Shown piece by piece: positions 1 to 64,000 of a stretch of DNA of 64,000 nt. Numbering within the stretch: the first letter of the stretch is position 1; every line of letters starts with the position of its first letter. Source of the DNA: Tardiphaga sp. (lineage in GTDB: Bacteria; Pseudomonadota; Alphaproteobacteria; Rhizobiales; Xanthobacteraceae); the NCBI RefSeq assembly GCF_028290495.1, contig NZ_JAQGJT010000025.1:1-64000 (forward strand), written 5' to 3'. Position numbers and translations under genes: made by a program. Below the pieces are notes generated by a model that saw only the letters and a program-made list of their open reading frames with translations, was not told the origin of the DNA and made no database searches.

Positions 1-57
1 CTCAGCGCCAATGGTACTATGGCTTAAGCCCTGGGAGAGTAGGTCGCTGCCAGGCCT
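1..57 (+). rRNA. rrf: 5S ribosomal RNA, 3' end (partial)
   Basis: The first 57 bases read as the 3' half of an alphaproteobacterial 5S rRNA: the CTGGGAGAGTAGGT segment and the GCCAGGCCT strand that closes helix I are recognisable. The 5' part lies outside the window, so an rRNA operon ends here. The exact 3' end is set by the expected helix I partner and may be off by a base or two. Confidence 0.88.
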
Positions 58-100
58 GCAAAGGACAAAGATCTCGAACTTACGATGTCAGATCATCAAA

Positions 101-146
101 AACGCCGCTCCTAAGTGCTAACGCACCGGGGAGCGGCGTTTTTTTT
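101..146 (+). terminator. Intrinsic terminator of the rRNA operon
   Basis: Arms AACGCCGCTCC (101-111) and GGAGCGGCGTT (130-140) pair perfectly over 11 bp, and the stem runs into eight T residues (139-146). It lies 44 bases after the 5S end, as expected for an rrn terminator. Confidence 0.93.
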
Positions 147-263
147 GGTCGATACTTTGGCCATCATTGTCGCCAATATTTCCTGGATTGGAATGGCCCG
201 GACCGAACCGGGCCAGTTGCACGATCGCCCCATACGATCGCGCCTTTCGCCAAGGAGAAATCC

Positions 264-854
264 ATGCGCATCACCCGTTCCGTCATGGCCTTGAGCCTGA
301 TGCTTGCCTCGCCACTGATTGCGCTGACCGCGGGGAATGCGTTCGCCCAGACGGCCAAACAGCCGCCCGCCAGGCAGGCCGCGCCGACGGCAGCTCCCGC
401 AGACGCCGTGGCGATGAAGCAGATCGCGCTGACCGAGAAGCAGATCGAGCAGGTGCTGGCCGCGCAGAAGGATCTCGACGCCATCACCGAGAGACTGCCG
501 GAGAATGCGGCGGCGAAACCCGACGCCAAAGTCGTGGCGCAGCTCGACGGCGCCGCGAAGAAGAGCGGCTTTGCGAGCTATGGCGAGTACAATGACGTGG
601 TCGAGAATATCAGCCTGGTGCTGTCCGGCTTCGATCCGCAGAGCAAAAAATATGTCGGCCCGGAAGCCGTCGTCAAGCAGCAGATCGCAGCCGTGCAGGC
701 AGACAAGAAGATGCCGGCCAAGGAAAAGAAAGAGGCACTGGCTGACCTCGACGGCGCGCTGAAATCTCCGCCGCCGGCAATCGAGAACAAGGGCAATATC
801 GAACTGGTCGGCAAGTATTACGACAAGCTCTTTGCGGTGATGCAGGACGAATAG
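264..854 (+). CDS. Conserved secreted protein of unknown function
   Basis: 196 residues. Residues 1-28 are a Sec-type signal peptide (basic start, hydrophobic core LMLASPLIAL, cleavage near AFA-Q), so the mature protein should be periplasmic. The remainder is Ala/Lys-rich and helical, beginning with a Pro/Ala linker; no Cys pairs or catalytic motifs are seen. I do not recognise a family. AAGGAG lies 6 bases before the ATG. A perfect 7-bp hairpin (GGCCCGG/CCGGGCC, 195-214) lies in the leader. The gene stands alone after the rRNA terminator. Confidence 0.8.
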   Translation: MRITRSVMALSLMLASPLIALTAGNAFAQTAKQPPARQAAPTAAPADAVAMKQIALTEKQIEQVLAAQKDLDAITERLPENAAAKPDAKVVAQLDGAAKKSGFASYGEYNDVVENISLVLSGFDPQSKKYVGPEAVVKQQIAAVQADKKMPAKEKKEALADLDGALKSPPPAIENKGNIELVGKYYDKLFAVMQDE

Positions 855-939
855 GCTGGTCGCGCCCGAAATAGCGTCTTGGCGCGGCCGACATAGTTGT
901 TTAAGCCGACGTCATCTCTTTCTCACCCGCGAGACCGAC

Positions 940-1158
940 ATGCAGGATAACGCCAATCCCATCCCGAACGACCGGCCCGCTCTTCCGCTGAAGGGCTACC
1001 GCCTGCTGGACTACAAGACCGATCCCGCGATCGTCGGCATCGCCTTTGACACCGAGCAGGGCCCTTTCATGTTCGTCGCCAACAAGGAAATCCTGGCGAT
1101 GCTGGGTGCGGCGTTCTCGCAAAAGGCCTCGGAGATGCCGTCGCAGAACCAGGGCTGA
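940..1158 (+). CDS. Small conserved hypothetical protein
   Basis: 72 residues, no signal peptide, no membrane segment. A compact alpha/beta sequence with a Pro-rich start (PIPNDRPALPLKGYRLLDY) and an Ala-rich C-terminal helix. The antisense ORF here has no better support; codon use and third-position GC favour this frame. No function is recognised. It sits between the secreted protein and ogt, same strand, with gaps of 85 and 90 bases. Confidence 0.65.
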   Translation: MQDNANPIPNDRPALPLKGYRLLDYKTDPAIVGIAFDTEQGPFMFVANKEILAMLGAAFSQKASEMPSQNQG

Positions 1159-1248
1159 GATACGTTCGCCATCCTGAAAACGGGTGGCGAACGCCGCCGT
1201 TACGCGCCACACTGACGTCATCGTTCACAAGGGGCATTGGAGCCCGCC

Positions 1249-1791
1249 ATGACGCAAGTGATGTTCACTTTGTTCGACACCGCGATCGGCCGCTGCGCCA
1301 TCGCGTGGGCCGCGCGCGGCATCGTCGCCGTGCAATTGCCGCATCCGGACGAGGCGCAGACCCGGGTTCGGCTGCGGCAGCGTTATGACGACATCGCCGA
1401 AGTCGCCCCGCCGGCCGAAATCCAGACCGCCATCGAGCGCATCAAAACGCTGCTCGAGGGCCAGCCGGTCGATCTTTCAGAGATCGTTCTAGATCTCAAC
1501 GATTGCCCGCCGTTCAACCGCCATGTCTATGCCATCGCGCGTACCATTCCGCCGGGTGCGACGCTGACCTATGGCGATATCGCCAAGCAACTCGGCGGCG
1601 TAGAGCTGTCGCGCAGTGTCGGCACCGCGCTGGGACAAAATCCGTGTCCGATCGTGGTGCCGTGTCATCGTGTGCTGGCGGCTGGCGACAAGCCCGGCGG
1701 TTTCTCAGGCAATGGCGGCGTCGTCACCAAGCTCAAGATGCTGGAGATCGAAGGCGCCCGCGTAAATCACACGCCGTCGCTGTTTGACTGA
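1249..1791 (+). CDS. ogt: Methylated-DNA--protein-cysteine methyltransferase
   Basis: 180 residues. Removes O6-methyl groups from guanine by transfer to its own cysteine, a suicidal DNA repair reaction in the cytoplasm. The acceptor motif PCHRV is at residues 138-142 (Cys139), followed by the GGFSGNGG loop; the helix-turn-helix region precedes it. ATG 1249 is preferred because GGAG lies 6 bases upstream; a TTG 12 bases earlier is in frame but badly spaced. Length is typical for Ogt, with no AraC-type Ada domain, so it is a repair enzyme and not the Ada regulator. Confidence 0.92.
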   Translation: MTQVMFTLFDTAIGRCAIAWAARGIVAVQLPHPDEAQTRVRLRQRYDDIAEVAPPAEIQTAIERIKTLLEGQPVDLSEIVLDLNDCPPFNRHVYAIARTIPPGATLTYGDIAKQLGGVELSRSVGTALGQNPCPIVVPCHRVLAAGDKPGGFSGNGGVVTKLKMLEIEGARVNHTPSLFD

Positions 1792-1831
1792 GCGGGCCGT
1801 GGCCCGCTCAGTCGTCGCGTGAAGTCCGAGC

Positions 1832-2446
1832 TTACGCGGCGGGGGCGATTGACGCCCTCACCGACGGCCGCTCCAGCATGGTCGCATGGAAGGCGGCGAG
1901 TTTCGGAAATGCTGCGCGCCAGCCGCAATCCGGAAAACGGAAATCTGCGTAGACCAGCAGGCTGACCAGCGCGATCTGCGAGATGTCGAACGGGCGGGTC
2001 AGAATATCCGGATGGTTTTCGAAGCGCGTCAGGCCCTGCCAGGTGCGATCCCACTGGTCGTCGACCCACTTCTGCCACAGCAATTCCTTCGGCCGCACGC
2101 CAACCTCGTAGCGACACAGCAGCATCGCGTCGGTCATGCCCTGAATGATCGAATGGTCGCTCTTGACCTTCCAGCGCGCCGCGCCGGAGGCCGGGATCAG
2201 TTTGCCGCCGGCGAGTTCATCGAGGTATTCGACGATGACGTAGGAATCGACGATCACTTCGCCGTTATCGAGGATCAGTGCCGGCAGCTTTCGCAGCGGG
2301 CTGATGTCATGGGAATATGCTTCGTTGGGCTGTGTCGGCGCGACGGTCGCCGGCACCAGTTCGATCTTGTCGATCAGTCCGAGTTCGATCGCGGTGATGC
2401 GCACCTTGCGTGCGAACGGCGAGCCCGGGGAGAATGTCAGCTTCAT
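1832..2446 (-). CDS. Glutathione S-transferase family protein
   Basis: 204 residues. An N-terminal thioredoxin-like domain (residues 1-80) with the FSPGSPFARKVRI opening and the cis-Pro/ESYVI-like segment (GEVIVDSYVIVEYLDE) that binds the glutathione gamma-glutamyl group, then an all-helical C-terminal domain. The likely catalytic residue is a Ser near position 6-9. Cytosolic; substrate unknown. It is the distal gene of a minus-strand set, separated from the FAH-family gene by a palindromic repeat. Confidence 0.87.
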   Translation of the reverse strand: MKLTFSPGSPFARKVRITAIELGLIDKIELVPATVAPTQPNEAYSHDISPLRKLPALILDNGEVIVDSYVIVEYLDELAGGKLIPASGAARWKVKSDHSIIQGMTDAMLLCRYEVGVRPKELLWQKWVDDQWDRTWQGLTRFENHPDILTRPFDISQIALVSLLVYADFRFPDCGWRAAFPKLAAFHATMLERPSVRASIAPAA

Positions 2447-2486
2447 GGGAAGTCCTTGAGTGAATGGCTACTAATGCAGGCGCCAC

Positions 2487-2568
2487 CGTCATTGCGAGGA
2501 GCTCTTGCGACGAAGCAATCCAGTCTTCGCTTGTGGCTCTGGATTGCTTCGCTTCGCTCGCAATGACG
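2487..2568. repeat. REP-like palindromic repeat, copy 1
   Basis: Outer arms CGTCATTGCGA (2487-2497) and TCGCAATGACG (2558-2568), with inner arms AGCAATCCAG and CTGGATTGCT. The same element recurs at 18624, 28575 and 40422. It lies between two minus-strand genes. Confidence 0.88.
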
Positions 2569-2584
2569 ACGGTGTGTGCGGCGC

Positions 2585-3427
2585 TTAAGCCGCGACCACC
2601 TTCTGCTTCTGGTCGCCGAGCTTCTCGATGCCCAGCGTCATGACGTCGCCGACGTTCAAGAACTTCGGCGGCTTCATGCCGAGGCCGACGCCGGGCGGGG
2701 TGCCCGTGGTGATGATGTCGCCGGGCTCCAGCGTCATGATTTCCGACAGATACGACACGATCTTCGGCACGTTGAAGATCATCGTTGCGGTCGAGCCGGT
2801 CTGGCAGCGCTGGCCGTTGACGTCGAGATACATGCCGAGCTTGTGCACGTCGCCGACTTCGTCAGGCGTCACCAGCCAGGGACCCAGCGGGCCGAAGGTG
2901 TCGTGCGATTTTCCCTTGGTCCACTGTCCGCCGCGCTCGATCTGGAAGAAGCGCTCCGAGACGTCGTTGCAAACCGCATAGCCCGCGACATGCTTGAGCG
3001 CCTCGGCTTCCGAAATATACTTGGCGCGCGTGCCGATGATGATCGCGAGTTCAACTTCCCAGTCGAGCTTGGTCGATCCGCGCGGCTTTTCGACGTCGTC
3101 GTTGGGACCGCACAGGCTGTTGAGCGCCTTCATGAACACAATCGGCTCCGACGGAATCGGCATGCCGGCTTCCTTGGCGTGGTCGATGTAGTTTAGGCCG
3201 ATGGCGAGAAATTTCGGTTTTCCGCCGACCGGCGACCCGAGCCGCGGCGAGCCATCGACCAGTGGCAACGAGGCCGGATCAAGTGCCGCCAGCCGGGCCA
3301 GGTTCGAGGGGGAGAACGCATCGTCCGCGAGGTCCTTCACCTGACCCGAGAGGTCACGCAATTGGCCGTTACTGTCGATCAGTCCCGGCTTTTCGCTGCC
3401 GAATGCGCCGTATCTCACGAGTTTCAT
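2585..3427 (-). CDS. Fumarylacetoacetate hydrolase (FAH) family protein
   Basis: 280 residues. C-terminal FAH fold (about residues 70-275) with the family signatures AIGLNYIDHAKE, the metal-binding DWEVELAIIIG segment and the TGTPPGVG loop near the C-terminus. Members hydrolyse or decarboxylate beta-diketo acids such as acylpyruvates using Mg2+; the exact substrate cannot be read here. Cytosolic. The 77-base gap to the MBL-fold gene at 3504-4355, on the same strand, allows co-transcription. Confidence 0.9.
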   Translation of the reverse strand: MKLVRYGAFGSEKPGLIDSNGQLRDLSGQVKDLADDAFSPSNLARLAALDPASLPLVDGSPRLGSPVGGKPKFLAIGLNYIDHAKEAGMPIPSEPIVFMKALNSLCGPNDDVEKPRGSTKLDWEVELAIIIGTRAKYISEAEALKHVAGYAVCNDVSERFFQIERGGQWTKGKSHDTFGPLGPWLVTPDEVGDVHKLGMYLDVNGQRCQTGSTATMIFNVPKIVSYLSEIMTLEPGDIITTGTPPGVGLGMKPPKFLNVGDVMTLGIEKLGDQKQKVVAA

Positions 3428-3503
3428 TGTTCTCTCCCTGTGGTCTTATTGTCCTGATGTCATGGAACAGCGCGCTGGGGAATTCAACCGCTGCGGCCGC
3501 TGA

Positions 3504-4355
3504 CTAGTCCTGCAAGGCGATGAATTTGAACGCCTCGCCATTGCGCTGGAGTTGGCCGGCGCCGAAATGGCCGCCGATCACCAGCGTTGGCGTATCGGCA
3601 AAGCGCGAGAACAATTCGTGCCGCGTTGCAGCAGCCTGCGCGGGGTCGGAATCCACGCTCGACGACCAGTCGAGATGCGCCATCTGCGCCGGGCTGTGCG
3701 CGACGTCGCCGGTTAGCAGGGCCTGATGGCCATCGGAGTGAATCAGCACGCTCATATGGCCGGGGCTGTGGCCCGGCGTCGGGATCAGCGTGATCTCGTC
3801 GGACAGTTGCGCATCGCTGGCCACCAGCTCGGCGCGGCCGGCGTCAATGATCGGCTGAATGGAGTCGTTGAACACCGCAGCTTGCTCGGGCCGTTCGCTA
3901 TGGGCCTTCCAGTGTGCGTATTCGATGGCGCCAAAGACGTATGTCGCGTTCGGGAAGGTCGGCACCCACTGGCCATCGACCAACCTGGTGTTCCAGCCGA
4001 CGTGATCGACGTGCAGATGGGTGCACAGCACCCTGTCGATGCGTTCAGGCGGAAAGCCGGCCGCGGTCATGTTTTCCAGGAACGGCGTATTCAGGTCGTT
4101 CCAGACCGGTACCGAGCGGCCCTTTTTGTCGTTGCCGAGGCCGGTATCGACCATGATGCGCAGGGACGGCGTTTCCACGATGAAGGACTGCACCACCATC
4201 TTCAACCGGCCTTCCGCCGTGGCGAAAGACGGGATCATCCAGGGTAGTCGCTGGACGTCATCCGGGCCGATCTGCGGCAGGATAAAGCGGGTGCCGCCGA
4301 CCGTTTTCAGCTCGACGATGCGTGTGATCCTGACCTTGCCGACGGTCCAGTTCAT
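3504..4355 (-). CDS. Metallo-beta-lactamase-fold hydrolase
   Basis: 283 residues. The zinc-binding HxHxDH motif appears as THLHVDHVGW (about residue 112), followed by a distal His (TPGHSPGHMS), a bridging Asp (LLTGDVAHS) and a last His (IGGHFGAG), so both metal sites look complete. The family includes lactonases (AttM/AiiA-type) and other hydrolases. No signal peptide, so cytosolic. The substrate is unknown; the adjacent FAH-family gene could act on a carboxylic product. Confidence 0.86.
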   Translation of the reverse strand: MNWTVGKVRITRIVELKTVGGTRFILPQIGPDDVQRLPWMIPSFATAEGRLKMVVQSFIVETPSLRIMVDTGLGNDKKGRSVPVWNDLNTPFLENMTAAGFPPERIDRVLCTHLHVDHVGWNTRLVDGQWVPTFPNATYVFGAIEYAHWKAHSERPEQAAVFNDSIQPIIDAGRAELVASDAQLSDEITLIPTPGHSPGHMSVLIHSDGHQALLTGDVAHSPAQMAHLDWSSSVDSDPAQAAATRHELFSRFADTPTLVIGGHFGAGQLQRNGEAFKFIALQD

Positions 4356-4433
4356 CCGGCGCGCTCCCGCTGCAGCAAATTAAGATAGAAGCGACGCCCA
4401 GCGCATCGCCGGGCGTCGCGTGGTCGCGTTCGC

Positions 4434-5216
4434 TTACATGGTGCCGGGGAATGCGCCGCCGTCGAGCACGATGTTCTGGCCGGTGATGAAGCCGGCCTTG
4501 GCGCCGCACAGGAAGGCGCAGGTCAGGCCGAACTCCTCGGGGTCGCCGAAGCGGCCGGAGGGGTTCTCGCTGGCGCGCTTGGCCAGGAGTTCGTCGATCG
4601 ACAGGCCGCTCGATTTGACCTGGCCGGCGGCGACGCCGCGCAGCCGGTCGGTGTTGAACGGGCCGGGCAGCAGGCCGTTGATGGTGACGTTCTCGCGCAC
4701 GGTCTTGCGCGACAGGCCGGCGACGAAGCCGGTGAGGCCGGAGCGGGCGCCGTTGGAGAGGCCGAGCACGTCGATCGGCGCCTTCACGGCGGCCGAGGTG
4801 ATGTTGACGATGCGGCCGAATTTACGGGCCATCATGCCGTCTACGGTCGCCTTGATCAGCTCGATCGGCGTCAGCATGTTGGCGTCGATCGCCTTCAGCC
4901 AGTCGTCGCGGGTCCAGTTACGGAAATCACCGGGCGGCGGGCCGCCGGCATTGTTGACGAGGATATCGATCTGGCCGGCGGCCGCCAGCGCCGTCTCGCG
5001 GCCTTCGACCGTGGTGATGTCGCCGACTACTTCGGTGACCTCGACGTCCGGATAGGTCTGGCGGATATACGCCGCCGTCGCCGCCAGCGCCTCGGCGCCG
5101 CGCGCCGTCAGCGTAACGTGAACACCCTCTGCTGCCAGCGCGATCGCGCAGGCGCGGCCGAGGCCCTTGCTGGATGCGCAGACGAGTGCGCGGCGGCCTT
5201 TGATTCCCAGATCCAC
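4434..5216 (-). CDS. SDR-family protein lacking the catalytic Tyr/Lys
   Basis: 260 residues, Rossmann fold of the short-chain dehydrogenase family. The cofactor motif is CASSKGLG (classical TGxxxGIG altered) and NNAGG is present. At the catalytic site the usual YxxxK is replaced: after NITSAAVK the segment reads GLSNGARSG, with Asn and Arg in place of Tyr and Lys. The C-terminal LDGGAFPG end is typical. It resembles the 3-oxoacyl-ACP-reductase-like SDR subgroup known to lack the tetrad. Reductase activity is therefore doubtful. Gap to the MBL-fold gene is 78 bases. Confidence 0.85.
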   Translation of the reverse strand: MDLGIKGRRALVCASSKGLGRACAIALAAEGVHVTLTARGAEALAATAAYIRQTYPDVEVTEVVGDITTVEGRETALAAAGQIDILVNNAGGPPPGDFRNWTRDDWLKAIDANMLTPIELIKATVDGMMARKFGRIVNITSAAVKAPIDVLGLSNGARSGLTGFVAGLSRKTVRENVTINGLLPGPFNTDRLRGVAAGQVKSSGLSIDELLAKRASENPSGRFGDPEEFGLTCAFLCGAKAGFITGQNIVLDGGAFPGTM

Positions 5217-5330
5217 GATGTCGCTCCTGAAGTTAGATCATTTTGCAGAGTGCGCGGGGTTATAGCGTTTCAGCGCAGGCGTGATAAGGGCGCTGTTTCT
5301 CCGGCCGTAGCGCGTCATACAAATTTGCTT

Positions 5331-5843
5331 CTACAATCGATGATCGCGTTTCCATTTGTCGATATAGGCGCTGACATCCGGCGGTAGCGACTTGAAGCCG
5401 CGTTGTCCGGCCTGCGACAGCCACGGTCGCAATTTCGACTCGGTGAGGTAGGGCGGCTGCTGGCTTGCCGGAAGCATCTGGTCGAACACCAGCACCAGCG
5501 TCACCGCGATCAGCCCGACCCGCACCGCGCCCAACGCTGCGCCGGCGATACGGTCGGCGATGCCGATGTGGTGTCCGAGCGTCTCGTCCACGGCCATGCG
5601 GAGCACCATGCCGAGCACGATGCCGGCGACCAGGAAGGCGGCGGCGAACAATTGTGGATTGGCCGTGGTGACGCCGGCATTTCCAGCAAGCTGCGGCGCG
5701 ATCAGCGTCGTGATCCAGGCAGCGATCGGCACCGCCAGCAAATAAGCGACGATCGTCACGACGCTGCGCAGCAGCCCGGCCCGAAAGCCGATCACCGCGG
5801 CTGTCACCAGGCCGGCATAGACGATCAGATCGAAGACGTTCAT
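5331..5843 (-). CDS. CvpA family membrane protein
   Basis: 170 residues from the ATG at 5843 (MNVFDLIVY). Four hydrophobic segments at roughly residues 3-22, 24-46, 65-85 and 100-120, with the CvpA-type opening (GLVTAAVIGFRAGLLRS) and a polar C-terminal tail. CvpA-family inner-membrane proteins are linked to colicin V export and envelope stress tolerance; the molecular role is uncertain. A longer in-frame ORF extends to 5969, but its first 42 residues are polar and overlap the divergent SDR start. Confidence 0.78.
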   Translation of the reverse strand: MNVFDLIVYAGLVTAAVIGFRAGLLRSVVTIVAYLLAVPIAAWITTLIAPQLAGNAGVTTANPQLFAAAFLVAGIVLGMVLRMAVDETLGHHIGIADRIAGAALGAVRVGLIAVTLVLVFDQMLPASQQPPYLTESKLRPWLSQAGQRGFKSLPPDVSAYIDKWKRDHRL

Positions 5844-5958
5844 GCGCAGGCCCCATGTCTGGCAATTCCGCATCACAGAAATTTGCCGGGGCCGCGCGTC
5901 CGGTTGGCGATCCCAAGCCTGCCCTGTATCAGTAAAGCAAAGCATCAGGGAGCCCGCC

Positions 5959-6720
5959 ATGTCCGCCATCTTCGACGTCAGTCAAGAAACCATTCTGATT
6001 ACCGGCGCCTCGCAGGGGCTAGGGCGGCAGTTCGCGCGGGTGCTTTCGGCGCATGGCGCGGCCGTGGTGCTGGCGGCGCGGCAGACCGCGAAGCTGAAGA
6101 GCCTGCAAGACGAGATCGTCGCGAAAGGTGGGCGCGCGATCGCAGTGCAGATGGATGTCACCATTACCGGATCGATCGCAGCCGCCATCGACACTGCGGA
6201 AGCGGCGCTGGGCCCGATCAGCGTGCTGATCAACAACGCCGGTATCGCCGTGGAGAAGCCCGCGGTCGAGCAGACCGAGGCCGACTGGGACGCCGTGATG
6301 TCAGCCAACCTGAAGGGCGCTTATTTCACCGCGACCGAGATCGCCCGCCGGATGATCGCGCGAAAGCAGCAAGGCAACATCGTCAACGTCGCCTCGGTGC
6401 TCGGCTTCGGTGTGATGAAGTTCGTAGCCCCCTATACGATCTCCAAGGCCGGTATCGTGCAGGCGACCAAGGCCCTGGCGCTGGAACTGGCGGGCCAGGG
6501 CATCCGCGTCAACGCGCTGGCGCCGGGCTATATCGATACCGACATCAACCATGCGTTCTGGGCGACCCCGGCCGGCGAGCGGCTGGCCAAGCGGATTCCG
6601 CAGCGCCGGGTCGGCGACGACTCGGATCTCGACGGCGCGATCCTGCTGCTGGCGTCCAACGCCTCGCGTTACATGACCGGCAGCACGATCACCGTCGACG
6701 GCGGCTTCCTGCTGACCTGA
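5959..6720 (+). CDS. Short-chain dehydrogenase/reductase (classical SDR)
   Basis: 253 residues. NAD(P)-binding TGASQGLG near residue 15, NNAG near residue 89, and a complete catalytic tetrad with NVASVLG (Ser) and YTISK (Tyr/Lys). The C-terminal MTGSTITVDGGFLLT is typical of FabG-like enzymes. GGGAG precedes the ATG at 5959 by 6 bases; an in-frame ORF to 5842 has no such signal. Substrate unknown. It is divergent from the cvpA-like gene with about 115 bases between the starts. Confidence 0.88.
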   Translation: MSAIFDVSQETILITGASQGLGRQFARVLSAHGAAVVLAARQTAKLKSLQDEIVAKGGRAIAVQMDVTITGSIAAAIDTAEAALGPISVLINNAGIAVEKPAVEQTEADWDAVMSANLKGAYFTATEIARRMIARKQQGNIVNVASVLGFGVMKFVAPYTISKAGIVQATKALALELAGQGIRVNALAPGYIDTDINHAFWATPAGERLAKRIPQRRVGDDSDLDGAILLLASNASRYMTGSTITVDGGFLLT

Positions 6721-6953
6721 TCGGCCACGCTAAGATGCTGGAATCGCGCGACTTTCAATTATTTTTCGGGCAATCGTCATAAATGCGCGAAAACACTCAC
6801 AATGGCCCTTTCCAAACCCGCTGCGCATTGGTAGATAACCCTCGCACCGCAGGCACTGCCTCGGTGACTTCTCAGGAAGCCTCCGGACTGGGATCGATCG
6901 ACGCTTAGGCGTTGGCCGAATTCATTTCGTTCTCCGGTTTCTCGAAGGTTTGG

Positions 6954-7030
<77 letters not shown>

Positions 7031-7056
7031 AACTTATTAAATCATTACAATGAATT

Positions 7057-7079
7057 AGCCCGCCCCTAGCGGGCTTTTT
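7057..7079 (+). terminator. Intrinsic terminator of tRNA-fMet
   Basis: AGCCCGC (7057-7063), loop CCCTA, GCGGGCT (7069-7075), then four more T residues. It lies 26 bases after the tRNA 3' end. Confidence 0.9.
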
Positions 7080-7480
7080 CATGTGTTACAGCCCTTCCTA
7101 TTCATTGCGTCTTATTTCTAATTGATTTCAGGTGCTTACGCGAATTCTTGCCGAGGATTGCTCACCGTTACTAATTTTTCTTAGGCACACGGTGGGCACA
7201 TGAAACGGTAAACCCGCGTGGGGTTCGATGGTTATCGACGCCTTGTAAGATCTCGGCCGGCGAGCAGCTCCCAATAGCTGACCTAAGCAGATACAGCGAA
7301 ATCCTCTGTCGCCCCCGGATCAGCCGCGAAGTCTTCATCTGGGAATCCGAGTTACGCGCTATTGCGGCAATTTTATTGAAGGTGCTGGCAGCCGTGCTGG
7401 GCGGCGTTGGCATGGCCTATTCGCCGCAGCATCAAGTGCAGCCCTCTCTCGACAAGAGGCAACTAGTCCTGGCTCGCCGG
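7080..7480. other. Intergenic stretch without a supportable gene
   Basis: About 400 bases between the tRNA terminator and the MFS gene. Composition is visibly more AT-rich than the neighbours. A 240-base minus-strand ORF (7171-7413) and an open plus-strand frame encoding WESELRAIAAILLKVLAA (about 7340-7393) have no credible start or ribosome-binding site. It could be decayed coding sequence. No integrase and no copy of the tRNA 3' end was found. Confidence 0.5.
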
Positions 7481-8674
7481 CTACTCGCGGCTGCTGGCTC
7501 GAGATGTCAACACAGCTAGCACGCATGAGGCTACCAGCATCACAGCACTTGCCCCGAACGTCGCCTGATATCCGACATGGTCATACAACAGGCCGCCGGT
7601 GATCGCGCCGGAGGTTACGGCAAGCTGAACGACCGCGACCATGAGGCCTCCGCCGCCCTCGACGTCGTTGGGCAATGTCCGGGAGAGCCACGTCCACCAT
7701 GCGACAGGCGCGGACGTGCCGATGAGCCCCCAAAACCCGAGCAGAACGGTAGCCGTGGCCTTGCCGCCGCCAAAAGAAACAAGAAGGAGTGCGATCGCTG
7801 CCATGATGAAAGGGCTGACGACCAGCGCCTTGTAAACGCTCTTCTTGATGAGCTTTCCAATCAGCGTCGTTCCCAGAAAGCCCGCCAGACCGATCAGAAG
7901 GAGAATGAGCGAAAGCGACGAGGCATCAACACGCGTGATGGTCTCAAGAAAGGGGCGCAGATAGGTGAACAATGAGAACTGCCCCATGAAGAAAAGACTG
8001 ACCGCTGCCATGCCGAGCGCAACCACGGGCCGCGTCAAAAGCGTCAGGACCTTTCCCGGTTCGTCCCTTTGGACAGCTTTCAACGGTGGAAGGCTGATCG
8101 CTTGCCAGACGAACACGAGGGCGGCAACGGGCACGATGAAGAAGAACGCGCCGCGCCATCCGATGATCGAACCCAGAAAGCTGCCCAGAGGTGCCGCGAT
8201 GACGGTTGCAAGTGCGTTGCCTCCGTTCACGATAGCGAGCGCCTGCGGTACGTTTGCCAGCGGTACCAGACGCATCGCCGTTGCGGCGGACATCGACCAG
8301 AACCCGCCGATGGCGATGCCGACGAGGGCTCGGGCGACCATGAACGTGGTGTAGTTGGGCGAGAGTGCCACGAGCGTGCCCGAAGCGATCATGATTCCTG
8401 TGAAGGTCAGCAGGATAGTTTTGCGATCAATCCGGCCTGCGATGGCTGTAATGAACAAGCTCGTCACAAGAGCGAAGGCCCCGGCCACGGAGATGCCCTG
8501 GCCGGCCTGACCTTCGGTGATATGGAGATCGCGCGCGATGGGCGTCAGCAGGCTCACGGGCAGGAACTCGGACGCGACCAGCGCGAACGCGCCGAAAGAC
8601 AGCGCGAACACCGCGCCCCAAGCCGGGGCGCGGTGCTGATTTTCAAGGTGCATGGTTGATGCCTGTGACTGCAT
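7481..8674 (-). CDS. MFS transporter, drug/sugar efflux type (DHA1)
   Basis: 397 residues from ATG 8674 (MQSQASTMHL); a TTG 12 bases earlier is possible. Twelve hydrophobic segments, with the cytoplasmic loop 2-3 motif AIAGRIDRKTIL (a variant of the MFS GxxxDRxGRR) and motif C-like glycines in TM5 (NGGNALATVIAAPLG). The sequence resembles AraJ/NepI-like efflux pumps of the inner membrane. It is the last gene of a minus-strand redox cluster, 64 bases after the aldo/keto reductase, so it may export a product or substrate of those enzymes. Confidence 0.87.
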   Translation of the reverse strand: MQSQASTMHLENQHRAPAWGAVFALSFGAFALVASEFLPVSLLTPIARDLHITEGQAGQGISVAGAFALVTSLFITAIAGRIDRKTILLTFTGIMIASGTLVALSPNYTTFMVARALVGIAIGGFWSMSAATAMRLVPLANVPQALAIVNGGNALATVIAAPLGSFLGSIIGWRGAFFFIVPVAALVFVWQAISLPPLKAVQRDEPGKVLTLLTRPVVALGMAAVSLFFMGQFSLFTYLRPFLETITRVDASSLSLILLLIGLAGFLGTTLIGKLIKKSVYKALVVSPFIMAAIALLLVSFGGGKATATVLLGFWGLIGTSAPVAWWTWLSRTLPNDVEGGGGLMVAVVQLAVTSGAITGGLLYDHVGYQATFGASAVMLVASCVLAVLTSRASSRE

Positions 8675-8738
8675 GACGACTTTCAAATAATCCGACAGTG
8701 GCCCCGCCAGATTTCGGAAGCCACGATCGGATCTGATG

Positions 8739-9911
<1,173 letters not shown>

Positions 9912-9919
9912 TTATGTGT

Positions 9920-11083
9920 TCATGCGTCCACGCGCTCCGGCTTTTCGAGCGCAGCGTCGGTCTTCAGATCGAACCAGCCTTTGGTTGCCTCGATGATCGT
10001 CCAGAGTTTTTCCGGAATGGCGATCTGCCGCGCTTTGGCGGGCCAGAGCGCCGTATCGACGTCGCGCCCGGCTTTCGCCCGCTCGACCCAGTCCGGGTTC
10101 ATGACGAGGCCTTGTCCGACGGCAACCAGCGACAGTCCGAGATCCAGTGCTTTAACTGCCTGATCGGGCGTTCTGATCTGCCCCGCTGCCAGAACTGGCA
10201 AACGCCCGGCGACATGCCCCACCATGCGCTGTGCGGTCGTGACTTCGTCGGTCGCACCGATGGGTTTTGACGTCAGTATGCTGGTCAGCGAAAAGTGCAG
10301 GTAGCCGATGCCGCTCTGGATCAGTCTGTCAGTCAGTGCAAAGGTGTCCTCGATACGCAGGCCGCCTTCGTCACCTTCCTCGGGCGAGATACGGTAACCG
10401 ATCACGAAGGGCTGCTTCGCGTGGGCCGCAGCGATGCGCTGGACTTCCGCCACGACCGCCAGAGGGAAACGCATGCGCTTCTCCGGCGGTCCGCCCCACA
10501 GGTCGGTGCGCTGGTTGAAGTGCGGAGAAAAGAAATTCTGGATCAAAAAGCCGTGCGCACCGTGCAATTCGACCCCGTCGAATCCGGCTTTGATCGCGCG
10601 GCGCGTTGCCTCACCGAATGCGGTGATGACGGCGCGGATTTCGTCATCGATTAAAGCCCGTGGCGTAAGCGCCGGATTGAAGGGGCCTGCCGGAACGGCG
10701 ACAGCGCTGGCACTGACGACGTCGCTGCCGGTCACGAGCGCGGGAGCGGCCTTGTTGCCTGCATGGAATATCTGCAGGATCGCAGGCGCGCCGCCGCTTT
10801 TTGCGGCCTCGGCAAGCCTACGCAAGCCGGGAATGAAGCGATCAGAATGGGAAGCGAACTCGCCGGTAAAGCCGATGCCGTTCGCCGTCACGTGGGAGCA
10901 GCCAGTGATGACGAGGCCGACGCCGTTGGATCGGGCGCGGTAATAGGCAAGCTCTTCGTCCGAAACCGTCCCGTCGGTATTTCCCGCCCATGTCGTCATG
11001 GGGGCCATGACGATCCGGTTGCGAAGGCTTATGCCGTTGGCAAAGGCGAAGGCGTTGAACAGTTTCTGATGGGTCACATGCAC
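9920..11083 (-). CDS. NADH:flavin oxidoreductase, OYE family
   Basis: 387 residues, FMN-binding TIM barrel. Start LFNAFAFANGISLRNRIVMAPM is typical; the substrate anion-binding pair is HGAH (VELHGAHGFLIQNFFSP), the His-His type of YqjM/XenA-like and 2,4-dienoyl-CoA-reductase-like enzymes. Family members reduce activated C=C bonds using NAD(P)H. The start is GTG 11083, or a GTG two codons later. Probably the first gene of an operon with the aldo/keto reductase and MFS genes, divergent from the LysR gene. Confidence 0.88.
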   Translation of the reverse strand: MHVTHQKLFNAFAFANGISLRNRIVMAPMTTWAGNTDGTVSDEELAYYRARSNGVGLVITGCSHVTANGIGFTGEFASHSDRFIPGLRRLAEAAKSGGAPAILQIFHAGNKAAPALVTGSDVVSASAVAVPAGPFNPALTPRALIDDEIRAVITAFGEATRRAIKAGFDGVELHGAHGFLIQNFFSPHFNQRTDLWGGPPEKRMRFPLAVVAEVQRIAAAHAKQPFVIGYRISPEEGDEGGLRIEDTFALTDRLIQSGIGYLHFSLTSILTSKPIGATDEVTTAQRMVGHVAGRLPVLAAGQIRTPDQAVKALDLGLSLVAVGQGLVMNPDWVERAKAGRDVDTALWPAKARQIAIPEKLWTIIEATKGWFDLKTDAALEKPERVDA

Positions 11084-11173
11084 GTGGGCCAGTCCTTTTC
11101 GATGGATGGGCCGGAAGCCTGAGAGGAGCCCGCCGGTATCGTCAGGACCAAGATAGGCCTGGCGGAGCCTATC

Positions 11174-11190
11174 GATTAGTCGCTATAATC
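11174..11190. promoter_or_regulatory. Candidate LysR operator in the divergent promoter
   Basis: GATTA-N7-TAATC, a perfect inverted repeat containing the T-N11-A signature of LysR boxes. It sits between the OYE gene (start 11083, minus) and the LysR gene (start 11219, plus). The regulator identity is inferred from position. Confidence 0.55.
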
Positions 11191-11218
11191 ATCTAAAGCT
11201 TATGTGCGGCGTGCATCA

Positions 11219-12112
11219 ATGAAACGGGATGATCTCTACGATCTTGCGGCCTTCGCGGTGGTCGCCGAACAAGGCAGCTTTACCCGCGCAGCGGCGGAGC
11301 TCGGTATGTCGCAGTCGGCGTTGAGTCACGCCATGAAATCGCTGGAAGAGCGGCTGGGCGTGCGGCTCTTGTCACGGACGACGCGCTCGGTCTCGACGAC
11401 CGAGGAAGGTGAAAAGCTGTTGCGCTCGCTCCGGCCTGCGCTGGAAGAAATCAGTGCCGGGGTGGATGCGGTCGGGGCCGCGCGCGGCAAATTGTCGGGC
11501 ACCGTACGCGTCACGGCGACCAGGCACGCCATTGCATCCGCCATCATGCCCAAGCTCCCGCGCTTCTTTGCATCCTATCCCGACGTTCAGGTGGATATGA
11601 TCGCTGACGACAATCTTGTCGACATTGTCGCCGAGCGCCTCGATGCAGGAATCCGTTTTGGCGACATCGTTCAGAAGGACATGATCGCTGTGCGTATCGG
11701 TGCGGATGTTCGCATGAGCGTCGTCGGTGCGCCGTCTTATTTCGAAGAGCATGCCGTTCCTAAAACGCCGCGCGATCTGGCTGATCATCGCTGTATCAAC
11801 TACCGGCTCGTTCGATCGGGTGGCCTTTATGCCTGGGATTTCGAGGAAAAAGGGCGCAGTTTTGAAGTGCGTGTTGCGGGTCCTCTCGTATTCAATAACG
11901 CGGACCTCCTGCGCGAGGCCGCTCTCGCGGGCCACGGGCTCGCATATATGTACGACGACATGGTGGCCGCCGACGTAAAGGCAGGACGGCTCAAGCGCGT
12001 TCTGGAGAAATGGTGCCCGACATTTCCGGGTTACTATCTCTACCACCCGAGCCGTCGGCAGACGCCGCCCGCGCTGACGGCGCTGATCGCGGCGCTGCGA
12101 TACAAGAGCTAA
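11219..12112 (+). CDS. LysR family transcriptional regulator
   Basis: 297 residues from ATG 11219. Winged HTH at residues 1-60 (AVVAEQGSFTRAAAELGMSQSALSHAMKSLEERLGVRLL), then a LysR substrate-binding domain (about 88-295). An in-frame GTG at 11204 would add five residues. Closest in feel to the AaeR/PA0477-like group of LysR proteins. Divergent to the OYE-AKR-MFS cluster with a T-N11-A palindrome between them, so it probably controls that cluster in response to an unknown effector. Confidence 0.91.
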   Translation: MKRDDLYDLAAFAVVAEQGSFTRAAAELGMSQSALSHAMKSLEERLGVRLLSRTTRSVSTTEEGEKLLRSLRPALEEISAGVDAVGAARGKLSGTVRVTATRHAIASAIMPKLPRFFASYPDVQVDMIADDNLVDIVAERLDAGIRFGDIVQKDMIAVRIGADVRMSVVGAPSYFEEHAVPKTPRDLADHRCINYRLVRSGGLYAWDFEEKGRSFEVRVAGPLVFNNADLLREAALAGHGLAYMYDDMVAADVKAGRLKRVLEKWCPTFPGYYLYHPSRRQTPPALTALIAALRYKS

Positions 12113-12214
12113 CGCGGTGTCCCGGACCTGCGCAGGTGGCATCTGCCATAAGGCCTACATTCTCGTTCATTGTTCGGCAGAATTACTGTGGCGCTTCTGG
12201 CACATAGCGAAACT

Positions 12215-12460
12215 ATGACCGATCTCAAGAAATTCAGCGAGGATACGTTCAGGGCCGCGCAGGGCCCAGCGAAATGGCTGCTGACGGCCGAGCGTTTGCG
12301 CGATGGCGCGGAGGCCATCTTCAAGCACGAACAGGAGTTCGAGATCGACTACCTTCGGGCTTAAATTGAGGGCAGGCAAGTTCCGGATGCGTTGGTGGAC
12401 AAAATCTGCGCGATGACAGCCAAAGAGGCGTTCGAATACTTCACCGAAACTACCGCCTAA
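12215..12460 (+). pseudogene. Small gene split by an in-frame TAA
   Basis: The frame starting at ATG 12215 encodes 49 residues (MTDLKKFSEDTFRAAQGPAK at the start) and stops at TAA 12362-12364. The same frame then continues without another stop to TAA 12458-12460, giving IEGRQVPDALVDKICAMTAK and a normal-looking end. The composition is protein-like on both sides, which suggests an 82-codon ancestral gene broken by one nonsense change. It could instead be a true 49-residue gene. Family not recognised. Confidence 0.5.
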
Positions 12461-12621
12461 ATCGCACCTTGAGATCAAGGCGACGGCGGTCTTCTGTCGG
12501 TTGGACCGGCCACGTGAGGGACCGGTCAATGCAGACTTCCTGCGACCTTGCAGTCTACTTACAGGTCAGAGGTCGCGTCCTGCCGCGGCGTTTGTGCGAG
12601 GAAATACGATTTTCCGTTGCC

Positions 12622-14013
12622 CTATGAAGCTTCGCCAACGCTGGCCAGAACATCGCGTCGGTCACTGACCGCAAAATGAAACTGCTCGAGGACGAGGCCG
12701 AAGGCCAGCAAGGCGGCGTCCTCGATCGCGCCATCCTCGAAGCAGTCGAGCGTTTCGCGCAGGACGTCGTCGACCTCGCTCTGCATTTTCGCGAGCTGTT
12801 CCGGCGTTTCCGCTGCGCGCGCGGCGCCGATCATTTCCAGCACGCGGTCCCGCGACGCCAGATAGCTGTTGCGTTCGTCGCGCTTGAGATAGCTGCGCAG
12901 CCACGCGCCGGTGGAGCCGAGGCCCGACAGCAGCAACAGCCCGCCCCACATGAAATCGCTGTAGCGCTCCAGGAAGGTGCGGTCGGTGCCGTCGATATAG
13001 GCCGCGGCGCCGCGATGCGCCGGTATCGCGGCATCCTTGTCGGTATCGGGCTTTTCCAGTGTCGCCACGCCGGGCAACGCGCGCAGCAGGTTGGGCCTTG
13101 CGACGAACAATTGCCGGGTCATCTCGGTGACGGTGGCCTCGGCCAGGGTTTTCGGCGCGACGATCAGATGGTCGACGCTGATGGTTTCGATCTTGTCGTC
13201 CGGCCGCGCCGGCGACGAACTGAACGTGCTGCCGGGAATTTCTGTCGATTCATAGGTCGGATGCTTCTGCGCGATCGACTCCGAAACATCGACGCTCAGG
13301 AATTGCGGCGCGCCGCGCAGTTTGGCGGTGGCGGCGATGGCGTCCGCCGTGATCTTGCTGTCGAGCGTGCCGACCGCCATGTAGGCGTCATTCTTGCGCT
13401 CGCGCGCCATCGCGTCGATTTCGCTAACCGAGTATTGCACCATCTCGACTTTGTCCGCGGCGATGCCGGCCTCGGAGAGCACCATTTTCAACATCGCCGG
13501 ATTGGCCGGCGACTTGCCGATGATCGCGATGCGATGTCCCGGCAAGTTTTCCAGCGCCTTGATGGTGTTCACCGGCTTCTTCGATTTGTTGTCTTCCGCC
13601 TTCGGCACCGACCACAACACAAGGAAGTTCTTGCGCAGGATGGCGACCGCCTGGGTGCCGGTGGGCATCGGCAGGTCGGCGCGGGCCACTGCGAGGTCGG
13701 CCTTGCGCTCGCCGAGCAGCGCCAGGCTGGCGGTGGGCCCTTCGGTGGCCGTAAGCGTCAGGCGGACGTGATCGCGATCGCGGGCAAAGGTCTGCACGAC
13801 GGTCTGGATGAACTTGACGTCGTCGCTTCCCGCAGGCCCGACCGCGATGCGCAGGGTTTCCGGCCGCAGGATCAGATAGGCGGATATGCCGGCCAGCCCG
13901 ACCAGCAGCAGGACGCTGGCGGCCACGAACAGCGCAAAGGTTCGCGCCGCACGCCGCCGCGCGCTTTGCAACTCTGTCCGGACGGGCCGTGTTGCCGAGG
14001 TTGTCTTGTCCAT
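12622..14013 (-). CDS. TAXI-family solute-binding protein, membrane-tethered
   Basis: 463 residues. Residues 26-48 form an N-terminal membrane anchor, followed by a TAXI-type periplasmic binding domain (about 52-340; LRIAVGPAGSDD opening, two-lobed). A second hydrophobic segment (about 350-370, FMWGGLLLLSGLGSTGAWL) is followed by a charged, helical cytoplasmic tail. TAXI proteins usually feed TRAP transporters, but no TRAP membrane gene is adjacent, so it may be a sensor or orphan binding protein. Divergent from the DUF3095 gene with about 150 bases between. Confidence 0.8.
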   Translation of the reverse strand: MDKTTSATRPVRTELQSARRRAARTFALFVAASVLLLVGLAGISAYLILRPETLRIAVGPAGSDDVKFIQTVVQTFARDRDHVRLTLTATEGPTASLALLGERKADLAVARADLPMPTGTQAVAILRKNFLVLWSVPKAEDNKSKKPVNTIKALENLPGHRIAIIGKSPANPAMLKMVLSEAGIAADKVEMVQYSVSEIDAMARERKNDAYMAVGTLDSKITADAIAATAKLRGAPQFLSVDVSESIAQKHPTYESTEIPGSTFSSSPARPDDKIETISVDHLIVAPKTLAEATVTEMTRQLFVARPNLLRALPGVATLEKPDTDKDAAIPAHRGAAAYIDGTDRTFLERYSDFMWGGLLLLSGLGSTGAWLRSYLKRDERNSYLASRDRVLEMIGAARAAETPEQLAKMQSEVDDVLRETLDCFEDGAIEDAALLAFGLVLEQFHFAVSDRRDVLASVGEAS

Positions 14014-14166
14014 ATGGCACCTTTAACGGGTATCGCGGCAACAGGATATGGATAGTCGTATCCGGCCAAGACGTCGAAACCATCCGGATGACGTCACCCC
14101 CTCGCTGCGGCTAGGATGGGCCCGCGCGTCCGTTCGGGCGTGCGCAACGATCGGGACGGCGCATCC

Positions 14167-15312
14167 ATGACCCCTCGGGGCGACGATTTGTACAGCCGCA
14201 TTCCGGTATTTCGCGGCTTCGGTGACCTGATGGACCCGGCGCTCTATATGCCGTTGCCGGATGACTGGACCATCGGTCTCGCCGACATCGTTCAATCCAC
14301 CCAGGCCATCGCGCAGAAGCGCTACAAGGCCGTCAACATGGCGGGCGCGGCGGTCATCGCCGCCGTCACCAATGCGCTGGATGGCCGCGAGTTTCCCTTC
14401 GTGTTCGGCGGCGACGGCGCCAGCTTCGCGGTGCCGCCCGGCGATCTCGAAGCTGCCCGCGAGGCGCTGTCGGCGACGGCGCGCTGGGTGCAGGACGATC
14501 TCGATCTGATGATGCGCGTGGCGCTGGTGCCGGTGGCCGACGTGCGGGCGCAGGGGCTCGACGTCCGCGTCGCGCGCTTTGCGCCATCGCCGAACGTGTC
14601 CTATGCGATGTTTTCCGGCGGCGGGCTCGGCTGGGCGGAAGTGGCCATGAAGCGCGGCGAATTCGCAGTGCCGATGGCGTCGTTCGGCTCGATGCCCGAT
14701 CTCACCGGCCTGTCGTGCCGGTTCGAGGAAATTCCAGCGACGCGCGGGCTGATCCTGTCGGTGCTGGTGGTGCCCTGCGCGGGCGTCGATGAATCGGCGT
14801 TCCGCCGCGTCATCGAGGACGTCATTGCGGTGGTCGAGCGCAGTCCGGACGCCGGGCGTCCGGTGCCGGCAGGTGGTCCGGCGATCAAATGGCCGCCGGC
14901 CGGGCTGGAATTCGAGATCCGCGCTGAGCGCGGCTCACGGCTGGTGAACCGGGTCTATGTGCTGGGCCGCACGCTGCTGGCGTGGTTCGTGATGCGCTAC
15001 GGCATCAGCGTCGGCGGCTTCGTGCCCAAGGTCTATGTGCATCAACTGGTCGAGAATTCCGACTTCCGGAAATACGACGACGGGCTGCGGATGATCCTGG
15101 ATTGCACGCCGGACCTGGAAAGCGCGCTGGAGCGGTGCCTGGTCGCGGCCGCTTCTGCCGGCACGGTTCGCTACGGCCTGCACCGGCAGGATGCGGCGAT
15201 GATGACCTGCTTCACGCCCTCGGCGCTGCGCAGCGACCACGTCCACTTCATCGACGGCGCCCGCGGCGGCTATGCCTCGGCCGCGACCGCCTTGAAGGCG
15301 ATGAAGGCGTAG
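14167..15312 (+). CDS. DUF3095 domain protein (nucleotide-cyclase-like motifs)
   Basis: 381 residues from ATG 14167. The sequence matches the DUF3095 type: DDLYSRIPVFRGF opening, LADIVQSTQAI near residue 40 and FGGDGASF near residue 80. These two Asp-bearing motifs are spaced like the metal-binding FADIxxST and GD elements of class III cyclases. No signal peptide or clear membrane segment. Substrate and activity are unknown. An in-frame extension to 14116 is low-complexity and lacks a ribosome-binding site. Confidence 0.8.
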   Translation: MTPRGDDLYSRIPVFRGFGDLMDPALYMPLPDDWTIGLADIVQSTQAIAQKRYKAVNMAGAAVIAAVTNALDGREFPFVFGGDGASFAVPPGDLEAAREALSATARWVQDDLDLMMRVALVPVADVRAQGLDVRVARFAPSPNVSYAMFSGGGLGWAEVAMKRGEFAVPMASFGSMPDLTGLSCRFEEIPATRGLILSVLVVPCAGVDESAFRRVIEDVIAVVERSPDAGRPVPAGGPAIKWPPAGLEFEIRAERGSRLVNRVYVLGRTLLAWFVMRYGISVGGFVPKVYVHQLVENSDFRKYDDGLRMILDCTPDLESALERCLVAAASAGTVRYGLHRQDAAMMTCFTPSALRSDHVHFIDGARGGYASAATALKAMKA

Positions 15313-15362
15313 CTAGATTGACGTGTTCGACGCGCAGCAGACGCAGCCTGCGTATAGCGCTC

Positions 15363-15388
15363 CCTCGCCCCGCTCTTGCGGGGAGAGG
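15363..15388. other. Hairpin between convergent genes
   Basis: CCTCGCCCCGC (15363-15373), loop TCTT, GCGGGGAGAGG (15378-15388); one mismatch, no T run on either side. Sits between the DUF3095 and DUF2147 genes. May act as a weak bidirectional terminator or be a dispersed repeat. Confidence 0.5.
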
Positions 15389-15400
15389 TAACAAAGAAGC

Positions 15401-15844
15401 TTACTTCCCCACGCGGGTCCAGTTTTCGCCGCCGCAGAAAGCGCCGACGCAGCCTTCGACCCGCAGCGCATCGGGGCTGGCGAGGGAGATGTTGCTGGCG
15501 TACGTTTTGCCGTCGTCTGCATTGTAGATCTGGCCCGACCAGCGGTTAGGCCCTGCAGGGCGCATGTCGATGAACAGGTGCACGCCGATCATCGAACGGG
15601 TCGCCTTGGCGGGATCCGGGTTCTTGTCATCGATGGCCGGCTTGCCTGTGTTCGGATCGAACTTGTCGCGCAACGACGCCACCGTCGCGCACAGCGCGCC
15701 GCCGCATTTGCTGACGCGCACGCGCGCATCGCCCGCCTGGGTCTGCCACAGGCCGGTTGCCTCGTCGGCAGCCCGGGCCTTGGTGGCGGGGACGGCGAAC
15801 AGCGCGCCCAGCAGCGCAATCATAACGGCGGAACGGATGGCCAT
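15401..15844 (-). CDS. DUF2147 secreted protein
   Basis: 147 residues from ATG 15844, preceded by GAGGAG. A signal peptide (residues 1-25, cleavage near ARA-A) is followed by a DUF2147 domain: ATGLWQT opening, a Cys pair in VSKCGGALCATV, WSGQIYNADDGKTYASNI and a second Cys pair VEGCVGAFCGG. The domain is a lipocalin-like barrel and the conserved cysteines suggest disulphides in the periplasm. Function unknown. Longer in-frame starts are possible but leave the signal peptide internal. Confidence 0.87.
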   Translation of the reverse strand: MAIRSAVMIALLGALFAVPATKARAADEATGLWQTQAGDARVRVSKCGGALCATVASLRDKFDPNTGKPAIDDKNPDPAKATRSMIGVHLFIDMRPAGPNRWSGQIYNADDGKTYASNISLASPDALRVEGCVGAFCGGENWTRVGK

Positions 15845-15967
15845 GCGTATCTCCTCGATTCGGACGCCTGCAATAACAAGAAATCGAACTTGTGCAATGC
15901 CGGATCGCCATCGCGGTAAAGTGAACATGCGGCAATCAAGACGTTTTGTGTCGGCAACTTTAACGGT

Positions 15968-16492
15968 TCACCACGGCAGCCCGCACAGGTCGATTTCGCC
16001 CGTATGCGGCGCGCGCTTCAGATAGGACACGAAAGGCAGCAGCGCATCGAAACGTGCGCGCTGCCCGGCCTGTTCCGCAAACACCTCGCCAACGAACGGC
16101 TTCCAGCCGCGGCTGGTGTAGAAGTCGGCTTGATGGGGCTCGCAAAACAGCAAGGCGAAATCGGTCGCCCGCTCCTCCTTCAGCGTCTGCAGCGCGGCGT
16201 TGAGCGCAACGCTGGCGAAGCCACGGCGACGAAAGTCCGGGTGCGTCGATACGCCGCCAATGCCGCCGATGCGAACCTTGCGGCCGTCCCACGTGGCTTC
16301 GCGACGGGTGATGCCGACCTGGCAAACCAGCCGCTCGTCATCCTCCACCAGCACGCGAAGGTCGGCAGGGGCAAACACGATGTGACCCCATGAAAGTTTC
16401 TCGACGACCTCCCGCGGCCACACCGCCTCGAACAGCGGCTTGACGCTCGGCCACGATGCAACGCCCGTCCGAATTTCGATCTCGACGCTCAT
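15968..16492 (-). CDS. GNAT family N-acetyltransferase, AAC(2')-like
   Basis: 174 residues from ATG 16492; a GTG four codons upstream is possible. The acetyl-CoA binding loop is RRRGFAS (about residue 89) after the GGVSTHPDF strand, and the C-terminal FCEPHQADFYTSRGW segment matches the AAC(2')-I/NodA-like group. Substrate unknown; aminoglycoside acetylation cannot be claimed from sequence. Cytosolic, stands alone. Confidence 0.83.
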   Translation of the reverse strand: MSVEIEIRTGVASWPSVKPLFEAVWPREVVEKLSWGHIVFAPADLRVLVEDDERLVCQVGITRREATWDGRKVRIGGIGGVSTHPDFRRRGFASVALNAALQTLKEERATDFALLFCEPHQADFYTSRGWKPFVGEVFAEQAGQRARFDALLPFVSYLKRAPHTGEIDLCGLPW

Positions 16493-16602
16493 AATGCAAC
16501 TCACCTCTGCCTGTTTCGCATTCCTTATAGGTCGCCCGCGGGATGGTCAGTTGCCCAATCCGGTGGCAATGTGTGGAAAATTATTCTCCGGTGAGGACGA
16601 CG

Positions 16603-17844
16603 ATGACAGAGGCCCAACTCAGCACCTATCAGCGCTGGTCGATTCTCGCCGGTGCGGCGGTGCTGCTCAGTCTGGCGATGGGGATGCGGCAGAGTTTCGG
16701 CCTGTTCCAGCCCTCTATCCTGCACGACACCGCGATCACCACGGCCGACTTCTCGTTGGCGACGGCGTTGCAGAACGTGATCTGGGGCGTCTCGCAGCCG
16801 TTCGTCGGCGCTTTCGCCGATCGCTACGGCAGCCGCTATGTGATGCTGACCGGCGTGTTCATCTATGCCGCCGGCCTGTTGCTGATGATGGTGGCGACCT
16901 CGGCGCTGGTGTTCACGCTCGGCGCCGGGCTGTGCGTCGGCCTCGCGCTGTCGTGCACGGCGTCGAGCATTGCCATGACCGTCTCCTCGCGCAGCGTCTC
17001 GGCGGCCAAGCGCAGCGTGACGATGGGCGCGGTCTCGGCCGCGGGCTCGCTCGGCCTGGTGATCGCCTCGCCGCTGGCGCAGACGTTGATCACCACAGCG
17101 GGCTGGCAGATGGCGCTGGTCGGCTTCCTCGGTCTCGTTGCCGTGATGCTGCCGGCCGCTCTGTTTGCCGGCCGCTCCGACAAGATCGAGGCGGCGAAGT
17201 CCGATGAAATGCCGCAGACGATGGGCGCCGTGGTGCAATCGGCGCTTGGTCATTCCGGCTTCGTGGTGATGGCGCTGTCGTTTTTCGTCTGCGGGTTGCA
17301 ACTCGTCTTCATCACCACGCATCTGCCGAACTATCTGGCGATCTGCGGCCTCGACCCTTCGCTCGGCGCCACCGCGCTCGCGCTGGTCGGGCTGTTCAAC
17401 GTGTTCGGGTCGTACGCCTTCGGCTGGCTCGGTGGCCGTTATCCGAAGCAAATTCTGCTCGGCGGGATCTATATCGTGCGCTCGCTGGCGATCGCCGCCT
17501 ATTTCTACTTCCCGGCCTCGGCGGCCTCGACGATGGTGTTCGCCGCGGTGATGGGGTCGCTGTGGCTCGGCGTGGTGCCGCTGGTTAACGGCCTCGTTGC
17601 GCACCTTTTCGGGCTGCGCTTCATGGCGACGCTGACCGGCATCGCGTTTCTCAGCCATCAGGCCGGCTCCTTCATCGGGGCCTGGGGCGGTGGCGTGATC
17701 TACGCGCAGCTCGGCAATTACGACCGGGCGTGGCAGGCCGCGGTGGTGATCGGTCTGATCGCCGGCTGCTTCCAGATGCTGATGAATGTCCGCCCGCCGG
17801 TTCGCCGCGACGCGCTGGACGTCGCCATGCCCAGCCCGGCGTAA
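16603..17844 (+). CDS. MFS transporter
   Basis: 413 residues from ATG 16603 (GTGAGGA upstream). Twelve predicted membrane segments; the loop 2-3 motif is GAFADRYGSRYV and its counterpart in the second half is GWLGGRYPKQILL. The MRQSFGLFQP opening of TM1 is typical of the monocarboxylate/OFA-like and YbjJ-like MFS groups. Substrate unknown. The 87-base gap to sodB carries a separate promoter. Confidence 0.88.
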   Translation: MTEAQLSTYQRWSILAGAAVLLSLAMGMRQSFGLFQPSILHDTAITTADFSLATALQNVIWGVSQPFVGAFADRYGSRYVMLTGVFIYAAGLLLMMVATSALVFTLGAGLCVGLALSCTASSIAMTVSSRSVSAAKRSVTMGAVSAAGSLGLVIASPLAQTLITTAGWQMALVGFLGLVAVMLPAALFAGRSDKIEAAKSDEMPQTMGAVVQSALGHSGFVVMALSFFVCGLQLVFITTHLPNYLAICGLDPSLGATALALVGLFNVFGSYAFGWLGGRYPKQILLGGIYIVRSLAIAAYFYFPASAASTMVFAAVMGSLWLGVVPLVNGLVAHLFGLRFMATLTGIAFLSHQAGSFIGAWGGGVIYAQLGNYDRAWQAAVVIGLIAGCFQMLMNVRPPVRRDALDVAMPSPA

Positions 17845-17869
17845 CGCACAAAACATGTCCAAGGGTGAT

Positions 17870-17894
17870 GGAACCATCTATAATGGTTCCCGTT
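17870..17894 (+). promoter_or_regulatory. EcfG-type general stress promoter of sodB, within a palindrome
   Basis: GGAAC (17870-17874, reading GGAACC), 16-base spacer, CGTT (17891-17894): an exact match to the GGAAC-N16/17-CGTT promoter of sigma-EcfG in alphaproteobacteria. The spacer also contains TATAAT (17879-17884), and GGAACCAT/ATGGTTCC form a perfect 8-bp palindrome across it. The site is 38 bases before the sodB ATG. Confidence 0.65.
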
Positions 17895-17931
17895 AGACTG
17901 CGTATCCCATCAATTTTGTGGACGATTCCCC

Positions 17932-18534
17932 ATGACCTTCACGCTTCCCGAACTGCCTTACGCCTATGACGCGCTCGCGCCTTATATGTCGAAGGAAACG
18001 CTGGAATTCCATCACGACAAGCACCATCAGGCTTACGTGACCAACGGCAATAACCTGCTCAAGGGCACCGAATTCGAAGGCAAGTCCCTCGAGGAGATCG
18101 TGAAGGGTTCGTTCGGCAAGAACGCGCCGCTCTTCAACAATGCCGGTCAGCACTACAACCATCTGCATTTCTGGAACTGGATGAAGCCGAACGGCGGCGG
18201 CGACAAGCTGCCCGGCCGTCTCGAGAAGAAGATCACCGAGGACCTCGGCGGTCTCGAGAAGTTCAAGACCGATTTCGCCGCCGCAGGCGTCGGCCAGTTC
18301 GGCTCCGGCTGGGCCTGGCTCTCGGTCAAGAATGGCAAGCTGGAAATCTCCAAGACCGCGAACGGCGAAAGCCCGCTGGTGCATGGCGCGACCCCGATCC
18401 TCGGCGTCGATGTCTGGGAGCACTCTTACTATATCGACTACCGCAACCGCCGCCCGGACTATTTGAAGGCGTTCGTCGATCATCTCGTGAACTGGGAATA
18501 TGTCGACGATCAGCTCGGCAAGGCCGGCGTGTAA
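17932..18534 (+). CDS. sodB: Superoxide dismutase [Fe/Mn]
   Basis: 200 residues. Converts superoxide to hydrogen peroxide and oxygen in the cytoplasm. Metal ligands are His27 (LEFHHDKHH), a His in HYNHLHFWNW, and Asp and His in DVWEHSYYIDYRNRRPDY. The Gln/Gly pattern (NAGQHYN, Gln before the second ligand loop, AAAGVGQFGSGWAWL) looks Fe-type, but Fe versus Mn use cannot be fixed by eye. Preceded by an EcfG-type promoter and followed by a strong terminator, so monocistronic. Confidence 0.95.
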   Translation: MTFTLPELPYAYDALAPYMSKETLEFHHDKHHQAYVTNGNNLLKGTEFEGKSLEEIVKGSFGKNAPLFNNAGQHYNHLHFWNWMKPNGGGDKLPGRLEKKITEDLGGLEKFKTDFAAAGVGQFGSGWAWLSVKNGKLEISKTANGESPLVHGATPILGVDVWEHSYYIDYRNRRPDYLKAFVDHLVNWEYVDDQLGKAGV

Positions 18535-18562
18535 CAAGCGGTCCGTTTTCGGATCGGACAAG

Positions 18563-18591
18563 AGGGCGGTGGCGCAAGCTGCCGCCCTTTT
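18563..18591 (+). terminator. Intrinsic terminator of sodB
   Basis: AGGGCGGTGGC (18563-18573) pairs with GCTGCCGCCCT (18578-18588) around a GCAA tetraloop with two G-T pairs, then TTT. It follows the sodB stop by 28 bases. Confidence 0.88.
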
Positions 18592-18623
18592 GCTTGCGTA
18601 GCTTGGGCTACAAGCTGACCCCT

Positions 18624-18707
18624 CGTCGTTGCGAGGAGCCCTTGCGACGAAGCAATCCAGTCTTCGCTTGCGGCTCTCTGGATTGCTTCGCTACGCTCGC
18701 AACGACG
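18624..18707. repeat. REP-like palindromic repeat, copy 2
   Basis: Outer arms CGTCGTTGCGA (18624-18634) and TCGCAACGACG (18697-18707). Compared with copies 1, 3 and 4 both arms carry a paired change (A to G left, T to C right), so the hairpin is kept. Confidence 0.87.
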
Positions 18708-18736
18708 ACCGATAGGATTTAGCAAGGCCGGCGATC

Positions 18737-19114
18737 ATGATGAATTACGTTCTGGTGTTTATCGGCGGCGGTCTTGGCTCGACCTTGCGCCATACGGTCA
18801 ACATGGTCAGCGCGCGGACCCTCGGCACCGCGTTTCCGTGGGGCACCTTCCTGATCAACATTACCGGCTCGATTGTGATGGGACTGATTGCCGGTTACCT
18901 CGTCTTCAAGGGGCAGGCGTCGCAGCCGTGGCGGCTGTTTCTGATGACCGGTATTCTCGGCGGCTACACCACCTTCTCGGCGTTTTCGCTCGATACTGCA
19001 CTGCTGTACGAGCGCGGCGAGATCGGGCTGGCGCTGCTGTACGTGCTGGGTTCGGTCGGGCTGGCGATCGCCGGCCTGTTTGCGGGCCTGGCGCTGGTCC
19101 GGCATTTCACCTGA
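18737..19114 (+). CDS. crcB: Fluoride efflux channel CrcB/Fluc
   Basis: 125 residues with four membrane segments. Exports fluoride across the inner membrane as a dual-topology dimer. Signatures: GGGLGSTLRH near the start, the GTFLINITGSIVMG segment (central Asn) in TM2 and GILGGYTTFSAFS in TM3, including the Phe-box and Na+-site region. No fluoride riboswitch was found; the region upstream is occupied by the repeat. ATG 18737 is followed by a second ATG. Confidence 0.93.
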   Translation: MMNYVLVFIGGGLGSTLRHTVNMVSARTLGTAFPWGTFLINITGSIVMGLIAGYLVFKGQASQPWRLFLMTGILGGYTTFSAFSLDTALLYERGEIGLALLYVLGSVGLAIAGLFAGLALVRHFT

Positions 19115-19131
19115 GCCGTTGCAGCGGGTGA

Positions 19132-19146
19132 TGTTATAATATAACA
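19132..19146. promoter_or_regulatory. Zur box upstream of the zinc operon
   Basis: TGTTATA-A-TATAACA, a 15-base perfect palindrome around a central A, matching the alphaproteobacterial Zur operator. It ends 48 bases before the small His-rich gene. A longer copy lies at 38080-38100. Confidence 0.8.
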
Positions 19147-19194
19147 AATGGACAGGGCGGCCGCGGCCGCCGCTTTGTTCGTCCAGGCGTATCG

Positions 19195-19371
19195 ATGGCC
19201 CATTCGCACACCCACCACACCCATTCGCACCATCACCACGATCCCCTTGCGCCACACCCCGCGCAGCCGGCGCCGTGGTCGATCCTGCGCATGACCCTGC
19301 TGGCGCGGCTTGGCGCGGCCGTTCTGGTCAGCGCCGCGATGTGGGCGGTCGTGCTGACGGCGATGCGCTGA
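19195..19371 (+). CDS. Small His-rich membrane protein in the zinc operon
   Basis: 58 residues, below the usual gene-calling size. Residues 1-16 read MAHSHTHHTHSHHHHD, with nine His in the first 15; His21 follows. Residues 34-56 (TLLARLGAAVLVSAAM onwards) form one membrane helix. The stop overlaps the znuC start by one base (TGATG), so translation is coupled. Position directly after the Zur box and before znuCBA suggests a zinc-binding accessory of the importer. No named family is recognised. The ribosome-binding site is weak (AGG), but the frame is supported by the overlap and the His tract. Confidence 0.8.
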   Translation: MAHSHTHHTHSHHHHDPLAPHPAQPAPWSILRMTLLARLGAAVLVSAAMWAVVLTAMR

Positions 19372-20126
19372 TGACCGCGCAACTGACCTTCTCCGACGTC
19401 ACGCTGGGCTATGACCGCCATCCGGCGGTGCATCACCTCAATGGCGAGATCGCCGCGGGCGCCTTGCTCGCGGTCGTCGGTCCCAACGGCGCCGGCAAGT
19501 CGACGCTGTTTCGCGGCATCGTCGGCATCCTGAAGCCGCTGGCGGGGACCATCGGGCTTGGCGACCTCAAGCCGCGCGAGATCGCCTATCTCCCGCAAAG
19601 CGTCGATATCGACCGCACGTTCCCGATCTCGGTGTTCGATTTCGTCGGCACCGGCCTGTGGCGCTCCACCGGCCTGTTCGGCGGGCTTGGCCGCAAGGCC
19701 GGCCAGCAGATCGGGCAGGCGCTGGCCGCGGTCGGCCTCACCGGCTTCGAGAACCGCACCATCGGGACGCTGTCCGGCGGCCAGATGCAACGCATGTTGT
19801 TCGCCCGCGTGCTGCTGCAGGACGCCCGCGTTATCGTGCTGGACGAGCCTTTCAACGCGATCGACGCCAAGACCTCCACCGACCTGATCGGGCTTGTCAG
19901 GCACTGGCACGCCGAGCGGCGCACCGTGCTGGCCGCGCTGCATGACATGGAACTGGTGCGCGACAATTTCCCGGAAACGCTGCTGCTGGCCAGGGGCGCG
20001 GTGGCGTGGGGCGCGACGCGCGAGGTGCTGACGGCAGACAACCTGCTGGAAGCGCGGCGGATGTGCGAGGCGTTCGACGACGGCGCCTCGGCCTGCGTCG
20101 TCGATGCCAGACCGCGGGCGGCCTGA
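19371..20126 (+). CDS. znuC: Zinc ABC transporter ATP-binding protein
   Basis: 251 residues from ATG 19371. Hydrolyses ATP to drive zinc uptake with ZnuB and ZnuA. Walker A GPNGAGKS (about 37-44), Q-loop AYLPQS, signature LSGGQ (about 134), Walker B VIVLDEPF (about 155) and the switch His in LHDMELV. It starts inside the stop of the His-rich gene and ends 4 bases before znuB. An upstream in-frame extension to 19275 is the shadow of the His-rich gene. Confidence 0.93.
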   Translation: MTAQLTFSDVTLGYDRHPAVHHLNGEIAAGALLAVVGPNGAGKSTLFRGIVGILKPLAGTIGLGDLKPREIAYLPQSVDIDRTFPISVFDFVGTGLWRSTGLFGGLGRKAGQQIGQALAAVGLTGFENRTIGTLSGGQMQRMLFARVLLQDARVIVLDEPFNAIDAKTSTDLIGLVRHWHAERRTVLAALHDMELVRDNFPETLLLARGAVAWGATREVLTADNLLEARRMCEAFDDGASACVVDARPRAA

Positions 20127-20130
20127 GCGC

Positions 20131-21000
20131 ATGATCTATGACGTGCTGATCGCGCCCTTTGTCGATTTCGAATTCATGCGCCGGGCGCTGGCTGGCGTGG
20201 TCGCGCTCGCGCTCGGCGGCGCGCCGGTCGGCGTGTTCCTGATGCTGCGCCGGATGAGCCTGGTCGGCGACGCCATGGCGCATGCAATCCTGCCGGGCGC
20301 CGCTGTCGGCTTCCTGTTCTCCGGGCTCAACCTGTTCGCGATGACCTTTGGCGGGCTGATTGCCGGCTTCTCGGTGGCGCTACTCGCGGGCCTCGTCTCG
20401 CGCGTGACCGAGATCAAGGAGGATGCTTCGCTCGCGGCCTTCTATCTGGTCTCGCTGGCGCTCGGCGTCACCATCGTTTCCATGAACGGCACCAACATCG
20501 ACCTGCTGCACGTGCTGTTCGGCAATATTCTGGCGATGGACGACCAGACGCTGCTGGTGATCGCCTTCAACGCCACCATCACGCTGCTGGTGATGGCGGT
20601 GATCTATCGCCCGCTGGTGATTGAATGCGTCGATCCGGTGTTCCTGCGCACGGTGTCGCGGGCCGGTGCGCCAGCGCATCTGGCGTTTCTGGCGCTGGTC
20701 GTCATCAATCTCGTCAACGGCTTCCATGCGCTCGGCACGCTGCTGGCGGTGGGGCTGATGGTGCTGCCGGCCGGCATCGCGCGGTTCTGGTCGCGCGACA
20801 TCACCGGCATGATGGTGATCGCGGTCGCCAGCGCCATGCTGTCGGGCTATCTCGGCCTGGTACTGTCGTTTCAGACCAAGGTGCCGTCGGGCCCGGCGGT
20901 CATTCTGGTGGCAGCCGCGCTGTATGTGATTTCAGTTCTGTTTGGCCGTGTCAGCGGACTGGTGCGGCAGTTGTTTCCCGGCCGGCATCTGGAAGCGTAG
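20131..21000 (+). CDS. znuB: Zinc ABC transporter permease
   Basis: 289 residues from ATG 20131. ABC-3 family permease with about eight membrane helices; the family pattern RRMSLVGDAMAHAILPGAAVG near residue 35 is the cytoplasmic coupling region. It forms the inner-membrane channel with ZnuC and receives zinc from ZnuA. Four bases separate it from znuC and eight from znuA. Confidence 0.92.
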   Translation: MIYDVLIAPFVDFEFMRRALAGVVALALGGAPVGVFLMLRRMSLVGDAMAHAILPGAAVGFLFSGLNLFAMTFGGLIAGFSVALLAGLVSRVTEIKEDASLAAFYLVSLALGVTIVSMNGTNIDLLHVLFGNILAMDDQTLLVIAFNATITLLVMAVIYRPLVIECVDPVFLRTVSRAGAPAHLAFLALVVINLVNGFHALGTLLAVGLMVLPAGIARFWSRDITGMMVIAVASAMLSGYLGLVLSFQTKVPSGPAVILVAAALYVISVLFGRVSGLVRQLFPGRHLEA

Positions 21001-21008
21001 GAGCGATC

Positions 21009-21887
21009 ATGCGGCGTATAGGCTATTCGATGGTCTATGCGGTGGCGCTGTTGTTCGCGTCGGCGGCCGCGTCGTTTGCGCAGGACAGGATCGATGTCGT
21101 CGCCAGTTTCTCGATCCTCGGTGATCTCGTCAAAAACGTCGGCGGGGATCGCGTCAGCATCACCACACTGGTCGGCCCCAACGGCGACGCGCACGTCTAT
21201 ACGCCGTCGCCGCAGGACGCCAAAAAGATCACCGATGCGAAGCTCGTCGTGGTCAACGGGCTCGGCTTCGAGGGCTGGCTGCCGCGGCTGGTGAAGTCCT
21301 CCGGCGGACAGGCGGTGATCGTCATGGCCTCCGACGGCATCGCGGAGCGCATTTTGGGCACCCGCACCGATCCGCATGGCTGGCAGTCGGTGGTCAATGC
21401 CAAGGCCTATGTCAGCAATATCCGCGAGGCGCTGGTCGCGGTCGATCCGGCAGGGGCTGCGACCTACAAGGCCAATGCGACGGCCTATCTGGCGAAGCTG
21501 GACGCGCTCGACGGCGAGGTGCGGGCCGCGGTGGCCTCGATCCCCGAAGGACGTCGCCAGGTGATCTCGACCCACGATGCCTTCGGGTATTTCGCCGATG
21601 CCTATGGCATCGGTTTTGTTGCGCCGCAGGGCGTCTCGACCGATTCCGAACCCAGTGCGCGGGATCTCGCGGCGATCATCAGCCAGATCAAGGCAGCCAA
21701 GATTCCCGCGGTTTTCCTCGAAAACATCAGCGACCCCCGCCTGATGCGCCGGATCAGCGCCGAGACCGGGGCGAAGATCGGCGGAACGCTGTATTCGGAC
21801 AGCCTGACGGCGGAAAACGGCGACGCCCCCACTTACATTGACATGGTCAGGCACAATATAAAGACGCTGACGAGCGCGCTGAATTAA
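21009..21887 (+). CDS. znuA: Zinc ABC transporter substrate-binding protein
   Basis: 292 residues. Signal peptide 1-24 (cleavage SFA-Q), then a cluster A-I metal-binding protein. Likely ligands: His62 (GDAHVYTPSP), His123 (DPHGW), His189 (STHDAFGYF) and Asp264 (LYSDSL). The His-rich flexible loop usual in ZnuA between the first two His is absent, so it is also compatible with manganese; the Zur box argues for zinc. Periplasmic. The small His-rich protein of the same operon could supply the missing His-rich element. Confidence 0.9.
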   Translation: MRRIGYSMVYAVALLFASAAASFAQDRIDVVASFSILGDLVKNVGGDRVSITTLVGPNGDAHVYTPSPQDAKKITDAKLVVVNGLGFEGWLPRLVKSSGGQAVIVMASDGIAERILGTRTDPHGWQSVVNAKAYVSNIREALVAVDPAGAATYKANATAYLAKLDALDGEVRAAVASIPEGRRQVISTHDAFGYFADAYGIGFVAPQGVSTDSEPSARDLAAIISQIKAAKIPAVFLENISDPRLMRRISAETGAKIGGTLYSDSLTAENGDAPTYIDMVRHNIKTLTSALN

Positions 21888-21955
21888 CCAGCGCGGGGGC
21901 ACCCCTGCCGCCGGCGCGCTGCCAATACCCCGCCCGATACAATGCCGGAGTGACC

Positions 21956-23008
21956 ATGTCTGAAGCGACTGCCGCCAAAATTCCCGTGACCGTGCTGACC
22001 GGCTATCTCGGCGCCGGCAAGACCACGCTCCTGAACCGCATCCTGTCGGAGAACCACGGCAAGAAATACGCCGTGATCGTCAACGAATTCGGCGAGATCG
22101 GCATCGACAATGACCTGATCATCGGCGCCGACGAAGAAGTCTTCGAGATGAACAACGGCTGCGTCTGCTGCACCGTGCGCGGCGATCTGGTGCGCATTCT
22201 CGACGGCCTGATGAAGCGCAAGGGTAAGTTCGACGCCATCATTCTGGAGACCACCGGCCTCGCCGATCCAGCCCCCGTGGCGCAGACCTTCTTCGTCGAT
22301 GAAGACGTGCAGTTGCACACCCGCCTCGACGCGGTGGTGACGGTGGCCGACGCCAAGTGGCTGAGCGAGCGGCTCAAGGACGCGCCGGAAGCCAAGAACC
22401 AGATCGCTTTCGCCGACGTGATCGTGCTCAACAAGATCGATCTGGTATCGAAGCCCGAACTGGCCGAAGTCGAAGCCCGCATCCGCGCCATCAATCCCTA
22501 TGCGAAGCTGCACCGCACCGAGCGCGCGCAGGTCAAATTGTCCGATGTGCTGGAGCAGGGCGCCTTCGATCTTGAGCGTATTCTGGAGATCGAGCCGGAA
22601 TTCCTCAATGCCGGCGATGGTCACGACCACGATCATCACGACCACGGTCATGACCATCATCACCACGGCCATGATCACGGCCACGGCGGCGTGAAGCACT
22701 ATCACGACGAGGACATGCAATCGCTGTCGCTGCGCACCGACAAGGCGCTCGACGCCTCGACTTTCATGCCTTGGCTGCAGGGGCTCGTCGCCGCAGAAGG
22801 CGCCAAGATCCTGCGCTCCAAGGGCATCCTGTCGTTCCACGGCGACGATGACCGCTACGTGTTCCAGGGCGTGCACATGATGCTGGAAGGCGATCACCAG
22901 CGCGCCTGGAAGGATGGCGAGAAGCGCGAGAGCCGTCTCGTCTTCATCGGTCGCGATCTGCCGGAGCAGGCGATCCGCGACGGCTTCGCCAACTGCATTC
23001 CCGCCTGA
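21956..23008 (+). CDS. COG0523 (CobW/ZNG1-type) metal-chaperone GTPase
   Basis: 350 residues from ATG 21956. Walker A GYLGAGKTT (16-24), the metal motif GCVCC (68-72), Walker B-like ETTGLADP, and NKID (about 158). Between the GTPase and C-terminal domains lies a His/Asp tract (about 221-253, GHDHDHHDHGHDHHHHGHDH). The family moves zinc or cobalt to client proteins using GTP. It begins 68 bases after znuA and its stop overlaps the WD40 start, so it belongs to the zinc block functionally. No second Zur box was seen before it. Confidence 0.9.
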   Translation: MSEATAAKIPVTVLTGYLGAGKTTLLNRILSENHGKKYAVIVNEFGEIGIDNDLIIGADEEVFEMNNGCVCCTVRGDLVRILDGLMKRKGKFDAIILETTGLADPAPVAQTFFVDEDVQLHTRLDAVVTVADAKWLSERLKDAPEAKNQIAFADVIVLNKIDLVSKPELAEVEARIRAINPYAKLHRTERAQVKLSDVLEQGAFDLERILEIEPEFLNAGDGHDHDHHDHGHDHHHHGHDHGHGGVKHYHDEDMQSLSLRTDKALDASTFMPWLQGLVAAEGAKILRSKGILSFHGDDDRYVFQGVHMMLEGDHQRAWKDGEKRESRLVFIGRDLPEQAIRDGFANCIPA

Positions 23009-24024
23009 TGTCGGACTTCAACCCCCTGCAGGAGCAGGAATCCATCGTCTCGGTTACCGACCGCGTGCGTCCCGTGACGATTGGCGCGGCGGTTGTCGCC
23101 GTGCATTTTCTCGGCGACAAGGCCGCGTTCGTCTGCGCCGAGGAAAATGTCGTGCTGGTCGATGAGATCGGCCGGAGCGTTGTCGCCGTGCATGGCGGTG
23201 GCATTCTGTGCACCGCGGCCGATGACCTGCGGCTGCTGATAGGCGGCGACGACGGCAAGCTGGTCGAGCTGAATCGCAACGGCGATGTCACGGTGCTCGC
23301 CACCGACGCCAAGCGCCGCTGGATCGACAATGTCGCCGTGCATCCCGACGGCGCGGTGGCGTGGTCGGCCGGCAAGACGGCGTTCGTGCGCAGCCCCAAG
23401 GGCGAAGTGAAATCGCTCGACGTGCCCTCGACCGTCGGCGGCGTGGCGTTTGCGCCGAAGGGCCTGCGGATCGGCATCGCGCACTACAACGGCGTGACGC
23501 TGTGGTTTCCCAACATGGCGGCGAAGCCCGAAATTCTGGAATGGGCCGGCTCGCATCTCGGCGTCACCTTCAGTCCGGACAACAAGTTCCTCGTTACCGC
23601 GATGCACGAGCCGGCGCTGCACGGCTGGCGGCTGTCGGATAGCAAGCACATGCGGATGACCGGCTATCCGGCGCGCGTGCGCTCGATATCCTGGACCACC
23701 GGCGGCAAGGCGCTGGCGACCTCCGGCGCCGACAGCGTGATCGTCTGGCCGTTCGGCAGCAAGGACGGTCCGATGGGCAAGGAGCCCGGCATGCTGGCGC
23801 CGCTCAAGGCCAAGGTGACGATGGTCGCCTGCCATCCGAAGCAGGAAATTCTCGCCTGCGGCTACAGCAACGGCACCATCCTGATGGTGCGGCTGACCGA
23901 CGGCGCCGAGATTCTGGTGCGCGCCAACAAGGGCGAGCCGGTGACGGCGCTCGGCTGGAACGCCAGGGGCACGCTGCTGGCTTTTGCCGATCAGAACGGC
24001 GACGCTGGCCTGTTGGAGATTTGA
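23008..24024 (+). CDS. WD40 repeat protein coupled to the COG0523 GTPase
   Basis: 338 residues, no signal peptide. Several WD40-like blades can be traced (for example AVHPDGAVAWSAGKTAFVRS, SPDNKFLVTAMHEPALHGW, SWTTGGKALATSGADSVIVW, WNARGTLLAFADQNGDAGLL), consistent with a seven-bladed propeller and no other domain. Its ATG overlaps the GTPase stop (ATGA arrangement), implying coupled translation. Propellers of this kind are protein-interaction platforms, so a partner or client adaptor for the chaperone is likely. Confidence 0.85.
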   Translation: MSDFNPLQEQESIVSVTDRVRPVTIGAAVVAVHFLGDKAAFVCAEENVVLVDEIGRSVVAVHGGGILCTAADDLRLLIGGDDGKLVELNRNGDVTVLATDAKRRWIDNVAVHPDGAVAWSAGKTAFVRSPKGEVKSLDVPSTVGGVAFAPKGLRIGIAHYNGVTLWFPNMAAKPEILEWAGSHLGVTFSPDNKFLVTAMHEPALHGWRLSDSKHMRMTGYPARVRSISWTTGGKALATSGADSVIVWPFGSKDGPMGKEPGMLAPLKAKVTMVACHPKQEILACGYSNGTILMVRLTDGAEILVRANKGEPVTALGWNARGTLLAFADQNGDAGLLEI

Positions 24025-24033
24025 CGGCCGCGA

Positions 24034-24074
24034 CTTGCTTCATCTTTTCCCGGAAGCGGGATGAGGGAAGCAAG
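24034..24074 (+). terminator. Hairpin after the WD40 gene
   Basis: CTTGCTT (24034-24040) pairs with AAGCAAG (24068-24074), with an inner TCCCG/CGGGA stem around GAAG. There is no T run, so it may be a processing or attenuating hairpin. Confidence 0.5.
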
Positions 24075-24090
24075 CGGCCTTCGCAAGTCA

Positions 24091-24141
24091 AAAAATAAAA
24101 ACGACCGGGATCGCTCCCGGCCACTGGCTTAAATGTGGAAT
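24091..24141. repeat. Inverted repeat, left arm of the acetyltransferase cassette
   Basis: Contains an A/T tract, CCGGGA-TCGC-TCCCGG (24105-24120), GCCACTGG and TTAAATGTGGAAT (24129-24141). The reverse complement matches 25048-25099, including 13 identical bases at the inner end. The T-rich side faces outward. A perfect 11-bp hairpin (GTGGAATCGCC/GGCGATTCCAC, 24135-24160) overlaps the inner end. Confidence 0.75.
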
Positions 24142-24322
24142 CGCCAAACGGCGATTCCACGGAGTTTTTGCCGCTGGCGAGATGCCCGCTTCATCACCGC
24201 AGCCCGGCAATCCAGGCTGTGGACCTGTTAACTGGGAATGATGGAAAGCGGTGATCCGGCCATGTAGATTTCCAAGCGAGCATCGGGCCGAACCGATGCA
24301 GTTACGCAAGGAAAAGCGATAA

Positions 24323-24880
24323 ATGTCGCATCAGGGTGGCGTCAGGATTGTTCACAGGCGGACGCCAGAATCCGCGGCGATGGTCGCGGAAACCAGGCGA
24401 GCAATGGCGATCACGGCCAAGCTCAATCGCCTGACATTCCATGACGTGGACGAAGTCCGGCTTCTTTTCAGCGAGCTTATCGGCAAGAAGGTAGACGACA
24501 GCTTTATACTGATCCCCCCATTCTACGCGACAGGGGGGAACGAAGTTCGCATCGGGCATCGCGTCTTCATTAATCAGAACTGCACGCTCTATGACCTCGG
24601 TGGCGTCGATATAGCCGACGACGTGATGATCGGACCGAATGTGAGCATCATCACGTCAGGCCATCCGCTCGAACCCTCGCAGCGGCGGTCGGTTACGATA
24701 GGGAAGCCCATAGTGATTGGGAGGAACGTCTGGATCGCAGCCGGGGCGACGATCATCGGAGGAGTGACCATCGGCGAAAACTCGGTCGTTGCTGCAGGCT
24801 CGGTGGTTACGAAGGACGTGCCCCCAAACACTCTTGTCGGAGGCAACCCGGCGCGGCCCATTCGCGCGCTTGGCGCCTGA
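24323..24880 (+). CDS. Sugar O-acetyltransferase, NodL/LacA/Maa family
   Basis: 185 residues. A left-handed beta-helix of hexapeptide repeats (IGHRVFINQNCTLYDLGG, then VTIGKPIVIGRNVWIAAGAT and ENSVVAAGSVVTKDVP), with the catalytic His in IITSGHPLEP. Uses acetyl-CoA on a sugar hydroxyl; acceptor unknown. The N-terminal Mac-type helix is present. Bases are less GC-rich at third positions than neighbours, and the gene is flanked by inverted repeats, which together suggest acquisition. Confidence 0.9.
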   Translation: MSHQGGVRIVHRRTPESAAMVAETRRAMAITAKLNRLTFHDVDEVRLLFSELIGKKVDDSFILIPPFYATGGNEVRIGHRVFINQNCTLYDLGGVDIADDVMIGPNVSIITSGHPLEPSQRRSVTIGKPIVIGRNVWIAAGATIIGGVTIGENSVVAAGSVVTKDVPPNTLVGGNPARPIRALGA

Positions 24881-25047
24881 GCTCAATGCGGCTGTAGCTC
24901 CGCGCTTATCAGTCTACGACCTGGCTGAAATATAAAACTTTCTCGAACCGGATAGCTCCCTTGGCCAATCCGATGCGCAGATATTTCCGGCGTGGTCGGC
25001 ACCCGCAACTTCTTATGGAATAAGGGGGCCGATGAGGGGGAGTTAAA

Positions 25048-25099
25048 ATTCCACATTTAAACTAGTGGCTGGGGGATCGCTCCCGGCCTTTTTGTTTTG
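25048..25099. repeat. Inverted repeat, right arm of the acetyltransferase cassette
   Basis: ATTCCACATTTAA (25048-25060), TAGTGGCTGGGGGATCGC and TCCCGGCC followed by a T-rich tract. It is the inverted counterpart of 24091-24141 and also forms a terminator for the plus strand. Confidence 0.75.
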
Positions 25100-25100
25100 T

Positions 25101-25200
25101 CGCTCCGGGCGCGCGCAGCTTGCGCGCGAACCCGGAATCTCGAGATGAATTACTTCGGGTTTCCGGGTCTGCGCGTGAAGACGCGCATCCCGGAATGACA
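25101..25200. repeat. Dispersed GGAATGAC-type palindromic repeat, copy A
   Basis: Contains GCGCGCGCAGCTTGCGCGCG, two CCCGGAA/TTCCGGG segments and a CATCCCGGAATGACA end. The end sequence is shared with 33010-33024 and, with one change, near 35182. Confidence 0.65.
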
Positions 25201-25212
25201 CGGAGCTTTGGT

Positions 25213-26316
25213 TTACTCCGCCGCCTGCCTGGCTTCAGCCAGCGTCGGATAGTCGGTGTAGCCCTTGGCGCCGCCGCCGTAGAAGGTCGCCTGGTCGGGC
25301 TTGTTGAGCGCCGAGCCGGTCTTCAGGCGTTCGACCAGATCGGGGTTCGAGATGAACGGCTTGCCGAAGGCGATCAGGTCGGCCTCACCGGCCGCCAGCA
25401 CCTTCTCGGCGAGCGCGAGGTCGTAGGCGTTGTTGCCGATATAGGCGCCCTTGAAGCGCTTGCGCAGGCTGGCGTAGTCGAACGGCGCGTTGTCGCGCGG
25501 GCCGCCGGTGGCGCCCTCGACGACGTGCAGATAGACAAGCTTCTCCGCGCTCAGACCGTCGACGATGTAGTCGAACAGTTTTTGCGGATCGCTGTCGATG
25601 GCGGCGTCATTGGCAGGCGTCACCGGCGAGATGCGGATGCCGGTTCTGTCGGCACCGATTTCCTTCACGACGGCTTTGGTGACTTCGAGCATCAAGCGCG
25701 CGCGATTCTCGATCGAGCCGCCATATTCGTCGGTGCGCTTGTTGGTCGAGTCGCGCGCGAACTGTTCCAGCAGGTAACCGTTGGCGGCGTGGATTTCGAC
25801 GCCGTCGAAGCCGGCTTCGATCGCGTTCTTCGCGGCAACCCGGTAATCCTCGATCAGTTCGGGAATCTCGGAAAGCTCCAGCGCGCGCGGCTCGGATGTT
25901 TCAGTGAAGGTGTTGTTGACGTAGGTCTTGCCCTTGGCGCGGATCGCGGATGGCGCGACCGGCTTGCCGTTGTTCGGCTGCAGGTCGGTGTGCGAGATGC
26001 GCCCGACGTGCCAGAGCTGGATGAAGATGTGGCCGCCCTTGGCATGCACGGCATCGGTTACTTTCTTCCAGCCGCCGATCTGTTCCTTGCTGTAGATGCC
26101 GGGGGTGTCCTGATAGCCCTGGCCCTGCTGCGAGATCTGGCTCGCTTCGGTAATCAGCAGACCCGCAGAGGCGCGCTGGGCGTAATATTCGACGGCGAGC
26201 GGATTGGGCACCAGGCCTGCGATCGCGCGGTTGCGCGTCAGCGGCGCCATCACGGTGCGGTTCGACAGGGTGATCGGGCCAAGCTTGTAGGGTTCGAAAA
26301 GTTTGGACGTGCTCAT
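25213..26316 (-). CDS. Alkene reductase, OYE class (NemA-like)
   Basis: 367 residues, FMN-dependent TIM barrel that reduces activated alkenes, nitro compounds or N-ethylmaleimide with NAD(P)H. The LFEPYKLGPITLSNRTVMAPLTR opening and GPRDNAPFDY region match the classical bacterial OYEs. The substrate pair is HAAN (GVEIHAANGYLLEQF), the His-Asn type, in contrast to the His-His type of the gene at 9920-11083. Cytosolic, apparently monocistronic. Confidence 0.92.
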   Translation of the reverse strand: MSTSKLFEPYKLGPITLSNRTVMAPLTRNRAIAGLVPNPLAVEYYAQRASAGLLITEASQISQQGQGYQDTPGIYSKEQIGGWKKVTDAVHAKGGHIFIQLWHVGRISHTDLQPNNGKPVAPSAIRAKGKTYVNNTFTETSEPRALELSEIPELIEDYRVAAKNAIEAGFDGVEIHAANGYLLEQFARDSTNKRTDEYGGSIENRARLMLEVTKAVVKEIGADRTGIRISPVTPANDAAIDSDPQKLFDYIVDGLSAEKLVYLHVVEGATGGPRDNAPFDYASLRKRFKGAYIGNNAYDLALAEKVLAAGEADLIAFGKPFISNPDLVERLKTGSALNKPDQATFYGGGAKGYTDYPTLAEARQAAE

Positions 26317-26492
26317 TTTGATTTTTCCGGGAAATGACCAATACGCTTGAAGTGTGCATTCGCGCGCGCCTTGGCAATGGCTGGCATGGCTGCATTCACG
26401 AACAGATGAAATGCACCGCGATCGCAGGATGATCGGGATAAAAATGCTTTCGGCCGCGCACCAGGCGGCCGAAACGCACCGTTGTCGGCCGC

Positions 26493-26996
26493 TCAGTTCG
26501 CGCCGAGAAAATCGCGCTTGCCGATTTCGACGCCGCTCATGCGCAGGATGCCGTGCGCGGTGGTGATGTGGAAATAGAAGCTCGGCAGCGAGAAGCTGGA
26601 GAGGAATTGCTGGCCCGACAGCGTGGTCGTTTGGCCGGGGCCGGTGGGGAAGGTGACCTCACGTGTCTCGCCGCCGTCGAACTGCGCAGGCTTGTAAGCC
26701 TTGAGGTAATCGATGGTCCTGGCAATTCGCGTCTGCAGTTCGTCAAACGTCGTTTCGACGTCGGGTGTCGACGGCACCTCACTGCCGGTCAGGCGCGCAA
26801 CGCCCTTGGTGGCGAAATCGCAGGCCAGCTGGATCTGCCTGCGCAGCGGCAGCATGTCGGGAAACAGCCGTGCGTCGAGCAGGGTGGCCGGCTCGATCTT
26901 CCGGGTCGCGGCGTAGGCCTCGGCCTTCTTCAGGTTGGCGGACAGGCTGACCAGCATCTGCAGATAGGCCGGCACGGCGGAGTCGTAGAATGACAT
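26493..26996 (-). CDS. DUF1993 domain protein
   Basis: 167 residues from ATG 26996. The whole chain matches DUF1993: MSFYDSAVPAYLQMLVSLSA opening, PDMLPLRRQIQLACDFA and the FYFHITTAHGILRMSGVEIG end. The family has a DinB-like four-helix bundle, which often binds metal, although only one clear His-containing motif (FHITTAHGILR) is seen here. Function unknown. A longer in-frame start at 27089 lacks support. Confidence 0.85.
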   Translation of the reverse strand: MSFYDSAVPAYLQMLVSLSANLKKAEAYAATRKIEPATLLDARLFPDMLPLRRQIQLACDFATKGVARLTGSEVPSTPDVETTFDELQTRIARTIDYLKAYKPAQFDGGETREVTFPTGPGQTTTLSGQQFLSSFSLPSFYFHITTAHGILRMSGVEIGKRDFLGAN

Positions 26997-27115
26997 GTGG
27001 CGCTCTTTTTCAGTGAATTTACGCCGTGCAGCGCCGGCAAATAGAAAGATGCTGCTGCATGGACTTAGGGAGCCGTCCGCCGGGAACAACCGCGGCGCGG
27101 TTTTTATTTCACAGC

Positions 27116-28432
27116 TCAGCCGCCGCGCAGCCGCGCCAGTAATTCGGCGGTCGGCCAGGAATCAGCCGGCAGGCCGTATTTGACCTGCATCGCCTTCACC
27201 GCGGTGCGGCTCTGCTGGCCCATGATGCCGTCCACCTTGCCGACGTTGAAGCCGGCGCGGACCAGGAGTTGCTGCATCTCTTTCAATTCGTTGAACGGCA
27301 GTTGCGGGATCGGCGTCACCGGCAGCCGCATCCGCGGCGCACCGGCAATGCGGGTAGCGAGATAGCCGGCGGTGGTGGAATAGATCAGCGAGTTGTTCCA
27401 TTCCGTGTAGGCGGCGAAATTGGCGTAAGCGAGAAACGCCGGGCCAAAGCGCCCCATCGGCAGCAGCAGTGACGTCGGCATATTGTCGTTCGGTAGCGGC
27501 CTGCCGTCCGGGTAGGTCACGCCGTATTGCGCCCATTTCGCGCGCGGCAACTGGACAGTGAGGTCGGCCTGGTCCCAAGGAAAACTAGACGGAACATTGG
27601 CGGAGACGCGCACTTCCTGCAGCCACGGCTCGCCGCGCCGCCATTTCAATCCGTTGGCAATGTAGTTCGCGGTCGAGCCGATCACGTCATCGGCTGATCG
27701 CAGCAGGTTGCGGTGGCCGTCGCCGTCATAGTCCACGGCGTAATTGTAGTAATGCGTCGGCAGAAATTGCGTCTGGCCGAGTTCGCCGGCCCACGAACCG
27801 ATCATCTCGGCGGGCGCGAGATCGCCGCGATCGATGATCTTCAATGCGGCAATGGTCTCGTCCTGAAACATCTTCGAGCGCCGGCAGTCATAGGCCAGCG
27901 ACACCAGCGAGGGCAGCGTCGACAGGTTGCCCATCTGCGCGCCGAAATCGCTCTCCAGCGCCCAGAATGCCGCGATCACCGCAGGCGGTACGCCGAATTC
28001 TTTCTCGGCGCGCGCGAACGCCGCCGCATGCTGTTTGATCTTGAGTTGCCCGTTCTGCATCCGGTAGTCCGCCGCCATCCGGCGCGAGAATTCGGTGAAC
28101 GGCTGGCCGAACACCCGCTGGCCCCTGTCGCGGTTGACGATCCTGGGGTCGTAGACCAGCCACGGCGTCGCCGCGGCGATGGCGCGCGACGACACCCCGG
28201 CAGCGGAGGCTTGCTGCTTCAGCCCGGCAAGGAACTGGTCAAAACTCTGCCCGCCGTGGCAGGTGGCGCCGCGGAGGCTGGTTGCTGTGACGGGTCTGGC
28301 CGTCGTGGAGGCCGCTACCGGTCGGACCTGAACGGGTGGTGCGAACTGCGCGGATGCGGGCGAAGCAAGGTCGGCTATCGCGATCGCCGCAACAGAAATG
28401 ATGGCTCGCATCCGCAAGGTCATTCGCAGCAT
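27116..28432 (-). CDS. Lytic murein transglycosylase, MltB family
   Basis: 438 residues from ATG 28432 (GGGAGAGG upstream); ATGs at 28423 and 28411 are alternatives. A signal peptide with AxA cleavage near SASAQ, then an SLT/MltB domain with catalytic Glu in AFWALESDFGAQMG and GELGQTQFLPT, and a C-terminal peptidoglycan-binding domain (about 375-438, LVRAGFNVGKVDGIMGQQSR). Cleaves the glycan strand to form 1,6-anhydro products in the periplasm. The longer in-frame start at 28534 would read into a dispersed repeat and is rejected. Confidence 0.9.
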   Translation of the reverse strand: MLRMTLRMRAIISVAAIAIADLASPASAQFAPPVQVRPVAASTTARPVTATSLRGATCHGGQSFDQFLAGLKQQASAAGVSSRAIAAATPWLVYDPRIVNRDRGQRVFGQPFTEFSRRMAADYRMQNGQLKIKQHAAAFARAEKEFGVPPAVIAAFWALESDFGAQMGNLSTLPSLVSLAYDCRRSKMFQDETIAALKIIDRGDLAPAEMIGSWAGELGQTQFLPTHYYNYAVDYDGDGHRNLLRSADDVIGSTANYIANGLKWRRGEPWLQEVRVSANVPSSFPWDQADLTVQLPRAKWAQYGVTYPDGRPLPNDNMPTSLLLPMGRFGPAFLAYANFAAYTEWNNSLIYSTTAGYLATRIAGAPRMRLPVTPIPQLPFNELKEMQQLLVRAGFNVGKVDGIMGQQSRTAVKAMQVKYGLPADSWPTAELLARLRGG

Positions 28433-28450
28433 AAGCACCGGCCTCTCCCC

Positions 28451-28538
28451 CGTCATGCCCGGCCTCGTGCCGGGCATCCACGTTCTCAATGCCCAAGGAA
28501 TACAGACGTGGATGGCCGGGACAAGCCCGGCCATGACG
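28451..28538. repeat. Nested palindromic repeat (GCCCGG type)
   Basis: Outer ends CGTCATGCCCGGC and GCCCGGCCATGACG, with inner hairpins GCCCGGCCTCGTGCCGGGC and ATCCACGT/ACGTGGAT. It adjoins REP-like copy 3 in the gap between the transglycosylase and the regulator. Confidence 0.75.
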
Positions 28539-28574
28539 GCGTTTCGACTTTCGCGTCGTCGCCACGTCTCGCTC

Positions 28575-28662
28575 CGTCATTGCGAGGAGCCCTTGCGAAG
28601 AAGCAATCCAGTCTTGCAGAGCTTGTGGCTTTCTGGATTGCTTCGCTTCGCTCGCAATGACG
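28575..28662. repeat. REP-like palindromic repeat, copy 3
   Basis: Outer arms CGTCATTGCGA (28575-28585) and TCGCAATGACG (28652-28662), inner AGCAATCCAG and CTGGATTGCT. Same family as 2487, 18624 and 40422. Confidence 0.87.
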
Positions 28663-28681
28663 AGCCATTACTATCGGCGTC

Positions 28682-30127
28682 CTACAACTCCCGCGCATTG
28701 CTGAACGCAAAGCTCGATACCCGCCGCGTGTTCTCATCCAGTATCAGCGTCCGGGTGATCGGCGGCTCGGCGCGCTGGCTGCAGTTTTCGCGTTCGCAGA
28801 GCCGGCAGTTGACGCCGATCGGGGTGCCTTCGGTTTTTTCCAGATCCATCCCGGACGCATAGACCAGCTTGGAGGCGTGCCGGATTTCGCAGCCCAGCCC
28901 GATGGCGAAGCGCGGCTGCGGCTGGCCGTGCGGCGCGGGCGGCCGGCGCACCATCTGCGCGATCGAGAAATAGCGGCTGGCGTCGGGCAGTTCGATCACC
29001 TGCTTCAACAGGCGGTCCGGCGTGTCGAAGGTGGAGTGCACATTCCACAACGGGCAGGTGCCGCCGAATTTCGAGAACGGGAAAGTGCCCGACGAGAATC
29101 GCTTCGAAACGTTGCCGGCGTTATCCACGCGCAGCATGAAGAACGGCACGCCGCGTGCGGTCGGGCGTTGCAGCGTGGTGAGGCGGTGGCAGACCTGCTC
29201 GAAGCCGACATTGAAGCGCTGGCCGAGCACCTGCAGATCGTAGCTCAGTGCTTCCGCAGCGCCATGGAACGCTGCGTAAGGCATCAGCACCGCGGCGGCG
29301 AAGTAGTTCGCCAGCGTGATGCGGTACAGCCGCCGTGGCGTATCGTCGAGCGGGCCGGCGCGGCCGACGATGGCCTCGAAATGGCTGCTGCATTCGGACA
29401 GGCCGATCTGGAATGCGAGCTGGAAGGCGCGGCCGGGGCCATCGACCAGTTCGGAGATCAATAGCTGCCGGCGATGCCGGTCGAAACGGCGCAGCGTCTC
29501 GCGCATCACGTCGACCGGCATGATGCGGGTGACGACCGAGTGCCGCTCGCGCAGCCGCGTCGCAAGCGCGGAGTGGAGATCCTGCGCCGTCACGTTGATC
29601 TCGTCGCGCAGCGCTTCCGCGGCCTGCTCGAGTTCGGGGAAATAGTTGCGGTTGGCCTCGATCAGGTCCCGAACGCGCTCAATCGGGTTGGCCTCGTAAT
29701 GGCCGCCCTCGTTGCGGTCGGCGAACTGCGCCGCCACCAGCGTTTCGCCGCGCCGGGCTTCGGCATAGGCGGCATACAGCCGCTGCAGCGCATGCGTCAC
29801 GCCGGGGCAGAGTTCGGCGAGGTCGCGCAGCTCCTGCTTCGGCAGGTCGATCTGCCGGAATAGCGGGTCGGAGAAAATCTCGTTCAGTTCGGCGAAAAAG
29901 CGGTCCTCGTCGGCGGTGGCGAGGTCGCGCAAATCGAGGTCGTAGGTCTGCGCCAGCCGCATCAGGAGCTGCGCGGTCACCGGGCGCTGGTTGCGCTCGA
30001 TCAGGTTGATGTAGCTCGGCGAGATGCCCAGCCCCTCGGCGATCTGGGTCTGCGACAGGCCGAGTTGCTGGCGAATCCGCCGGAAACGGGGGCCGACGAA
30101 CAGTTTTTTTGCGGAGTCGCCAGCCAT
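28682..30127 (-). CDS. XRE-family short-chain fatty acyl regulator (RamB/PrpR type)
   Basis: 481 residues from ATG 30127. An N-terminal HTH (about 12-65, LGLSQTQIAEGLGISPSYIN), a central IrrE/ImmA-like domain in which the zinc HExxH is degraded (LAFQIGL), and a DUF2083 C-terminus with a Cys cluster (GVNCRLCERENCSQ). Members regulate acetate, propionate or glyoxylate metabolism, probably by sensing acyl-CoA. It is divergent from aceA with three TTGTNANAAA repeats between, so it likely controls aceA and itself. A longer ORF to 30265 is promoter DNA. Confidence 0.9.
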   Translation of the reverse strand: MAGDSAKKLFVGPRFRRIRQQLGLSQTQIAEGLGISPSYINLIERNQRPVTAQLLMRLAQTYDLDLRDLATADEDRFFAELNEIFSDPLFRQIDLPKQELRDLAELCPGVTHALQRLYAAYAEARRGETLVAAQFADRNEGGHYEANPIERVRDLIEANRNYFPELEQAAEALRDEINVTAQDLHSALATRLRERHSVVTRIMPVDVMRETLRRFDRHRRQLLISELVDGPGRAFQLAFQIGLSECSSHFEAIVGRAGPLDDTPRRLYRITLANYFAAAVLMPYAAFHGAAEALSYDLQVLGQRFNVGFEQVCHRLTTLQRPTARGVPFFMLRVDNAGNVSKRFSSGTFPFSKFGGTCPLWNVHSTFDTPDRLLKQVIELPDASRYFSIAQMVRRPPAPHGQPQPRFAIGLGCEIRHASKLVYASGMDLEKTEGTPIGVNCRLCERENCSQRAEPPITRTLILDENTRRVSSFAFSNAREL

Positions 30128-30140
30128 CGCCCGATACCTG

Positions 30141-30176
30141 TTTGTGACAATTTTTACAAAATGACATTTGTTACAA
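30141..30176. promoter_or_regulatory. Candidate operator repeats between the regulator and aceA
   Basis: On the minus strand three copies of TTGTNANAAA (TTGTAACAAA, TTTGTAAAAA region, TTGTCACAAA) lie at 30141-30176, just upstream of the regulator start. Similar AT-rich TTTGC-AAA half sites are known for RamB/PrpR proteins. Assignment is by position and motif shape. Confidence 0.55.
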
Positions 30177-30339
30177 GTCGTGATGTTACATTGCATCACC
30201 ATTAAAACACAAGACATCTGGACGAAATCGGCTTTATGGCGTTTAGCTTTCGGTACGTTACGCAACGATCTGTCACGAATGTCGAAACGATGTCGAAGAT
30301 AAGAGTTGCGGATTTTTCGTCATCGAAGGGATCAGGGAC

Positions 30340-31977
30340 ATGAACTTCCAGCCACGTGGGATCAGCGATCTGGCCATCCAGGGGCCAGCTTCCTATCAGA
30401 GCGAAATCAAGGCGGCCGAAGCGCTGCTCAAGGACAAGGACACCTGGAACGGCGTCAACGCCGAAGCCGTGGCCCGCATGCGCCTGCAGAACCGCTTCAA
30501 GACCGGCCTCGATATCGCGCGCTACACCGCGTCGCTGATGCGCGCCGATATGGCCGCCTATGATGCCGATCCCACCAAGTACACCCAGTCGCTCGGCTGC
30601 TGGCACGGCTTTATCGCCCAGCAGAAGATGATCTCGGTGAAGAAGCATTTCGGCACCACCGATCGCACCTATCTCTACCTGTCGGGCTGGATGATCGCTG
30701 CGCTGCGTTCGGAATTCGGCCCGCTGCCGGACCAGTCGATGCACGAGAAGACCTCGGTGCCGGCGCTGATTGAAGAGCTCTACACCTTCCTGCGTCAGGC
30801 GGATTCCCGCGAGCTCAACGACATCTTCCGCAACCTCGACGCCGCGCGCAAGGCCGGCGACAAGGCGACGGAAGAGGCGATGATCGAGAAGATCGACAAC
30901 TTCCAGACCCACGTCGTGCCTGTCATCGCCGACATCGATGCCGGCTTCGGCAATGCCGAAGCGACCTATCTGCTCGCCAAGAAGATGATCGAAGCAGGCG
31001 CGTGCGCCCTGCAGATCGAAAATCAGGTCTCGGATGAGAAGCAGTGCGGCCATCAGGACGGCAAGGTCACCGTGCCGCACGAAGGCTTCCTCGCGAAGAT
31101 CCGTGCCTGCCGCCACGCGTTCCTGGAAATGGGCGTCGAGGACGGCATCATCGTGACCCGCACGGACTCGCTCGGCGCAGGCCTCACGCAGCAGATCGCT
31201 GTCAGCCACAAGCCCGGCGATCTCGGCGACCAGTACAACAGCTTCCTCGACTGTGAAGAGATCACGGCCGAGAACGCCCGCAACGGCGACGTCATCATCA
31301 ACCGTGGCGGCAAGATGCTGCGTCCCAAGCGCTTGCCCAGCAATCTCTACCAGTTCCGCGCCGGAACGGGTGAAGACCGCTGCGTGCTCGACAGCATCAC
31401 CTCGCTGCAGAACGGCGCTGACCTGCTGTGGATCGAGACCGAGAAGCCTAATATCGAGCAGATCGCCAAGATGGTCGATCGTGTCCGCGAGGTGATCCCG
31501 AACGCGAAGCTGGCCTACAACAATTCGCCGTCGTTCAACTGGACGCTCAATTTCCGTTGGCAGGTTTACGATGCGATGAAGGAAGCCGGCAAGGATGTCA
31601 GCAAGTACAACCGTGCCGAGCTGATGAAGGTGGAGTACGACGGCACGCCGCTGGCGATCGAAGCCGACGAGCTCATCCGCACGTTCCAGGCTGATTCAGC
31701 CAAGCGCGCCGGCATCTTCCATCATCTGATCACGTTGCCGACCTATCACACGGCAGCGCTTTCGACGGACAATCTCGCAAAGGCGTATTTCGGCGAGCAG
31801 GGCATGCTGGGCTACGTGAAGAATGTGCAGCGTCAGGAAATCCGTCAGGGCATCGCCTGCGCGAAGCATCAGAACATGGCCGGCTCCGACATCGGCGATG
31901 ATCACAAGGAATACTTCGCCGGTGAGGCCGCTCTGAAGGCCGGCGGCGCGCACAACACGATGAACCAGTTCGGCTAA
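30340..31977 (+). CDS. aceA: Isocitrate lyase
   Basis: 545 residues. Cleaves isocitrate to glyoxylate and succinate, the first step of the glyoxylate shunt, in the cytoplasm. The catalytic KQCGH motif is present with Cys236 (EKQCGHQDGK). It is the longer proteobacterial form (about 430 in E. coli), with the extra helical segment after the core. AGGGA lies before ATG 30340. Divergent from a RamB-type regulator; the small DUF4170 gene follows 21 bases after. Confidence 0.95.
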   Translation: MNFQPRGISDLAIQGPASYQSEIKAAEALLKDKDTWNGVNAEAVARMRLQNRFKTGLDIARYTASLMRADMAAYDADPTKYTQSLGCWHGFIAQQKMISVKKHFGTTDRTYLYLSGWMIAALRSEFGPLPDQSMHEKTSVPALIEELYTFLRQADSRELNDIFRNLDAARKAGDKATEEAMIEKIDNFQTHVVPVIADIDAGFGNAEATYLLAKKMIEAGACALQIENQVSDEKQCGHQDGKVTVPHEGFLAKIRACRHAFLEMGVEDGIIVTRTDSLGAGLTQQIAVSHKPGDLGDQYNSFLDCEEITAENARNGDVIINRGGKMLRPKRLPSNLYQFRAGTGEDRCVLDSITSLQNGADLLWIETEKPNIEQIAKMVDRVREVIPNAKLAYNNSPSFNWTLNFRWQVYDAMKEAGKDVSKYNRAELMKVEYDGTPLAIEADELIRTFQADSAKRAGIFHHLITLPTYHTAALSTDNLAKAYFGEQGMLGYVKNVQRQEIRQGIACAKHQNMAGSDIGDDHKEYFAGEAALKAGGAHNTMNQFG

Positions 31978-31998
31978 CCGCAACAACAGGAGGCTATC

Positions 31999-32205
31999 AT
32001 GTCAGGCAGCAATTTTTGGGTGATCGGCGGCGAGTTCGGTTCGATGAACTTCCACAAGCTGGTCGAAGGTTCGGCGCAGGTGCAGGGTCCGTTCAAGACC
32101 CGGCAGGAAGCGGAAGACGCCTGGAAGAGCGTCTCCGAGGAAAACCGGCATCGCGCCGGCGTGCGGTTCTCGATCGTCGAGGAACCGCAGCGCGCGATGG
32201 CCTGA
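31999..32205 (+). CDS. DUF4170 small protein
   Basis: 68 residues. FWVIGGEFGSMNFHKL opening, GPFKTRQEAEDAWKSVS and a basic central segment match the DUF4170 pattern. Function unknown. AGGAGG is 6 bases upstream and the gene starts 21 bases after aceA, so it is probably co-transcribed with it. Confidence 0.82.
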   Translation: MSGSNFWVIGGEFGSMNFHKLVEGSAQVQGPFKTRQEAEDAWKSVSEENRHRAGVRFSIVEEPQRAMA

Positions 32206-32415
32206 CGGCCTAAGTCTGGAAGCCAAGTCTGGAAACAAAGTCTGGATAACCAAGTCTAGAGCGTCGTCCAGGGACTTCAGCGGCCTCATCCGGGCAACCG
32301 GGTGGGGCTGTTGTTGCGTGGTCGGGCAGAAGTGTCTGGAAACAAACGGCCTTTTCCGGACCCATGGTTACTGATAGGTTAATTTCGATGAGAATGGCGT
32401 CACAGAGCCGGGAGT

Positions 32416-32955
32416 ATGTCGGACGTGCCACCCCGCGGAATCCAACCCGAAGAAAGGCCGATGCGGCTGCGCGATGCGCTGCGTCGTGCGCGGATCGAGG
32501 CGGCGGACCGCAGCGCCGTGGTGGTCGAGTTGCGCGACGCCGAGGTGGCGCGGCTGGAGATTCTCAACGACGCGCTGGATTCTCTGTTCGACGAAATTCC
32601 GCCGCAGGTTGATCTGTTCGACCGCGGCATCAGCCAGGGCGAAACGCCGCGGCTGTGGATCGACATGGTCGCCCATGTCGCGATGGGCCGCGACAAGCGC
32701 ATCTACCGTTTCGTGCAGGACACCCGCTCCGGCCGCGTGGTGCTCGCGGAATCGCACGACGTCCCTGTCATCGTGAAGGCCGTGATCGACTACGTTGCGC
32801 GCCGTTTGATCGAGCGCGAACACGCATTGGTGTCGGCGCCGTCAGCGGTCGTCAGCAAGCCGCGGCGCCGGTTTCCGGCATTTGTCCTGGGCATGGCCGT
32901 CGGCGCGCTGGCGCTGTTCGGCGTAGCGCTGGTCGTGGCGGCGCTGGGATATTGA
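32416..32955 (+). CDS. Conserved tail-anchored protein of unknown function
   Basis: 179 residues from ATG 32416; an alternative ATG at 32461 (MRLRDALRR) has a better-spaced GAAGAAAGG. Residues 1-145 are soluble and acidic/basic mixed, with LWIDMVAHVAMGRDKRIYRF as the most distinctive segment; residues 153-177 (FPAFVLGMAVGALALFGV) form one C-terminal membrane helix. I do not recognise the family. No neighbour suggests a role. Confidence 0.65.
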   Translation: MSDVPPRGIQPEERPMRLRDALRRARIEAADRSAVVVELRDAEVARLEILNDALDSLFDEIPPQVDLFDRGISQGETPRLWIDMVAHVAMGRDKRIYRFVQDTRSGRVVLAESHDVPVIVKAVIDYVARRLIEREHALVSAPSAVVSKPRRRFPAFVLGMAVGALALFGVALVVAALGY

Positions 32956-32965
32956 GTTGCGTCAC

Positions 32966-33024
32966 TGTCATTCCGGGATGCGCTTCCGTCGGCTGCGCCG
33001 ACTGAAACGCATCCCGGAATGACA
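32966..33024. repeat. Dispersed GGAATGAC-type palindrome, copy B
   Basis: Perfect 17-bp arms TGTCATTCCGGGATGCG (32966-32982) and CGCATCCCGGAATGACA (33008-33024), with an inner GTCGGC/GCCGAC stem. It lies between convergent genes and may serve as a bidirectional terminator. Confidence 0.85.
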
Positions 33025-33028
33025 GTCG

Positions 33029-33910
33029 CTATATCAGTACGGCCTTTTGCAACTCGTGTATCCCAGTCCCGTCGCCAAACCCGCGCACCGTCTGCGCGCA
33101 GTGCCACCGATCGCCCGCGCGTTCGATCGCAAACAGATTGTACGCCGCCGCCGGCCGATGCCCGTCGGCGATTGACGATGCCGACGGCACGCCGATCGCA
33201 GGAATGCGGCCGCTCGGCCCCTCGAACCACATCGTCGAATGGATATGGTCGTGGCCGTGCAGGATCAGCTCGACGCCATGGCGCTTCAGCACGATCTGCA
33301 AAGCCTCGGAATCGGTCAGGCGTTTGTATTTGTGTTTGGAACGTAGCGGATGGTGGATCAGCAGCACGCGACAAAGCTGTGCAGCCGACAAATCGCCCAG
33401 CATCCGGTCGAGCGCGTCGAGCTGCGCCTTGCCGAGCGTGCCTGTCGCCATGAAGGGCGCGGTCGGCACCGCGGTGGAGAGGCCGATCAGCGCCAGCGGT
33501 CCCCTGCGTTGCAGATAGGGGAAGCCCGGGGCGCCGTGGTCGCCGCGCATGTAATCGCCGAACGTCCTGGCAAAGCGCGGCACGGCGTCGTTGGTGTAGG
33601 CGTCGTGATTGCCCGGCACGAGGCTGACGTGATCCGGCGTCCCGACGCTCTCGAGCCAGGCCCGGGCGGGCGCGAATTCCGCGGCCAAAGCGAGGTTGAC
33701 GAGGTCGCCGGTGACGGCGATGTGGTCCGGCCGCTGCCCCTTGAGGTCGGCAACGAGGGCATCGAGCACGGTGCTTTGGTGGATGCGGTGCCGGTTGCGG
33801 GTCCAGTTGAGATAGCCGAGTATCCGCTTGCCGAGCAGTTCGGCCAGATCAGGCTGCGGCAGCGGCGGGACATGCGCGTCCGACAGGTGCGCGAGCGTAA
33901 ACGTGGTCAT
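33029..33910 (-). CDS. Calcineurin-like metallophosphoesterase
   Basis: 293 residues. Motifs in order: LSDAH (metal 1), GDLVN, PGNHDAY (catalytic GNHD), a His in LIHHPL and GHDHIH. These supply the full binuclear metal site. Substrate unknown; CpdA-like cyclic nucleotide phosphodiesterase and other roles are possible. Cytosolic. Its start is about 95 bases from the divergent Nudix gene. Confidence 0.9.
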   Translation of the reverse strand: MTTFTLAHLSDAHVPPLPQPDLAELLGKRILGYLNWTRNRHRIHQSTVLDALVADLKGQRPDHIAVTGDLVNLALAAEFAPARAWLESVGTPDHVSLVPGNHDAYTNDAVPRFARTFGDYMRGDHGAPGFPYLQRRGPLALIGLSTAVPTAPFMATGTLGKAQLDALDRMLGDLSAAQLCRVLLIHHPLRSKHKYKRLTDSEALQIVLKRHGVELILHGHDHIHSTMWFEGPSGRIPAIGVPSASSIADGHRPAAAYNLFAIERAGDRWHCAQTVRGFGDGTGIHELQKAVLI

Positions 33911-34004
33911 CGGTCATGCACCCTGTGAAATCCTGCAATGGTTTGGCAAGGTGGCGGATGTTACGCAAGGACCAGCCGTCAGCCAGACCAGGACGCCCGC
34001 CGCG

Positions 34005-34493
34005 ATGACCGACCCGACCCTGCGGCAGCGGCTCGAGCCGTATCTGCGAAAAATCTTCCACCTGTATTTCCGCTTTGCCCGCGGCATGACGCTCGGCGTT
34101 CGTGCGGTGGTGCTGGATGCCGATCACCGCGTGTTTCTGGTCAGGCATACCTATGTCTCCGGCTGGTACCTGCCGGGCGGCGGCGTCGAGGTCGGCCAGA
34201 GTTTCAGCGAGGCACTCGTTCGCGAACTGATGGAGGAGGGCCGCATCGAGGTGCTGGGCTCCCCGGTGTTGCTCGGCGTCTATTTCAACAGCCATGTCTC
34301 GGTGCGCGACCACGTCGCGGTCTACGTCGTCCGGGCGTTTCGGCAGGACCGGATGCCGGAGCCGAACCGCGAGATCGCCGAAACCGGCTTCTTTGCCGTG
34401 GATGCGCTGCCCGGGGACACCACGGAAGGCACCAGGCTGCGGATCGCCGAGGTGCTGGGCGGCCGGCCGGTGGGCGCCACCTGGCGGGACTGA
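34005..34493 (+). CDS. Nudix hydrolase with an unusual Nudix box
   Basis: 162 residues from ATG 34005. The box reads GGVEVGQ then ALVRELMEEGRI: the central REUxEE catalytic Glu residues are kept, but the first Glu is Gln and the final Gly is Arg. Beta strands around FLVRHTYVSGWYLPGGG are typical. Substrate unknown. A short gap separates it from the GNAT gene at 34554-35066. Confidence 0.84.
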   Translation: MTDPTLRQRLEPYLRKIFHLYFRFARGMTLGVRAVVLDADHRVFLVRHTYVSGWYLPGGGVEVGQSFSEALVRELMEEGRIEVLGSPVLLGVYFNSHVSVRDHVAVYVVRAFRQDRMPEPNREIAETGFFAVDALPGDTTEGTRLRIAEVLGGRPVGATWRD

Positions 34494-34553
34494 TCCTGTT
34501 GCTTGCGCCCGCGATGGACCGGGGCGTCGCCAAATGCTATCCCGCCCCCCGAC

Positions 34554-35066
34554 ATGACCGATCTCTCCCTTACCATCCTGGCGGAAAACGCCAACGACGC
34601 CCAGATCATCGAGCGTCTTCATGCCCGTACCTTCGGGCCCGGCCGCTACGTGCTGTCAGCCTACCGCTTGCGCGAGCAGGTCGGCCACCTGCCGGCACTG
34701 TCCTTCACGGCACGGATCGGCACGTTGCTGGTCGGCTCTGTCAGGCAATTGCCGATCTGTGTGGGCCAGACGCGGGCGCTGCTGCTCGGCCCGCTGACGG
34801 TGGAGCCGCCGTTCCGCAGCCGCGGCGTCGGCCGCGCGCTGCTCGATCGCGCCATCGGCGACGCCCGCAAGGCCGGCCACCGGCTGATCGTGCTGGTCGG
34901 CGACGAGCCCTATTACAGCCGGGTCGGTTTCAAGCTGATCCCGCCGGGTTCGGTGACGATGCCCGGCCCGGTTGACAAGAAGCGCCTTCTGGTGCTGGAG
35001 CTCGTCGATGGCGCCGCCGACGGAATCGCCGGCGCGATCCGGCCGGACTGGGACGCGGGGAAGTAA
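34554..35066 (+). CDS. GNAT N-acetyltransferase, YhbS-like
   Basis: 170 residues from ATG 34554. The acetyl-CoA loop RSRGVGRALL follows the LGPLTVEPPF strand, and the C-terminal PYYSRVGFK segment is typical of GNATs. The substrate is unknown. It starts 60 bases after the Nudix stop and may be co-transcribed with it. Confidence 0.84.
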   Translation: MTDLSLTILAENANDAQIIERLHARTFGPGRYVLSAYRLREQVGHLPALSFTARIGTLLVGSVRQLPICVGQTRALLLGPLTVEPPFRSRGVGRALLDRAIGDARKAGHRLIVLVGDEPYYSRVGFKLIPPGSVTMPGPVDKKRLLVLELVDGAADGIAGAIRPDWDAGK

Positions 35067-35071
35067 CTCTC

Positions 35072-35197
35072 CGTCATTCCGGGGCGCGAGCGCACCAGCG
35101 CGAGCGAACCCGGAACCTGGAGGCGTGACGATGAACATCTCGAGGTTCCGGGCCTGCACCAGCCGGCTTCGCCGTCTGCTGCATCCCGGAACGACAG
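35072..35197. repeat. Dispersed GGAATGAC-type repeat, copy C
   Basis: CGTCATTCCGGGG at the left, CCCGGAACCTGGAG and GAGGTTCCGGG in the middle, and CATCCCGGAACGACAG at the right. It lies between convergent genes (GNAT and the TonB receptor). Confidence 0.7.
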
Positions 35198-35203
35198 AAG
35201 TGT

Positions 35204-37558
35204 TCAGAACTTCAAATTCGCAAACGCCCGCACATTCAGCCCGGGCATCAGCACGTCGTTCTTGTTGTAGGACGAGGCGTTGCGGATGTTCTCGTTGAGC
35301 AGGTTGTTGCCGACCAGCCCCACGGTCATCTCCTTCGCGCCATAGATCCGCGGATCGAGTTTCGTATTGTAGCTCACTTCCGCCTTCAGCAGATTGTAGC
35401 CATCGGTCGGCGTCTCCGCGATCACGGCGACATCGTTTTGCGCAAAGGCGTGCAGCAGGTTGATGCGGGTCAACCAGTTGGCATCGCGCCAGAACAGTCC
35501 GCCGCCGGCGCGTACCGGCGGGATTCGCGGCACGTTGCTGCCGTCCGCAAAGGTCGCGCGCACGATGTCGGCCTGGGCCTCGATGCCCCAGGTGCCGCCG
35601 TAGATCTGCGCGACATCGAGCTGGCTCTGGAATTCACCGCCGCGGAAGGTGGCGTCGCGCTGCGAGTAGATCGCCTGGTTCAGCTCCAGGCCGGGACCGG
35701 CGACGCAGACGCCATCGCCGCAGGTGTTGCCGGTGAGGCGACGATAGATGAAGCCGTTGAACTGGGTGTAGTAGCCGGTCAGTTCGAAGCGGAACGGCCC
35801 GGTGGCGCGGCGCAAGCCGACTTCCACCGACCTGGCGGTCTCGATGCCGAGATCGGGATTGCCGATGTCGAACGTCGTCGTCGCATCATGACCGCCGCGC
35901 GAAAACAGTTCGGCGGCCTTCGGCGCGCGCTCGACATATTGCCCGGTGACGCTGGCCGAAAGATTCCACGGCAGCGCCTGGATCAGGCCGAGGCTGAAAC
36001 TCTTCGGCGTGAACGACAGGTCGCGCCCGGTGGCCGCGCCGATAGCGCCGGGATCGGCTGCGAGGTCGAACGTGTCCGGAATGACGCTCGGCGTCGTGCC
36101 GGTGAGGTTGACGTGCTCGATGCGGCCGGCGACCTGCGCCTTGGTGGTCTCGGTGAACTTCAGCTCGTTGAACACATAGCCCGCCACCTTGGTGTTCTTG
36201 TTGGGATCCCACAATCCGTTCAGCGGACTGGTCGGGTCGTCGGGGCTCGGCGCCGTCAGTTCCTGATGGCTGGCCTGCACGCCGAACGCGGTGGTCACCG
36301 TGGCGAAGCGGGCGTTGAACGGCATCATCTGCAGTTCGATGCGGCCTTCCTGTTCCTTGTTGGTGAAGCGCTGGCGCACGCCGTCCGTCGTCGGATCATT
36401 GGGATCGGCGAGTCCGATCTCGCTGTGGCGATAGTCGGTGATCCCCGCCCAGAACCGGATGGCCTCGATCGCCGCGGCGTCCGGGCGGTACTCGCCCTTG
36501 GTGGTGAACTTGGTCTGGTGGCCGTCGATCCGCGTGCCGGCCGCCGCGGCTTCGCTGCCGGGGATATGATAGATGGTGTCGTTCTGCGTCAGCGCCGCGC
36601 CGATGAAGCCGCCGTCGAAGATCCAGGAGCCGCCGAGCGACGCGCCGCTCGACTGCATCGACGAATTCGGCTGGCGGCCGTTGAAGGCCTGGCCGGGGGC
36701 GGCATAGGGATAGCTCGGCACGTTGTAATCACTGGCGCGGCGGCCGTAGACGTCGGCATGAACCGCGACATTGCCGCCAGCGGCATCCAGCAGGATGCCG
36801 CCCTCGACGCCGCGATCGCCGGACGAGATCGAGGTCCGCGTCTCGGCATTCATGCACGACGCCTGCGTGCCGATCGAAGGCGCTTTGGCGGGCAGGCCAT
36901 AGCTCTGGAACGGCGCCACGGCGCAGGCCGGCAGCGCATCGGGAATCCGGTTGTTGCTCGCCGAGACCACGCCGCCGATCGACTGCGAACCGTAGCGCAA
37001 GGTGGCGGGGCCGCGGATCACCTCGACCTGGTTGGTCGCGAACGGATCGACCGGGACGAAGTGATCTTCGCCGAGATCGGAGGCGCCGTTGCTACTGACG
37101 CCGTTCTCGACGATGCCGACGCGGTTGACGTCGAGCCCCCGGATGATCGGCCGGCTCGCCGCGCCGGGCGCGTAGCCGGAAGACGTGATGCCCGGTTTGG
37201 AGAACAAGAGGTCGCCAAGCGTGGTGGCGCCGGAACGGCGGATCTCTTCATTCGGGATCACGGTGACGGTAGCGAACTGGTCGGTCACCACAGGCAGCAC
37301 GCCCTGCTGTGGTGCTGGCGCAGCCGCGGTGTCGGCGGGCGGTTGGCCGGCGTTGCGGCCGGGAGCGGCGCGCACGATGCGGGCGGGCGCACGCACCACG
37401 GCGGGCTTGCGGCGCGCGATCGGGCTCGGCGCGTTGACCGTGACGGCGGGCAGTTCGGTGGGGGCCGCGCTTTGCGCAAGCGCTGCGCCATCGAGCAGGC
37501 CGAGTCCGGCGATGGCGGAGCCGCCGAGCAGCACGGCGCGATTGAAACGGAATGGCAT
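35204..37558 (-). CDS. TonB-dependent outer membrane receptor (zinc, ZnuD-like)
   Basis: 784 residues. Signal peptide 1-28 (AALAQ), a Pro/Ala-rich linker, plug domain (about 92-215: VIPNEEIRRSGATTLGDLL and VEVIRGPATLRYGSQSIGG) and a beta-barrel ending in the C-terminal Phe. The plug resembles the zinc receptor ZnuD. A Zur box and a DUF2946 gene lie directly upstream on the same strand, so zinc uptake across the outer membrane is the likely task; other metals are possible. AGGA precedes the ATG by 6 bases. The gap to the DUF2946 gene is 119 bases. Confidence 0.85.
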   Translation of the reverse strand: MPFRFNRAVLLGGSAIAGLGLLDGAALAQSAAPTELPAVTVNAPSPIARRKPAVVRAPARIVRAAPGRNAGQPPADTAAAPAPQQGVLPVVTDQFATVTVIPNEEIRRSGATTLGDLLFSKPGITSSGYAPGAASRPIIRGLDVNRVGIVENGVSSNGASDLGEDHFVPVDPFATNQVEVIRGPATLRYGSQSIGGVVSASNNRIPDALPACAVAPFQSYGLPAKAPSIGTQASCMNAETRTSISSGDRGVEGGILLDAAGGNVAVHADVYGRRASDYNVPSYPYAAPGQAFNGRQPNSSMQSSGASLGGSWIFDGGFIGAALTQNDTIYHIPGSEAAAAGTRIDGHQTKFTTKGEYRPDAAAIEAIRFWAGITDYRHSEIGLADPNDPTTDGVRQRFTNKEQEGRIELQMMPFNARFATVTTAFGVQASHQELTAPSPDDPTSPLNGLWDPNKNTKVAGYVFNELKFTETTKAQVAGRIEHVNLTGTTPSVIPDTFDLAADPGAIGAATGRDLSFTPKSFSLGLIQALPWNLSASVTGQYVERAPKAAELFSRGGHDATTTFDIGNPDLGIETARSVEVGLRRATGPFRFELTGYYTQFNGFIYRRLTGNTCGDGVCVAGPGLELNQAIYSQRDATFRGGEFQSQLDVAQIYGGTWGIEAQADIVRATFADGSNVPRIPPVRAGGGLFWRDANWLTRINLLHAFAQNDVAVIAETPTDGYNLLKAEVSYNTKLDPRIYGAKEMTVGLVGNNLLNENIRNASSYNKNDVLMPGLNVRAFANLKF

Positions 37559-37677
37559 GGTGTGTCCTGACTATGCCGGCGCTACCGCGATGAACGAGGC
37601 GCGAACCGGGATCTGCGGGGCAGATCGAACCCTGAAAAGATCGCCGTGCGAATGCAGCGATCAGCAAAGCTTCAAGG

Positions 37678-38034
37678 TCAGGAGAGTGGTGGAGCGCGCG
37701 GCTGGAACGCGACGCCGGGCGTGGCGAGATCGACGAATTCAGCCGGTGTGGCGATCCGCCGGAATTCCATGGCCGGCGGCAGTTCGAGGACCGGCGGCGT
37801 CGCTGACAGCATCGTGCCGGCCATCGCCGTGACGGCGCAGATGTCGCATTGGTCGGCCGGGTGCTGGTCGTGGGCGGGGCCGGCAGGCGGCTGCGCCAGT
37901 TCGATCGACGCGCCGCCGGGCGAAGCCACCGCGCGGTCGGCATGGAAATGGCCGAACGCCAGCACCATCTGGATCGCCAGCGCGAACAGCGCCAGCCGGG
38001 ATCCCTGTGTGATGTGCCTACGAAACCAGTTCAT
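37678..38034 (-). CDS. DUF2946 family small protein
   Basis: 118 residues from ATG 38034 (MNWFRRHIT), or 124 from ATG 38052. An N-terminal hydrophobic helix or signal (LALFALAIQMVLAFGHF) is followed by a His-containing, Pro-rich region, QCDICAVTAM with a CxxC pair, and a C-terminal Pro-rich tail. DUF2946 proteins often stand beside metal-uptake TonB receptors and may bind a metal in the periplasm. Directly downstream of a perfect Zur box; likely co-transcribed with the receptor. Confidence 0.8.
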   Translation of the reverse strand: MNWFRRHITQGSRLALFALAIQMVLAFGHFHADRAVASPGGASIELAQPPAGPAHDQHPADQCDICAVTAMAGTMLSATPPVLELPPAMEFRRIATPAEFVDLATPGVAFQPRAPPLS

Positions 38035-38079
38035 GCCGAAAACGCCCTGCATCGGACGGGAAGCGATCTCCGCCGCAGC

Positions 38080-38100
38080 CGATGTTATAATATAACATCG
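38080..38100. promoter_or_regulatory. Zur box of the DUF2946/TonB receptor unit
   Basis: Arms CGATGTTATA and TATAACATCG are perfect complements around a central A (21 bases). The core TGTTATA-A-TATAACA is identical to the box at 19132-19146. It lies 28-46 bases upstream of the DUF2946 start. Confidence 0.85.
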
Positions 38101-38240
38101 CGGGAATGGCGCGGGGTGTCAACGGGGGAGGATCGTCGGGGCGCCCGGGCATGCCGAAACCGCCGAGCTGTGGGATTGCAGCAACGTTCGGTCGTTTCCT
38201 GGATGTGGTGCAGCGTTTCTTTACGCTGCTCCGCAGATCT

Positions 38241-38333
38241 AGGATCCCGGTTGCTACCTAAACAACCGGGACCCCGGAACAGCAGCGCACCACGCCGCAA
38301 GTGCGACGCGTTGCGCAGCATCCGGGGAACGAC
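38241..38333. repeat. Dispersed CCGGG-type repeat
   Basis: Contains a CCCGGTTG/CAACCGGG hairpin and a CATCCGGGGAACGAC end, related to the GGAATGAC family. The rest of the 38101-38346 gap shows no gene. Confidence 0.6.
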
Positions 38334-38346
38334 ACCTGCGCGAGAG

Positions 38347-40410
38347 TTACCGGCTCTCCCGCAGCCACGTTGCCGCAAACGCTCCCAGCAGCAGCAGAAG
38401 CCCGATCAGCCCGGCGAAGATTGGTAGCACGCCGACGCCGCGGACTACGCTGGCGTCGCGCATGTGGACGCCCATCCAGCCGTCGCCGCGGAAGATGGTG
38501 GAAGCGCGGATCGGCACGATACGCGGCACTTCCACGCCCGAGCCTTCGTTGATGCGGCGGGCGTCGCCGCCGGTGGCCTGCGCCAGCGGGCGCAGCGTTT
38601 CCGTGGTCGAGGTGACCTCGGAGAATTCCTTGGGGTTGATTGGGCCGACATTGATCAGCGCCTTCAGCGTGCCGTCGGTGGCGGCCCACAGGCCGAGCTC
38701 GTCGGCCGGCGTAGAGGCACGCCACAGCCCGGGCTCGCCGGCGCTGAGTGTCAACTCGCGGGTCTTGCCGGACGGCGAGGTGATCGTCACCGGGGTCACC
38801 GTGTCGCCCATGGTCTGGCGCTGCACGACCAGATCCTTGCCGGCGCTCTGCAGCTTCAGGGCTTCCTCGTCGAGGTCAGGCTGCTTCATCAGCCAGTGCG
38901 ACATTCTTCTCAGCAGATCGAGATGCGGGCCGCCGCCTTCATAGCCGCGCGCCCACAGCCAGATGTGATCCGACAGCAGGAGTGCGACGCGGCCCTCGCC
39001 GGAGCGCGACAGCAGCAGCAGCGGCTTGCCATCGGCGCCGGTCATCACCGGCGGCGTGGTGGTGTTGCGGGTGTCCACGGTGCGGAAGAAGCGGCTCCAT
39101 TTCGGCGGCTCCGTCGCGCCGCCCTCCAGCCCGCGCGTCACCGGATGGCGTTTGCCGACGTCCGACAGGTGCGCATAGAACGGCTTCTCGGTGACCCCCA
39201 CCGGCTCGGCCGGCAGCACCGAGTCCAGCGGCGTGCGCCAGATGCTTGTGTTCGAAGCGTAGTCCGGGCCCGCCGACACCAGCACCGCGCCGCCGTTGCG
39301 GACATAGCGCGCGATATTGTCGAAATAGGCGATCGGCAGCACGCCCTGGCGGGCGTAGCGGTCGAAGATGATCAGCTGGAATTCGTTGATCTTCTGCTGG
39401 AACAGCTCGCGGGTCGGAAATGCGATCAGCGACAGTTCGTTGATCGGCGTGCCGTCCTGCTTCTCCGGCGGCCGCAGAATGGTGAAGTGCACGAGGTCGA
39501 TCGACGCGTCGGACTTGAGAAGATTGCGCCAGGTGCGCTCGCCGGAATGCGGCTCGCCTGACACCAGCAGCACGCGCAACTTGTCGCGCACGCCGTCGAT
39601 CGCGACCACCGCGCGGTTATTGACCAGCGTGAGTTCGTTCTCCAGCGGCGAGGCCTCGATCTCGACGATATTCGGGCCGGCGTGCTTGATATCAATGTCG
39701 ATGCTGACGGTCTGGCCGGAGATCACCGTGCGCTCGTTGATGGTGTCACCGTCGCGGCGCACGACGACGCGGGCGCGCTCGCCGGTGACGCCTTGGTCGT
39801 CGAGCCGGTAGGTAACAGTTTGCGACTGCCCGACGATGCCGAAGCGCGGGGCGGCCACGATCGCGATGCGGCGGTCGCGCTCGTCCTTGCGGCCGGTGAT
39901 CAGCGCATGCACCGGCGCGGTGAATCCGAGCGCGGACATGTTTGCCGGAATGTCATGGACGCGGCCGTCGGTGATCAGGAAGGCGCCGGCGACGCGGTCG
40001 GTCGGCACGTCGGACAAGGCAGAGGACAGCGCGCCGAACAGTTTGGTGCCGTCGGTCTCGCCATCGGCCTGTCCGGCCTCGACGACGCGGACCTCAAGCC
40101 CCTTGACCTGCTTCAGGCGGTCGATCAGTTGCTTCTGCGCTTCGGCGGTTTCCTTGTTGCGCTCGCCAAAATTCTGGCTCGGGCTCTTGTCGATCACCAC
40201 GGCGGCGACGGACGTCAGCGGTTCTCGTTCCTCGCGAGTGAATGACGGGTTCGCCAGCGCCAGCAGGATCAGCGCCAGCGCCGCCAGTCGCACGAACGTG
40301 CCGCGCGCGCGGCCGACCAGCAGCAGCACCGCGATGACGATGATCGCAGCGAGGCCGATCCACAGCACGAGGCTGGGCACGAGCGGCGTGAAGGCGATGC
40401 CGTAGTTCAT
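38347..40410 (-). CDS. Large membrane protein of the MoxR-DUF58 operon
   Basis: 687 residues. Two N-terminal membrane helices (about 8-32 and 40-55), a large soluble region with a MIDAS-like AAVVIDKSPSQ (DxSxS, about residue 74) and a glutamine-amidotransferase-like fold (about 250-500, LRVLLVSGEPHSGERT and VRNGGAVLVSAGPD), and a C-terminal helix (about 660-682). It ends a minus-strand operon with MoxR, DUF58 and DUF4159 genes, separated from DUF4159 by a REP-like repeat. Role unknown; a surface-anchored partner of a MoxR complex is likely. Confidence 0.8.
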   Translation of the reverse strand: MNYGIAFTPLVPSLVLWIGLAAIIVIAVLLLVGRARGTFVRLAALALILLALANPSFTREEREPLTSVAAVVIDKSPSQNFGERNKETAEAQKQLIDRLKQVKGLEVRVVEAGQADGETDGTKLFGALSSALSDVPTDRVAGAFLITDGRVHDIPANMSALGFTAPVHALITGRKDERDRRIAIVAAPRFGIVGQSQTVTYRLDDQGVTGERARVVVRRDGDTINERTVISGQTVSIDIDIKHAGPNIVEIEASPLENELTLVNNRAVVAIDGVRDKLRVLLVSGEPHSGERTWRNLLKSDASIDLVHFTILRPPEKQDGTPINELSLIAFPTRELFQQKINEFQLIIFDRYARQGVLPIAYFDNIARYVRNGGAVLVSAGPDYASNTSIWRTPLDSVLPAEPVGVTEKPFYAHLSDVGKRHPVTRGLEGGATEPPKWSRFFRTVDTRNTTTPPVMTGADGKPLLLLSRSGEGRVALLLSDHIWLWARGYEGGGPHLDLLRRMSHWLMKQPDLDEEALKLQSAGKDLVVQRQTMGDTVTPVTITSPSGKTRELTLSAGEPGLWRASTPADELGLWAATDGTLKALINVGPINPKEFSEVTSTTETLRPLAQATGGDARRINEGSGVEVPRIVPIRASTIFRGDGWMGVHMRDASVVRGVGVLPIFAGLIGLLLLLGAFAATWLRESR

Positions 40411-40421
40411 TTAGAGCTCCT

Positions 40422-40511
40422 CGTCATTGCGAGGAGCGAAGCGACGCGGCAATCCAGAAGGCGACAAACGAAGGCTGGATTGCTTCGTCGCAAGGGCTCC
40501 TCGCAATGACG
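40422..40511. repeat. REP-like palindromic repeat, copy 4 (inverted)
   Basis: Outer arms CGTCATTGCGA (40422-40432) and TCGCAATGACG (40501-40511). The internal order is reversed relative to copies 1-3, showing insertion in the other orientation. It lies inside the MoxR operon between two genes. Confidence 0.88.
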
Positions 40512-40537
40512 GCTGATGGTGTTGTGGCCTGCCATCA

Positions 40538-43354
40538 TCACTGCCCCAGCCGTTCGATCAGCGCGGGCGCGTGGACCTGGTCGGCCTTGTAGTTGCCGGT
40601 CAGCGTGTACATCACGATGTTGACGCCGGCGCGGAAGGCGAATTCGCGCTGGCGCGGTTCGCCGGGCACCAGCGGCAGCATCGGCTGGCCGTCCGGGCGC
40701 AGCGCCCAGGCGCCGGCCAGATCGTTCGAGGTGATGATGATCGGCGACACGCCGTCGCCGCCGCGCGCCGGGCGGGAGGCGGCGTCGTCGCCGTCGTCGC
40801 GCGGCAGCGTTTCGACCCAGGTAGGTCCCGAGTTGAAGCGGCCGGGGAAGTCGCGCAGCAGGAAGAACGTCTTGGTCAGCACGTGCTCGCGCGGCACCGG
40901 CTCGAGTTCCGGCACGTCGAGCGACGACAGGATGTTGCGCAACGTCAGCATCCCCGGCGTCTGCGACTCGCCGTTTGGTCCGGGCGGCGCCTCGATAGCG
41001 TCGCGGGTGTCGAACAATACCGTGCCGCCTTGTTTCATATAGGCGTCGACGCGGTTCAGCGCGTCCTGCGACGGCTTGGCGGAGCCCGGAATCACCGGCC
41101 AGTAGATCAGCGGGAAGAAGGCGAGTTCATCGCGCGCGGGATCGATGCCGACCGGCTCGCCGGCTTCCAGCGCGGTGCGCTGCGCCAGGAACAGCGTCAG
41201 GCCGGTCATGCCGGCCTTGACGATGGAATCGACGTCGGCATTGCCTGTGATCACGTAGGCCAGCCGCGTCTGCGACACCGCCTTGATGGCGAAGTCGTCG
41301 GAGGCGGCATCGGCGCGTGCCGGCGAATACGAACCCATCACGGTCGACAGCGCCAGCATCACGGCGAGCGCCGCCGGCACGGTGCGACGGCGCAGCAGCG
41401 CGGCAATGCCACCGCCGAGCATCGCCACGATGATCGCGTCGATCAGGAACAGCAGCAATGCGGTGGACAGCAGGATGCCGCGAAGGTCGTGCGGTTCGGC
41501 GGATGTGTAGCTGGCGTGGCGCGCCTTCAGCGCTGACGTATCGAGCGGCGCGATGCGGTCGGCGCTGGCCAGCGCGTTGACGGCAAGCGGGCCGTCGGCG
41601 GGGCCGTAGAAGCCGGGCGGATGGTCGAGGCTGGCGCGGTCGCGGAAATCCGCGGGCAAGGGCTTGGCGGTCGAAGGCGGCGGGCCGAACGCACCGAAGC
41701 CATCGAGCGTGCGCAATGGCGCCACGCTCTCGCTGCCGGTCTCGCCGGCGACGCCTGCGCCGGGCGTCGAGGTGTAGCCGGACATGTCGACGATCCGGCG
41801 CAGCATCTCGACGAAGGTGCCGGACAAAGGCAGGTCGGACCAGCGCATGTCGGCGCTGACATGGAACAGCGCGACCATGCCCTTGCCACGGCGCTCACCG
41901 GTGACCAGCGGCGTGCCGTCGACCAGCGAGGCCCAGGTCTTGTTGGCGAGCGCGGCGTCGGGCTCGGCCAGCACCTGGCGGTTGACGGTGATGTCCTTGG
42001 GCACAGCCAGGCCGGCGAACGGCCCGTCGGCGGTGAACGACGCCAGATGCTGTGGCTTCTCCCAGGTGAGGCTGCCGCCGAGGCTGCGGCCGCCGCGGCG
42101 CAGCTTCACCGGCACCAGATCGTCGTCGGCTTGCGCGAGCCGCGGTCCGGCAAAGCGCACGAGAACGCCGCCCTGATCGATCCAGCCATTAATGCGTTCG
42201 CGGATTTCAGGCGACAGCGTGCCGACATCGGCCAGCACGATCATCGGCAGCTTCTGGTCGAGGAATTGCGTGATCGCCTGCTGCGGCGCGCCGCGGTCGC
42301 CGAGCCGGACATCGGCGAACGGCGCCAGTGCGCGGGTGAGGTAGAAAGTCGAGGCGAGCAACGGCTGCGCGGTGTCGCTTGTTGCGCCCGAGACGATGCC
42401 GATGGCGCGGCGGCGCCAGCGCTTGTCGAGCAGTTGCACCGCGCCGGCCGAGCGTTCGCCGGAGATTTCGAGGCGGGCGATGTCGTTGCGCAATTCCACC
42501 GGCAGGTCGAACGAAGCTTCGGTCTCGCGGTCGTTCAGCGCGAAGGAGAACGGCGCCTCGCCGATCGGTGAGCCCTTCTGGTCTAGCCCGCGCACCACGC
42601 CGGCATCGAGCCCGCCGCCATGCGCGCGCAGCACCTTCACGGTCATCTTGGCTGCGGCATTTTCCGCCGCGACCAGCGCATGCGCCGGCACCGCGCCGCC
42701 GTCATAGATCGTCAGCACGCGCTCGCCGATGGTCTTGCCGAGTGCTTGCGTGAATTCGGTGCCGCGTCCGGTATCGACGCCGTCGGACAGCCACACCAGT
42801 TCGCTGTCGCCGGTGGCCTTCAGGAAACGCTCCAGCGCCGGCAGCGTTTCGACGCGCTCGACCGCATAGGGCTTCGGCGACAACTGGCGCAAGGCGACGC
42901 GTGCGGTGCCGGACGGCAGCAGCGTGATGTCACGGGCAGGCTCCGACAGCGGCACCAGAGCGACGCCGCGGCGATCGCTGTCGGCATTGGCAATCAGTTC
43001 GTCGGCGGCCTTGATACGGGCGTCCCAGGAGGAGGCGGCCGACCAGCCGTCGTCGAGCAGGATCACCAGCGGCGCCTTGCTGGAGGTCGTGCCGGTCTGC
43101 GGATTCCAGATCGGGCCGGCAGCGGCGAAAATGATCAGGGCGGCGGCGAGCAGGCGGAGCAGCGTCAGCCACCACGGCGAGCGCGACGGGGTTTCTTCCT
43201 TCGGCGCGATCTCGAACAGCAGGCGGGTCGGCGGAAACGCGACGCGCTGCGGCCGCGGCGGCATCACCCGCAGCATCCACCACAGCACCGGCAGGCTGAG
43301 CAGGCCGAGCAACAGCAGCGGTTCGGCGAAAGCGAGCGGAAGGGCTGCTATCAT
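40538..43354 (-). CDS. DUF4159 protein with N-terminal BatA-like region
   Basis: 938 residues. N-terminal membrane helices (about 9-28 and 62-82) and a BatA-type segment (LLLGLLSLPVLWWMLRVMPP), a degenerate VWA-like strand (LVILLDDGWSAASSW, MIDAS not intact), a central amidotransferase-like domain, further helices near 640-690 and a C-terminal DUF4159 domain (about 700-910, NRVDAYMKQGGTVLFDTRD). The start overlaps the DUF58 stop by 4 bases. Part of the MoxR-DUF58 operon; role unknown. Confidence 0.82.
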   Translation of the reverse strand: MIAALPLAFAEPLLLLGLLSLPVLWWMLRVMPPRPQRVAFPPTRLLFEIAPKEETPSRSPWWLTLLRLLAAALIIFAAAGPIWNPQTGTTSSKAPLVILLDDGWSAASSWDARIKAADELIANADSDRRGVALVPLSEPARDITLLPSGTARVALRQLSPKPYAVERVETLPALERFLKATGDSELVWLSDGVDTGRGTEFTQALGKTIGERVLTIYDGGAVPAHALVAAENAAAKMTVKVLRAHGGGLDAGVVRGLDQKGSPIGEAPFSFALNDRETEASFDLPVELRNDIARLEISGERSAGAVQLLDKRWRRRAIGIVSGATSDTAQPLLASTFYLTRALAPFADVRLGDRGAPQQAITQFLDQKLPMIVLADVGTLSPEIRERINGWIDQGGVLVRFAGPRLAQADDDLVPVKLRRGGRSLGGSLTWEKPQHLASFTADGPFAGLAVPKDITVNRQVLAEPDAALANKTWASLVDGTPLVTGERRGKGMVALFHVSADMRWSDLPLSGTFVEMLRRIVDMSGYTSTPGAGVAGETGSESVAPLRTLDGFGAFGPPPSTAKPLPADFRDRASLDHPPGFYGPADGPLAVNALASADRIAPLDTSALKARHASYTSAEPHDLRGILLSTALLLFLIDAIIVAMLGGGIAALLRRRTVPAALAVMLALSTVMGSYSPARADAASDDFAIKAVSQTRLAYVITGNADVDSIVKAGMTGLTLFLAQRTALEAGEPVGIDPARDELAFFPLIYWPVIPGSAKPSQDALNRVDAYMKQGGTVLFDTRDAIEAPPGPNGESQTPGMLTLRNILSSLDVPELEPVPREHVLTKTFFLLRDFPGRFNSGPTWVETLPRDDGDDAASRPARGGDGVSPIIITSNDLAGAWALRPDGQPMLPLVPGEPRQREFAFRAGVNIVMYTLTGNYKADQVHAPALIERLGQ

Positions 43355-44298
43355 GCGGATCGTCCTGCCTTGACCATGATGCCGCCGCCGGCTGCCTTGT
43401 TGACCGCCATGCCGCTATGCAGGAACAGCAGCAGCTCGGCGGCAGAGCGCGTGGTGGTATGCGTCGAGAACAGCCAGCCGAGCTTGCCGGTCGTGGCGCG
43501 GATTTCGTCGCGATGTGCGGCGACGCGGGCGATGTAGTCGGTCGCCCATTTTTCGGCGCGGCCGGCGGTGATCACATTGCCGCTCTCCGGCTCGATGAAT
43601 TCGACGCGGCCGGAATAGGGAAAGCTCTCTTCCGCGGGATCGACGATCTGCACCAGCGTGCCATGCGCGCCGTTCGACGACAGGCCGGCCAGCATGGTCT
43701 TGATGTCGGATATAGGCGACCAGAAATCGCCGAGCACCACGATCTCCGCCAGCGCCGCCGGCACGAAGTTCGGCGGCAGGCTGTCGCGGGTCGCGGTGTC
43801 GTGCAGCATCGCTTGGGCCATCTTGTCGATGACGTTGCGGCTCGAGGTCGGATTGATCAGGCCGGGTACGCCGACGCGTTCGCCGCCGGCGACCAAGAGT
43901 TCGGCCAGCGCGAAGGTGACGATCAACGCGCGCTCCAGCTTGCTGTTCAGCACGCCCTTCGAGGCAAAGGCCATCGACAGCGAACGGTCCGGCCACAGCC
44001 ACACGGTGTGCGCGGCCTCCCATTCCTGCTCGCGGACATAAAGATGGTCGTCGCGCGCCGAGCGCCGCCAGTCGACATTCTGCGAAGGCTCGCCAGAGAC
44101 GAAGCGACGGTACTGCCAGAAGCTCTCGCCGTGGCCGGCGCGGCGACGGCCGTGCAGGCCGTGGATCACGGTGGCAGAGATGCGCCGGGCTTCCAGCACG
44201 AGTCGCGGCAATGACGCCGCAAGCGAACGGCTTTCACCATCGGCGCGGCGGACTGCGAGGATCTCCTGCGTGGCGTGGTCCGGCAATGCCGCCATCAA
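43351..44298 (-). CDS. DUF58 domain protein
   Basis: 315 residues. The DUF58 signature is HGESFWQYRRFVSGEPSQNVDWRRSA split by the usual spacing, followed by a VWA-like region (VWLWPDRSLSMAF). Proteins of this family act with MoxR ATPases in assembly or activation of membrane or metal-containing complexes. Overlaps the MoxR gene by 4 bases (ATGA) and the DUF4159 gene by 4 bases, so translation is coupled. Confidence 0.87.
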   Translation of the reverse strand: MMAALPDHATQEILAVRRADGESRSLAASLPRLVLEARRISATVIHGLHGRRRAGHGESFWQYRRFVSGEPSQNVDWRRSARDDHLYVREQEWEAAHTVWLWPDRSLSMAFASKGVLNSKLERALIVTFALAELLVAGGERVGVPGLINPTSSRNVIDKMAQAMLHDTATRDSLPPNFVPAALAEIVVLGDFWSPISDIKTMLAGLSSNGAHGTLVQIVDPAEESFPYSGRVEFIEPESGNVITAGRAEKWATDYIARVAAHRDEIRATTGKLGWLFSTHTTTRSAAELLLFLHSGMAVNKAAGGGIMVKAGRSA

Positions 44299-45299
44299 CC
44301 GATCCGCGATTTGAGTTGACGGATCACGTCGGGAATCGTGCGGCCTTCGGCGCGGGCCGTGAAGGTCAGCGCCATGCGGTGCTTGAGGATCGGCTCGGCC
44401 AGATCCAGCACGTCGTCGATCGACGGCGCAAGGCGGCCGTCGAGCAGCGCCTTGGCGCGCACCGCGAGCATCAGGGATTGGCTGGCGCGCGGGCCGGGAC
44501 CCCAGGCGATCAGCTTGCTGACGTCGCCGGCATCCGGTCCCGGACGCGCCGAGCGCACCAGGGTCAGGATCGCCTCGACGACACTGTCGCCGACCGGCAG
44601 CCGGCGGACCAGCCGCTGTGCGGTGACCAGCACGTCCGAGGTGATCGCGGCTTTTGCGATGGTCTCGTCGGCGCCGGTGGTCTCGAACAGGATGCGGCGT
44701 TCGGCGTCGCGGTCGGGGTAATCGACGTCGATTTCCATCAGGAAGCGATCGAGCTGCGCTTCCGGCAGCGGGTAGGTGCCTTCCTGCTCCAGCGGATTCT
44801 GCGTTGCCAGCACATGGAACGGCTTCGGCAAGTCATGCCGCGCGCCGGCCACCGTGATGTGCTGCTCCTGCATCGCCTGCAGCAGCGCCGATTGCGTGCG
44901 GGGGCTGGCGCGGTTGATTTCGTCGGCCATCAGCAACTGCGCGAAGACGGGGCCGGCGATGAAGCGGAACGAGCGGCGGCCAGCGACGCTCTCGTCGAGC
45001 ACTTCGGCGCCGAGAATGTCGGAGGGCATCAGATCGGGCGTGAACTGGATGCGCTTGGCGTCAAGACCGAGCGTGGTGCCCAGCGTTTCCACCAGCTTGG
45101 TCTTGGCGAGGCCGGGGACGCCGATCAGCAGCGCATGGCCGCCGGACAGGATCGTCACCAGCGTGTTCTCGATCACCTTGTCCTGGCCGAAGATGACGGT
45201 GGAAATCGCCTGCTTGGCGGTGAGCATCTGGCCCGCGACCTGTTCGGCCGAGCGGACGATCACGTCTTCGAGTTTCTCGACACTGTCTGCGCCAGCCAT
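44295..45299 (-). CDS. MoxR-family AAA+ ATPase
   Basis: 334 residues. Walker A GVPGLAKTKL (about 60), Walker B LLMADEINRASPRTQSAL (about 120), sensor 1 ATQNPLEQEGTYPLPEAQLD and a C-terminal lid. MoxR ATPases act as chaperones that mature VWA-containing partners. First gene of the DUF58-DUF4159-membrane protein operon. A 230-base divergent gap separates it from the DUF1285 gene. Confidence 0.92.
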   Translation of the reverse strand: MAGADSVEKLEDVIVRSAEQVAGQMLTAKQAISTVIFGQDKVIENTLVTILSGGHALLIGVPGLAKTKLVETLGTTLGLDAKRIQFTPDLMPSDILGAEVLDESVAGRRSFRFIAGPVFAQLLMADEINRASPRTQSALLQAMQEQHITVAGARHDLPKPFHVLATQNPLEQEGTYPLPEAQLDRFLMEIDVDYPDRDAERRILFETTGADETIAKAAITSDVLVTAQRLVRRLPVGDSVVEAILTLVRSARPGPDAGDVSKLIAWGPGPRASQSLMLAVRAKALLDGRLAPSIDDVLDLAEPILKHRMALTFTARAEGRTIPDVIRQLKSRIG

Positions 45300-45529
45300 C
45301 CATCGCTCCTTCGGGTGATCGCCTGTCGGCGTCGTCTTGCCATGAACCTCATGCTAATCTCTCAGCGAAGGTCATGGTTTTGCTGAATTAAACTATCCCC
45401 ACATTATCCGGCGGCAGTTATGCACCGCATCACGTTGTGGCGAGTTGGGTTAATGTAAAACACGATGTTTCGACTTTCACCGACTAGCACCAATCGTGCC
45501 AGATCGATGCGACAACCTCAGGGATAACC

Positions 45530-46150
45530 ATGGCGAAGCAAGGGCAGGGCGCGCAAGGCCAGATCGCCACCAGCGGCCTCGAAGGGCTGACCACGGCGGC
45601 GACGCAGGCAGCCGGCGGTAAAGTCCGGGGCCTGCCGCCGGTGCATCTGTGGAATCCGCCGTTCTGCGGCGATCTCGACATGCGCATCGCCTCCGACGGC
45701 ACCTGGTACTATCTGGGCTCGCCGATCGGCCGCGTGGCCCTGGTGCGGCTGTTCTCGACCATCCTGAAGCGCGAAGACGGCAAGCACTTTCTTGTGACTC
45801 CGGTGGAGAAGGTTGGCATTACCGTCGATGACGCGCCGTTCCTGGCGGTGGAGATGGAGAAGCAGTCCGACGAGCGCGGCCCGCGCTTGCGTTTTCGTAC
45901 CAATGTCGATGATTTCGTGGATTGTGACGCCGGGCACCGGCTGCGTTTCGAGACCGCCGACGACGGCGGCCTGATGCCCTATCTGCACGTTCGCGGCGAC
46001 CTGTGGGCCAAGGTGACGCGCGCGCTCTATTACGATCTGGTTGACATCGGCGAGGAGCGGGTGGTCGATGGCAGGCCGATGTTCGGCATTGCTTCCGCCG
46101 GGGAATTCTTCGCCATGGCGGACGCGGAGCAGATGAGGGAAGCGCCTTGA
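45530..46150 (+). CDS. DUF1285 domain protein
   Basis: 206 residues, no membrane segment. After an Ala/Gln-rich start the DUF1285 core begins at HLWNPPFCGDLDMRIASDGTW and continues through PIGRVALVRLFSTILKRE and VTPVEKVGITVDDAPF. The DUF1285 fold is known structurally, but its function is not. AGGGA lies before the ATG. Its stop overlaps the NudL start, forming the first gene of a coupled four-gene unit. Confidence 0.88.
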   Translation: MAKQGQGAQGQIATSGLEGLTTAATQAAGGKVRGLPPVHLWNPPFCGDLDMRIASDGTWYYLGSPIGRVALVRLFSTILKREDGKHFLVTPVEKVGITVDDAPFLAVEMEKQSDERGPRLRFRTNVDDFVDCDAGHRLRFETADDGGLMPYLHVRGDLWAKVTRALYYDLVDIGEERVVDGRPMFGIASAGEFFAMADAEQMREAP

Positions 46151-46824
46151 ACGGACCGATGTTGAAGACCGACGCTGCACCCGCGGAGATCGGTTCATCG
46201 GAGTTCTTCGCCCGCGCCCGCGCCCGGCTGAATTTCGACGTGCCGAACGGTCTCACCGACGCCAGCATGGTGCCGCTCTCCGGTGACGCCGGCAACGACC
46301 GCATGCTGCAGATTATTGCTGCGGAGCAGCCGATCCGCCCCGCAGCGGTGCTGATCGCGGTGGTCGAGCACGAACAGCCGACTATCCTGCTGACCCAGCG
46401 CGCAACGCATCTCAGGGACCATGCCGGACAGGTTTCATTTCCGGGCGGCAAGATCGACGCGACCGATGCTTCGCCGCTCGATGCGGCTCTGCGCGAGGCC
46501 GAAGAGGAGGTCGGGCTGGACCGCTCTTTCGTCGAACCGATCGGCTATCTCGATCTGTACGGCACCGCGTTCGGTTTCCGCATTCTGCCGACGGTGGCGC
46601 GGGTGAAGCCCGGCTTCCAACTGAAGATCAACGAGAACGAGGTGGAGAGCGCTTTCGAGGTGCCGCTGGCGTTTCTGATGGACCCGGTCAATCACCAGAT
46701 CCACAGCAAGGAATTCCGCGGCATGGAACGTTCTTATTACGCGATGCCGTTTGCCGAACGCTACATCTGGGGCGCGACCGCGGGCATCCTGCGCGTGCTG
46801 TATGAACGGATTTGCCTGAAATGA
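46147..46824 (+). CDS. Nudix CoA pyrophosphatase, NudL type
   Basis: 225 residues. Hydrolyses CoA and derivatives to 3',5'-ADP and phosphopantetheine. The NudL signature precedes the Nudix box: LTQRATHLRDHAGQVSFPGG, then ALREAEEEVGL with the metal-binding Glu residues. The start is TTG 46147 (GAGGGAA, 5-9 bases upstream), overlapping the DUF1285 stop; ATG 46159 is an alternative. Its stop overlaps the DUF6111 start. Confidence 0.9.
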   Translation: MNGPMLKTDAAPAEIGSSEFFARARARLNFDVPNGLTDASMVPLSGDAGNDRMLQIIAAEQPIRPAAVLIAVVEHEQPTILLTQRATHLRDHAGQVSFPGGKIDATDASPLDAALREAEEEVGLDRSFVEPIGYLDLYGTAFGFRILPTVARVKPGFQLKINENEVESAFEVPLAFLMDPVNHQIHSKEFRGMERSYYAMPFAERYIWGATAGILRVLYERICLK

Positions 46825-47084
46825 TCCGTCCGCTTTTTACCGAACTCGGCATCTTCCTGATTCCGTTCGCCGTCTATGCGTTGTTTCTGATCGTCAGCCA
46901 AAACGGCGTGACGCTGAAGTCGTCGTGGCCGATCCGCGTGGTCGGTCCGCTGGCCTTCGTCGCTTTGCTGCTGGTGGCGCTCAGCCTGGTGTTGCTGGCG
47001 CAGTTCTCCGGCGCGCCGCCGGATTCGACCTACGTTCCTGCGCATATCGAGAACGGCCGGCTGGTGCCAGGGGTCGAAAAATGA
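46821..47084 (+). CDS. DUF6111 small membrane protein
   Basis: 87 residues from ATG 46821. Two membrane helices (about 9-27 and 41-63, with WPIRVVGPLAFVALLLVAL) and a short hydrophilic tail ending VPGVEK. Matches the small alphaproteobacterial family between nudL and cca. Function unknown. Both ends overlap neighbours by ATGA. Confidence 0.83.
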   Translation: MIRPLFTELGIFLIPFAVYALFLIVSQNGVTLKSSWPIRVVGPLAFVALLLVALSLVLLAQFSGAPPDSTYVPAHIENGRLVPGVEK

Positions 47085-48337
47085 ACGCGGTGCGGATGTT
47101 GCACGATGCGCCGTGGCTGACCTCGGGGGCTGCGGCCACGGTGCTGGCGCTGCTCAACGGCAACGGCGAGGAGGCCCGCGTCATCGGCGGCGCCGTGCGC
47201 AATGCCTTGATGCGCTTGCCGCCAGGCGATCTCGATATCGCCACCACCGCTTTGCCTGAGGAAGTCGTGCGCCGCGCCAGGGCCGCCGGCATCAAATGCG
47301 TGCCGACCGGGCTCGAGCACGGCACGGTGACGTTGGTGGTCGACGGCCAGCCGTTCGAGGTCACGACCTTGCGCGAGGACGTCGAGACCTTCGGTCGCAA
47401 GGCGAAGGTGGCGTTCGGCCGCGACTGGCAGCGCGACGCGCAACGTCGCGATTTCACGATCAACGGCCTGTCGGTGTCATCCGACGGCGTGGTGCATGAC
47501 CACGTCGACGGGCTGATCGATATCGAACATCGCCGTGTCCGCTTCATCGGCGATCCCGACCGCCGTATCGCCGAAGACTATCTGCGCATCCTGCGGTTCT
47601 TCCGCATCCACGCCGCCTACGGCAAAGGCGCGCCGGATCGCGAGGGCTGGCTCGCCTGCATCCGTGGCCGCGGCGGCCTCGCCGGGCTGTCGGCGGAGCG
47701 CGTGAGGATGGAGATGCTGAAGCTGCTGGTCGCCGACGGCGCGTTGACCGCGGTGCAGGCGATGATCGATGGCGGGTTGCTGCTGCAGGTGTTCGGCGGC
47801 GTGACCTATGCGGGGACATTGGCGGCGATGATCGCGGCGGAAGCCAGGCTTTCGCGCGCGCCCGATCCGATGCTGCGGCTGGCGGCGCTTGGCGTCGCGG
47901 TGACGGAAGACGCCAGGCGGCTGGCGCAGCGGCTGCGGCTCACCAATGCGGAGGCGAAGGCGCTGGACTCGATGGGCCATCGCTGGTGGCGCCTCAAGGG
48001 CATGGACGATTCCACCGCGCGCCGGCGGCTGTATCGGCTCGGCGAAGCGCGCTACCGCGACCGGATGATGCTGGCCTGGGCGCGCGCCGGGCAGGGCGCC
48101 GATGATGCGATGTGGAAGACACTGGTAACGCTGCCGGACCGCTGGAAGGCGCCGGCGTTTCCGCTCAAGGCCGCGGACTTCATGGCCCGGGGCGTCGCCA
48201 AGGGGCCTGGCCTCGGCCGCGTCATCGCGCTGGCGGAAGACGCCTGGCTGGCGCAGGATTTCCCGCTGGAGATCGACGTGCTGACCGTGATCGCCGACCA
48301 GACCGTGGCGCGTTTCGCGCGGGATCACACGCTGTAG
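47081..48337 (+). CDS. cca: CCA tRNA nucleotidyltransferase
   Basis: 418 residues from ATG 47081. Adds or repairs the 3' CCA of tRNA (or poly(A), as class II enzymes vary). Class II signatures: RVIGGAVRNAL, DLDIATTA (the DxD metal motif), the RRDFTINGLS segment and RIAEDYLRILRFFRIHA. The start overlaps the DUF6111 stop. A long terminator follows. CCA-adding versus poly(A) specificity cannot be settled by eye, but a single such gene here and the family pattern favour CCA. Confidence 0.91.
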   Translation: MNAVRMLHDAPWLTSGAAATVLALLNGNGEEARVIGGAVRNALMRLPPGDLDIATTALPEEVVRRARAAGIKCVPTGLEHGTVTLVVDGQPFEVTTLREDVETFGRKAKVAFGRDWQRDAQRRDFTINGLSVSSDGVVHDHVDGLIDIEHRRVRFIGDPDRRIAEDYLRILRFFRIHAAYGKGAPDREGWLACIRGRGGLAGLSAERVRMEMLKLLVADGALTAVQAMIDGGLLLQVFGGVTYAGTLAAMIAAEARLSRAPDPMLRLAALGVAVTEDARRLAQRLRLTNAEAKALDSMGHRWWRLKGMDDSTARRRLYRLGEARYRDRMMLAWARAGQGADDAMWKTLVTLPDRWKAPAFPLKAADFMARGVAKGPGLGRVIALAEDAWLAQDFPLEIDVLTVIADQTVARFARDHTL

Positions 48338-48371
48338 CGCCTGTTTTTGTGCCGGACATGATTCCAGAAAA

Positions 48372-48403
48372 AAAGCCGCCGGGTGATCACACCCGGCGGC
48401 TTT
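48372..48403. terminator. Bidirectional intrinsic terminator
   Basis: A perfect 14-bp stem (AAAGCCGCCGGGTG, 48372-48385; CACCCGGCGGCTTT, 48390-48403) with ATCA loop, flanked by A and T runs. It separates convergent cca and the DUF2158 gene. Confidence 0.92.
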
Positions 48404-48425
48404 GATTTTACGACTTCGCCCTCAA

Positions 48426-48632
48426 TCAGGCAGCGTCGTCTTCGTCTTCATCTTCTTCGTCGTCCGAGGCCAGCAGCGCCAGTTCGAGCACCGACAGCGG
48501 CAGGGTCTCGCGGAACAGGTCGCCTTCGTCGCCCATCCACACGCAAACGACCGAGCTGCCGTTGACTTCGGCAACGGTCATCGGATGACCGCCTGATTTC
48601 AGCATGGCGACGTCGCCGGATTTCAATTCCAT
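48426..48632 (-). CDS. DUF2158 (YodC-like) small acidic protein
   Basis: 68 residues from ATG 48632. The DUF2158 core is FKSGDV-like (LKSGDVAMLKSGGHPMTVAE, then VVCVWMGDEGDLF), with a C-terminal acidic tail of Asp/Glu (SDDEEDEDEDD). Function unknown. A longer in-frame ORF to 48779 adds low-quality residues and is rejected. Confidence 0.83.
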   Translation of the reverse strand: MELKSGDVAMLKSGGHPMTVAEVNGSSVVCVWMGDEGDLFRETLPLSVLELALLASDDEEDEDEDDAA

Positions 48633-48732
48633 GATCTTGTCCTTCAAGTTTGCAAGGGGTTTGACGCCGCCGAGGTCATACCGGCCCGTGATGACAGGCC
48701 GAACACAGAGACGATGTCGCGAAGGTCGGCTT

Positions 48733-49458
48733 CTACGCCCCTCGGAGCGATTTAGCGAGATCGCTTCCCAGCCCCACACTGTTTATTGCGGGCGGATTTT
48801 CGCGCGTGAAGGGCGCGGCCGCCGCAGCGATCGCGGCACGGGTGCCGACCTCGACGGAACACAGCACCGGCACCGGTACATTCGGCTGGATGCGCGAGGC
48901 GAGGCCGGCCAGGGCGGCGCCGCCGAGGATCACGACATCGGCGCCGTCCTGCGTGGCAACGGCGGTGCAGGCCGCCGCCAGTTGCGCCAGAGCGGCGTCG
49001 GGATTTTCCGCGATCGCGCCGCCGGTCGGCGCGATCGTGCGCACGGCGGCCAGCCGGTCGGAGAGGCCGATGAGGCCGACGAACTCCGTCAGCATCGGTT
49101 GCCACAGTGCGCCGCCGGTGACGATGGCGAAGCGACGGCCGACCCGGCAGGCCTCCAGACATGACGCTTCGGCCATGCCGACCACCGGCACCGGCGAGAG
49201 TTCGCGCAAGCCAAGCAACCCGGGATCGCCAAAACAGGCGAGATAGACTGCGTCGCAGCCCTCGACATGCCGCGCCAGTGCATCCAGCGCGGCATGGCCG
49301 GCGATCGCGGCCGACGCCCGGCTTGAAATGTAGCGCGCGCCGAACGCGCCGGTGACCGGCACAAAGTCGGCGACGTCGCCGGCGATGGCCGTGACATGCC
49401 GCGCTACCAGCGCGGTGACGGCCTCTGTGGTGTTCGGATTGATCAGCAGGATGCGCAA
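48733..49458 (-). CDS. Asp/Glu racemase superfamily protein (hydantoin racemase-like)
   Basis: 241 residues from TTG 49458 (LRILLINPNTTEAVTAL). Two catalytic-type Cys are present in AVYLACFGDPGLL and PVLCSVEVG, as in hydantoin/aspartate racemases and AroM-like relatives. The NPNTT opening is typical of hydantoin racemase. The start is TTG because no ATG or GTG fits; GAGAG lies upstream. Substrate unknown. Gap to queD is 80 bases. Confidence 0.82.
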   Translation of the reverse strand: MRILLINPNTTEAVTALVARHVTAIAGDVADFVPVTGAFGARYISSRASAAIAGHAALDALARHVEGCDAVYLACFGDPGLLGLRELSPVPVVGMAEASCLEACRVGRRFAIVTGGALWQPMLTEFVGLIGLSDRLAAVRTIAPTGGAIAENPDAALAQLAAACTAVATQDGADVVILGGAALAGLASRIQPNVPVPVLCSVEVGTRAAIAAAAAPFTRENPPAINSVGLGSDLAKSLRGA

Positions 49459-49538
49459 GCGGCGGGCTCTCGTGGGACGGCCCAGCCTACCTGCCGCGTC
49501 ATGAAGCGCCAGCGGCAATCCTGCCGCCTTGTGCGGCT

Positions 49539-49904
49539 TTATGCCTGCGGGCCGAAATAGGTGCAGCTCTCGTTGCAGCTGTCGCGGAACACGCCGACGC
49601 GCACCAGTTGGTCGGCGTGCGCCACGCGTTCCCAGATGAAGCGGGAGAGGTTTTCCAGCGTCGGCGCGCCGAGGGCCGCGATGTTGTTGAGGTATTTGTG
49701 GTCGAGCATTTTCTGCACCTCCGCCATCTGGCGGTCGAGCAGGCCGAGGTCGAGCACCATGCCGGTGGCCGGATCCGGCGTGCCGCGGATCGTCACCTCG
49801 GCGCGAAATGAATGGCCGTGAATTTCCTGGCTGGCGTCGCCCAGCGTCGTGCCGGGCAGCGCATGAGCCGCCTCGAAGCGAAACGATTTCGTCAATTCCC
49901 ACAT
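49539..49904 (-). CDS. queD: 6-carboxytetrahydropterin synthase-like (QueD), catalytic Cys replaced
   Basis: 121 residues, a T-fold enzyme of queuosine synthesis converting dihydroneopterin triphosphate to carboxytetrahydropterin. Zinc ligands are His14, His29 and His31 (EIHGHSF). The usual catalytic CxxxHGH reads SQEIHGH, so the Cys is Ser25; Cys residues occur only near the C-terminus (SCNESC). It sits 28 bases before the queE start on the same strand, which supports the pathway assignment. Confidence 0.84.
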   Translation of the reverse strand: MWELTKSFRFEAAHALPGTTLGDASQEIHGHSFRAEVTIRGTPDPATGMVLDLGLLDRQMAEVQKMLDHKYLNNIAALGAPTLENLSRFIWERVAHADQLVRVGVFRDSCNESCTYFGPQA

Positions 49905-49932
49905 GGCAAGTCGTCGTCCTGGAAGTCAGTAT

Positions 49933-50574
49933 TTATCGAATACCCAGCGTCTTGTGCGTCTGCACGCTCAGCCGCCATTGCGGATGGCGCAGGCAGTAAT
50001 CCACCGCCTGCGCGGTGTTCTGCAGCGCGTTCGGGCCGTCCATCGGCTGCAGCGAATAGCGCTCGAACGGCAGCCCCGCGAACTTCTCCGGCATCGCCTG
50101 CGGCTGCGGATAGACCAGCTTCAACTCATGGCCGCCGGGCACCGCCAGTTCCGCGCCGGCTTTCGGGCTGACGCAGAGCCAGTCGATGCCGTCGGGCGGA
50201 ATCACCGTGCCATTGGTCTCCACGCCGATGCTGAAGCCGTGGCCATGCAGCGCCTCGACCAGCGCCGCATCGACCTGCAGCAGCGGCTCGCCGCCTGTCA
50301 GCACCACGTAGCGGTTGTCTGCAGGCCCCACCCATTGCGCGGCGATGGTTTCTGCCAGTCCGTCGGCAGTGGCGTAACGGCCGCCCAGCGTGCCGTCCAT
50401 GCCGACAAAATCGGTGTCGCAGAACTGACACGTTGCGGCAGGGCGGTCCTGCTCGCGCCCTGTCCACAGGTTGCAGCCTGTGAACCGGCAGAACACCGAC
50501 GCGCGCCCGGCATGGGCGCCTTCGCCCTGCAACGTCAGGAATATCTCTTTTACCGCGTAACTCACCGCACCCAC
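49933..50574 (-). CDS. queE: 7-carboxy-7-deazaguanine synthase
   Basis: 213 residues. Radical SAM enzyme forming 7-carboxy-7-deazaguanine in queuosine synthesis. The variant cluster motif Cx14Cx2C of QueE is present (Cys34, Cys49, Cys52), and GGEPLLQ is the SAM GGE motif. GTG 50574 is the start; a GTG three codons later is possible. queD follows on the same strand. Confidence 0.93.
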   Translation of the reverse strand: MGAVSYAVKEIFLTLQGEGAHAGRASVFCRFTGCNLWTGREQDRPAATCQFCDTDFVGMDGTLGGRYATADGLAETIAAQWVGPADNRYVVLTGGEPLLQVDAALVEALHGHGFSIGVETNGTVIPPDGIDWLCVSPKAGAELAVPGGHELKLVYPQPQAMPEKFAGLPFERYSLQPMDGPNALQNTAQAVDYCLRHPQWRLSVQTHKTLGIR

Positions 50575-50727
50575 TCATCGATTGGCGCACGGTCTAGCGC
50601 AGCCGCGCACGCAATGCCATCGCCACGGCGGCCCTGAGGCGCGCTCTCGATTTCGTGATAGCTAAACCGATTGCACTGCCCCGCCGCGCAGCCCAAAGGT
50701 CGGTCTGGTCAACTTGTCGCAGGCACC

Positions 50728-51270
50728 ATGACACCCCCGCAACCGCCTATGGTCACAACTACCGCCCCGCCCGCCGCCCGGGCGTGCGGCAGTTGTACGA
50801 TGTGCTGCAAGGTCTACCGCATCGACGACCTCGCCAAGCCGGAGGGAAAATGGTGCCTGCATTGCGCGATCGGCTCGGGCTGCAAGATCTATGACACCCG
50901 CCCGCAGCAATGCCGCGACTTCGATTGCGTCTGGGTTCAGGGCGAGGACCTGCCGGCCTCGTGGAAGCCGGAACTGTCAAAGATCGTGTTCTCGGTGTGG
51001 CCGGCGACCGGCTTCATCTACGGCCAGGTCGATCCGAAATCGCCCTACGCCTGGCAGAAGGAGCCGTTTCTGTCGGGGATGCGGAAATGGTCGGAGCAAT
51101 TGCTAGAGCAACGCCGCCATCTGCTGATCTTCATCGGCAGCGACGCCACGCTGATCATGCCGACCGGACCGGTGCCGATCGGGCCGATGTCGCCGGCCGA
51201 CGGCTTTGTCATCCGCGAGACCTTCAATGCGCGCGGCAAGCATTACACCGCCGAGCGCGTCGCCCGCTGA
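50728..51270 (+). CDS. Cys-cluster (YkgJ-like) metal-binding protein
   Basis: 180 residues from ATG 50728. An N-terminal Pro-rich stretch is followed by the cluster CGSCTMCCKV, WCLHC, GCKIYDTRPQQCRDFDC, as in the zinc/iron-chelating CxxCxxCC family. The remainder has no clear domain. Function unknown. Cytosolic and apparently monocistronic. Confidence 0.82.
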   Translation: MTPPQPPMVTTTAPPAARACGSCTMCCKVYRIDDLAKPEGKWCLHCAIGSGCKIYDTRPQQCRDFDCVWVQGEDLPASWKPELSKIVFSVWPATGFIYGQVDPKSPYAWQKEPFLSGMRKWSEQLLEQRRHLLIFIGSDATLIMPTGPVPIGPMSPADGFVIRETFNARGKHYTAERVAR

Positions 51271-51345
51271 ACATGTCGCGCAGCGGGCGCAAGGTCGATA
51301 TTGGCGGCGCCGCGATTTGCGGGCGCCGTCCCGAATTAGGTCGCT

Positions 51346-51365
51346 TACCGGACATTTGTCGGGTA
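51346..51365. promoter_or_regulatory. Palindromic operator candidate before the Crp-like gene
   Basis: TACC-N-GACA-TT-TGTC-N-GGTA, perfect apart from two G residues facing each other. It lies about 82 bases before the TTG start of the Crp-like regulator, suggesting autoregulation. Confidence 0.45.
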
Positions 51366-51446
51366 TGGTGCCTTATCACCGCAAGCCCCCCGGCAGTTAT
51401 CGGTGACAGAGAGTTCCAGTGCTCCCGCCTCTTGCAGGAGAGCACT

Positions 51447-52163
51447 TTGTCCGAACTCGCAATTTCCGTTCGTGAGCATCCCAATCATCTGCTGGCCGTA
51501 TTGCCGGGCGAGACGCTGGCGCTGATGCGGTCGCACTTCACCATTCTCACCCTGAAGCAGGGCGCCGTGCTGTATGAAGCCGGCGATGAGGTCGAGCACG
51601 TCTACTTCCCGCACAGCGGCATGGTGTCGGTACTGGCGGTGATGCAGAACGGCAAGGCGATAGAGACCGCCACTATCGGTCGCGAAGGCGTGGTCGGCGC
51701 GATGGCCGGGCTTGGGCTCTACACTTCGATGGTGCGCGCCGTCGTGCAGCTCCCGATGACCGTCAGCCGGATCAGTGCCGCACGGTTTCGCCATGTCGTC
51801 GCGCTCAGCAAGAGCGTCGAGAATATCTGTATCCGCTACAATGAAGTGCTGCTGACGCAGGCCCGCCTCACCGCGGCGTGCAACGCGCTGCACCCCGTCG
51901 ACGCCCGGTTCTGCCGCTGGCTGCTGCAATCGGCCGACCGTGCCGAGAGCGCTACCTTGCCGCTGACGCAGGAGTTGCTGTCCGAAATGCTCGGCGTGCG
52001 ACGGACTTCGGTGACCGACGTCGCCGGCCGGCTGCAAAAGGAGGGGCTGATCTCGTTTTCGCGCGGGGTGATCCAGATACTCGATCGCCCGGCGCTCGAG
52101 GCGATGACCTGTGAGTGCTACCAGTCGCTGATCGACCAGTCGGCCATGCTGGGCAGCCCGTAG
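51447..52163 (+). CDS. Crp/Fnr family transcriptional regulator
   Basis: 238 residues from TTG 51447 (AGGAG upstream). Cyclic-nucleotide-binding-like beta roll (about 30-120, VYFPHSGMVSVLAVMQNGKA) and a C-terminal winged HTH (about 165-220, LTQELLSEMLGVRRTSVTDV). There is no N-terminal Cys cluster, so it is not an oxygen-sensing FNR. Bound effector unknown. A palindrome precedes it. Confidence 0.88.
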   Translation: MSELAISVREHPNHLLAVLPGETLALMRSHFTILTLKQGAVLYEAGDEVEHVYFPHSGMVSVLAVMQNGKAIETATIGREGVVGAMAGLGLYTSMVRAVVQLPMTVSRISAARFRHVVALSKSVENICIRYNEVLLTQARLTAACNALHPVDARFCRWLLQSADRAESATLPLTQELLSEMLGVRRTSVTDVAGRLQKEGLISFSRGVIQILDRPALEAMTCECYQSLIDQSAMLGSP

Positions 52164-52187
52164 CTGATGTAAGCCGTCCCGGTCTCG

Positions 52188-54350
52188 TCAGAGCGATGGC
52201 TGCCCGCTCGCCACCGCATCGCCGGCAAGATCGCCGTCAAGTCCAAGCAGCCGCCGCGCCTTTCGCTGCAAATCGTCGTTGCGGAACGGCTTCTGCACGA
52301 TGCGGTCTTCGCCGACGTTCTGCAAAGCGGTGATGTCGGCATAGCCGGTGACGAACAGGATCGGCAGGCCGGGGCGGCGCTGCATCACCTCGCGCGCGAC
52401 TTCGGCGCCGTTCATGCCGGGCATTGCGAAATCCAGCACCAACAGGTCGCAATGCGCCTGCGCCTCCAGGAGATCGAGCGCCGCGCCGCCGCTGCCGGCC
52501 TCGATCACCGTGCAGCCCATTTCATGCAGCAGCGCCGACGTGATCTCGCGCACCGCGGCATCGTCATCGACCAGCAGCACCAGCCGCGCCGGGCCGGGCA
52601 GGCGGCCGACGCTGTCGATCTTTCCGAACGAATGCTCGACCGCCTGCGGCTTGGCGGAGCGCGGCAGATAGACTTTCACCGAGGTGCCCTGGCCTTGCGT
52701 GCTGTCGATGCGAACGCCGCCGCCGGATTGCTTGGCGAAGCCGAGCACCTGCGCCAGACCCAGCCCCGATCCCTTGCCGACCGGCTTGGTGGTGAAGAAC
52801 GGCTCATAGGCCTTCGCCAGCACCTCCGGCGTCATGCCGGTGCCGCTGTCGCTGACCGCGACCATCACATAGTCGCCGGCGGGCGGCGCATCGGGTCGCG
52901 TCGGCGCGCCCAGCGTGACATTGCCGGTCTCCACCGTCAGCGCGCCGCCCACCGCCATCGCGTCGCGGGCGTTGATCGCCAGGTTGAGGATCACCAGTTC
53001 GATCTGGGTGGCATCGACCAGCGCCGGCCACAGATCCGGCCGCAGCGCTGTCTCCAGCCGCACCGAGCCGCCCATCGAGCTCTCCAGCAGGTCGTGCATG
53101 CTGGCGACGGTTTCGTTGAGGTCGAGCGGGCGCGCCTCAAGCCGCTGCCGCCGCGAGAAAGCCAGCAATTGCGCGGTCAGTTTGGCGCCGCGGTCGGCGG
53201 CGGATTTCATGTAGCCGAGCCGGTCGCGCGGCTTGCCGGCGATGCCTGACTGGTCGAGCGTGCGCTCGAGGAAGCCGATATTGCCGAGTACGACAGTGAG
53301 CAGATTGTTGAAATCATGTGCGACGCCGGCGGTGAGCTGGCCGACCGCTTCCAGCCGTTGCATCTGCTGTAGCGTCGCCTCGACGCGCTCGCGGCCCTCG
53401 ATCTGCGCCACCAACTGGCGATTGGCGGCGGCGAGTTCGCCGGTGCGCTCCGCTACGCTGGCCTCAAGCCGGTCCGTAAAACCGTGCAGATCGGCGCGGT
53501 AGCGCAGTTCGCTCTCGCGAAGGGCGATGTCCGCCCGAATCCGTTCGGTGACGTCGGAGCCTTCGACGAACAGGCCGGTGACGGCGCCCGCGCTGTCGAG
53601 GATCGGCTGGTAGATGAAATCGACGTAGCGGTCTTCGGCGGCCGCGTTGCGGTGGCGTTGCAACTGGACCTTGATGCCGGTGCCGACGAACGGCCGGCCG
53701 CTGCGGTAGCAGTCTTCAAGGATCTCGAACAATCCCTGGCCCTCGATTTCAGGCACAGCCTGGTGCACCGACCGGCCGATTACTTCGCGGTGCCCGACCA
53801 GCCGCAGAAACGCGGCATTGGCGAGGGTGAAGATATGGTCCGGCCCGTCGAGCCGCGCCATGAAGCTCGGCGCCTGCTCGAACATCGCGCGCAGCCGGTC
53901 GCCTTCGGCGGCGTTGCGGCGGTCGGCCAGTACGCGCTCGGTGGTGTCGATGACGATGGCGATCACGCCGGCGGGCTTGCCGGTTTCGTCCGGCACCGGC
54001 GAATAGTCCAGATTCATCCAGACCTGCTCCGGCACGCCGTTGCGATGCAATGTCAGTTCCTGGTCGCGATAGGCCAGCGTGCCGCCGGCCAGCCCGACCT
54101 TCATTATATGGTCGTTGAACCCGGCGGCCTCCGGCCAGCCTTCCTGCACCTTGCTGCCAAGCAGTTGCGGATGCCGGCGGCTGGCGAACACCGCGTAGGC
54201 GTCATTGTAGATCATGACGCCGTCGTCGCCCCACAGCATCACCATCGGCACCGCCGAATGCACAACGAGGCCGGTCGCGGTCTTCAGGCTCTGCGGCCAG
54301 TCCTCGATCGGGCCGAGCGACGTTGAGGCCCAGTCAAAGGCGCGGATCAA
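52188..54350 (-). CDS. Hybrid sensor histidine kinase/response regulator
   Basis: 720 residues from TTG 54350. Two PAS-type regions (about 30-140 and 152-270), a short coil, HisKA with phospho-His345 (VAHDFNNLL), HATPase with NLAINARDAM, DSGTGM and GKGSGLGL, and a C-terminal receiver with Asp640 (VLDFAMPG). Soluble, so it senses an intracellular signal. The reading frame continues upstream with family-like residues to a CTG at 54419 that has GGAGA at good spacing, so the true start may be longer by 23 residues. Confidence 0.9.
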   Translation of the reverse strand: MIRAFDWASTSLGPIEDWPQSLKTATGLVVHSAVPMVMLWGDDGVMIYNDAYAVFASRRHPQLLGSKVQEGWPEAAGFNDHIMKVGLAGGTLAYRDQELTLHRNGVPEQVWMNLDYSPVPDETGKPAGVIAIVIDTTERVLADRRNAAEGDRLRAMFEQAPSFMARLDGPDHIFTLANAAFLRLVGHREVIGRSVHQAVPEIEGQGLFEILEDCYRSGRPFVGTGIKVQLQRHRNAAAEDRYVDFIYQPILDSAGAVTGLFVEGSDVTERIRADIALRESELRYRADLHGFTDRLEASVAERTGELAAANRQLVAQIEGRERVEATLQQMQRLEAVGQLTAGVAHDFNNLLTVVLGNIGFLERTLDQSGIAGKPRDRLGYMKSAADRGAKLTAQLLAFSRRQRLEARPLDLNETVASMHDLLESSMGGSVRLETALRPDLWPALVDATQIELVILNLAINARDAMAVGGALTVETGNVTLGAPTRPDAPPAGDYVMVAVSDSGTGMTPEVLAKAYEPFFTTKPVGKGSGLGLAQVLGFAKQSGGGVRIDSTQGQGTSVKVYLPRSAKPQAVEHSFGKIDSVGRLPGPARLVLLVDDDAAVREITSALLHEMGCTVIEAGSGGAALDLLEAQAHCDLLVLDFAMPGMNGAEVAREVMQRRPGLPILFVTGYADITALQNVGEDRIVQKPFRNDDLQRKARRLLGLDGDLAGDAVASGQPSL

Positions 54351-54652
54351 CGCACCCGTCTCGCCGCCGTGCTGCAGGAAGTCGGTGTCGGCGGCGGGGG
54401 GATGAGGCTGATCGGGCAGGGCAATTCTCCGGCGTGGCGTGTCTGCGACGCCTCAAACGAGCAAATCAATCCGGCGCGATCGTCGCCAACGACGGCGCAC
54501 CCTAATCCCAAGCAACGTCAGGGCCTGATGAGAGTTCCAAGGGATCGCCGACGCGTGTGCCAGGCGCTTGAGCCTGATGCCGGTGTGGTGAAAATCTGGA
54601 GCGCCTTCGCGCCGCCGGGCCGCCCGCTGTGGCGTCTGGTACCACCGTGGTA
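54351..54652. other. Gap between the histidine kinase and trmL
   Basis: Contains the possible upstream start of the kinase (to 54419) and a TGGTACCA/TGGTATCA hairpin near 54638. No other gene or site is supportable. Confidence 0.5.
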
Positions 54653-55099
54653 TCAGGCGGTCTGCCGCAGCGCCTCGCCGAGCGCCATCGCGGCTGCCAT
54701 CGCAATGTTCAGCGAACGCAGATCTTTCCGGATCGGGATTACCACGCGGGCATCGGCGGTGGAGGCGACGTCGTCCGGCACCCCGGCAGATTCCCGGCCG
54801 AACAACAGGATGTCGTCCGCGCTGTAGCGGTGCTCAAGATAGGGCACGGCACCCTTGGTGGTGAACAGTACCAGCCGCAGGCCCTGCTCGACCCGCCATT
54901 GCGCGAAGTGGCCCCAGGAATCGTGGCGCACGATGTTGACCTGATCGAGATAGTCCATCCCGGAGCGGCGAAAGTGCCGGTCGGAGGTCGGGAATCCCGC
55001 GGGTTCGATGATATGGGCCTCGACTTCGAGGCAGGCGCAAAGCCGCAGGATGGTGCCCGTGTTCTGCGGAATATCCGGCTGGTAGAGCGCGAGGCGCAT
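54653..55099 (-). CDS. trmL: tRNA (cytidine/uridine-34-2'-O)-methyltransferase
   Basis: 148 residues, the minimal SPOUT fold. Methylates the 2'-OH of the wobble nucleotide of tRNA-Leu using SAM. Signatures: [29 protein letters not shown] and the knot end [20 protein letters not shown]. Full length for TrmL, no extra domain. Minus strand, divergent from the fbc operon. Confidence 0.93.
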
Positions 55100-55481
55100 G
55101 GGGGGATCTCCGGGGCGGCGTCACCCGCCAGTGACGGCAGCCGATAGCGTCCCCGGGCCTGCGCCGCAAGCCGCGCGGGGCTGCCGAAGCGGTGGCGGGG
55201 TGGGTGCGCACGGGCGATCGCCGGCGGCTCCAGATACTCCGCGTGGCGGAAAGCCCGGATTTGATGGTGCATTGCATCCTCCCGGACTCCGACCGGGCTT
55301 GCACTACCGCTGCAACGGTGCGAATAGAACGATTCTGGACTGCTTGTTGAGCCTGCAAAGGCTTAAAAGTGAGGTTCTGCCGCCGTGGGGACCGCGGGCG
55401 CCGGCAACTATTCTGGGTCGCACGCATGTTGCGTCACCTGGGGCAGGGTCTGGCAGCAAAAATGGGAAAGGGCTTGGAATC
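55100..55481. other. Upstream region of the fbcFH operon
   Basis: About 380 bases between the divergent trmL and fbcF starts. It should hold both promoters. An AGCCT/AGGCT inverted repeat lies near 55352-55366, followed by TTAAAA; no consensus promoter could be assigned with confidence. An in-frame extension of fbcF through this region is low-complexity and not credible. Confidence 0.5.
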
Positions 55482-56009
55482 GTGACGACAACGTCTTCGG
55501 CGGAACACACGCGCCGTGATTTCCTTTTTGTGGCCACGGGGGCCGTGGCAGCCGTGGGAGCCGCCGCCGCCGCGTGGCCGCTGATCTCCCAGATGAACCC
55601 GGATGCCTCGACCATCGCGGCCGGTGCGCCGATCGAAGTCGACCTGGCGCCGATCGCCTCGGGACAGGACATCAAGGTGTTCTGGCGCGGCAAGCCGATC
55701 TACATCATGAACCGGACCAAGAAGCAGGTCGATGAGGCCCGCGCGGTGCCGACCGCGAGCTTGCCCGATCCGCAGTCCGACCAGTCCCGCGTCAAGGAAG
55801 GCCACGACCAGTGGCTCGTCGTGATCGGCATCTGCACCCATCTGGGCTGCATCCCGATCGCCCATGAAGGCAACTACGACGGCTTCTTCTGCCCGTGCCA
55901 CGGTTCGCAGTACGATTCTTCCGGCCGCATCCGTTCCGGTCCGGCGCCGCTGAACCTGCCCGTGCCGCCTTACGCTTTCGTTTCCGACAGCAAGATCAAG
56001 ATCGGCTGA
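55482..56009 (+). CDS. fbcF: Ubiquinol-cytochrome c reductase iron-sulfur subunit (Rieske)
   Basis: 175 residues from GTG 55482. Transfers electrons from ubiquinol to cytochrome c1 in complex III. A Tat-type leader with [10 protein letters not shown] and one anchor helix (about 14-36), then the Rieske fold with CTHLGC (118-123) and CPCHGS (137-142) binding the 2Fe-2S cluster. fbcH follows 71 bases later. No ATG fits this frame; the GTG has AAAGGG upstream. Confidence 0.94.
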
Positions 56010-56080
56010 GCCGTGGCGAGTCTCTTGAGCCCCGTCCGCAAACTCGCTTGTCCCGTCGCTTCTCTCCTCAGGATCGCATC

Positions 56081-58150
56081 ATGAGCGGACCATCCACCTA
56101 CCAGCCGACCAACCCCGCCCTGAAGTGGATCGAGCGGCGGTTGCCGATCATCGGCTTGATGCATTCGTCGTTCGTGTCGTATCCGACGCCGCGCAACCTG
56201 AACTACTGGTGGACGTTCGGCGGCATCCTGTCCTTCATGCTCGGCGTGCAGATCATCACCGGTGTGATCCTGGCGATGCACTACACGCCGCATGTCGACA
56301 TGGCGTTCAACTCGGTCGAGAGCATCGTCCGCGACGTCAATTACGGCTGGCTGCTGCGCTACCTGCATTCCAACGGCGCCTCGATGTTCTTTGTCGCGGT
56401 CTACATCCACATGGTCCGCGGCCTGTATTACGGGTCGTACAAGGAGCCGCGCGAGGTCCTCTGGATCCTCGGCGTGATCATCTACCTCCTGATGATGGCG
56501 ACCGGCTTCATGGGTTACGTGCTGCCGTGGGGCCAGATGAGCTTCTGGGGCGCTACCGTCATCACCAACCTGTTCTCCGCCATTCCCTATGTCGGCGACA
56601 GCATCGTGACGCTGCTGTGGGGCGGTTACTCGGTAGGTAACCCGACGCTGAACCGCTTCTTCTCGCTGCACTACTTGCTGCCCTTCGTGATCGCCGGCGT
56701 CGTCGTGCTGCACGTCTGGGCGCTGCATATCGCCGGCCAGAACAATCCGGCCGGTGTCGAGCCGAAGACCGAGAAGGACGTCGTGCCGTTCACGCCTTAC
56801 GCGACCATCAAGGATGGTTTCGGCATGGTGTGTTTCATGATCTTCTTCGCCTGGTTCGTGTTCTACGTGCCGAACTACCTCGGCGACCCCGACAACTACA
56901 TCATGGCGAATCCGGGCGTGACGCCCGCGCACATCGTGCCGGAATGGTATTACCTGCCGTTCTACGCGATCCTGCGCTCGATCCCGAGCAAGCTCGGCGG
57001 CGTCATCGCGATGTTCGGCGCCATCGTGGTGCTGGCCTTCCTGCCCTGGCTCGACAACGCCAAGACCCGTTCGTCGCGCTACCGTCCGCTCGCCAAGCAG
57101 TTCTTCTGGATGTTCGTCGTGACCTGCATCCTGCTGGGCTGGCTCGGCGGCAAGCCGGCCGAAGGCATCTACACCATCGCTTCACGCATCCTGACCTTCG
57201 TCTACTTCGCCTACTTCCTGATCGTGCTGCCGGTTCTCAGCAAGATCGAGAAGCCGCGCGCGGTGCCGAACTCGATCGCCGATGACGTGCTGGCCAAATA
57301 CGGCAAGAAGGCCGCCTCCGCGATCGTCGCACTGGTGCTGGCCGGCGGCCTGATCGCCGGCGGCGTGCAGAACGCCAAGGCGGCTGACGAGCACGGCGGC
57401 ACGGTGCCGCCGTCGCAGAGCTGGTCGTTCGCCGGCCCGGTCGGCAAGTTCGATCGCGGTGCCTTGCAGCGCGGCTACAAGGTCTACAAGGAAGTCTGCT
57501 CGACCTGCCATTCGATGAACCTGCTGCACTTCCGCAATCTCGCGGATGAAGGCGGTCCCGGATTCACGGCTGCGCAGGCGCAGGCCGTGGCGTCGGACGT
57601 CAAGGTTCAGGACGGTCCCAACGATGTTGGCGACATGTTCGATCGTCCCGGCCGGCTCGCCGACCCGTTCCCGAAGCCGTTCCCGAACGAGAACGCGGCC
57701 CGCGCAGCCAATGGCGGCGCCTATCCGCCGGATCTGTCGCTGATGGCGAAGGCGCGCAACTACGACCGCGGCTTCCCGCAGTTCGTGTTCGACTTCTTCA
57801 CCCAGTTCCAGGAGAAGGGCCCGAACTACATCGACGCGCTGCTGCAGGGTTACGTCGATCCGGCGCCGGCTGGTTTCCAGCTGCCGCAGGGCTCGTACTA
57901 CAACACGTACTTCCCCGGCCACGCCATCAAGATGCCGAAGCCGATCTCCGACGATCAGGTCACCTACGACGATGGCACGCCGCAGAAGGTCGCGAACTAC
58001 GCCCACGACGTCTCCACCTTCCTGATGTGGACCGCCGAGCCGCACCTCGAAGCGCGCAAGCGTCTCGGCCTGCAGGTGATGGTGTTCCTGATCATCCTGG
58101 CGGGCTTGCTGTACTTCACGAAGAAGAAGGTCTGGGCCGACGCGCACTGA
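56081..58150 (+). CDS. fbcH: Cytochrome b/c1 fused precursor
   Basis: 689 residues. The N-terminal part (about 1-410) is cytochrome b, with eight helices, the His pairs that bind two b hemes, and the PEWYY motif of the Qo site ([13 protein letters not shown]). A signal-like helix near 430-452 ([17 protein letters not shown]) precedes cytochrome c1, with CSTCH (Cys473, Cys476, His477) and a C-terminal anchor (about 665-682). In Bradyrhizobium the single product is cut to give both subunits. Forms complex III with fbcF. Confidence 0.96.
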
Positions 58151-58173
58151 CAGGCGCAGCAAACATGCTTCGG

Positions 58174-58199
58174 AAAGGGCCCCTGACGGGGCCCTTTTT
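58174..58199 (+). terminator. Intrinsic terminator of fbcFH
   Basis: AAAGGGCCCC (58174-58183), loop TGAC, GGGGCCCTTT (58188-58197), then more T. It follows the fbcH stop by 23 bases. Confidence 0.94.
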
Positions 58200-58318
58200 C
58201 GTTTCCATGCGTGCGCGTGCAAACGATTGCCTGTCCCGCACCGGTTGAATATGATTCCCGCAAATGCGGGAGATGTGCTCGGTGAGCTTCAACGACATCC
58301 GCGCTCATCGGGGGGAAT

Positions 58319-59248
58319 ATGCCGGGCGCGGGGATCGACGAAATTCTCTTGAACATCAGTCCGGGCGGCCAGATGGCGCTTGGAATCGTGCTGGCGCTGA
58401 TCATGTACGGCGTCGCGCTCGATCTTCGGGTCGCCGATTTCGTGGACGTATTCCGGCGTCCTGCGGCGCCGCTCGCCGGCCTCGCCGCGCAATTGCTGCT
58501 GCTGCCGGCCGTCACCTTCGCGATCACGATGCTGCTCAAGCCGCAACCCTCCATCGCGCTCGGCATGATGGTGGTGGCGGCCTGTCCCGGCGGCAATATC
58601 TCCAATCTCATCACCCATATGGCGCGCGGCAACACCGCTCTGTCGGTGTCGATGACCGGGGTCTCCAGCCTGCTCGCGGTGATCACCACGCCGCTGAACA
58701 TTCTGTTCTGGGCCGGGCTCAATCCGCACACCGCGGCCCTGCTGCGGCAGGTCAGTGTCGATCCCGCTTCCTTCCTCGGATCGACCTTGCTGTTGCTCGG
58801 CGTGCCGATGGTCGCCGGCCTGCTCACCGTGCGCTATTTGCCGGCGCTGGCGGAGCGACTGCGCCGGCCGCTGCAGATCCTCTCGTTCGTGTTCCTGATC
58901 GGATTCATCCTCGCCGCGACGGTCACCAACTGGCGCTATATCTCGGTGTTCTCGACCGCCGTGCTGCCCTTCGTCGTACTGCATAACGCGATTGCGGTGG
59001 CGCTCGGGTGGGGCGTCGCGCGCGTGCTGCGGCTCAGCGACTACGACACCCGCGCGCTGACCATCGAGGTCAGCATGCACAATTCCGGGCTGGGGTTGGC
59101 GCTGATCCTGACGCAGTTCGATGGCCTCGGCGGCGCGGCGCTGGTCGCCGCCGGCTGGGGCGTCTGGCATCTGGTGTCCGGCTGGGCGCTGGCGGCCTGG
59201 TGGAAACGCCGCGATCCGCATCCGGTTCGCGCAGATGGTGCAGCATGA
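58319..59248 (+). CDS. Bile acid:sodium symporter (BASS) family transporter
   Basis: 309 residues with nine or ten membrane helices. The discontinuous-helix regions are visible (ACPGGNISNLITHMARGN and TIEVSMHNSGLGLALILTQF), which hold the Na+ sites in BASS proteins. GGGGGA precedes ATG 58319. Substrate unknown; family members carry organic acids, sterols or pantoate. Its stop overlaps the SDR start by ATGA, first gene of a three-gene operon. Confidence 0.9.
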   Translation: MPGAGIDEILLNISPGGQMALGIVLALIMYGVALDLRVADFVDVFRRPAAPLAGLAAQLLLLPAVTFAITMLLKPQPSIALGMMVVAACPGGNISNLITHMARGNTALSVSMTGVSSLLAVITTPLNILFWAGLNPHTAALLRQVSVDPASFLGSTLLLLGVPMVAGLLTVRYLPALAERLRRPLQILSFVFLIGFILAATVTNWRYISVFSTAVLPFVVLHNAIAVALGWGVARVLRLSDYDTRALTIEVSMHNSGLGLALILTQFDGLGGAALVAAGWGVWHLVSGWALAAWWKRRDPHPVRADGAA

Positions 59249-60213
59249 ACGAGACGATGACGAATGGCGGCGTGCTGATCACGGGAGCCGCGGGCTTCAT
59301 CGGCAGCGCGCTGCTGCGCGAACTCGCCGGCGGCCATGACGGGCCGGTCACCGCGCTCGATTTGCGCGAAGTCCCGGCGGCGCAGCGTTTGGCCGGCGTG
59401 GCCTATGAGCATGGCGACATCCGCGATCCCGCTTTGCAGGGCGTCATCGCCCGCGTGAAGCCGCGCACGGTCGTGCATCTGGCCTCCGTCGTTGCGGTCG
59501 GCGGTGACGACAGGCGCGACTACGAGATCGATGTGCTCGGCACGCGCAATGTGCTGGAGGCCTGTCTGGCGGCCGGTGTCGGCCATCTGATCGTGACCTC
59601 CAGCGGGGCGGCCTATGGCTATCACGCCGACAATCCGGTCCCGCTGCGGGAAAGCGATCCGCTGCGCGGCAACGAGGATTTTCCCTATGCGCGCAACAAG
59701 CGCGAGGTCGAGGAGATGCTGGCGCGTTGGCGCGTTGATCACCCGCAACTGCTGCAGACCGTGTTCCGGCCGTGCACGGTGCTGGGGCCGACCACCCGCA
59801 ACCAGATCACCGCGTTGTTCGAGCGCGGGGTCGTGACCGGCCTCAGCGGCACCGCGACGCCGTTCTCGCTGATCGCCGATTCCGACGTGGTCGCAGCATT
59901 GGCGCAGGCCGTGCGCGGCGGCAAAGCCGGCATCTACAATCTGGCCGGGGACGGTACGCTGAGCCTGCGCGAGATCGCGCAGCTCAACGGCAAGCCCTTT
60001 GTGCCGATTCCGCCTGCGCTGATGAAAAGCGCGCTGTGGCTGCTGCATGCGTTGGGGCTGACCAGGCTGACACCGCAAAACGTCAAGTTCATCCAGTATC
60101 GCCCCGTGCTCGATAACGCCCGGCTCAAATCCGAATTCGGCTATGCGCCGAAGCTCGATGCCCGCGCCGTGTTTACGCGCTATCGGGACGGCCGGCCGGA
60201 GCGGACGTCATGA
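59245..60213 (+). CDS. NAD-dependent epimerase/dehydratase (extended SDR)
   Basis: 322 residues. GAAGFIGSAL near residue 15 binds NAD; the active-site Ser/Tyr/Lys are in VTSSGAAYGY and YARNKREVEE, consistent with the extended SDR pattern YxxxK. Resembles 3-beta-hydroxysteroid dehydrogenase-like and sugar epimerase-like proteins; substrate unknown. ATG 59245 overlaps the transporter stop and its stop overlaps the monooxygenase start. Confidence 0.87.
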   Translation: MNETMTNGGVLITGAAGFIGSALLRELAGGHDGPVTALDLREVPAAQRLAGVAYEHGDIRDPALQGVIARVKPRTVVHLASVVAVGGDDRRDYEIDVLGTRNVLEACLAAGVGHLIVTSSGAAYGYHADNPVPLRESDPLRGNEDFPYARNKREVEEMLARWRVDHPQLLQTVFRPCTVLGPTTRNQITALFERGVVTGLSGTATPFSLIADSDVVAALAQAVRGGKAGIYNLAGDGTLSLREIAQLNGKPFVPIPPALMKSALWLLHALGLTRLTPQNVKFIQYRPVLDNARLKSEFGYAPKLDARAVFTRYRDGRPERTS

Positions 60214-61487
60214 CTTATCTCGTTATCGGTGCAGGCCCCGCAGGTCTTGCCGCCATCCAGAGCCTGAAGTCCGCAGGCCTTGCCGTGCAAGCCGTCGAGC
60301 AGAACGCCGATGTCGGCGGGCAATGGCTGTATGGCGCTCAGCCCAGCGCGGTCTATGCCTCGACCCACCTGATCTCGTCGAAGCGCACCACGGCCTTCGC
60401 GGACTTCCCGATGCCGGAGGACTGGCCGCACTATCCCGGTCATCGCCAGGTGCTCGAATATCTGCGGAGCTACGCCCGGCACTTCGATCTCTATCCGCTG
60501 ATCCGCTTCAACACCGGTGTGCGATCCCTTGTGCGGCAGGGAGCGGGATGGCGCGCCAGCTTCAGCGACGGCACGGCGTCCGATTATGCCGGCGTCATCA
60601 TCGCCAACGGCCATCTCAGCGATCCCCTGATCCCGAAGACATCCGGCGTCTTCGACGGGCCGGTGATGCACGCCAAGGACTACAAGACCGCCGATATCTT
60701 TGCCGGCAAGCGCGTGCTGGTGGTCGGCATGGGCAATACCGGCTGCGATATCGTCGTCGATGCCGTGCACCGCGCCGACAAGGTGCTGTGGAGCGTGCGC
60801 GGCGGCAATCATTTCGTGCCGAAGTTTCTGGCCGGCAAGCCGGCCGACGAAGGCAATCACAGACCGAAGCGTTTCATCATTCCGAAGAACCTGCGCTCGC
60901 GCCTGCACGAGCCGATTTTGCGTTTCATCGTCGGCGCGCCGGAGCGGTTTGGTCTGCCGAAGCCGCGGCACCGGCTCTATGACCGCACGCCGATCGTCAA
61001 TTCGCTGGTGCTGCAGCATCTCGGGCAGGGCGATGTCGGCCTGCGCAAGCCGGTCCGCGAATTCAACGGCAAGTCCGTGGTGTTCGAGGACGGCCGCTCG
61101 GATGAGGTCGATCTGGTGCTGCTCGCGACCGGCTACCGGATCACATTTCCGTTCCTCGAAGATCTCCGTGCGCTGGACTGGCAGGAGACGGCCGGTGCGC
61201 CCAGGCTGTTCATGAACATGTTCCCGTCCGGGGATAACGGCCTGTACGTGGCCGGGCTGCTCGAAGGCGCGGGCGTCGGCTGGGAGGGGCGTGCGCTGCA
61301 GGCCCGCGTGATTGCGGCCTATCTGACGGCGCGCCATGCGCGGCCGGAGGCAGCCGCCGCGTGGCGTCGCGAGGCTGCGCAGTGGTTCGCGCAGCCGCCG
61401 CGGCAGGGCGGCGGCGAGCACGGATTGTTTGTCGATTTTCTGACCTACAAGCGCGACCTCCAGCAGGCGTTGACCCGGTTGAGTTGA
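60210..61487 (+). CDS. Flavin-containing monooxygenase-like protein
   Basis: 425 residues. FAD motif GAGPAGLAAIQSL (residue 7 on), the FMO motif FxGxVxHxxxY as FDGPVMHAKDY and the NADPH motif VVGMGNTGCD near 175. ATGY near 310 (LLATGYRITFPF) is the usual C-terminal marker. Catalyses NADPH-dependent oxygenation; substrate unknown, though the coupled BASS transporter and SDR suggest a lipid-like or terpenoid acid. Confidence 0.9.
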   Translation: MTYLVIGAGPAGLAAIQSLKSAGLAVQAVEQNADVGGQWLYGAQPSAVYASTHLISSKRTTAFADFPMPEDWPHYPGHRQVLEYLRSYARHFDLYPLIRFNTGVRSLVRQGAGWRASFSDGTASDYAGVIIANGHLSDPLIPKTSGVFDGPVMHAKDYKTADIFAGKRVLVVGMGNTGCDIVVDAVHRADKVLWSVRGGNHFVPKFLAGKPADEGNHRPKRFIIPKNLRSRLHEPILRFIVGAPERFGLPKPRHRLYDRTPIVNSLVLQHLGQGDVGLRKPVREFNGKSVVFEDGRSDEVDLVLLATGYRITFPFLEDLRALDWQETAGAPRLFMNMFPSGDNGLYVAGLLEGAGVGWEGRALQARVIAAYLTARHARPEAAAAWRREAAQWFAQPPRQGGGEHGLFVDFLTYKRDLQQALTRLS

Positions 61488-61537
61488 CAGCAGGCGGTCT
61501 GTAGGTTGCCCCCAACAGCATTCCAGCGGAGGATTCC

Positions 61538-62212
61538 ATGGGCACCCACATCAGCTTCAAACGGCCGGACGGCAAGGATGCCGCGGGCTATCTCGCCAAT
61601 ACCGCAACCGGCAACGCGCCGGGCGTGATCGTGATCCAGGAATGGTGGGGCCTGTCGGAGCAGATCAAGGGCCTCGCCGACCGCTTCGCGCTGGCCGGCT
61701 TCGACGCGCTGGCGCCCGATCTTTATGACGGCGTGGTGGTGCCCTATCACGACACGGACGCCGCGGCGAAAGAGATGAACTCGCTGGATTTCATGGACGC
61801 CACCACCCAGACGGTGCGCGGCGCCGCGCAATATCTCGCCCGCAATGGCGCCAAGGTCGGTCTCACCGGCTTCTGCATGGGTGGCGCGGTGTCGATCATA
61901 GGCGCCTGCAAGATCCCTGAACTCGGCGCTGCCGTGGCGTTCTACGGCATCCCGCCGGAAGGCGCCGCCAAGCCTGCCGACGTCAAGATCCCGCTGCAGG
62001 GCCATTTCGCCAACCGCGACGACTGGTGCACCCCGGCTGTGGTCGATGCGTTCGAGGCCGGCCTGAAGGCCGCTGGTAAACCGGCCGAATTCTTCCGCTA
62101 TGAGGCCGACCACGCTTTCGTCAACGAACAGCGCGCCAGCGTGCACGACCGCGAAGCCGCCGAACTGGCCTGGGGCCGGGCGACGGCGTTCTTCCGGAAG
62201 CATCTGGGATAG
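61538..62212 (+). CDS. Dienelactone hydrolase family protein
   Basis: 224 residues, alpha/beta hydrolase. Nucleophile Cys in GFCMGG (about residue 117), Asp in NRDDWCTP, His in YEADHAFVNE: the full Cys-Asp-His triad of dienelactone hydrolases. GIPPEGAAKPADVKIPLQGH completes the core. Substrate unknown. GGAGG lies before the ATG. It follows the FMO gene by 50 bases, possibly the same transcript. Confidence 0.92.
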   Translation: MGTHISFKRPDGKDAAGYLANTATGNAPGVIVIQEWWGLSEQIKGLADRFALAGFDALAPDLYDGVVVPYHDTDAAAKEMNSLDFMDATTQTVRGAAQYLARNGAKVGLTGFCMGGAVSIIGACKIPELGAAVAFYGIPPEGAAKPADVKIPLQGHFANRDDWCTPAVVDAFEAGLKAAGKPAEFFRYEADHAFVNEQRASVHDREAAELAWGRATAFFRKHLG

Positions 62213-62226
62213 GTCCCTTTGATCGC

Positions 62227-62712
62227 ATGCTGATCCGCAAAGCACGAAGCGATGAGGCCGCAGTGATATGCGATGTCCTGCGCCGCTCCATTGCCGAGCT
62301 TTGCGGCACCGATCATCATGACGACCCTGCGATTCTGCGAAGCTGGCTCGTCAACAAGACCCCGAAGATCGTGGAGGGCTGGATCGCGGAGCCCGATAAC
62401 AGCCTTCTCGTCGCCGTGGAGGGCGAGACTGTGCTCGCGGTCGGCGCGGTGAGGACCGACGGCGAGATCACCCTCAACTATGTGTCGCCCGATGCGCGGT
62501 TCAAAGGCGTCAGCCGGGCGTTGCTGGCGCAGCTCGAGGTGACTGCACGGGAGCAGGGCAACGACGTCTGTCATCTGATCAGTACCGAGACTGCCCACCG
62601 CTTCTATCTGTCATGCGGCTACGAAGACTGCGGTGTACCGCAGGGCAAGTTCGGTACGACGTCCTCCTATCCGATGCTAAAGCGACTCGCCGGCGAATCC
62701 CGCGGGCCATGA
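62227..62712 (+). CDS. GNAT family N-acetyltransferase
   Basis: 161 residues. RxxG-type loop weak (DARFKGVSRALL after YVSPDARF), then LEVTAREQGNDVCHLIST and FYLSCGYED. Starts 15 bases after the dienelactone hydrolase stop, without a strong ribosome-binding site. Substrate unknown. Confidence 0.83.
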   Translation: MLIRKARSDEAAVICDVLRRSIAELCGTDHHDDPAILRSWLVNKTPKIVEGWIAEPDNSLLVAVEGETVLAVGAVRTDGEITLNYVSPDARFKGVSRALLAQLEVTAREQGNDVCHLISTETAHRFYLSCGYEDCGVPQGKFGTTSSYPMLKRLAGESRGP

Positions 62713-62766
62713 CGCGCGGCCTCGTGGCAGCTTGATGCGATCACCGCGACCCTGTAGGTCGGGCTG

Positions 62767-63279
62767 ATGACAGCCGACTTCACCGTTTCCGATCTCCGCC
62801 AGTGCCCGGACTTCTTCGACACCGTCGCCGATCGTATCTGGCAGGCGTGGTGGGAACCGAAGGGCGTGCCGCTCGCTTATATCGCGGGCCGGTTGACTGA
62901 AAATCTGAACGCCGACCCGCTTCCGATCGCGCTGGTCGCGCATGATGGCCCGACCTTCCTGGGAACGTCGTCGGTCATCGCCTCCGATCTGGAGGATTTG
63001 CCACAATACACGCCTTGGGTGGCAGCGGTCTGGGTCGATCCGGAACACCGGAAGCGCCAGATCGGACGCACCCTTGTAGCTCGGGCAGCGCAGGACGTGT
63101 TCGCGCTCGGGATCGACCGCGTTTACCTCTGCGCGCCAAAACTGCGCCGGAATTTCTATCTCCGGCAGGGCTGGGTGCCGATCGAAGAAGATGTGGGCGA
63201 TCGCAGTGTGACGGTGTTCGTGCTGGAGCAGGGCTGCGGCGCCTCCGGTGCCGCGCAGAATCCGCCAAAGCTCCCTTGA
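62767..63279 (+). CDS. GNAT family N-acetyltransferase
   Basis: 170 residues. The acetyl-CoA loop is RKRQIGRTLV after the AAVWVDPEH strand, and RVYLCAPKLRRNFYLRQGW closes the fold. Substrate unknown. The end of the gene overlaps the -35 box of the trp promoter. Third small enzyme in a row with the neighbouring GNAT and hydrolase genes. Confidence 0.85.
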   Translation: MTADFTVSDLRQCPDFFDTVADRIWQAWWEPKGVPLAYIAGRLTENLNADPLPIALVAHDGPTFLGTSSVIASDLEDLPQYTPWVAAVWVDPEHRKRQIGRTLVARAAQDVFALGIDRVYLCAPKLRRNFYLRQGWVPIEEDVGDRSVTVFVLEQGCGASGAAQNPPKLP

Positions 63280-63304
63280 CCTTCCCCTCCCGGCATGGCT
63301 CATT
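63276..63304 (+). promoter_or_regulatory. trp promoter
   Basis: TTGACC (63276-63281), 17-base spacer and CTCATT (63299-63304). The start site predicted from spacing is the A of the trpL ATG, which fits a leaderless transcript, as known for rhizobial trpL. Confidence 0.65.
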
Positions 63305-63310
63305 CCCCCC

Positions 63311-63358
63311 ATGAACGCAGCCCTCCGCAACACCCGACTCTGGTGGCGCACCTCCTGA
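63311..63358 (+). CDS. trpL: trp leader peptide
   Basis: Fifteen residues, MNAALRNTRLWWRTS, with two adjacent Trp codons at 63341-63346. Ribosome stalling at these codons when Trp-tRNA is scarce would prevent the downstream terminator from forming. No Shine-Dalgarno sequence is present, consistent with leaderless translation. Too short for automatic ORF calling. Confidence 0.9.
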   Translation: MNAALRNTRLWWRTS

Positions 63359-63395
63359 CCGAGGTGGCTGTGCGATTTTTCGTGTTTTGATCGTC

Positions 63396-63435
63396 AAAGG
63401 CCGCCCTCGCAGTGCGACGGCCTTTGTTCGTTTGT
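63396..63435 (+). terminator. trp attenuator terminator
   Basis: AAAGGCCG (63396-63403) pairs with CGGCCTTT (63418-63425), with an inner TCGC/GCGA stem, followed by a T-rich tract. It lies 37 bases after trpL and 41 before trpE. Confidence 0.88.
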
Positions 63436-63476
63436 CCTGTGTGGCGCGCCTCTCCCGGATTTTGTAAGAGGACACC

Positions 63477-64000
63477 ATGAACAGGACGGTTTTTTCGCTT
63501 CCCGCCGAAACTGCCTATCAAACCCGCGGCGGTCTTGCCGTGATGCGCCATGCCGCCGCCTTTACCGGCGGCGCCGCGCTCGACGATTTGATCGAGCTGC
63601 TCGACCGCCGCCGTGGCGTGGTGCTGTCGTCCGGCACCACGGTGCCCGGCCGCTATGAGAGCTTCGACCTCGGCTTTGCCGATCCGCCGCTGCTGCTGGA
63701 AACCACCGGGCCGGAATTCGCGCTGACTGCGCTGAATGCCCGCGGCGAGGTGCTGATCGCGTTCCTCGGCGATGCGCTGGCGGACGCCTGCGTCGTCATT
63801 GATGACCGCTCTGCTACCGCGCTGCGCGGCCACATCGTCCGCGGCGAAGCGCCGGTCGATGAAGACCAGCGCACCCGCCGAGCCTCCGTGATGTCGCTGG
63901 TGCGCGAGATGGTGGCGCGGCTGTTCTCGTCGGAAGACCCGATGCTCGGCCTGTTCGGCGCCTTCGCCTATGACCTCGTATTCCAGATTGAGGACCTCAA
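63477..64000 (+). CDS. trpE(G): Anthranilate synthase, probably fused TrpE-TrpG (partial)
   Basis: First 174 codons only; the gene runs off the window. MNRTVFSLPAETAYQTRGGL opening and LIELLDRRRGVVLSSGTTVP, then FGAFAYDLVFQIEDL, match the large-subunit N-terminus of the rhizobial fused anthranilate synthase. Makes anthranilate from chorismate and glutamine, the first committed Trp step. AGAGGA precedes the ATG. The fusion itself is inferred from the family and cannot be seen here. Confidence 0.9.
   Translation, partial: MNRTVFSLPAETAYQTRGGLAVMRHAAAFTGGAALDDLIELLDRRRGVVLSSGTTVPGRYESFDLGFADPPLLLETTGPEFALTALNARGEVLIAFLGDALADACVVIDDRSATALRGHIVRGEAPVDEDQRTRRASVMSLVREMVARLFSSEDPMLGLFGAFAYDLVFQIEDL

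Follow-up and report, generated by a model that had tools for sequence, protein, structure and literature searches.

A conserved single-helix microprotein encoded ahead of the ATPase gene in AztA-type zinc importer operons: a candidate fourth subunit

The closest described systems are the zinc importers of the ZnuABC and AztABCD types. To our knowledge, no microprotein is known with ZnuABC of Escherichia coli, nor is a small single-pass subunit known in any zinc ABC importer. Tiny one-helix proteins that bind large membrane complexes, such as CydX, KdpF and AcrZ, are familiar from other systems, some small proteins inhibit membrane exporters, and the His loop of ZnuA is periplasmic. For AztABCD, the available portions of two papers mark a Zur motif ahead of aztA (PMC5387054) and report that transfer from AztD requires both the D-loop of AztC and each of the three His in it (PMC7463823). 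Here, a window of 64,000 nucleotides from Tardiphaga sp. (contig NZ_JAQGJT010000025.1, positions 1 to 64,000) was analyzed, in which a zinc importer operon of this kind starts with a small ORF for a His-rich, putative membrane microprotein (Table 1).

The zinc operon of the window and its first gene

Table 1. Features of the zinc operon in the window
Feature	Position	Strand	Details
Palindrome GTTATAATATAAC, presumed Zur operator	19133..19145	.	exact match
Microprotein gene	19195..19371	+	58 codons and stop; members in 162/179 operons; dN/dS 0.26
His tract	19201..19239	+	residues 3-15, 9 His; lineage-specific extension
Predicted single transmembrane helix	19297..19365	+	residues 35-57; conserved Arg38 and Trp50; AlphaFold2
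Codon of Val53, covaries with permease residue 145	19351..19353	+	covariation
AztA/ZnuC-type ATPase	19371..20126	+	PF00005; NCBIfam AztA 211.1 bits, cut-off 220
AztB/ZnuB-type permease	20131..21000	+	PF00950; NCBIfam AztB 259.2 bits, cut-off 280
Codon of permease Ala145, covariation partner of Val53	20563..20565	+	covariation; outer leaflet predicted from loop charge
Zinc substrate-binding protein (SBP) without His loop	21009..21887	+	PF01297; NCBIfam AztC 305.7 bits, cut-off 350
COG0523/CobW-type GTPase, His-rich linker	21950..23008	+	PF02492, PF07683; downstream
WD40-repeat protein	23008..24024	+	WD40 models; downstream; AztD queries gave no match

The three transporter genes score above the cut-offs of PF00005 (91.5 bits), PF00950 (176 bits) and PF01297 (305.6 bits), which places them in a metal ABC importer of cluster A-I. 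Their best NCBIfam models are AztA, AztB and AztC rather than ZnuABC, each of the three scores lying below its cut-off, and the ZnuC, ZnuB and ZnuA models gave 92.1, 84 and 68.5 bits against cut-offs of 306, 284 and 268. This corrects the names znuC and ZnuA used in the original prediction. The permease matches PDB entry 9oko, named ZnuB, with an E value of 4.2e-19. The SBP is the only PF01297 protein found in the genome search and has at most one His per 20 residues; the usual His-rich loop is absent from it, as had been predicted. Further downstream, the genes of the GTPase, with its His-rich linker, and of the WD40 protein overlap by one base, and a Skermanella rosea plasmid (L168) has the pair in the same order, again downstream of the importer.

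The product of the first gene, MAHSHTHHTHSHHHHDPLAPHPAQPAPWSILRMTLLARLGAAVLVSAAMWAVVLTAMR, has 58 residues with nine His among the first 15 and one hydrophobic stretch, and AlphaFold2 (17-row alignment) models it as one helix over residues 35-57 with a mean pLDDT of 87.6, so both the His-rich start and the single membrane helix of the original prediction were recovered. Its TGA (19369-19371) and the ATG of the ATPase gene at 19371 have one base in common, again as predicted, and the translation of the two is probably coupled. No Pfam or NCBIfam family was found for the window microprotein, searches with 45 microprotein cores against the same two collections gave weak single-member matches only (best E 0.018) and no family, and the microprotein had no match in the PDB at E<=1. 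An Rfam search over 18500-24400 returned nothing at gathering score and a sigma-70 scan of 19000-19400 found no promoter.

An exact GTTATANTATAAC palindrome lies 5' of the microprotein gene and, by its resemblance to published sites, is presumably a Zur box; the ORF is therefore placed between this site and the ATPase gene, as the original prediction held, with the Zur role presumed. At up to one mismatch, the 5.77-Mb assembly holds only two sites for the palindrome, 19133-19145 and 38084-38096, and this suggests a small Zur regulon. The second one, also a perfect Zur-like palindrome, precedes a DUF2946-like gene and a TonB-dependent receptor gene (together 35204-38052, minus strand); the former (37678-38052) scores below its Pfam cut-off and the latter spans 35204-37558. 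On the other side of the operon, between crcB and a gene that by eye is superoxide dismutase-like, an imperfect palindromic repeat at about 18609-18715 (GAAGCAATCCAG ... CTGGATTGCTTC) resembles a dispersed intergenic element.

Distribution and conservation of the microprotein family

The survey comprised 179 AztA loci: the window, 39 relatives, 67 class-wide loci, 12 plasmid records and 60 phylum-wide loci. The class-wide draw consisted of 289 genomes, of which 68, window included, have AztA at E<=1e-55; in the phylum-wide draw of 398 genomes 77 matched, four of them being left out of the locus set, and 12 of 39 plasmid records were taken in, with 27 left out. In 162 of these 179 AztA-type operons of Pseudomonadota, the ATPase gene is immediately preceded by a family member (E<0.01, Z=1000), as detected by an iterated core model whose final version was trained on positional hits. 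Among 24,649 other ORFs of the same loci, the control for this model, two matched at E<0.01, and one of these looks like a genuine member 1 kb upstream in L160. The first profile, built from 17 Nitrobacteraceae rows whose genomes are themselves among the 179 loci, found the upstream member in 134 of 179 operons at E<0.01 and in 150 at E<0.1, with one and 14 control ORFs, respectively, of the 24,649. All 30 loci from other classes (L175-L204), which cover each such genome with a match in the phylum-wide draw, have a member.

The conserved portion of the family is the helix of about 30 residues, not the His tract. In the 45 chosen core rows, an Arg (R38 of the window protein) and a Trp (W50) are invariant, the Trp being missing in some other members, e.g., L091 and L111. 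The distance to the ATPase gene is -4 (an ATGA overlap) in 81 and -1 in 10 of the 162 loci, and reaches tens of bases in some. Upstream of 96 of the 162 members, the best match to the palindrome has at most two mismatches, versus none of 162 in the control stretches, which are of the same length, lie inside aztA and differ in base composition from the upstream regions. In a whole-genome search of the 289 alphaproteobacteria, some of which supplied rows of the search model, 65 had a match at E<=0.01; of the best 30 genome-wide places, 29 immediately precede aztA and the other one falls at the end of a contig. Judged on these best 30 places, the microprotein gene appears restricted to the importer operon. 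Its presence or absence takes three changes on the AztA tree (179 rows), which, like all our trees, was a quick one, with 51 of 176 inner branches supported and with long-branch warnings.

A search of 61 genomes, the window's own included, gave matches at E<=1 in 51, and chance probably accounts for many of the weaker ones. Directly before the ATPase gene, the ORF is recognized by motif in 29 of 30 loci (28 of 29 relatives, the 30 including the window's own), and the remaining locus (L025, also numbered L147) has a diverged version. Over the 30-codon core, the median dN/dS is 0.26 (406 pairs, 29 loci) and pN is 0.18 versus a pS of 0.46, an order that is reversed in both shifted frames, so selection acts on the encoded protein. 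The homologs expected at this position in Nitrobacteraceae are present with their frame conserved; the other part of that expectation, a conserved His-rich tract, does not extend to the family, as only 54 of 162 members have one. This comparison of sequences confirmed the ORF as a real and conserved gene, encoding a predicted membrane microprotein of the zinc operon.

In 17 of the 179 operons no adjacent member was found (L154, L160, L163-L167, L170, L171, L205-L208, L210, L211, L213 and L225; Paracoccus, Klebsiella, several rhizobial and other genomes), and because of these the importer fold can evidently work without the microprotein. By tblastn with three AztD queries, AztD was found in seven of the 17, three of which are the sources of these queries, and in none of the 162 loci that have the microprotein, the window among them; 149 of the 162 extend at least 3.4 kb past aztA. 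In L160, the distant member mentioned above (234-440) is separated from the ATPase gene by another long open frame. A different arrangement is found on plasmid p155_1 of Bradyrhizobium sp. 155 (L170), with no separate microprotein before the ATPase. There, the open frame after the SBP (5988-7373) starts with the microprotein core (E 1.4e-10), inside which the annotated start falls, and continues with NxxGxxAF repeats (DUF7453). Six near-identical plasmids are the only ones in which this core-repeat fusion was seen. Going by the family name, "choice-of-anchor", the repeat domain may be exported and, if so, the fusion fits a helix with its N-terminus inside.

The gene is annotated as "hypothetical protein" in Skermanella and Paracoccaceae records and is absent from the annotation in Thioclava and Bartonella records, the Bartonella gene table describing itself as incomplete. 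Outside the 179 loci, the znuCBA operon of Neisseria gonorrhoeae (L269) has a 34-aa member (1385-1489) with the ATGA overlap and an E value of 3.6e-9. In the available portion of its description, the gonococcal importer consists of three genes, NGO_0170-0168, with the small ORF unmentioned, and a znuA mutant grew only with added zinc (PMC9280163). The microprotein is likewise undescribed in the portions available of the open-access literature searched, which included PMC12183173, PMC7463823, PMC5387054, PMC5082802, PMC4176598 and PMC9280163; the accessible text on Bradyrhizobium small ORFs (PMC5082802) has neither "znu" nor "ABC transporter", and that on the Caulobacter Zur regulon (PMC4176598) deals with a different transporter.

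Topology, His tail and covariation with the permease

The flanks of the helix are strongly asymmetric in charge. Over the 162 members, Lys and Arg total 326 on the N-terminal flank and 42 on the C-terminal one, with an excess on the N-terminal flank in 155 members, equality in seven and the opposite in none. By the positive-inside rule, the N-terminus, and hence the His tail, would face the cytoplasm, so the tail probably lies on the cytoplasmic side of the membrane. With His-rich defined as at least five His in 15 residues, 54 of the 162 members qualify (53 by rule and L197 by hand), these counts, like the protein lengths, being approximate since start codons were set by rule and are too far downstream in L105 and L197 at least. 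The state changes 11 times on the tree, two of these changes falling in loci outside the class (L197 and L201). Given that the other 108 members are not His-rich, the tract cannot be the core function of the family.

Whether the microprotein is His-rich makes little difference to the presence of a His loop in the SBP. By rule, the SBP has such a loop in 17 of 48 loci with a His-rich microprotein versus 28 of 74 with other members, the SBP sequence to compare being absent in 40 further loci, and four loci of the same genus (L127, L129, L131 and L132) combine a His-rich microprotein with an SBP loop such as HDHGGKHDHGHDD; on the tree, this comparison leaves one usable pair. Among the 133 of 162 loci that extend 4.4 kb past aztA, a COG0523 gene follows in 41 of 50 His-rich versus 11 of 83 other loci, and a WD40 gene in 37 of 50 versus 5 of 83. 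As 34 of the 41 belong to one family and the tree test for COG0523 and the His tail again has one usable pair, we take this link as a hint and not as a result.

Covariation with the transporter proteins was analyzed in 119 loci with complete proteins, 43 of the 162 being left out for an incomplete AztA, AztB or SBP. The top z score of the APC-corrected mutual information is 8.7 for AztB, compared with 4.5 for AztA and 5.1 for AztC, and with gaps ignored the values are 7.9, 4.5 and 4.7, the pairs above z 4 then numbering 10 for AztA, 10 for AztB and 3 for AztC. When the AztB pairing was shuffled 60 times, the maximum reached 6.98 versus 8.26 observed, although such shuffles ignore relatedness. 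The top pair is residue 53 of the microprotein, three positions beyond W50, with residue 145 of AztB. Their states are Val/Ala in 71 loci, Ile/Gly in 17 and Ala or Thr with Val in five. All 17 rows with Gly145 in AztB have Ile53, across nine coded families and one record without a code, and two of the 19 Ile53 rows have Ala145 in place of Gly.

On supported branches of a tree made from the concatenated transporter minus column 145, the contrasts of Gly145 versus Ile53 agree in eight cases, with none opposite and none without difference, and those of Ile53 versus Gly145 agree in eight, with none opposite and two without difference; the sign-test p of 0.008 is uncorrected for the choice of the pair post hoc as the maximum. 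For that reason, all state pairs were scanned for changes on the same branch. Among 342,240 state pairs with the ATPase, the permease and the SBP, Ile53/Gly145 is the clearest outlier, its Jaccard index of 0.8 with eight shared changes being the highest among pairs with at least four. The runner-up (Jaccard 0.5, four shared) is also with AztB, and no AztA or AztC pair reached a Jaccard index of 0.4 with five shared changes. It is only the ratio that singles out the AztB pair, as the largest raw counts of shared changes are 7 for AztA, 8 for AztC and 10 for AztB. In terms of residue size, the two positions correlate at -0.51 in the raw data and weakly when averaged by family (r -0.29, about 218th of 7,637 pairs), and an AztA-only tree with Ile, Leu, Met and Phe pooled left four usable contrasts (1.7 agreeing, none opposite, 2.3 without difference).

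The position of the pair in the membrane can be estimated from loop charges. AztB has 0.12 Lys and Arg per sequence in loop 120-139 and 2.72 in loop 159-186, from which the helix beginning at about residue 140 would start outside and residue 145 would lie in the outer leaflet. If the N-terminus of the microprotein is inside, its residue 53, close to the other end, would be in that leaflet as well. Loop charge and N-in topology are separate arguments, and the geometries predicted from them fit each other.

Proposed role and comparison with known systems

We consider it fairly probable that the microprotein is a fourth, single-pass subunit of the zinc ABC importer, bound to its permease. This reading is based on the position in the operon, the near-exclusive association with aztA, the pattern on the AztA tree, the conservation of and selection on the protein, the charge bias, the covariation, the plasmid fusion and the member in the gonococcal zinc operon, and it is from such sequence evidence that we infer physical binding, topology and any function. 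The microprotein gene is the first in an operon that Zur presumably controls, and synthesis of the microprotein is probably coupled to that of the ATPase. The helix of the microprotein, N-in and C-out, would pack on the permease helix starting near residue 140, bringing residue 53 close, in the outer leaflet, to residue 145 of the permease, and would serve the stability, assembly or gating of the permease. Roughly one surveyed member in three, that of the window included, would also extend a His-rich N-terminal tail into the cytoplasm, close to where zinc leaves the importer; possible roles of the tail there are zinc buffering, inhibition of the importer at replete zinc and transfer of zinc to the GTPase (COG0523) encoded in the operon. 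That the tail handles zinc on the cytoplasmic side is probable for the lineage of the window. Of the original suggestion that the microprotein buffers zinc at ZnuB, the association with the permease gains from the covariation, and the buffering survives for His-rich lineages only and on the cytoplasmic side.

Three other explanations appear less likely than a fourth subunit. The one favored in the original prediction, that the His tract collects periplasmic zinc in trans in place of the missing ZnuA/AztC loop, draws on an SBP without the loop next to a His-rich peptide; it is hardly credible given that the charge bias places the N-terminus inside (155 of 162 members, seven ties and none N-out), that tail and SBP loop occur together (17 of 48, compared with 28 of 74 for other members), even within one genus, and that 108 of 162 members are tail-less. 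We have therefore rejected a periplasmic replacement of the loop. The frequent overlap with the ATPase start (-4 in 81 and -1 in 10 of 162 loci) would also be expected of a leader ORF, with an idle peptide whose synthesis serves only to make the aztA start accessible through coupling. Against this stand the conserved Arg and Trp, the dN/dS of 0.26, the covariation with AztB and, in some loci, a spacing of tens of bases between the two genes, so we regard this as very improbable.

It is also conceivable that a microprotein of zinc starvation acts mainly on another membrane protein, for instance by inhibiting a zinc exporter, as its single-pass helix and its encoding with uptake genes would allow. 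The best 30 genome-wide places point instead to the AztA-type transporter, the pattern follows the AztA tree, and, of the three transporter proteins compared, AztB gives the only strong covarying pair, with none in AztA or AztC, which makes another partner unlikely. A special form of the fourth-subunit reading takes the His tail as a cytoplasmic trans-inhibitor that, once zinc-bound, stops the importer at replete zinc. The predicted location of the tail and the covariation with AztB agree with it, yet such a tail is missing from 108 of 162 members, and we give it a small but real chance. For the fourth-subunit reading as a whole, a wider version can be offered tentatively, as possible though doubtful: a whole branch of proteobacterial zinc importers, gonococcal ZnuCBA included, may be four-part machines whose permease is clamped, in the outer leaflet, by a helix of about 30 residues; in several lineages this helix may have gained a cytoplasmic His tail, capturing zinc as it exits and either loading the COG0523 GTPase or gating the importer.

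The available portions of the literature describe such importers as an ATPase, a permease and an SBP, and a conserved extra part with a core of about 30 residues is easily missed. If true, an additional subunit would affect the expression, purification and structure determination of these importers and could account for the assembly or gating of the zinc permease. The proposal also offers a specific site, microprotein residue 53 and permease residue 145, and a possible route of zinc from the importer to a cytoplasmic chaperone.

Compared with known systems, the window shares with AztABCD of Paracoccus denitrificans the gene order ATPase-permease-SBP and the best NCBIfam models; it differs in that its genes are below all three AztABC cut-offs and in that no AztD was found. 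The AztABCD operons of two Paracoccus other than P. denitrificans and of one Klebsiella pneumoniae have no microprotein before aztA. ZnuABC of E. coli is a cluster A-I zinc importer like that of the window, whose genes score far below the ZnuABC cut-offs. Neisseria ZnuCBA (MntABC) has the same gene order and a small member with ATGA overlap, as in the window family; unlike the window microprotein, this member has no His tail. The ZnuA His loop and the AztC D-loop are, like the tail of the microprotein, flexible His-rich segments that handle zinc, but they sit in the periplasmic SBP, whereas the tail in the window is on a separate protein and predicted to be cytoplasmic. CydX, KdpF and AcrZ resemble the microprotein in one-helix size and in the binding of a complex proposed for it, although no family or PDB sequence match connects them. 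Small one-helix subunits are thus an already known kind; a family of candidate subunits of this kind in a zinc importer operon is, within the portions of the literature searched, new.
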